Virus record (IMG/VR): IMGVR_UViG_3300005602_000011
Span: 1-25,617 of that record
DNA from: a virus
Length of the DNA stretch: 25,617 nucleotides
Direction: 5' to 3' (one strand)
A model generated the notes under the pieces. It was not told the origin of the DNA, did no database searches, and worked only from the letters and a program-made list of their open reading frames with translations. Every line of letters starts with the position of its first letter. The stretch's first letter is position 1. The position numbers and the translations under genes were made by a program. Below, piece after piece: positions 1 through 25,617 of the stretch.

Positions 1-7174: not shown

Positions 7175-7202
7175 AAAAGCCCCGGATTTTTCTTCCGGGG
7201 CT
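7173..7202 (-). terminator. Rho-independent terminator after the capsid gene
   Basis: A nine-base-pair stem (AGCCCCGGA with TCCGGGGCT, 7178-7186 and 7194-7202) with a seven-base loop is followed on the minus strand by TTTTTT (complement of 7173-7178). It lies about 20 bases beyond the capsid gene stop at 7224. It should end or attenuate the head transcript before the tail genes, so tail genes probably need readthrough or their own promoter. Confidence 0.85.
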
Positions 7203-7223
7203 CGCAAAGCGTGACCTTTTATG

Positions 7224-8576
7224 CTAATCCAACACCTGGGTCAAACCGGCGATGCCGATTTCTGGGCGCACGGGCTTCGCGGCTGCTTGTATTTGCATTT
7301 TATAGTAGCCGTTCGTCCCGTCCGGGTTATTGACGTTATCTCTAATGTTATACCAGGCGAGTTCACCGACATAATTTATCGGGTTGAACCCAGCCATTCC
7401 GTAGTTGGTGATGCCAATGGGGCGCACGCGCGCTTCCCAGACATCGTTCGGGAAGATGTAGAACACCTCATAGACCGCCAGACCACCGGCAGCGCCGTAC
7501 TTTGAAAGCGATTTGTAGGCCGGATTCGGGATGTTCTTCGTGCCCTTGGATGCCGCGACGTTGATCGTCGGGTAGATTTTCGTGACGCCATCGGCGGCGT
7601 AGCGGATCGGGTACAAGTCCATGTTTGGGATAAACCCGTTTATGGAGGTGTTGATGCCGCGAGCGGTGAAGTTCTGGAAGGCATCGCCCCAGTTGACGGT
7701 ATCACGAACCTGCGTGTCGTCCTGCCAGAGATGCTTCTTGAGTCCGGGGCCGCAGATCAGCGACAGGAGAGGCTGACCCTCCGAGTAGCCAACGGCGTTT
7801 ACCTCGGCACCGAGCTGCATGAGCTGGTCGTAGAGAGGAGCAAGCTGGTTCCAGCTCAGAACTTGGGTCGGAAGATTTCCGGCGAGCCCGCTGAAATTCT
7901 GATTACTGTCGTTGGAGCTAAAGATCGCGTCGCCCGTGAGCGTGGAAATCTTGGTGCCGCTGGCTCCAATGGACTTGATGCGATACCAATCCGACCAGAC
8001 GACCGTGATATATTGCATCAGATTCTTCTGGAGGTTCGCCACCATCTGTTCGGCCTGCCAGTCGAACTGAAGGTCAGTCAAACAGATCGAACGGCTCGTC
8101 CAGGAGTTGGCTTCGAGCTGATAATTGCGGCTGATTGAACCGTCGTCAATTTCAGTCGGAGTGTTGGAGCACGAAGAATTTGTGCCGTCAGATATAGCAA
8201 GGTTGTTCCATCCGCTTCCAGCATCGTCAGGATATAGCGTGGGCATGGCGCTCGTGGTCGTTACCACCATCGGAACGAGGCCGTCCATCGGCGTAAACTC
8301 CGCACGCGGGATGATCGAGATAAATGGATTTACACGCCAAATCCAGTTATAGATGGGCTCGACGAATTGGTTAACGGCCTGCTCGAAAAAGTTGTTTAGG
8401 GCCGGGATATTAGGGCCGGCGCGGGCCTCGCCAGGAACGGGCACCTGGGCCATGGTTGCGCAGAGAAACAGCGCGATGGCGGCTGGAGCCCAGCCGGACA
8501 GAAAGAAGAGGGAAACGCAAAGTAGGCAGCTTAGGAGCGCGAACTTTCGGTGAATGAATTGAAAGATTGATTTCAT
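7224..8576 (-). CDS. Probable major capsid protein, 450 aa
   Basis: The assignment rests mainly on position: it follows portal and scaffold-type genes in the normal head-gene order, has capsid-like length and is followed by a strong terminator. The body is an alpha/beta protein with a helix FEQAVNQFVEPIYNWIW near the start and a C-terminal strand region containing EVFYIFPNDVWEARVRPIGI, plausible for an HK97 fold but without a diagnostic motif. The first 45 residues from this ATG are oddly hydrophobic (FALLSCLLCVSLFFLSGW, then a second hydrophobic run), like a signal or anchor. Alternative starts are a GTG at 8612 (462 aa) and an ATG at 8453 (409 aa, MAQVPVPGEARAG). The last would give a normal capsid N-terminus. 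None has a good ribosome-binding site. Confidence 0.7.
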   Translation of the reverse strand: MKSIFQFIHRKFALLSCLLCVSLFFLSGWAPAAIALFLCATMAQVPVPGEARAGPNIPALNNFFEQAVNQFVEPIYNWIWRVNPFISIIPRAEFTPMDGLVPMVVTTTSAMPTLYPDDAGSGWNNLAISDGTNSSCSNTPTEIDDGSISRNYQLEANSWTSRSICLTDLQFDWQAEQMVANLQKNLMQYITVVWSDWYRIKSIGASGTKISTLTGDAIFSSNDSNQNFSGLAGNLPTQVLSWNQLAPLYDQLMQLGAEVNAVGYSEGQPLLSLICGPGLKKHLWQDDTQVRDTVNWGDAFQNFTARGINTSINGFIPNMDLYPIRYAADGVTKIYPTINVAASKGTKNIPNPAYKSLSKYGAAGGLAVYEVFYIFPNDVWEARVRPIGITNYGMAGFNPINYVGELAWYNIRDNVNNPDGTNGYYKMQIQAAAKPVRPEIGIAGLTQVLD

Positions 8577-8705
8577 GGGAAGGCTGACACTGACAGTTGA
8601 TGATCGACGCACGCGCGTAGGCGCATTGTTGCGTTCCAGATCGCGGGCCAGCCCGATCTATCCCTAACCAAGCCCATTCCGCTACGAGGTGCCCAAAACC
8701 CCGCA

Positions 8706-8765
8706 ATTTGTAGGACAGCCCACAAATGGTAGGTAGCACCCTACCTGTCAAGGATTCCTTGACAG
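8706..8765. promoter_or_regulatory. Three abutting inverted repeats ahead of the capsid gene
   Basis: Three dyads follow one another without gaps. ATTTGT pairs with ACAAAT (8706-8711 and 8722-8727). GGTAGG pairs with CCTACC (8728-8733 and 8740-8745). The 21-base near-palindrome CTGTCAAGGATTCCTTGACAG (8745-8765) has ten-base arms around one central base. The array starts two bases past the scaffold stop, inside the 190-base scaffold-capsid gap. In RNA it would form three hairpins; as DNA the last dyad contains TTGACA on both strands. No T-run follows, so it is not a standard terminator. It may control or stabilise capsid mRNA. Confidence 0.5.
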
Positions 8766-8766
8766 C

Positions 8767-10125
8767 TCAGCGTCCAGCTAGTTTCGCGCGCCCAGGAAAA
8801 GCCTGATCGAGTAGTGAAGGCTTTTTCTCTTCCCATGTGCCTTCAGTCTTCGTGCTCGGCGCAGACGGCGCAGTAAAGCTTCCGGTGCCCTTGGCGGCCT
8901 TTATCGCAGCAAGTTCACCTTCAGCCTTGGCAAGCTTCGCCTGAAGGGCCGCCACACCTTTTTGGAAGAGCGGTTGACGGACTGCCACATGCTGTTCGAA
9001 TAGCGCGGCTTTAAGGGCCATATCAGCCGCAGATTTTGGCGTGAGTCGGCCAAAGGCATTCGCCTCGGCGCGGGCACGCACTTTGACCAGTTCAGCGTTG
9101 GCCCTCTCAATCACCTTTCGGTCTTCCGCCGAGGTTCCATCCGGAATGTCGAATGGCTTCATTAGATTATCCACGTCGAGCGCCGCGTAGGTTTCCTCAA
9201 AAGCTTGCTTGTTTTGGGCGGCATATTTTGCCTCAAGGCCGGCCTTCAGTTCACCAGCCGTGGCAAGCGCCGCGCGTTCCTCGCCGCCGATCTTGTAGGC
9301 CGTGCGCAGCCCATTGATGACGATATTGGCGTCAACGACATTCATGTCCTTCGTCAGCTCTGCGACCTTTGCCGTAAAATCTTTCTGAGGAAGGCCGAGG
9401 ATTTCCTTGAGGTCGGTCTGCTCTTTTCCGGTGTAGTTTAGCACCTCCTTGGCTTCGGTCAGCGCCGCCTCCTTAGGCTTCGTGAACTGATCCCGGTATT
9501 CGGGCGTACTCGGAAGGTCGATAATAGCCATGCGCTCCTTCATCGCCTTATAGTCGGCCTTGAGCTTTTCGACTTCGCCCGTCTCCACCGGAGTGGCTTT
9601 TTTCAGAGTTTCAAGATGCGCCTCCGCATCAGCCAGTTTTTGCTCAGCGGCCTTCAGGTCGGAATTCGCTTTTGTTTTGAGCGCCTTCCATCCTTTTTCC
9701 CCTTCTTTTGAAAGCCCATCGGGAGGCCCAATGTCAGAAAAACGGTCAACCTCTTCCGGAGATGGCGAAGGCTCCGGCTCTTTGGCCGGCGGAACTTCTG
9801 CCTTCGGTGGTTCTGAAGCAGGCTCTTTTTTATCCGGTTCTGCGGATGCAGGTGGAATAATCGCTGCCGGATCGGCCTTTGGCGGCTGCACTAAATCCTG
9901 CGGAGGGTTGGCCCCAGCATCGTAAATCTTGCGAAGCCCTTCCTTTAGCACAGCAGGCACGACTTCCATCGACTTCGGCGCTTTGCTGATGTCAGGAATG
10001 TCGGAGGACGTTGGCCGGCGCGTGGTCGGAGCCTTGACGTTGGCGGGTGGCGTCGGGCGCGGCTGGGCCGTTGGATTGATAGGCGCGGCGGGACGGGTGG
10101 GTGCAACTGGCGCTTCAGTGCTCAT
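8767..10125 (-). CDS. Probable head scaffolding protein, 452 aa
   Basis: The N-terminal third (residues 1 to about 135) is low complexity and rich in Pro, Ala, Glu and Lys. From about 140 to 205 there is a strong coiled coil (LKTKANSDLKAAEQKLADAE), with a second helical region at about 320-425 (VAALQAKLAKAEGELAAIKA). The tail is short and basic and ends in FPGRAKLAGR. Highly charged helical proteins placed directly before the capsid gene are typically scaffolds that guide shell assembly and are then removed; the basic tail would be the usual capsid-binding end. No protease motif is seen. The ATG overlaps the stop of the 125-aa gene upstream (ATGA at 10122-10125), giving a co-translated head unit. 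Sequence alone cannot exclude another internal head protein. Confidence 0.75.
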   Translation of the reverse strand: MSTEAPVAPTRPAAPINPTAQPRPTPPANVKAPTTRRPTSSDIPDISKAPKSMEVVPAVLKEGLRKIYDAGANPPQDLVQPPKADPAAIIPPASAEPDKKEPASEPPKAEVPPAKEPEPSPSPEEVDRFSDIGPPDGLSKEGEKGWKALKTKANSDLKAAEQKLADAEAHLETLKKATPVETGEVEKLKADYKAMKERMAIIDLPSTPEYRDQFTKPKEAALTEAKEVLNYTGKEQTDLKEILGLPQKDFTAKVAELTKDMNVVDANIVINGLRTAYKIGGEERAALATAGELKAGLEAKYAAQNKQAFEETYAALDVDNLMKPFDIPDGTSAEDRKVIERANAELVKVRARAEANAFGRLTPKSAADMALKAALFEQHVAVRQPLFQKGVAALQAKLAKAEGELAAIKAAKGTGSFTAPSAPSTKTEGTWEEKKPSLLDQAFPGRAKLAGR

Positions 10126-10499
10126 TTGGTTTTCTCCTCTTCGGGTTTCGTGTAGTCGATCCGACCGGCGTCGGGATAAGTTTCAGGTATCGCTTTTTTC
10201 TTTTGGACAGGCGGCATGACCTGCTTAACCAGCGCCACTTCGAACATTTGCCAACCCTGCTTTTTATGAAGCTGGTTGTTCCCGATTTGAAGGCCAAGCG
10301 CGGTGTTTAAGCCTTCCGGAAAATTCGTTGGCTGCTCGCAGCGCGCGTTATTCAGCACCTTTTCCCAAAGTGGGCTATTAAAAAAATCCCTAAGTGCCTC
10401 GCGCTCTTCGAGCGATAAATCCCGGTATTTGGGAATATTTACGGTTTCGTTTGTCAGGTGGGGGGCCAGCTCCACGTTCAGCCCTTTAGCTTTTGCCAT
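10122..10499 (-). CDS. Small head-module protein, 125 aa
   Basis: The protein is soluble, with a helical middle (LSLEEREALRDFFNSPLWEK) and a basic Lys/Pro-rich end (KPEEEKTK). It lies three bases downstream of the portal stop and overlaps the scaffold start by four bases, so the three genes are coupled. A short gene between portal and scaffold often encodes a head assembly or decoration-related factor, but no family is recognised here and no enzymatic motif is present. The ATG is the first in frame and begins MAKAKGLNVELAP. Confidence 0.65.
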   Translation of the reverse strand: MAKAKGLNVELAPHLTNETVNIPKYRDLSLEEREALRDFFNSPLWEKVLNNARCEQPTNFPEGLNTALGLQIGNNQLHKKQGWQMFEVALVKQVMPPVQKKKAIPETYPDAGRIDYTKPEEEKTK

Positions 10500-10502
10500 A
10501 AA

Positions 10503-12797
10503 TTATTGTGCCATCGCTGGCGCAGGAGATGGGGTAGCCTGCACACCGTTGGACGGCAAGCCAAATTGCTGAAGGAGTGCCGCCTTGGCGGCAGGGGGCA
10601 TGTCTTTGAAGTTAACGGAAATGGATTCGGTTGGGGGCTTCCCGTTGGCTCCAGGTGCAGCCCCGTTTGAAGGCTGCGCGTCCGAGGGCTGCGCTCCACC
10701 ACCAGAAATCGGAGTCTGCCCTGGGTTTTGTTTCTGAGATTGCATCCTTGTAAGGATTCCCCTCGCGACGCTCTGAACCTGACGGAAGACGGGCGTAATC
10801 TGCTGAAGCTGTTGTTTCTGAGTTTCGTCCTGTGAGAGAAATTGCATGTGCTGGCCGGAATGCTCGATGCCGAGCGTGAGCGCACTCGTGGCCTCGGGGG
10901 AGATCGTCTGCGTTTTCTGGAACGCTTGGATGATTCCCGCCAGCGGCTTGAGATGTTCCTGCAAGTGCTCGAAATGTGCGTCCTCTGGGGCCACGGGCAA
11001 ATCCAGACCTTGGCCGAACATGGAGTTTTCAACCATGGCCTTCCATCGTTGCTCGGGCTCGGAGCCCTGTCCTTGTGGAAGAAACGCCTGATTCATTGCG
11101 TTTGCCCCGTAAGTATAGGCAACGTAATTCTCGCGGAACCATTGCGCGTTGACTCCGGGCTGCATGGCAAATCCAGCAAGGTCTTCCTTGAACTTCTGAG
11201 CCATGAGTATTGGGTTTGCCATGCCAGAGTTGGCCCCGGTCTTAACCAATAACTCGGAATCGTGGATTACGTTGTCGGGCACTCCTCGATCCTGAAGTCG
11301 CTTCACAAAACGCTTGGCGTCCTTGTCTTTGTTTCCCTTTAGCCGAAGTCGGCGAATCTGCTCGGTGTAAATGTTTATTCCGACTTGGGCTAGAAATACG
11401 GCGGCTTGGGCAACGTTGAGCTGTCCTTGCATTTGGGAAAGAATCTTGGCCTGGGTTGCAGTATCGCTATTTTCGATCTGTTGTTGCTGCTGGTTGTAAA
11501 GCGCATTGTTCTGGTCGCGATTGGCCGTCAGCATCTCCAATACTTTTCCTGCCGGATCGAGCTGTGGATAAACCGTGAGCTGAGTCATTCCGCCAGGGAA
11601 GACGTTACACCATCCGTAGTTTTCGACCGGAGGTGTTTCTTCAGGAATGTTATCCGTACCGTATTGGAAATTGATTGCGGCTGCCACCGATGCACCGTCA
11701 ACCATCCGGCACTTCAGCCGATTGATGAGCGACGAAAAGAAAAAGTTTTTGATTCCGAATCCCTTAATCGAGTGAATCATCCCGTCTGTGCCAGTGTCAT
11801 ACCAAATAATGCCTAGCAGATGTTCCCATTCCTCGACCGATTTATCGTCTACAAAAAGAAATTCCTCGACCCCGACGTTTTGGGTGAAGACGTAACACCC
11901 GATCTTGCCTTTCTCGTCCGGGTTCTCGGGAAAGTTTCTCACAAACAGCCAGACGCAGCTTAACGGCTGGAAGGGCGTCGTGATAACAATGTCATTGTTA
12001 ACTAGCAAATCTTGGAAGCGCGTGTAATCTCGGTAATCTGGAAATTGTCCCGATCCCTGTTGCCCCATCGAAACGATAGCCGACTTGATTCCATTTATGT
12101 TCCAGCCGGCGTCCTCCGAAGTCTTGGATGTTTTTTGATCCCGGATTTTACCGTAAAGTTCGGATGCCCCAACATCGCGCACAAAAGCGAGCACTTCCCA
12201 CGACTCGGGATTCATCTGTGTGTTCTTAGGCCAGTAGAGCCGCTGCACATTGATCGACTTATAGCGTGGCGAGTCCTCGGTGTCGAACTGGGCTCCTCCT
12301 GGGCCAAGATCGACGAAATTGTTCACGAGTTTCATGAACTCGTCTTTGTACCCAGGCCAGTTTTCGTGGAACCAGTCAAACGCCTCTGAAAATGCGTTTT
12401 CCCATTTTCCGCAATGAGGGGAAGTCTCCGCGATCTTGAAAACAGCCCGATGGGGAACATCGTTGATGAGTTGCCAGTAGGGCGTGACCACGCGATCCCG
12501 CGCGGCCTTGGCGTCACCAAAATTGACGTTTGTAAGCCCAGCCATCCCCTGCGCCTCCATGTCTTCCGGAGCGAACGGACGACCGCCCTCAAGTTGGTTG
12601 CGTGTCTGCGAAATCGTGTTCGACCGTGCGATGTTATCGACCAGCATCCGGTTGAAAATCGTCCTCGCGCCCTCGACATCCTTGACGCGCCGATAAGCTA
12701 CAACGCGATCCCAGTCGGTTTCTGACGCCGTCTTAACCGGAACCTTCGCCGAAGGCTTTTTGGGCGGAGGTGCCCTGCCTTTGTTTTTGTCGGCCAC
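10503..12797 (-). CDS. Portal protein (podovirus-type length), 764 aa
   Basis: This is the largest complete gene and lies between the terminase side and the scaffold/capsid genes, where a portal is expected. A twelve-subunit portal forms the DNA entry ring and connector. The first 30 residues are basic and Pro-rich. The middle is rich in aromatic residues typical of portal wings and stems (YWQLINDV, WENAFSEAFDWFHENWPGYK), with a turn-rich region up to about residue 420. A Gln-rich helix (NNALYNQQQQQIENSDTATQ) precedes a long helical C-terminal part, ending in a low-complexity Gln/Pro/Gly/Ser tail. The start is GTG, six bases past the previous stop, directly behind a hairpin (12798-12813) that contains the G-rich ribosome-binding sequence. 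Identification rests on size, composition and gene order. Confidence 0.75.
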   Translation of the reverse strand: MADKNKGRAPPPKKPSAKVPVKTASETDWDRVVAYRRVKDVEGARTIFNRMLVDNIARSNTISQTRNQLEGGRPFAPEDMEAQGMAGLTNVNFGDAKAARDRVVTPYWQLINDVPHRAVFKIAETSPHCGKWENAFSEAFDWFHENWPGYKDEFMKLVNNFVDLGPGGAQFDTEDSPRYKSINVQRLYWPKNTQMNPESWEVLAFVRDVGASELYGKIRDQKTSKTSEDAGWNINGIKSAIVSMGQQGSGQFPDYRDYTRFQDLLVNNDIVITTPFQPLSCVWLFVRNFPENPDEKGKIGCYVFTQNVGVEEFLFVDDKSVEEWEHLLGIIWYDTGTDGMIHSIKGFGIKNFFFSSLINRLKCRMVDGASVAAAINFQYGTDNIPEETPPVENYGWCNVFPGGMTQLTVYPQLDPAGKVLEMLTANRDQNNALYNQQQQQIENSDTATQAKILSQMQGQLNVAQAAVFLAQVGINIYTEQIRRLRLKGNKDKDAKRFVKRLQDRGVPDNVIHDSELLVKTGANSGMANPILMAQKFKEDLAGFAMQPGVNAQWFRENYVAYTYGANAMNQAFLPQGQGSEPEQRWKAMVENSMFGQGLDLPVAPEDAHFEHLQEHLKPLAGIIQAFQKTQTISPEATSALTLGIEHSGQHMQFLSQDETQKQQLQQITPVFRQVQSVARGILTRMQSQKQNPGQTPISGGGAQPSDAQPSNGAAPGANGKPPTESISVNFKDMPPAAKAALLQQFGLPSNGVQATPSPAPAMAQ

Positions 12798-12813
12798 GGG
12801 GGATTATTCCCCC
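12798..12813. promoter_or_regulatory. Hairpin over the portal ribosome-binding region
   Basis: On the minus strand GGGGGAATAATCCCCC forms a six-base-pair stem with a four-base loop directly before the portal GTG (12795-12797). The stop of the upstream small gene (12804-12806) lies in its loop, and the only purine-rich ribosome-binding candidate is its 5' arm. Ribosomes finishing the upstream gene would open it, so portal translation may be coupled to that gene. Confidence 0.4.
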
Positions 12814-13049
12814 CATTGGCCGGGCGGGCAACGGCAAATTGTCTTCTTGGTCTTTGCCATCGGAGTGACAGCCGAAGTCGGCGAAGAATCTTTACCATTC
12901 GACTCCGTGCTTCCAGTGATGACCGCCTGCTTGCGCGTCTTTGGGCTTACGCGGTCGCCTTTCATTGGGGCGAATGGCGTGTAACCCTTAGCGTAGGTGA
13001 CTGGACTTGGAGTGGACTTGGGGCGCGCTTCGCGAGGAGAGAGTGGCAT
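12804..13049 (-). CDS. Small basic hypothetical protein, 81 aa
   Basis: The protein is rich in Pro, Ser, Thr, Lys and Arg and looks largely unstructured. Its last part contains KKTICRCPPGQWGE with two close cysteines. The ATG is four bases downstream of the stop of the 96-aa gene, and its own stop lies in the hairpin that precedes the portal GTG. It may serve as a small virion or assembly peptide and as a translational lead for the portal. No family recognised. Confidence 0.5.
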   Translation of the reverse strand: MPLSPREARPKSTPSPVTYAKGYTPFAPMKGDRVSPKTRKQAVITGSTESNGKDSSPTSAVTPMAKTKKTICRCPPGQWGE

Positions 13050-13053
13050 GAGA

Positions 13054-13344
13054 TTATTTATTGAACCCGAGGTTTAGGCCTGACTGTGGCGTAGCCGCCG
13101 CTCCTTGGCTATGGAAAGCGTTTGTCGTCTTCATTGGGGCCGGCCCTGAGACGACATCATATTTTTCAGGGCGCATGTGCGATGCGGCAGAGGGGCCATT
13201 GTCGGCGGGAGTTCCCATCGGGCGAAGCGCATTGGGTATGCCCGAATACTTGACGCTCTTGGAAAACGAACCCTTTGGCCCATTTGGGTTCTGATCCTGC
13301 GGGATAAATTCCCGGCCTGCGGAGCCTCTTGGACGAAATGCCAT
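13054..13344 (-). CDS. Small Pro/Gly-rich protein ending in PQSGLNLGFNK, 96 aa
   Basis: The sequence is rich in Gly, Pro, Ser and Asn (GREFIPQDQNPNGPKGSFSK) and lacks hydrophobic core segments, so it is probably extended or disordered. It ends with TPQSGLNLGFNK. The core GLNLGF with a preceding PQ is shared with the 70-aa protein at 6137-6349 near the tail genes. A motif shared by two small late proteins hints at a common binding partner in the particle. The ATG is 17 bases downstream of the Cys-rich gene stop. Function unknown. Confidence 0.55.
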   Translation of the reverse strand: MAFRPRGSAGREFIPQDQNPNGPKGSFSKSVKYSGIPNALRPMGTPADNGPSAASHMRPEKYDVVSGPAPMKTTNAFHSQGAAATPQSGLNLGFNK

Positions 13345-13361
13345 AACCGCTTGTGGTCAAT

Positions 13362-13985
13362 TCACAGTTTGTTGGCAAGAATTTTCCTCTGCCAGCAAAA
13401 TGTAGGGTAAGTGATGTTGCGGCCAAAATCTGAGGCCACGATAACCGAATCTGGCAGGTTTACTTTGCTCTGAAGGTCGCAGCCACACATGCCACAAACC
13501 CGAAGACCTTCCAAGCGGCGCGAGGAGGGAACGGTTGAGTTTATGATTTTGGTCATCGCACAGTTGAAGCAGCCATGACCTGAATCGGTGTTTAATGGAC
13601 ATTCACGGCAGATAGCCGCCCTTTGTTCAGCTACCTCTATTGGCACGATCTCTCCTCCAGTCTTAATCCATTCCCATGCGGCCCGGCTGAATGCCATGAT
13701 TTTACTGACACTCGAAACATTACTGTCGGCAGGCACCGGAGCCCAGGTGTCATCCGGGCCTTCTCTGATGCAGTGAGTCTCGCCGAGCCGCGCGCAAATC
13801 TGCCGCTCAACCTCAAGTTGGATAGTGGCATCGTCCTGAGGAAGCAATCCCTTGTGCTGCCGGTGCTCCTTAACTTTTTTCACCAGTTCGCCCAGTGACT
13901 TGCCATCAAGGATTAGCGACGTTTCCTTTTGATGAAACGTGAAACCACGAGGAGGACTCTCGTTCTTATGCCTCAGAAGAGCCAT
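13362..13985 (-). CDS. Cys-rich putative zinc-binding phage protein, 207 aa
   Basis: The frame is open further upstream to 14138, but the ATG at 13985 is preferred because it lies four bases after the stop of the neighbouring 89-aa gene and avoids a long overlap. Residues about 1-75 form a helical domain (SLGELVKKVKEHRQHKGLLP, then a helix ending VERQICARLG). The C-terminal part has CRECP (126-130), CFNC (139-142) and CGMCGC (164-169), with a further Cys197 in FCWQRKIL. The pattern points to one or two bound zinc ions, as in small phage proteins with a CGxCGC motif. It lies between terminase and portal, where head-packaging accessory proteins are found. Its biochemical role is not known. Confidence 0.65.
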   Translation of the reverse strand: MALLRHKNESPPRGFTFHQKETSLILDGKSLGELVKKVKEHRQHKGLLPQDDATIQLEVERQICARLGETHCIREGPDDTWAPVPADSNVSSVSKIMAFSRAAWEWIKTGGEIVPIEVAEQRAAICRECPLNTDSGHGCFNCAMTKIINSTVPSSRRLEGLRVCGMCGCDLQSKVNLPDSVIVASDFGRNITYPTFCWQRKILANKL

Positions 13986-13989
13986 GTTT

Positions 13990-14259
13990 TTACTTGTTAG
14001 ATTGTCCCGGCCCGTAATATGGCTGTTTATCCCAACGAAGAAGCCGCATCGCCAGCCTCCATCTCCAGCTTGGAAGGGTTGGATCGACGCATAAAAGTCG
14101 CTTCCCGCACTGATGCCACTGCCATGAACTCGCCACAATGACGTGGCCGCCGCAATTAATTCCTATGCCGTTTTCCTGTGTGACGTGAATCGAGGGAGAA
14201 TAAAAATCCCCCGGCCTTAATCTCCATATCTCCCTGTCCGTATTTTCGCATGTATCCAT
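13990..14259 (-). CDS. Small conserved-looking phage protein, 89 aa
   Basis: The core YSPSIHVTQENGIGINCGG followed by HVIVASSWQWHQC suggests a compact beta fold, with alternating hydrophobic residues and conserved-looking glycines. The C-terminal third is Arg, Trp and Pro rich. The core resembles short proteins I associate with phage packaging regions, but I cannot name the family. The ATG is three bases beyond the terminase stop, and the stop is four bases from the next ATG, so it is co-expressed with terminase and the Cys-rich protein. Confidence 0.6.
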   Translation of the reverse strand: MDTCENTDREIWRLRPGDFYSPSIHVTQENGIGINCGGHVIVASSWQWHQCGKRLLCVDPTLPSWRWRLAMRLLRWDKQPYYGPGQSNK

Positions 14260-14262
14260 AAA

Positions 14263-16011
14263 TTATTCGGCGTGCGCCGAGAACTCGTTGACGAATCTTT
14301 TTTGCAAACGCTTTTGCTTCTCCCGCATCTTACCCCAGTTTGATCCGCGCATTTGGCCGCCGAGACGCGGGCCGAGCAGCCCCTTGCGAACCATGAGTTC
14401 GCCGAACTGGCAGAAAGAATCCCCGTGATCGGGCGACCGGCCAATACGCGCCTTCATCTCGCGCTTACTCTCAGCCTGCATTAGCTTGTCTTCTGACGTT
14501 TTCTTTTTGTAACGGCGTGTGTCGAGGTCGACCACCGTCTTGGGGTCAATGTTGCTCACCCCACAGAGCATTCCGTCGCGAGCCAAGTATGATGCTCGAA
14601 ACCAAAGTTCGGTTACAAATAACTTCACCTGTTCCTTCGCCGGAAGGGCATCGTCCAAGCGCAATGGTCTATCTGTCGCCTCGCCGCCGTAGTAGATGCC
14701 CTCAATAGGGCCACCGCCAGCAAGTGGAGGCCACTCCTCGCGCATGATGGCGAACACGCCACGTCCATTCGAGGTCATGTCCATAATGAAATTATGCTGA
14801 TAGACGCCGTGCTCCTTGCAGAGCCTAATGCACTCGCGGGCGATCTGGTAGTCCTTCTCCGGGTATCCTGGGCCGACCTTGGCGTCGATCACGAAGGTTT
14901 TCTTGGCGCAGATGCAAGGACGGCCATTACGCAGCCGCCCGATCACGCCAAGGTTGAAAACGCATTCGTCGCTGTCGAATGCTGGGTCTAGCGATGCGCA
15001 GGGCGTTGCGCCGAAATCGAAGACTTCGTTTCGCTTGGCAAGATCGAGGGTGTTCGAGGGCCAAATCTTCGCGATCATGCCGTCCGGAGGGAAAAACCCC
15101 AAACCAAACATGTGGTACTCCACGGTATCTGGGTGCAGTCCTGTGAAGAATTCGTAGGACATCATCCACGGATTTACGGTTTTTTTCGCCTTAACATTTT
15201 GCGACTGTCTTCCGTCCAGATGTAACGTAACGCCGCGCGAATTTTCCCACCATAGGGTGGAATCAGTAATTGATCCCCATCCTCCATTTTTAGGCTGCGA
15301 CCATGCGCCATAAGTGCTCTGGCGTTCGGCGGGGTTTGTAAGAAGAACTCCTTTGAAATTTCCAGCCGCCAAACCGTTAGTCATGGCCATATAGATTCCT
15401 TCCGACATGTCCTGGCACTCGTCGGCGATTATCCGGTGGCGAGGCGGATGGTAGCCACGGAGCTTCGAGGCATTTTCGTCTCCTCTGTCAAGCGCCACAC
15501 CTTTTATCAGGAATTTCTGGTCGGCTACGTCGCCACGAAGCATGAACTTCATCTCGTTCGTACTGCTAGTGGTTCGGAACGTGGCATTGATCGCATCCTT
15601 CACACGAGAATTGGAAATACCAATCATCATGTCGCCAAAAAGCCGAACCTTCAGCATATCGAATTTCGTCGTTACCAAAAATGTTCCAGTGCTCTGCGGT
15701 GCGGCCAAGTAATCAAGCAGCGCAAAATGCGCCATGCCGAACGTCTTTCCGGCAGAGGCGTGACCCATGACGGAGATAACTGGATAGTTGCACCAAGCCC
15801 ACATCATCAGCTCCATCCACTCGTTAAAAGCGAAAACGCTTTCCGGCCAACAGATCGAAAAAGCTTTACGAAAGTGAAATTCCGTTGATTGACCGGTTTT
15901 AAATTCTTCGGGTCGTGAATAGCAGGCCAATTCCAAATTTAGGTCATTCGTGCCTTCCGGCCACTCAAAGCCATAGCGATTGATAAGCTTAGATTTTGTG
16001 GACGTTGCCAT
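14263..16011 (-). CDS. terL: Terminase large subunit (DNA packaging ATPase/nuclease), 582 aa
   Basis: This motor pumps phage DNA into the prohead at the portal and cuts the concatemer. The N-terminal ATPase has Walker A GHASAGKT (83-90), Walker B RIIADE with Asp197 and Glu198, and a coupling motif LLTNPA (223-228). The C-terminal RNase H-like nuclease has its acidic residues in SLDPAFDSDE (Asp342), FIMDMTSNGRG (Asp411) and RSPDHGDSFC (Asp528/Asp531). Length fits the family. The frame could begin at TTG 16017, but ATG at 16011 is preferred because it overlaps the stop of the HNH gene by one base (TGATG at 16009-16013). No small terminase subunit is recognisable beside it. It heads the long minus-strand late gene series. 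Confidence 0.95.
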   Translation of the reverse strand: MATSTKSKLINRYGFEWPEGTNDLNLELACYSRPEEFKTGQSTEFHFRKAFSICWPESVFAFNEWMELMMWAWCNYPVISVMGHASAGKTFGMAHFALLDYLAAPQSTGTFLVTTKFDMLKVRLFGDMMIGISNSRVKDAINATFRTTSSTNEMKFMLRGDVADQKFLIKGVALDRGDENASKLRGYHPPRHRIIADECQDMSEGIYMAMTNGLAAGNFKGVLLTNPAERQSTYGAWSQPKNGGWGSITDSTLWWENSRGVTLHLDGRQSQNVKAKKTVNPWMMSYEFFTGLHPDTVEYHMFGLGFFPPDGMIAKIWPSNTLDLAKRNEVFDFGATPCASLDPAFDSDECVFNLGVIGRLRNGRPCICAKKTFVIDAKVGPGYPEKDYQIARECIRLCKEHGVYQHNFIMDMTSNGRGVFAIMREEWPPLAGGGPIEGIYYGGEATDRPLRLDDALPAKEQVKLFVTELWFRASYLARDGMLCGVSNIDPKTVVDLDTRRYKKKTSEDKLMQAESKREMKARIGRSPDHGDSFCQFGELMVRKGLLGPRLGGQMRGSNWGKMREKQKRLQKRFVNEFSAHAE

Positions 16012-16490
16012 CAGCAAGCCCTTTTGAACTCACCGAAGAGCCTTGTCGAGGCAGCTTCATAGGCCGCGCTCGCTTCTTCTTTTGTCGGATAAACACCAAG
16101 GTATCTCTTCTGGGCGTGAGCGGCCCATTTTTTTGTCTTCTTATGCCAAGAAACTCCCTTGAATCCTGATTTATTGTCGATTCCAATTTTTCGGTTTCTA
16201 CAATTTTCTGCACGAGTGGCCTCACGCAGATTTATCAGCCTATTGTCTGATCTTTGTCCAGAAACATGGTCTAGTTCTTTATCGGGAAATTTCCCGTGGA
16301 CATACAGCCACACCAACCGGTGTGCCTGATAACGCTGACCGTCGACTGATATTCTCCAATATCCTTGGAAATTGAAGCATCCTGCAATTGCTCCAGACCG
16401 CTTATAACCATACGAAATTCTCCACTTAAAAACGCCAGTTTCTGGATCGTAGTCGAGCAACTCCCTTAGCCTTTTTTGCGTAAGTTTCAT
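16011..16490 (-). CDS. HNH endonuclease with AP2 DNA-binding domain, 159 aa
   Basis: Residues 8-30 carry LRELLDYDPETGVFKWR, the usual opening of this HNH family. The nuclease core runs AHRLVWLYVHGKFPDKELDH (56-75) and then SDNRLINLREATRAENCRNR (81-100), with candidate catalytic His57, His75, Asn83 and Asn95. An AP2-type DNA-binding domain follows (KSGFKGVSWHKKTKKWAA, then RYLGVYPTKEEASAAYEAAS). Such genes are homing endonucleases that copy themselves into related phages. Here it occupies the place directly ahead of the large terminase, where a small terminase often lies, and its TGA overlaps the terminase ATG by one base, so terminase translation may be coupled to it. It starts from the divergent control region at 16491-16534. 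Confidence 0.9.
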   Translation of the reverse strand: MKLTQKRLRELLDYDPETGVFKWRISYGYKRSGAIAGCFNFQGYWRISVDGQRYQAHRLVWLYVHGKFPDKELDHVSGQRSDNRLINLREATRAENCRNRKIGIDNKSGFKGVSWHKKTKKWAAHAQKRYLGVYPTKEEASAAYEAASTRLFGEFKRAC

Positions 16491-16534
16491 TTCGTGCTTG
16501 CATTATCCCCCTTGTCCTCCCAAAAGCAAGCACA
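16491..16534. promoter_or_regulatory. Divergent control region with GCAAGCAC inverted repeat
   Basis: Only 44 bases separate the HNH/AP2 gene (minus) from the ribbon-helix-helix-type gene (plus). Perfect eight-base arms GTGCTTGC (16494-16501) and GCAAGCAC (16526-16533) flank a 24-base centre, so each gene has GCAAGCAC one to three bases before its ATG. On the minus strand TTGCTT and GATAAT, 16 bases apart (16524-16529 and 16502-16507), are a reasonable promoter; CATTAT is a weak counterpart on the plus strand. The arms are good operator candidates for the adjacent regulator. Inference only. Confidence 0.45.
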
Positions 16535-16759
16535 ATGAAAAGAGAATCATTCAAAGCCGAGCTGCAAATCCGCATTGATCCAGACGTGGCTTTGTTGCTC
16601 GTCGAGCACGCGGAACTTAATCGTCGCTCATGTAGCAAGGAAGCGTCCGACAGGTTGCGCTGGCTTTACGCGATCATGTCGCAGATCGGCACCAAGCGCC
16701 CATTCCCTCCGTTCGTCGATCCTGCGGCCCTGAAAACTGCGGTGGAGAAAATCCGTTGA
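16535..16759 (+). CDS. Ribbon-helix-helix-type putative regulator, 74 aa
   Basis: Residues 9-15 (LQIRIDP region) form the expected beta strand, followed by two helices at about 17-29 (DVALLLVEHAELN) and 33-47 (SCSKEASDRLRWLYA). This is the order and spacing of Arc/MetJ-type ribbon-helix-helix repressors, which bind palindromes as dimers. It is the first gene of the plus-strand glycosyltransferase cassette and starts one base after one arm of the inverted repeat at 16494-16533, so autoregulation and control of both divergent units are likely. The C-terminus, VDPAALKTAVEKIR, resembles the ends of two downstream proteins of unrelated type. DNA binding is inferred. Confidence 0.65.
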   Translation: MKRESFKAELQIRIDPDVALLLVEHAELNRRSCSKEASDRLRWLYAIMSQIGTKRPFPPFVDPAALKTAVEKIR

Positions 16760-16765
16760 AAATTT

Positions 16766-16966
16766 ATGAACTCACCACAAACAAAATTCGATAACGAAAA
16801 ATCAGATCTATTGGGGCACATTGAAAAATGCAGCGTCTTCCTTTCATCGCACGAACTTCCGCTTTCATCGGTTAATTTTTGCCATTCTATTCGTGCATGG
16901 CTGGACGGTATTGGGCCTGACATCGTTTTTAAGTGCGGGACATTCTCAGACGACCCTAATCGCTGA
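16766..16966 (+). CDS. Hypothetical protein, 66 aa
   Basis: This small acidic-to-neutral protein is placed between the regulator and the GT9 gene. It contains a helical first half (NEKSDLLGHIEKCSVFLSSH) and a C-terminal part with AWLDGIGPDIVFKCG. It has three cysteines, no membrane segment and no recognised motif. It starts six bases past the previous stop, and its own stop is two bases before the GTG of the GT9 gene, consistent with a polycistronic unit. No function is proposed. Confidence 0.5.
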   Translation: MNSPQTKFDNEKSDLLGHIEKCSVFLSSHELPLSSVNFCHSIRAWLDGIGPDIVFKCGTFSDDPNR

Positions 16967-16968
16967 CC

Positions 16969-18060
16969 GTGCATATCTTGACCATCACAAAGCCCGTGGA
17001 CATGGGGCCGTCTTTCGGAACGCTGCCCGCGGGCCAGTGGATCATGGGCGATACCAACGCATTCGAGATCGCGCTGTCGGCGGAGCGCGGGACGGCGACG
17101 ATGGATCAGTTCACAAACATCTATGACAAATCCGTGGGTCAGGAGGCGCTTATCATTCGCTCCGGCGCAATCGGCGATCTATTGTTGCTTACGACTGCAT
17201 TGAGGGCACTCAAACAATCTTCTAACAAAAGGGTGATCTTGTGCTGTTTTGAAAAGCACCACTCGATTTTTAAGGACAACGATTCCGTCGATTCGCTTAT
17301 ATCCTATCCCCTCCTCGCGGACGCCATTATCGGAGGAGATAAAAAAAAGCATCTAATCTGGCGTCCACAGACATTTCAAGGGCATATCTTTTCTCTCGAA
17401 AATGTCATTGAGCTTGCGACCGACGTTCACGCGACCGATGCATTTGCGAAGGCATTGGGCGTGACCGTGACAGATTACAAGCCGATCTACATTGTCTCAG
17501 ATCAGGAGAAAAAAGATGCCTTGGCGTGGAAAAAAGAATTCGGCACGCGTCCGCTGGTCGGAATCCAGATGCGCGCCTCGACACGCAACCGAGATTATCC
17601 GGCCCAGCAATGGGCGAAAGTAATTCTTGGCCTGGAGGACGTCGGCTGGGCTGTAATCCTTTTCGGCCAGCCTGGCCAAATTCCACCGCTACCGCCAGAA
17701 CTTCAGCGTCCGTTCATCCACGATGCGAGCCAGTCCGATATGTCCCTGCGAGAATCCGTCTCAATCCTGTCGGTCTGCGACGCCTTCGTCGGCGTAGATT
17801 CGGCTTTCCTGCACTTCTGCCATGCGCTCGACGTTCCGGCGGTCGGTTTGTTTGCAGCGTTCGACTGGCGGACGCGAACGTCCAAGGCTCCGCTCACGCG
17901 AGCCATCAGCGGCCACGGGGAGTGCGCGCCATGCTCGTGGCTTGGAAAACTTGGTCAGCACTTCCCGCCCATGCCTTGCCGCCAGCGTCAGATTTGCAGC
18001 GTGCTGGCCTCTATCGAACCCGACAAAATTATCGCCGCCGTGGAGAAAATCCGCACATGA
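16969..18060 (+). CDS. GT9 (heptosyltransferase-type) glycosyltransferase, 363 aa
   Basis: The GT9 family transfers heptose or related sugars from nucleotide donors, classically to the LPS core. Residues 60-82 match its N-terminal signature (LIIRSGAIGDLLLLTTALRA, with Gly69-Asp70). The C-terminal half has PLVGIQMRAST (195-205), a donor-side strand WAVILFGQPG, and CDAFVGVDSAFLHFCHALDV (270-289), matching the nucleotide-sugar site of GT-B enzymes. Extra features are an N-terminal segment of about 55 residues (GTLPAGQWIMGDTNAFEI) and a C-terminal cysteine set C319-x2-C322, C337 and C343. The start is GTG. The protein ends with IEPDKIIAAVEKIRT, repeated in form by the next small protein. It overlaps that gene by four bases. 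The actual sugar and acceptor are unknown. Confidence 0.85.
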   Translation: MHILTITKPVDMGPSFGTLPAGQWIMGDTNAFEIALSAERGTATMDQFTNIYDKSVGQEALIIRSGAIGDLLLLTTALRALKQSSNKRVILCCFEKHHSIFKDNDSVDSLISYPLLADAIIGGDKKKHLIWRPQTFQGHIFSLENVIELATDVHATDAFAKALGVTVTDYKPIYIVSDQEKKDALAWKKEFGTRPLVGIQMRASTRNRDYPAQQWAKVILGLEDVGWAVILFGQPGQIPPLPPELQRPFIHDASQSDMSLRESVSILSVCDAFVGVDSAFLHFCHALDVPAVGLFAAFDWRTRTSKAPLTRAISGHGECAPCSWLGKLGQHFPPMPCRQRQICSVLASIEPDKIIAAVEKIRT

Positions 18061-18272
18061 ACCCGCACATCAAATCACTGAAAGATGGTTTGTATCTCGT
18101 GGTAGATCGCGAAGAACCCGGACAATTTTCGGTGATTGACCGCACTGGAGGGTTTACATGGCAAATGGGACACGACCGCGTGACACCCGATTCAGAATGG
18201 TTGGATCACACAGAATTTTACCCAATCGACCCTAAGCAGGTCATCGCCGCAGTGGAGAAACTGAAGCCATGA
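18057..18272 (+). CDS. Hypothetical protein with AVEK C-terminal tail, 71 aa
   Basis: The frame is open upstream inside the GT9 gene, but the ATG at 18057 (ATGA overlap) with GGAG 11 bases upstream is the natural start. The N-terminal 55 residues look like a small beta protein (DGLYLVVDREEPGQFSVIDR). The last 15 residues (IDPKQVIAAVEKLKP) closely resemble the tails of the GT9 protein and of the regulator, although the rest is unrelated. It could be a small partner protein carrying a common docking helix. Its stop overlaps the next ATG. Confidence 0.6.
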   Translation: MNPHIKSLKDGLYLVVDREEPGQFSVIDRTGGFTWQMGHDRVTPDSEWLDHTEFYPIDPKQVIAAVEKLKP

Positions 18273-18541
18273 ATCCTAGAGACTACGCCGAATCCGACCC
18301 ATATAAATCGGACGAGATTTTCAAACGCCTAAAGGTCGGGGTTTCGTTCACTTATCTTGGGATTGAAATGATTGTGACCCGTCAAGTGGCATTCACTCCA
18401 TCGTTATACATTCCATGCTTTCCTTGTAGTCTAGATGCTCCCGCGACGCTTCCCGAGCTTCATTGTGAATATAAGGACAACAATGGTGTTTTAATAACCA
18501 AGGTTTTCGAGCGAGATCAACTCCGATCACTTTTAACATGA
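18269..18541 (+). CDS. Hypothetical protein, 90 aa
   Basis: This soluble alpha/beta protein has strands FTYLGIEMIVTRQVAFTPS and two closely spaced cysteines in IPCFPCSLD. It overlaps the preceding gene by four bases (ATGA, with GGAG 11 bases upstream), and its stop overlaps the following ATG. It ends KVFERDQLRSLLT and so lacks the AVEK tail of its upstream neighbours. No family is recognised. Its position inside the glycosyltransferase cassette suggests an accessory role in the same process, which is inference. Confidence 0.6.
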   Translation: MNPRDYAESDPYKSDEIFKRLKVGVSFTYLGIEMIVTRQVAFTPSLYIPCFPCSLDAPATLPELHCEYKDNNGVLITKVFERDQLRSLLT

Positions 18542-18765
18542 AAGCCACTATCTCCATCCCCGACGACTGCATGGAACATCTTGAGGAAATCTACAAAGGA
18601 CACATCGACCTCTGTAATGCTTATGCCTGCAAGCATCCTGTGCTATCTAAATCTATTGCTATCGAAACCGCGAAACAGAGAATCATGATTGCTGGATTGG
18701 CCCTCCATGAAAAGATTGAATTGGTTCGCCAACTGAATGATAGAGAAATAATCGCTCGCGCATGA
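18538..18765 (+). CDS. Hypothetical protein, 75 aa
   Basis: The protein opens with MKATISIPDDCMEHLEEIYK, a strand-then-helix start reminiscent of ribbon-helix-helix proteins, and continues with helices (IAIETAKQRIMIAGLALHEK). It might be a second small regulator, but the second half does not clearly complete that fold. It overlaps both neighbours by four bases. The first seven residues are identical to those of the following glycosyltransferase, with third-position differences in the DNA. Confidence 0.55.
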   Translation: MKATISIPDDCMEHLEEIYKGHIDLCNAYACKHPVLSKSIAIETAKQRIMIAGLALHEKIELVRQLNDREIIARA

Positions 18766-19454
18766 AAGCTACAATTTCAATAGTTTGCCACCTTGCGCTT
18801 GCTCAGGCAAAGTCCTGCATCGCCTCCGTGCTCAACGGAGGTGGCGACTTTGATTTGATTCTTACAGCCAACGGAAACCTAGACGCGTTTAAGTATTTCG
18901 GCGAACTAGGTTCCTCTCGGGAGGGAATAAAGGTCATCATGCACGACCACAACAGAGGATTTATTGAACCGAATAAGTTGGCGCTACAAGCAACTGATTC
19001 TCCTATTTTTGTGATGCTCAACGACGACGCCATTGTGCCAAAAGGCTGGCTCGGCAAGATCGTAGAACAATTCGAGAAACACCCAACCGCGTCTGTCGTT
19101 GGCCCTATCGGGCGACGCTTACGCGATAATTTCGTAGGTGGGCTTCCGTGCTCCGATAAGGAGCCGCCAGAATACATCGAAGGCTGCTGCTTCGCTATCC
19201 GCACGGACTTGGCAAAGCTCTACGGGCTATTTGATCCGAACTTACACTTTGCATATGGTGAGGAAAGTGATTGCTGCTTGAGGATGCGCCAGCTCGGTTA
19301 CACGATTCATGTCGCCCCGTTCCAAATCATCCACAATGCCGGCACAACCACCCGTCATGTTCCCGAGGCCAAGCTTCACTTTGACATGAACCATGCTTAC
19401 CTGAGAAATAAATGGTCAGAATATCTCAAAACCCACAAATTTCCCCACGAATGA
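18762..19454 (+). CDS. GT2-type glycosyltransferase, 230 aa
   Basis: The fold is GT-A: an N-terminal strand MKATISIVCHLALAQAKSCI, a donor-binding region ILTANGNLDA, and NDDAIVPKGWL with the metal-binding DD at 88-89. The acceptor-side motif YGEESDCCLRMRQLGYTIHV (165-184) holds the likely catalytic acid and resembles rhamnosyltransferase-type GT2 enzymes. His191 in IIHNAGTTTRH is a plausible metal ligand. It is short but contains the whole catalytic core, and no membrane segment is present, so it is probably a soluble or peripheral enzyme. It overlaps both neighbours by four bases. The sugar donor cannot be told from sequence. Confidence 0.85.
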   Translation: MKATISIVCHLALAQAKSCIASVLNGGGDFDLILTANGNLDAFKYFGELGSSREGIKVIMHDHNRGFIEPNKLALQATDSPIFVMLNDDAIVPKGWLGKIVEQFEKHPTASVVGPIGRRLRDNFVGGLPCSDKEPPEYIEGCCFAIRTDLAKLYGLFDPNLHFAYGEESDCCLRMRQLGYTIHVAPFQIIHNAGTTTRHVPEAKLHFDMNHAYLRNKWSEYLKTHKFPHE

Positions 19455-20758
19455 AGATTACTGTTCTGACCACGGCTTGTCATCGGCCTGAAGCGTGGAC
19501 ACTCTGCGAGGGTTACATTAAGGCGCAGACTCGCCAGCCGGATCAATGGCTGGTTCTTGACGACGATGATCCCGCCACGGTTTGCACGCTCAAACAGCAG
19601 TACCACTATTGGCCGGAGTTTCGGGGCCGTGGTAGTCTCACGCGAAAAGTCACGCGGGCTGTTAACGAAAACTTAATAACTGGCGACGCTCTCGTTTTCA
19701 TCGAAAACGATGATGCCTATAACCCGACCTACCTTGAGAACGTAGAGAAATGGCTTCAGCAGGCCGACATTGTCGGCGAAGGAGATTCGGTGTATTACAA
19801 TGTGCAGCACCGAAAATGGTTTTCCCACAAGAACCACCAGCACGCCAGCCTGTGCTCGACGGCTCTACGGCGATCAGTTTTTCCGCTTCTTCTCAAGGCT
19901 GCCAACACCGATGACCCTTACATCGACTGGCGGCTCTGGAATATGGTCAACCATCCGCTGAAGAAAAAGGTGTGGATGCCTCAAGATCATCTTCCCAATG
20001 GCCGCCTCTGCGTCGGAATGAAGGGAATGCCAGGAAAACTTGGATACGGCACCGGCCACACAGTCGAATGGATGAAGGGCTGCACGCCCGATCCACAGCT
20101 TGTGAAACTCACACAAATGATGGGCAAGGACGCAGAAGCCTACCGGCCATTTTACCTCAACCACTCGCAAGAAATTATGGACACCAAAAAATATCTTTCA
20201 CCCACCGACCAGGGACATGGCGACAAATGGGAAAAATGGCTCGGCCATCTTATTGGAAAGCCAGCCATCGGTCTTGAAATAGGAACCTTTCGTGGAGAGT
20301 CAGCGGAGGTCATGCTTACGCGGGTATTTACGCATCCGGATTCTTTTTACATCTGCATTGATCCGTTTACTGGGTCTCCAGAGCACGCTCTAAATAAAAT
20401 CGACTGCTCTAAATGCGAGTCTGACACTAGGGATCGACTTAGTAAATTCGGAAAGAAGGTCATCATCCATAAGGATGAGTCTCGGGTGGCTATCAAGGAA
20501 TACATGGGAAGACGTGATCTTGATTTTGTCTATGTTGACGGAGCCCACGACTCCATGAACACGCTGCGTGACGGGGTGATGGCATTCGAGGGATTAAAGG
20601 TCGGGGGAATCATGATCTTCGATGACCTTACCTGGAAGGGTATGCCTGACCCGATTGACTGCACAGAGATGGCAATTCGGGCTTTCATGCAGTGTTACGC
20701 AAAACAAATTCAGGTTATCGGGGCCGACTCGCAACTTGGCCTAAGAAAGATCGCGTGA
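19451..20758 (+). CDS. Fusion of GT-A glycosyltransferase-like and SAM-methyltransferase domains, 435 aa
   Basis: The ATG at 19451 overlaps the previous stop (ATGA) and is preferred to an upstream ATG at 19412. Residues 1 to about 225 are a GT-A-like domain: ITVLTTACHRPEAWTLCEGY at the start, QWLVLDDDDP (32-41) and FIENDDAY (83-90) with the DxD-like acidic pair. Residues about 265-435 are a class I methyltransferase of the Methyltransf_24 kind: IGLEIGTFRGESAEV (SAM loop, about 273-287), ICIDPFTG (301-308), LDFVYVDGAHDSMNTLRDGV and IMIFDDLTW. One polypeptide may therefore add a sugar and methylate it or a neighbouring sugar, a capping step known in polysaccharide synthesis. That use is inference. 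It overlaps the next gene by four bases (GTGA). Confidence 0.8.
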   Translation: MKITVLTTACHRPEAWTLCEGYIKAQTRQPDQWLVLDDDDPATVCTLKQQYHYWPEFRGRGSLTRKVTRAVNENLITGDALVFIENDDAYNPTYLENVEKWLQQADIVGEGDSVYYNVQHRKWFSHKNHQHASLCSTALRRSVFPLLLKAANTDDPYIDWRLWNMVNHPLKKKVWMPQDHLPNGRLCVGMKGMPGKLGYGTGHTVEWMKGCTPDPQLVKLTQMMGKDAEAYRPFYLNHSQEIMDTKKYLSPTDQGHGDKWEKWLGHLIGKPAIGLEIGTFRGESAEVMLTRVFTHPDSFYICIDPFTGSPEHALNKIDCSKCESDTRDRLSKFGKKVIIHKDESRVAIKEYMGRRDLDFVYVDGAHDSMNTLRDGVMAFEGLKVGGIMIFDDLTWKGMPDPIDCTEMAIRAFMQCYAKQIQVIGADSQLGLRKIA

Positions 20759-21507
20759 AAATCGAGGCCTTCATTCTCTGTTATCTTGAGGCCGACATAA
20801 TCGGGTATTGCGTGAGACACTATGCCAGCTTTTGCGACCGGGTGAAAGTGATCGACCTGGGGTCGAACGATGGCAGTCAGGAAACGGCCAAGCGCGAGGG
20901 GGCGGAGATAATTCAGGACGATTGCGCGGGGATTTTCGACGACAGAAAAAATCAGAACCTGAAAAATACCTGCTGGCACGGCACCGATGCGGATTGGGTG
21001 ATTGTGGCGGATGCGGATGAGTTGATATTTTTCCCCCACGGCTCTTTCTCCACTTTGGCGGCCTATGACGCCCAGGATTTGCCTATCATCAAGACCCATG
21101 GATTCGAGATGTTCAGCGACGCCTATCCGACGACCGACCGGCAGATTTACGACGAGGTGAAAGAAGGCGCTCCCGATGACCAATGGTACGGTAAAAAATG
21201 CCTGTTCTCGCCCAAGCGAGTGAAGTCGATTTCGTTCACGATGGGTGCCCATTCCGTGTGGGAGGCGTTCCTCCACAATGGACAGCGCGTAACCGACCCG
21301 GCCCGATTCCCTGAACCTCCCTGCTGGTTGCTTCACTTCCACCACCTGGGAGGGTTGGATCGCGTCGCCCGGAGATATGACGAAAATTACAAACGCCAGT
21401 GCGAAAATAATCACAGGCACAAATTCGGAAACCAACAAAAAGGAATTATCCACGCGAACGAAAAACGCTCGATGATCCTGTCGAAACTGCGCAGGGTTAT
21501 TCCATGA
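20755..21507 (+). CDS. GT-A glycosyltransferase-like protein (DADE motif), 250 aa
   Basis: GTG at 20755 (overlapping the TGA of the fusion gene) starts the conserved region directly: VKIEAFILCYLEADIIGYCV. The segment VKVIDLGSNDGSQETAKREG matches the nucleotide-binding part of GT2-related enzymes that often begin with E.DII..W/Y. VIVADADELIF (82-92) carries the metal-binding acidic motif DADE. Histidines in FTMGAHSVW (162-170) and LLHFHHLGG (192-200) probably complete the site. The C-terminus is basic (HRHKFGNQQKG). No transmembrane segment is present. It overlaps the next gene by four bases. Donor and acceptor are unknown. Confidence 0.75.
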   Translation: MKIEAFILCYLEADIIGYCVRHYASFCDRVKVIDLGSNDGSQETAKREGAEIIQDDCAGIFDDRKNQNLKNTCWHGTDADWVIVADADELIFFPHGSFSTLAAYDAQDLPIIKTHGFEMFSDAYPTTDRQIYDEVKEGAPDDQWYGKKCLFSPKRVKSISFTMGAHSVWEAFLHNGQRVTDPARFPEPPCWLLHFHHLGGLDRVARRYDENYKRQCENNHRHKFGNQQKGIIHANEKRSMILSKLRRVIP

Positions 21508-22307
21508 GCATCATATCGGTTAACCTTCAGGAGGGTTTCGGGAATCGTTGCAGCCAGTATGCTTTTGCTCGCGCCTACTCGGAAAAGCACGGCTGCACCC
21601 TGCAAACAAACTTTTGGATGGGTCAGAAGGTTTTCCAGATAGACGATCCACGGATTGAAAAGCCGCTTCCTGTTCGGCGCATGGAGGACATCGACCGTTG
21701 GAACGGCGAGGTTGACATTGAGGTGTCAGGCTGGGGTCAGCACCAACGATGCCTGATTTACAGCCGGGCCGATGCGCGCCGTTATTTCACTTTTCGCCCG
21801 GAAATCATTTCGATGCTAGTGAACGTGCCCAAGTACGATATTGCGGCGCACCTGCGTTGGGCGGATTTCCTGTCGATCCCGGACGCCGGATTCATCGCTA
21901 TTTCCAAGGAATCCTACCTCATCGCGTGCGACCATTTCGGAATCGACCGTAGTAAGCTCAGGTTCATACAGGAGGAGTCTCCTCTTGTGGTACCACAGAT
22001 TGAACCTGGCTATTGGATTTCGCCTCATAGCGACCACCACACGCGCTCGGATGACCCACGTATCACAAGCCTTGGGTTTCTTCCCGATTTCTACGCGCTG
22101 ATGCAGGCTGACATCCTGTTTCGGGCCAACTCCACCTTTAGTCTATGGGCGGCGATCCTAGGCCATCACTCGCGCATTTTCAGCCCGAACCTGAACGGGA
22201 TAAAAAAGCGATCTGGATTCCAAGAAGTGCCGTTCTTTGAGGGGAACCACTGCGCCATAACGAGCGATGCCAATTACCACACTGAATTGAACCTGCGTGA
22301 GACGTGA
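21504..22307 (+). CDS. GT11-like (alpha-1,2-fucosyltransferase-type) enzyme, 267 aa
   Basis: The N-terminus NLQEGFGNRCSQYAFARAYS corresponds to the G.GNQ..QYA.A opening of GT11. IAAHLRWADFL (113-123) corresponds to the HxRxxD donor-binding motif. The acceptor-side FRANSTFSLWAAILGHHSRI (206-225) matches the SNSSFSWWAA block. These are three family landmarks in the right order. GT11 enzymes usually transfer fucose from GDP-fucose. Whether this one uses fucose or another deoxy sugar is not shown. A host nucleotide-sugar supply would be required, since no biosynthesis genes are present. It is the last gene of the cassette and stops four bases from the convergent large gene, with no clear terminator. 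Confidence 0.8.
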   Translation: MSIISVNLQEGFGNRCSQYAFARAYSEKHGCTLQTNFWMGQKVFQIDDPRIEKPLPVRRMEDIDRWNGEVDIEVSGWGQHQRCLIYSRADARRYFTFRPEIISMLVNVPKYDIAAHLRWADFLSIPDAGFIAISKESYLIACDHFGIDRSKLRFIQEESPLVVPQIEPGYWISPHSDHHTRSDDPRITSLGFLPDFYALMQADILFRANSTFSLWAAILGHHSRIFSPNLNGIKKRSGFQEVPFFEGNHCAITSDANYHTELNLRET

Positions 22308-22311
22308 GGCG

Positions 22312-25300
22312 TCACTTACCCCGCTTAGCAGGAACCAGTTCCCGCGCCCCGGGAATCCCTGTCTCGACGTGTTGAATAACCGTTTTTGGCGCTCGCTTAA
22401 TTGGCTGTCCAGATGCGCTCTTGTCGGTCATTTGAGCGATGTCCGAAACGATCTGTGGCACCGTTGCGCTCTTGGCCAATTCACCCCGCGCATATTTCCC
22501 CTGTGCTCCCGGAGCCAAAGCCTCTGTGATATTGCGAGCGTTTGAGACGTAAGGCATCTCATCAAGAAGACCCGCCACCCCAGCCATCACGCCATCTCCA
22601 AGCGTTCCTTCCTCGCCGGTCTTGTGTGTGATATGATCCATGACGTGCCCGACGGTTGCTCCAAAATGATAGGGTTCAAAAATAGGCAGATGGATCATCC
22701 AGCGGGGAATATCGACACCGCCTATTTTCATTCCTCCAAATTCTGGTGAACCCGGCGGCTGTTTTCCTGGCTGATAATAACCTCCGACGTTTTTCCGGTT
22801 GTAAAATCCCGCTAACATGATTCCAGCCCCAAGTGCGCCTTTTTTCCAATGACGCATGATGCTGTCTTTTTCGGACGCCGAAAGTTTATCCACCCCTTCG
22901 CTGATGGCCTGCATGGTCTTGATTGCCGCCCGAGGAAGTCCTAGCCCGAGGTTATTGTAAGTCGCCGATTCCACGAAGTAATTCGTCGGGATATGGACAA
23001 TCGGCATAGCGAACCGCATGATGCCTTCGATAGCCCGTGCTGTTGTCGGATGCTCATTGGAATTGCGCAGAGAGTTGTAAAGCATGTTTAACCGCTTGGT
23101 CAGGATATTGTCGTTCTGGAACTTTGCCCGAAGACCATCATTCACGGCTTCGTTATTCACCCGCAACTGATTCACCGGGTTAGTCATATCCGTTCCGTGT
23201 TGCATCTCCCATGCAGTACGCTCGCGAAGGCTGATTTTGTATTCTTGGGCGAAGGCCGGAAGCTTTAGAAGCGCGTGGGTGTTGGCAAGATAGTGCAGGA
23301 TTGACGGAGGATAGGCCCGTTGACCGGCATTGATCTCGGCGTCCGTCTTGCCTGTCTTAAGCACGTTTACGGCCTGTTGCAGCGCATAGTGCCACCCCTC
23401 GACGTAGCCTTTGACTGTGTTCTCAAGCGTCTTTCCGGTTGTCCCGCCTTGGCGTGGCGCACCCTCGGCGATGTCGCTGATACCCGGAACCCGACGAAGA
23501 CCTTCTCCAATCGCTGACTCGGCCCCCGTCATACCGATGCGACCCTCTCCGGCGACAGCGATCTTGCCGAAAGTCTTCATGCCTGAAATCAGGCCAATGC
23601 GGCGAAGGTTCACGAATCCGTCCCATATTTTCTGTCCGATGCTCCGGTTTGCCTGCTTATCCTTGTAAAGCGAATCTTGGAACGCCTGCTTGGCGCGTTC
23701 GCTATCCGCACGGAGCTTTGCAATTTCCGGGGTCTCGGTAACTGGCGAAGGTTTCGGACGCGGGCCAAAATCGGAGTTTTTCAGGCGATCCTGATAATCG
23801 GCGATTTGATTCCTAAGCCTTGTCTTCGCATTGGCGATGGCTCGACCCTCAGCATCTTCTTGGCTGGCCGGATATTCTCTCGGAATGACTTTCCCCTTGT
23901 ACGGGTCGGTCGGGATTTTTTCTCCCGGAGTCTGAAAACGACGCGACGGAACCTGATCCATTTTCACCAGTTGACCCAACTGGTTTTTTAGACGCAGTTC
24001 CTCGGCTGTCGGCGTGCGCTGTTCGACGCCACTCTTTTTGAGCTTTTCGGAGTTTGAGTAATCCTCGATCTTGGCCACTTGCTGCATCTGTCCTTTGAGG
24101 TCGCGCAGCTTAGCCTTGATCTCGTCGGGGTTGAGCGGCTTGAAATCCCCGTAGCCTGAGATCGCATCCATTGTGTCACGACGGCTCATTTCGGGAATGA
24201 TTTCTTTTACAATTCCGTGAACCGCATCAATCAAGGGTTCGCGTTCAGTAATGCCTGAGCGGACAAAATGCTCTGCAATTTGCCGGATGACAGGCTGGAT
24301 TCCCCTCGGGCCTGATTCATCGTCAGCACGAGTTTTCAGTTTGTCCGTGATGGTCTGAAGATCGGGAGGAGTCCCGTAGCCCTTCCCCTCCTTGGAAATT
24401 CTGGCGGTCATTTTTTCCAGCTCAGTTCCCGCCTGGTCTTGGGAAGTCTTCTGGTCAGCCGCTATACGAGCCTCATCCAAAGCCTGCTGAGTCTCCGTTA
24501 TCTTTTCGTGCTGAGCCTCATTCTCGGCCCTCTGTTTATCGGTGAGCGGCGAACCATCATTGGCAGCACGACGGATCGTTTCCATCCTAGCCAGAGAGAA
24601 ATCTTCGTTGCCAAGCTTCTGCCGGGCGCGCAACCCACGCCCAAGCTCCGTGCCGGTTTTGTTGGCGGCATCGTAGGTGTCTTGGAGTTGCTGGCTCAAT
24701 TCATCCCGGCGCGCCTTGTCCGAATCCAAAGTAACCTCGCTTCCGGTTCCCGAGTTGATGCGCTCATTTACCTTGTCGAATTGGTTCTGAAGGTCGATCT
24801 GGCGGTGGCGCAAAATGTCGTTTTCGATATGGTCAATCGGCCGAGGCTTTGCATTTATATCGTTCACCAAATCTTCTCCAACATTGGGATTCTGGTCGAT
24901 TCGACGCATAGCCTCATCCCAGACTGCGGGGTCTTTCATCCTCTCCGGCTCCATCGCGGGATCAAGACCTCTCGCCGCTCTCTCCATGTCAGTGTAAAGA
25001 TTCTGCGTGCTCGTGATACTCGGGCCGATGGGCTCAAATTCTTTTGGCGAGGCAGCGCCAAGTCCAACCTCAGTAGCTCCCGCTGTGACTGGAGCAGACG
25101 GAGGCATACCAGGCTCCTCTTCATTCCTGTTTTTTATTTCCTCTTGTTCTTTTAACAGCGAAGCAAACTCGGGTGTAAGCTCGGTTTTGTCCGCGTTAAT
25201 ATGCGTCCCCGCAGATTGCATGGATTTCATCTGCTGCTGTATTTCCTGATAGCGCGTGTAGTCGGCAATCTTCTGCCCAACACCTGAAGTGACTTCCTCA

Positions 25301-25617
25301 TCGCTCACCGGTTCGGCGACGCCCTCATATAGGTGGTTAACGTCATATCCGGCCTTGAGCGCGTCCTCCGGTGAACCGGAAAACACCGGCCTTCCCTCTG
25401 GGTTTTCCGGATCAGGAATATCTACTTGTGTGGCTTTTTTACCACCCATTTCCATGACCGTTACTTTCGCATTTTCAGGAAGCGGCTTTAGCTCCTCCGG
25501 ATTTGGTTCAACGGGTTTCTCTGGCGTAGGTTCGCTCGATGGAGCGGGTTCCTCACGAACTTGGGGTTGCTGAACCTCCTCTGCGCCTGCTTCTCCAAAG
25601 GCCGCATGAGCGCCTGT
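22312..25617 (-). CDS. Large polyvalent/internal virion-type protein, partial (at least 1101 aa)
   Basis: An ATG occurs at 25455, but the same frame stays open to the right edge and the upstream residues (ending PEELKPLPENAKVTV) continue the low-complexity style, so the true start is probably outside the window. Residue numbers here count from that internal Met. Residues about 60-600 are polar and coiled-coil rich, including GRGLRARQKLGNEDFSLARM and IRRAANDGSPLTDKQRAENE, patterns I associate with large phage polyvalent proteins. The last 440 residues, from IGQKIWDGFVNLRRIGLISG (606-625), are Gly/Ala-rich with hydrophobic stretches such as KKGALGAGIMLAGFY and resemble the C-terminal region (LPD38-like) of such proteins. 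These are usually packaged and ejected with the DNA. No catalytic domain is visible in this part. Confidence 0.7.
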   Translation of the reverse strand, partial: TGAHAAFGEAGAEEVQQPQVREEPAPSSEPTPEKPVEPNPEELKPLPENAKVTVMEMGGKKATQVDIPDPENPEGRPVFSGSPEDALKAGYDVNHLYEGVAEPVSDEEVTSGVGQKIADYTRYQEIQQQMKSMQSAGTHINADKTELTPEFASLLKEQEEIKNRNEEEPGMPPSAPVTAGATEVGLGAASPKEFEPIGPSITSTQNLYTDMERAARGLDPAMEPERMKDPAVWDEAMRRIDQNPNVGEDLVNDINAKPRPIDHIENDILRHRQIDLQNQFDKVNERINSGTGSEVTLDSDKARRDELSQQLQDTYDAANKTGTELGRGLRARQKLGNEDFSLARMETIRRAANDGSPLTDKQRAENEAQHEKITETQQALDEARIAADQKTSQDQAGTELEKMTARISKEGKGYGTPPDLQTITDKLKTRADDESGPRGIQPVIRQIAEHFVRSGITEREPLIDAVHGIVKEIIPEMSRRDTMDAISGYGDFKPLNPDEIKAKLRDLKGQMQQVAKIEDYSNSEKLKKSGVEQRTPTAEELRLKNQLGQLVKMDQVPSRRFQTPGEKIPTDPYKGKVIPREYPASQEDAEGRAIANAKTRLRNQIADYQDRLKNSDFGPRPKPSPVTETPEIAKLRADSERAKQAFQDSLYKDKQANRSIGQKIWDGFVNLRRIGLISGMKTFGKIAVAGEGRIGMTGAESAIGEGLRRVPGISDIAEGAPRQGGTTGKTLENTVKGYVEGWHYALQQAVNVLKTGKTDAEINAGQRAYPPSILHYLANTHALLKLPAFAQEYKISLRERTAWEMQHGTDMTNPVNQLRVNNEAVNDGLRAKFQNDNILTKRLNMLYNSLRNSNEHPTTARAIEGIMRFAMPIVHIPTNYFVESATYNNLGLGLPRAAIKTMQAISEGVDKLSASEKDSIMRHWKKGALGAGIMLAGFYNRKNVGGYYQPGKQPPGSPEFGGMKIGGVDIPRWMIHLPIFEPYHFGATVGHVMDHITHKTGEEGTLGDGVMAGVAGLLDEMPYVSNARNITEALAPGAQGKYARGELAKSATVPQIVSDIAQMTDKSASGQPIKRAPKTVIQHVETGIPGARELVPAKRGK

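Follow-up and report, generated by a model that had tools for sequence, protein, structure and literature searches.

A glycosyltransferase-methyltransferase cassette kept at one site in a family of uncultured phages, with a virion glycan as a candidate product

The capsid of chlorovirus PBCV-1 is N-glycosylated, and the virus encodes for this A064R, in which two glycosyltransferase (GT) parts are joined to a methyltransferase, together with A061L (PMC9614988). Mimivirus L230 is a virus-encoded GT fused to a lysyl hydroxylase, and it modifies collagen-like virion proteins (PMC4691112). For mycobacteriophages, the passages of PMC12619734 citing Freeman et al. 2023 describe phage-encoded GTs and glycans on the capsid and the tail tube. 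Here we analysed a viral DNA of 25,617 nucleotides (IMG/VR record IMGVR_UViG_3300005602_000011; the whole stretch is called the window), in which a ten-gene GT cassette had been predicted from the sequence.

The cassette consists of ten plus-strand ORFs (g1 to g10, 16535-22307), which lie head to tail and oppose the direction of the late genes. Seven of the nine junctions are 4-base overlaps (g3-g4, g4-g5, g5-g6, g6-g7, g7-g8, g8-g9 and g9-g10), and short gaps separate g1 from g2 and g2 from g3; the starts of g4 (18057), g8 (19451) and g9 (GTG, 20755) were set by comparison with relatives. All of the ORFs of the original prediction, ten head-to-tail genes with mostly 4-base overlaps that run against the terminase and a large gene, are therefore present. 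The flanking genes are on the minus strand. They are the terminase large subunit (14263-16017; phrog_2 4e-10 and alignment), an HNH/AP2 endonuclease between terminase and cassette (16011-16490; phrog_99 2e-64, HNH_3 6e-14), and a large late gene of 1101 aa that runs off the contig (22312-25617), which is the same neighbour in relatives. An assembly join between phage and host DNA, a possibility raised together with the prediction, was ruled out because terminase, cassette and large gene occur together in five other contigs. Promoter and terminator scans gave no matches above chance level. HNH endonuclease genes are dispersed among the late genes of the window (16011-16490 and 6518-7174), and the 16011-type gene has several copies in relatives. 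The tail protein encoded at 2563-4410 has a C-terminal part that looks SGNH hydrolase-like by eye and has no Pfam match.

The enzymes of the cassette are g3 and g7 to g10, all on the plus strand. g3 (16969-18060; six phages) is a GT9 glycosyltransferase, with a PF01075 match of 6e-19 (68.8 bits, cut-off 22) and profile matches to 3tov, WaaF and WaaC. The GT9 proteins of the phage family share about 60 extra residues at the N terminus (MHxxT...G..G.L.PG.W...D..AFE; 16969-17148 in the window), which lie outside the Pfam domain and possibly have a docking role. A role as a TibC-like protein heptosyltransferase was considered for g3 and rejected: the match reached only E 0.8, and the TibC paper makes no mention of GT9. 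g7 (18762-19454) is a GT2 glycosyltransferase (PF00535 4e-12) kept in six phages. g8 (19451-20758) is predicted to join a GT-A glycosyltransferase to an O-methyltransferase of the sugar type, the chlorovirus type of fusion. Its methyltransferase part matches Methyltransf_24 (4e-11) and, by profile, MeT1 (6g7d, 2.6e-5), which its model also matches; its GT part is weak by sequence, and the model (pTM 0.50) matches GT-A enzymes such as SpsA. g9 (20755-21507, GTG start; six phages) is a PF13704/GT92-like GT-A glycosyltransferase (PF13704 1e-11) with a profile match to the flagellin glycosyltransferase GmaR (2.3e-6), a remote similarity that the common GT-A fold may explain. g10 (21504-22307) is without any Pfam match. 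Its AlphaFold2 model (pLDDT 74.7, pTM 0.80; the structure models were built on shallow alignments of 6 and 8 sequences) matched FUT8, NodZ and plant FUT1 in Foldseek at E about 1e-5, which suggested a fucosyltransferase-fold, GT11-like glycosyltransferase. These matches span fucosyltransferases of several families. No relative was found with g10 as a lone query, and relatives are present in phages L002, L003 and L009. The predicted GT9, GT2 and GT-methyltransferase fusion are thus supported by Pfam families, with the GT part of g8 supported by its model.

The GT9 assignment bears on the target of the cassette. WaaF and WaaC are soluble or peripheral cytoplasmic enzymes of the LPS core. Most GT9 enzymes of known function act in building the LPS core, a pathway that likewise works without membrane proteins; modification of the host surface is for this reason the main rival to a virion target, and a serious one. 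During infection the enzymes, working from the cytoplasm, would extend or cap the LPS core or another surface glycan of the host and so hide receptors from competing phages or released progeny. The profile matches of g3 to WaaF and WaaC favour this proposal. We consider it less likely than a virion target. By hydropathy no cassette protein has a hydrophobic segment typical of membrane helices, and no flippase, polymerase or Gtr-type or Wzx/Wzy-type membrane protein is found among them, which counts against it. The methyltransferase part of g8 opens another alternative. MeT1 is a glycan O-methyltransferase whose substrate is a cytosolic polysaccharide, and the product of the cassette could be a free or storage oligosaccharide, or its substrate a host small molecule, with no tie to surfaces or virions. 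Nothing direct favours this beyond MeT1 being the closest methyltransferase structure. We regard it as improbable, given that the enzymes are associated with virion genes in unrelated phages and the cassette is co-inherited with structural genes (below).

g1 (16535-16759, plus strand) encodes a probable ribbon-helix-helix (RHH)-like small protein and probable cassette regulator. Its motif, (L)QVRIDxDV..A...RS.SKEAS, lies directly upstream of the GT9 region in 6/6 family members; the RHH-like gene adjoins GT9, with one small ORF intervening in the window and in G004. The assignment comes from this motif in the window and five relatives, since all Arc/RHH Pfam scores of g1-type proteins fall below the cut-off (the G011 protein misses Arc by 0.1 bit). 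The regulator of the original prediction therefore has a shared motif in six phages behind it, but no Pfam match above threshold. The small plus-strand ORFs g2 (16766-16966), g4 (18057-18272) and g5 (18269-18541) have no family match, g6 (18538-18765) has no convincing one, and none of these four was seen in relatives. The C-terminal tails of g1, g3 and g4 are similar (..AVEKIR, AAVEKIRT and AAVEKLKP; 16719-16759, 18019-18060 and 18237-18272), and those of g1 and g4 may have been copied from the C-terminus of GT9. The stretch GTGGAGAAA within the tails could be a ribosome-binding site for the next gene.

It had also been proposed that the enzymes form a compact glycan route that includes a methyltransferase but lacks genes for nucleotide-sugar synthesis, and our family searches agree with this. 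Nucleotidyltransferase PF00483 and epimerase PF01370 are absent from nine related records, while 14/14 control genomes gave matches, so the sugar donors probably come from the host. The thymidylate-synthase-type hydroxymethylase PF00303 is absent from nine related records, with its controls detected. G003 is probably near-complete, because its contig starts and finishes in the same repeat gene; its genes scanned with Pfam include a PolA-type replication module and a single DNA methylase, and none of them matches a hypermodification family. A TET/JBP scan was uninformative, as its control stayed silent. The cassette might instead glycosylate modified bases of the phage DNA as a protection against restriction. 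Viral GTs whose substrate is 5-hydroxymethylcytosine DNA do exist (Pyle et al. 2024, in the passages of PMC12619734 that cite it), but the missing hydroxymethylase in the nine records and the missing hypermodification families in G003 led us to downgrade DNA modification to very improbable.

To see how the cassette is inherited, its close relatives were compared. G001, G003 and G004 are kin of the window by terminase, portal and capsid (capsid gene at 7224-8612 in the window), and G002 duplicates G001. Since these phages were found via the cassette gene g9, a second scan was made with the capsid protein. It gave two more phages with the terminase region, G011 and G012, and the cassette was present in both. 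The order RHH-GT9-GT2-GT(±methyltransferase)-PF13704 was found in 6/6 distinct family members with a readable terminase region, and in all six the site is between terminase and large gene, on the strand opposite the late genes. The GT genes are thus conserved across the phage family. The 3' end is variable: the window has g10 there, G004 has a methyltransferase and a PF04488 GT, and no further cassette gene follows g9 in G001, G003, G011 and G012. The predicted combination is therefore borne out as a conserved core, which occurs in the same order in close relatives and neither as single genes nor in unrelated orders; the full ten-gene set occurs only in the window contig, g10 and the small ORFs being variable.

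Selection on the cassette was estimated for G001/G003, the one pair close enough throughout (synonymous sites of G011/G012 are mostly saturated). dN/dS was 0.21 for GT9, 0.08 for g8 and 0.10 for g9, versus 0.10 for terminase and 0.06 for capsid. In this pair, purifying selection acts on the cassette enzymes at a level like that on terminase and capsid. The concatenated cassette tree has the unrooted topology of the terminase and portal tree, and the single-gene GT9 and g9 trees place G004 in a different position. Within the window's family the replication genes, not the late genes, lie on the same strand as the cassette. Early expression is therefore possible, which would suit modification of the host surface; this strand does not choose between virion and host-surface targets. 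As a single-sequence query the terminase had no match among viral contigs or named phages. No prophage was found with the terminase profile as query, which argues against a host-surface role. Several features outside the cassette were also seen in these phages. The contigs of G001 and G003 start and finish in the same tandem-repeat gene KRAPLDADYEA (L126 start, L128 end, L129 start, L131 end), which probably broke their assembly. The helicase has 915 aa in G011 (L148 6823-9570) versus 558 aa in G012 (L149 11419-13095), and the insert is intein-like (ATGLGKCLGKGTPVLLYDG). In G003 a Cpn10 (GroES-like) gene is found close to the tail genes (L129 5892-6281), and a small protein similar to Cpn10 is encoded directly before the cassette in L003.

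The g9 profile detected 70 viral loci, 56 of them distinct. In 45/56 another cassette-type GT or methyltransferase is encoded on the same strand at a distance of up to 3 kb, and 29/56 have a g8-type GT; these counts describe the loci and do not test an association, because the loci were selected through g9 without a matched control and the profiles had been iterated on these same loci. Named phages gave only remote GT or methyltransferase matches. In L002 and L003, which have T7-like portals, the module is part of the late operon: it shares the strand of the scaffold and major capsid genes and lies between them, in the order Anp1-like GT (below the Pfam cut-off), methyltransferase, g8-type GT, g9, methyltransferase, g10 and two DUF3431-like genes. 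L004 has a similar run of GT and methyltransferase genes between terminase and structural genes. The core enzymes therefore recur in phages with unrelated virions. Expression within a late structural operon would be late for superinfection exclusion, which again argues against modification of the host surface. Additional GT genes inside the fibre operon argue in the same direction: G011, whose g8 has no methyltransferase domain, carries a gene for a GT2 fused to a methyltransferase among collagen-like fibre genes, and G012 carries a similar GT2 gene in such a place. G003 holds a PF04488 GT among its tail genes. GTs near fibre genes of pelagimyophages have, however, been interpreted as acting on the host surface (PMC7029224). 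The enzymes are also fused in different ways, GT2 with the g8-type GT in G004, the g8-type GT with the methyltransferase in the window, G001, G003, G012 and L011, and the g8-type GT with g9 in L009 (one ORF, 9326-10756). These differing fusions of the same enzymes suggest which steps are consecutive. A g9 scan of genome contigs gave a single match, L157, which is the L003 phage placed in a fen-derived Armatimonadetes MAG, by contamination or as a hint of the host.

Of the three targets first proposed, the virion is now best supported, host-surface modification is still a rival, and DNA is disfavoured by the missing hydroxymethylase. Our preferred reading is that sugars are added to a virion protein one by one, because the enzymes are soluble and neither donor-synthesis genes, nor a thymidylate-synthase-type hydroxymethylase, nor (in G003) a hypermodification family was found. 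Under this model the RHH-like g1 probably controls the operon, nucleotide-sugar donors of the host would feed the soluble enzymes, and these would build up an oligosaccharide in successive steps on a virion protein, with a tail fibre as the likeliest acceptor. In most family members the methyltransferase would put an O-methyl group on a sugar. In our judgement the chances are about even that the cassette makes such a short, usually O-methylated virion glycan; the acceptor, the order of sugar addition, the methylation of a sugar and the control by g1 are all inferred parts of the model. Support for it comes from the fixed site, strand and order in six members, two of them found via a capsid gene. 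Also for it are the purifying selection and the agreement of the cassette tree with the terminase and portal tree, the place of the module between scaffold and capsid genes in T7-portal phages, the extra GT genes among G011/G012 fibre genes and G003 tail genes, the three kinds of fusion (GT2+GT, GT+methyltransferase, GT+g9), the lack of transmembrane segments in the cassette proteins, and the likeness of the methyltransferase part to MeT1 and of g9 to GmaR. Against it are the LPS-core role of most known GT9 enzymes, the replication-gene strand, the g8 of G011 without methyltransferase and the remoteness of the GmaR similarity. Within the window the best candidate acceptor, judged from composition and homology, is the Ser/Thr-rich (28%) fibre-like protein encoded at 4731-6134 on the minus strand, whose first 45 residues are 47% identical to the G012 collagen-like fibre (E 4e-8).

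If the virion is the target, multi-enzyme virion glycosylation would be passed down within a whole phage family rather than being a sporadic accessory, and this would bear on adsorption and on how hosts and antibodies recognise phages. Such genes should then not be labelled DNA- or LPS-modifying by default. More tentatively, somewhat short of an even chance, unrelated tailed-phage lineages may have a common modular assembly line (PF13704-type GT, g8-type GT, sugar methyltransferases and fucosyltransferase-like GT) that makes methyl-capped oligosaccharides on fibres or capsids, a bacterial-virus counterpart of chlorovirus glycosylation.

PBCV-1 and the cassette are alike in virus-encoded, mostly soluble GTs and a GT-methyltransferase fusion; PBCV-1 takes many donors from its host, as the cassette probably does, and methyl-caps the glycan of a virion protein (PMC9614988). 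PBCV-1 differs in being an algal virus with other GT families and proven capsid N-glycans, whereas the cassette is known from its genes. With mycobacteriophages the cassette shares phage-encoded GTs, and glycans on virion proteins are a mycobacteriophage feature; the cited mycobacteriophage passages describe no multi-enzyme cassette with a methyltransferase at a fixed site. Pelagimyophages, also uncultured, resemble the cassette phages in that their host-recognition cluster places several GT genes close to genes for fibres, but this cluster is a hypervariable region interpreted as LPS modification, whereas the order and site of the cassette are conserved family-wide (PMC7029224). Like the Mimivirus L230 system, G011 and G012 combine a GT gene with collagen-like fibres; unlike it, the cassette phages show no GT-lysyl hydroxylase fusion, and the window has no collagen-like repeat. 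Judged from the open-access literature, virus-encoded virion glycosylation is already known, and the conserved, fixed-site GT/methyltransferase cassette would be a variant of it.
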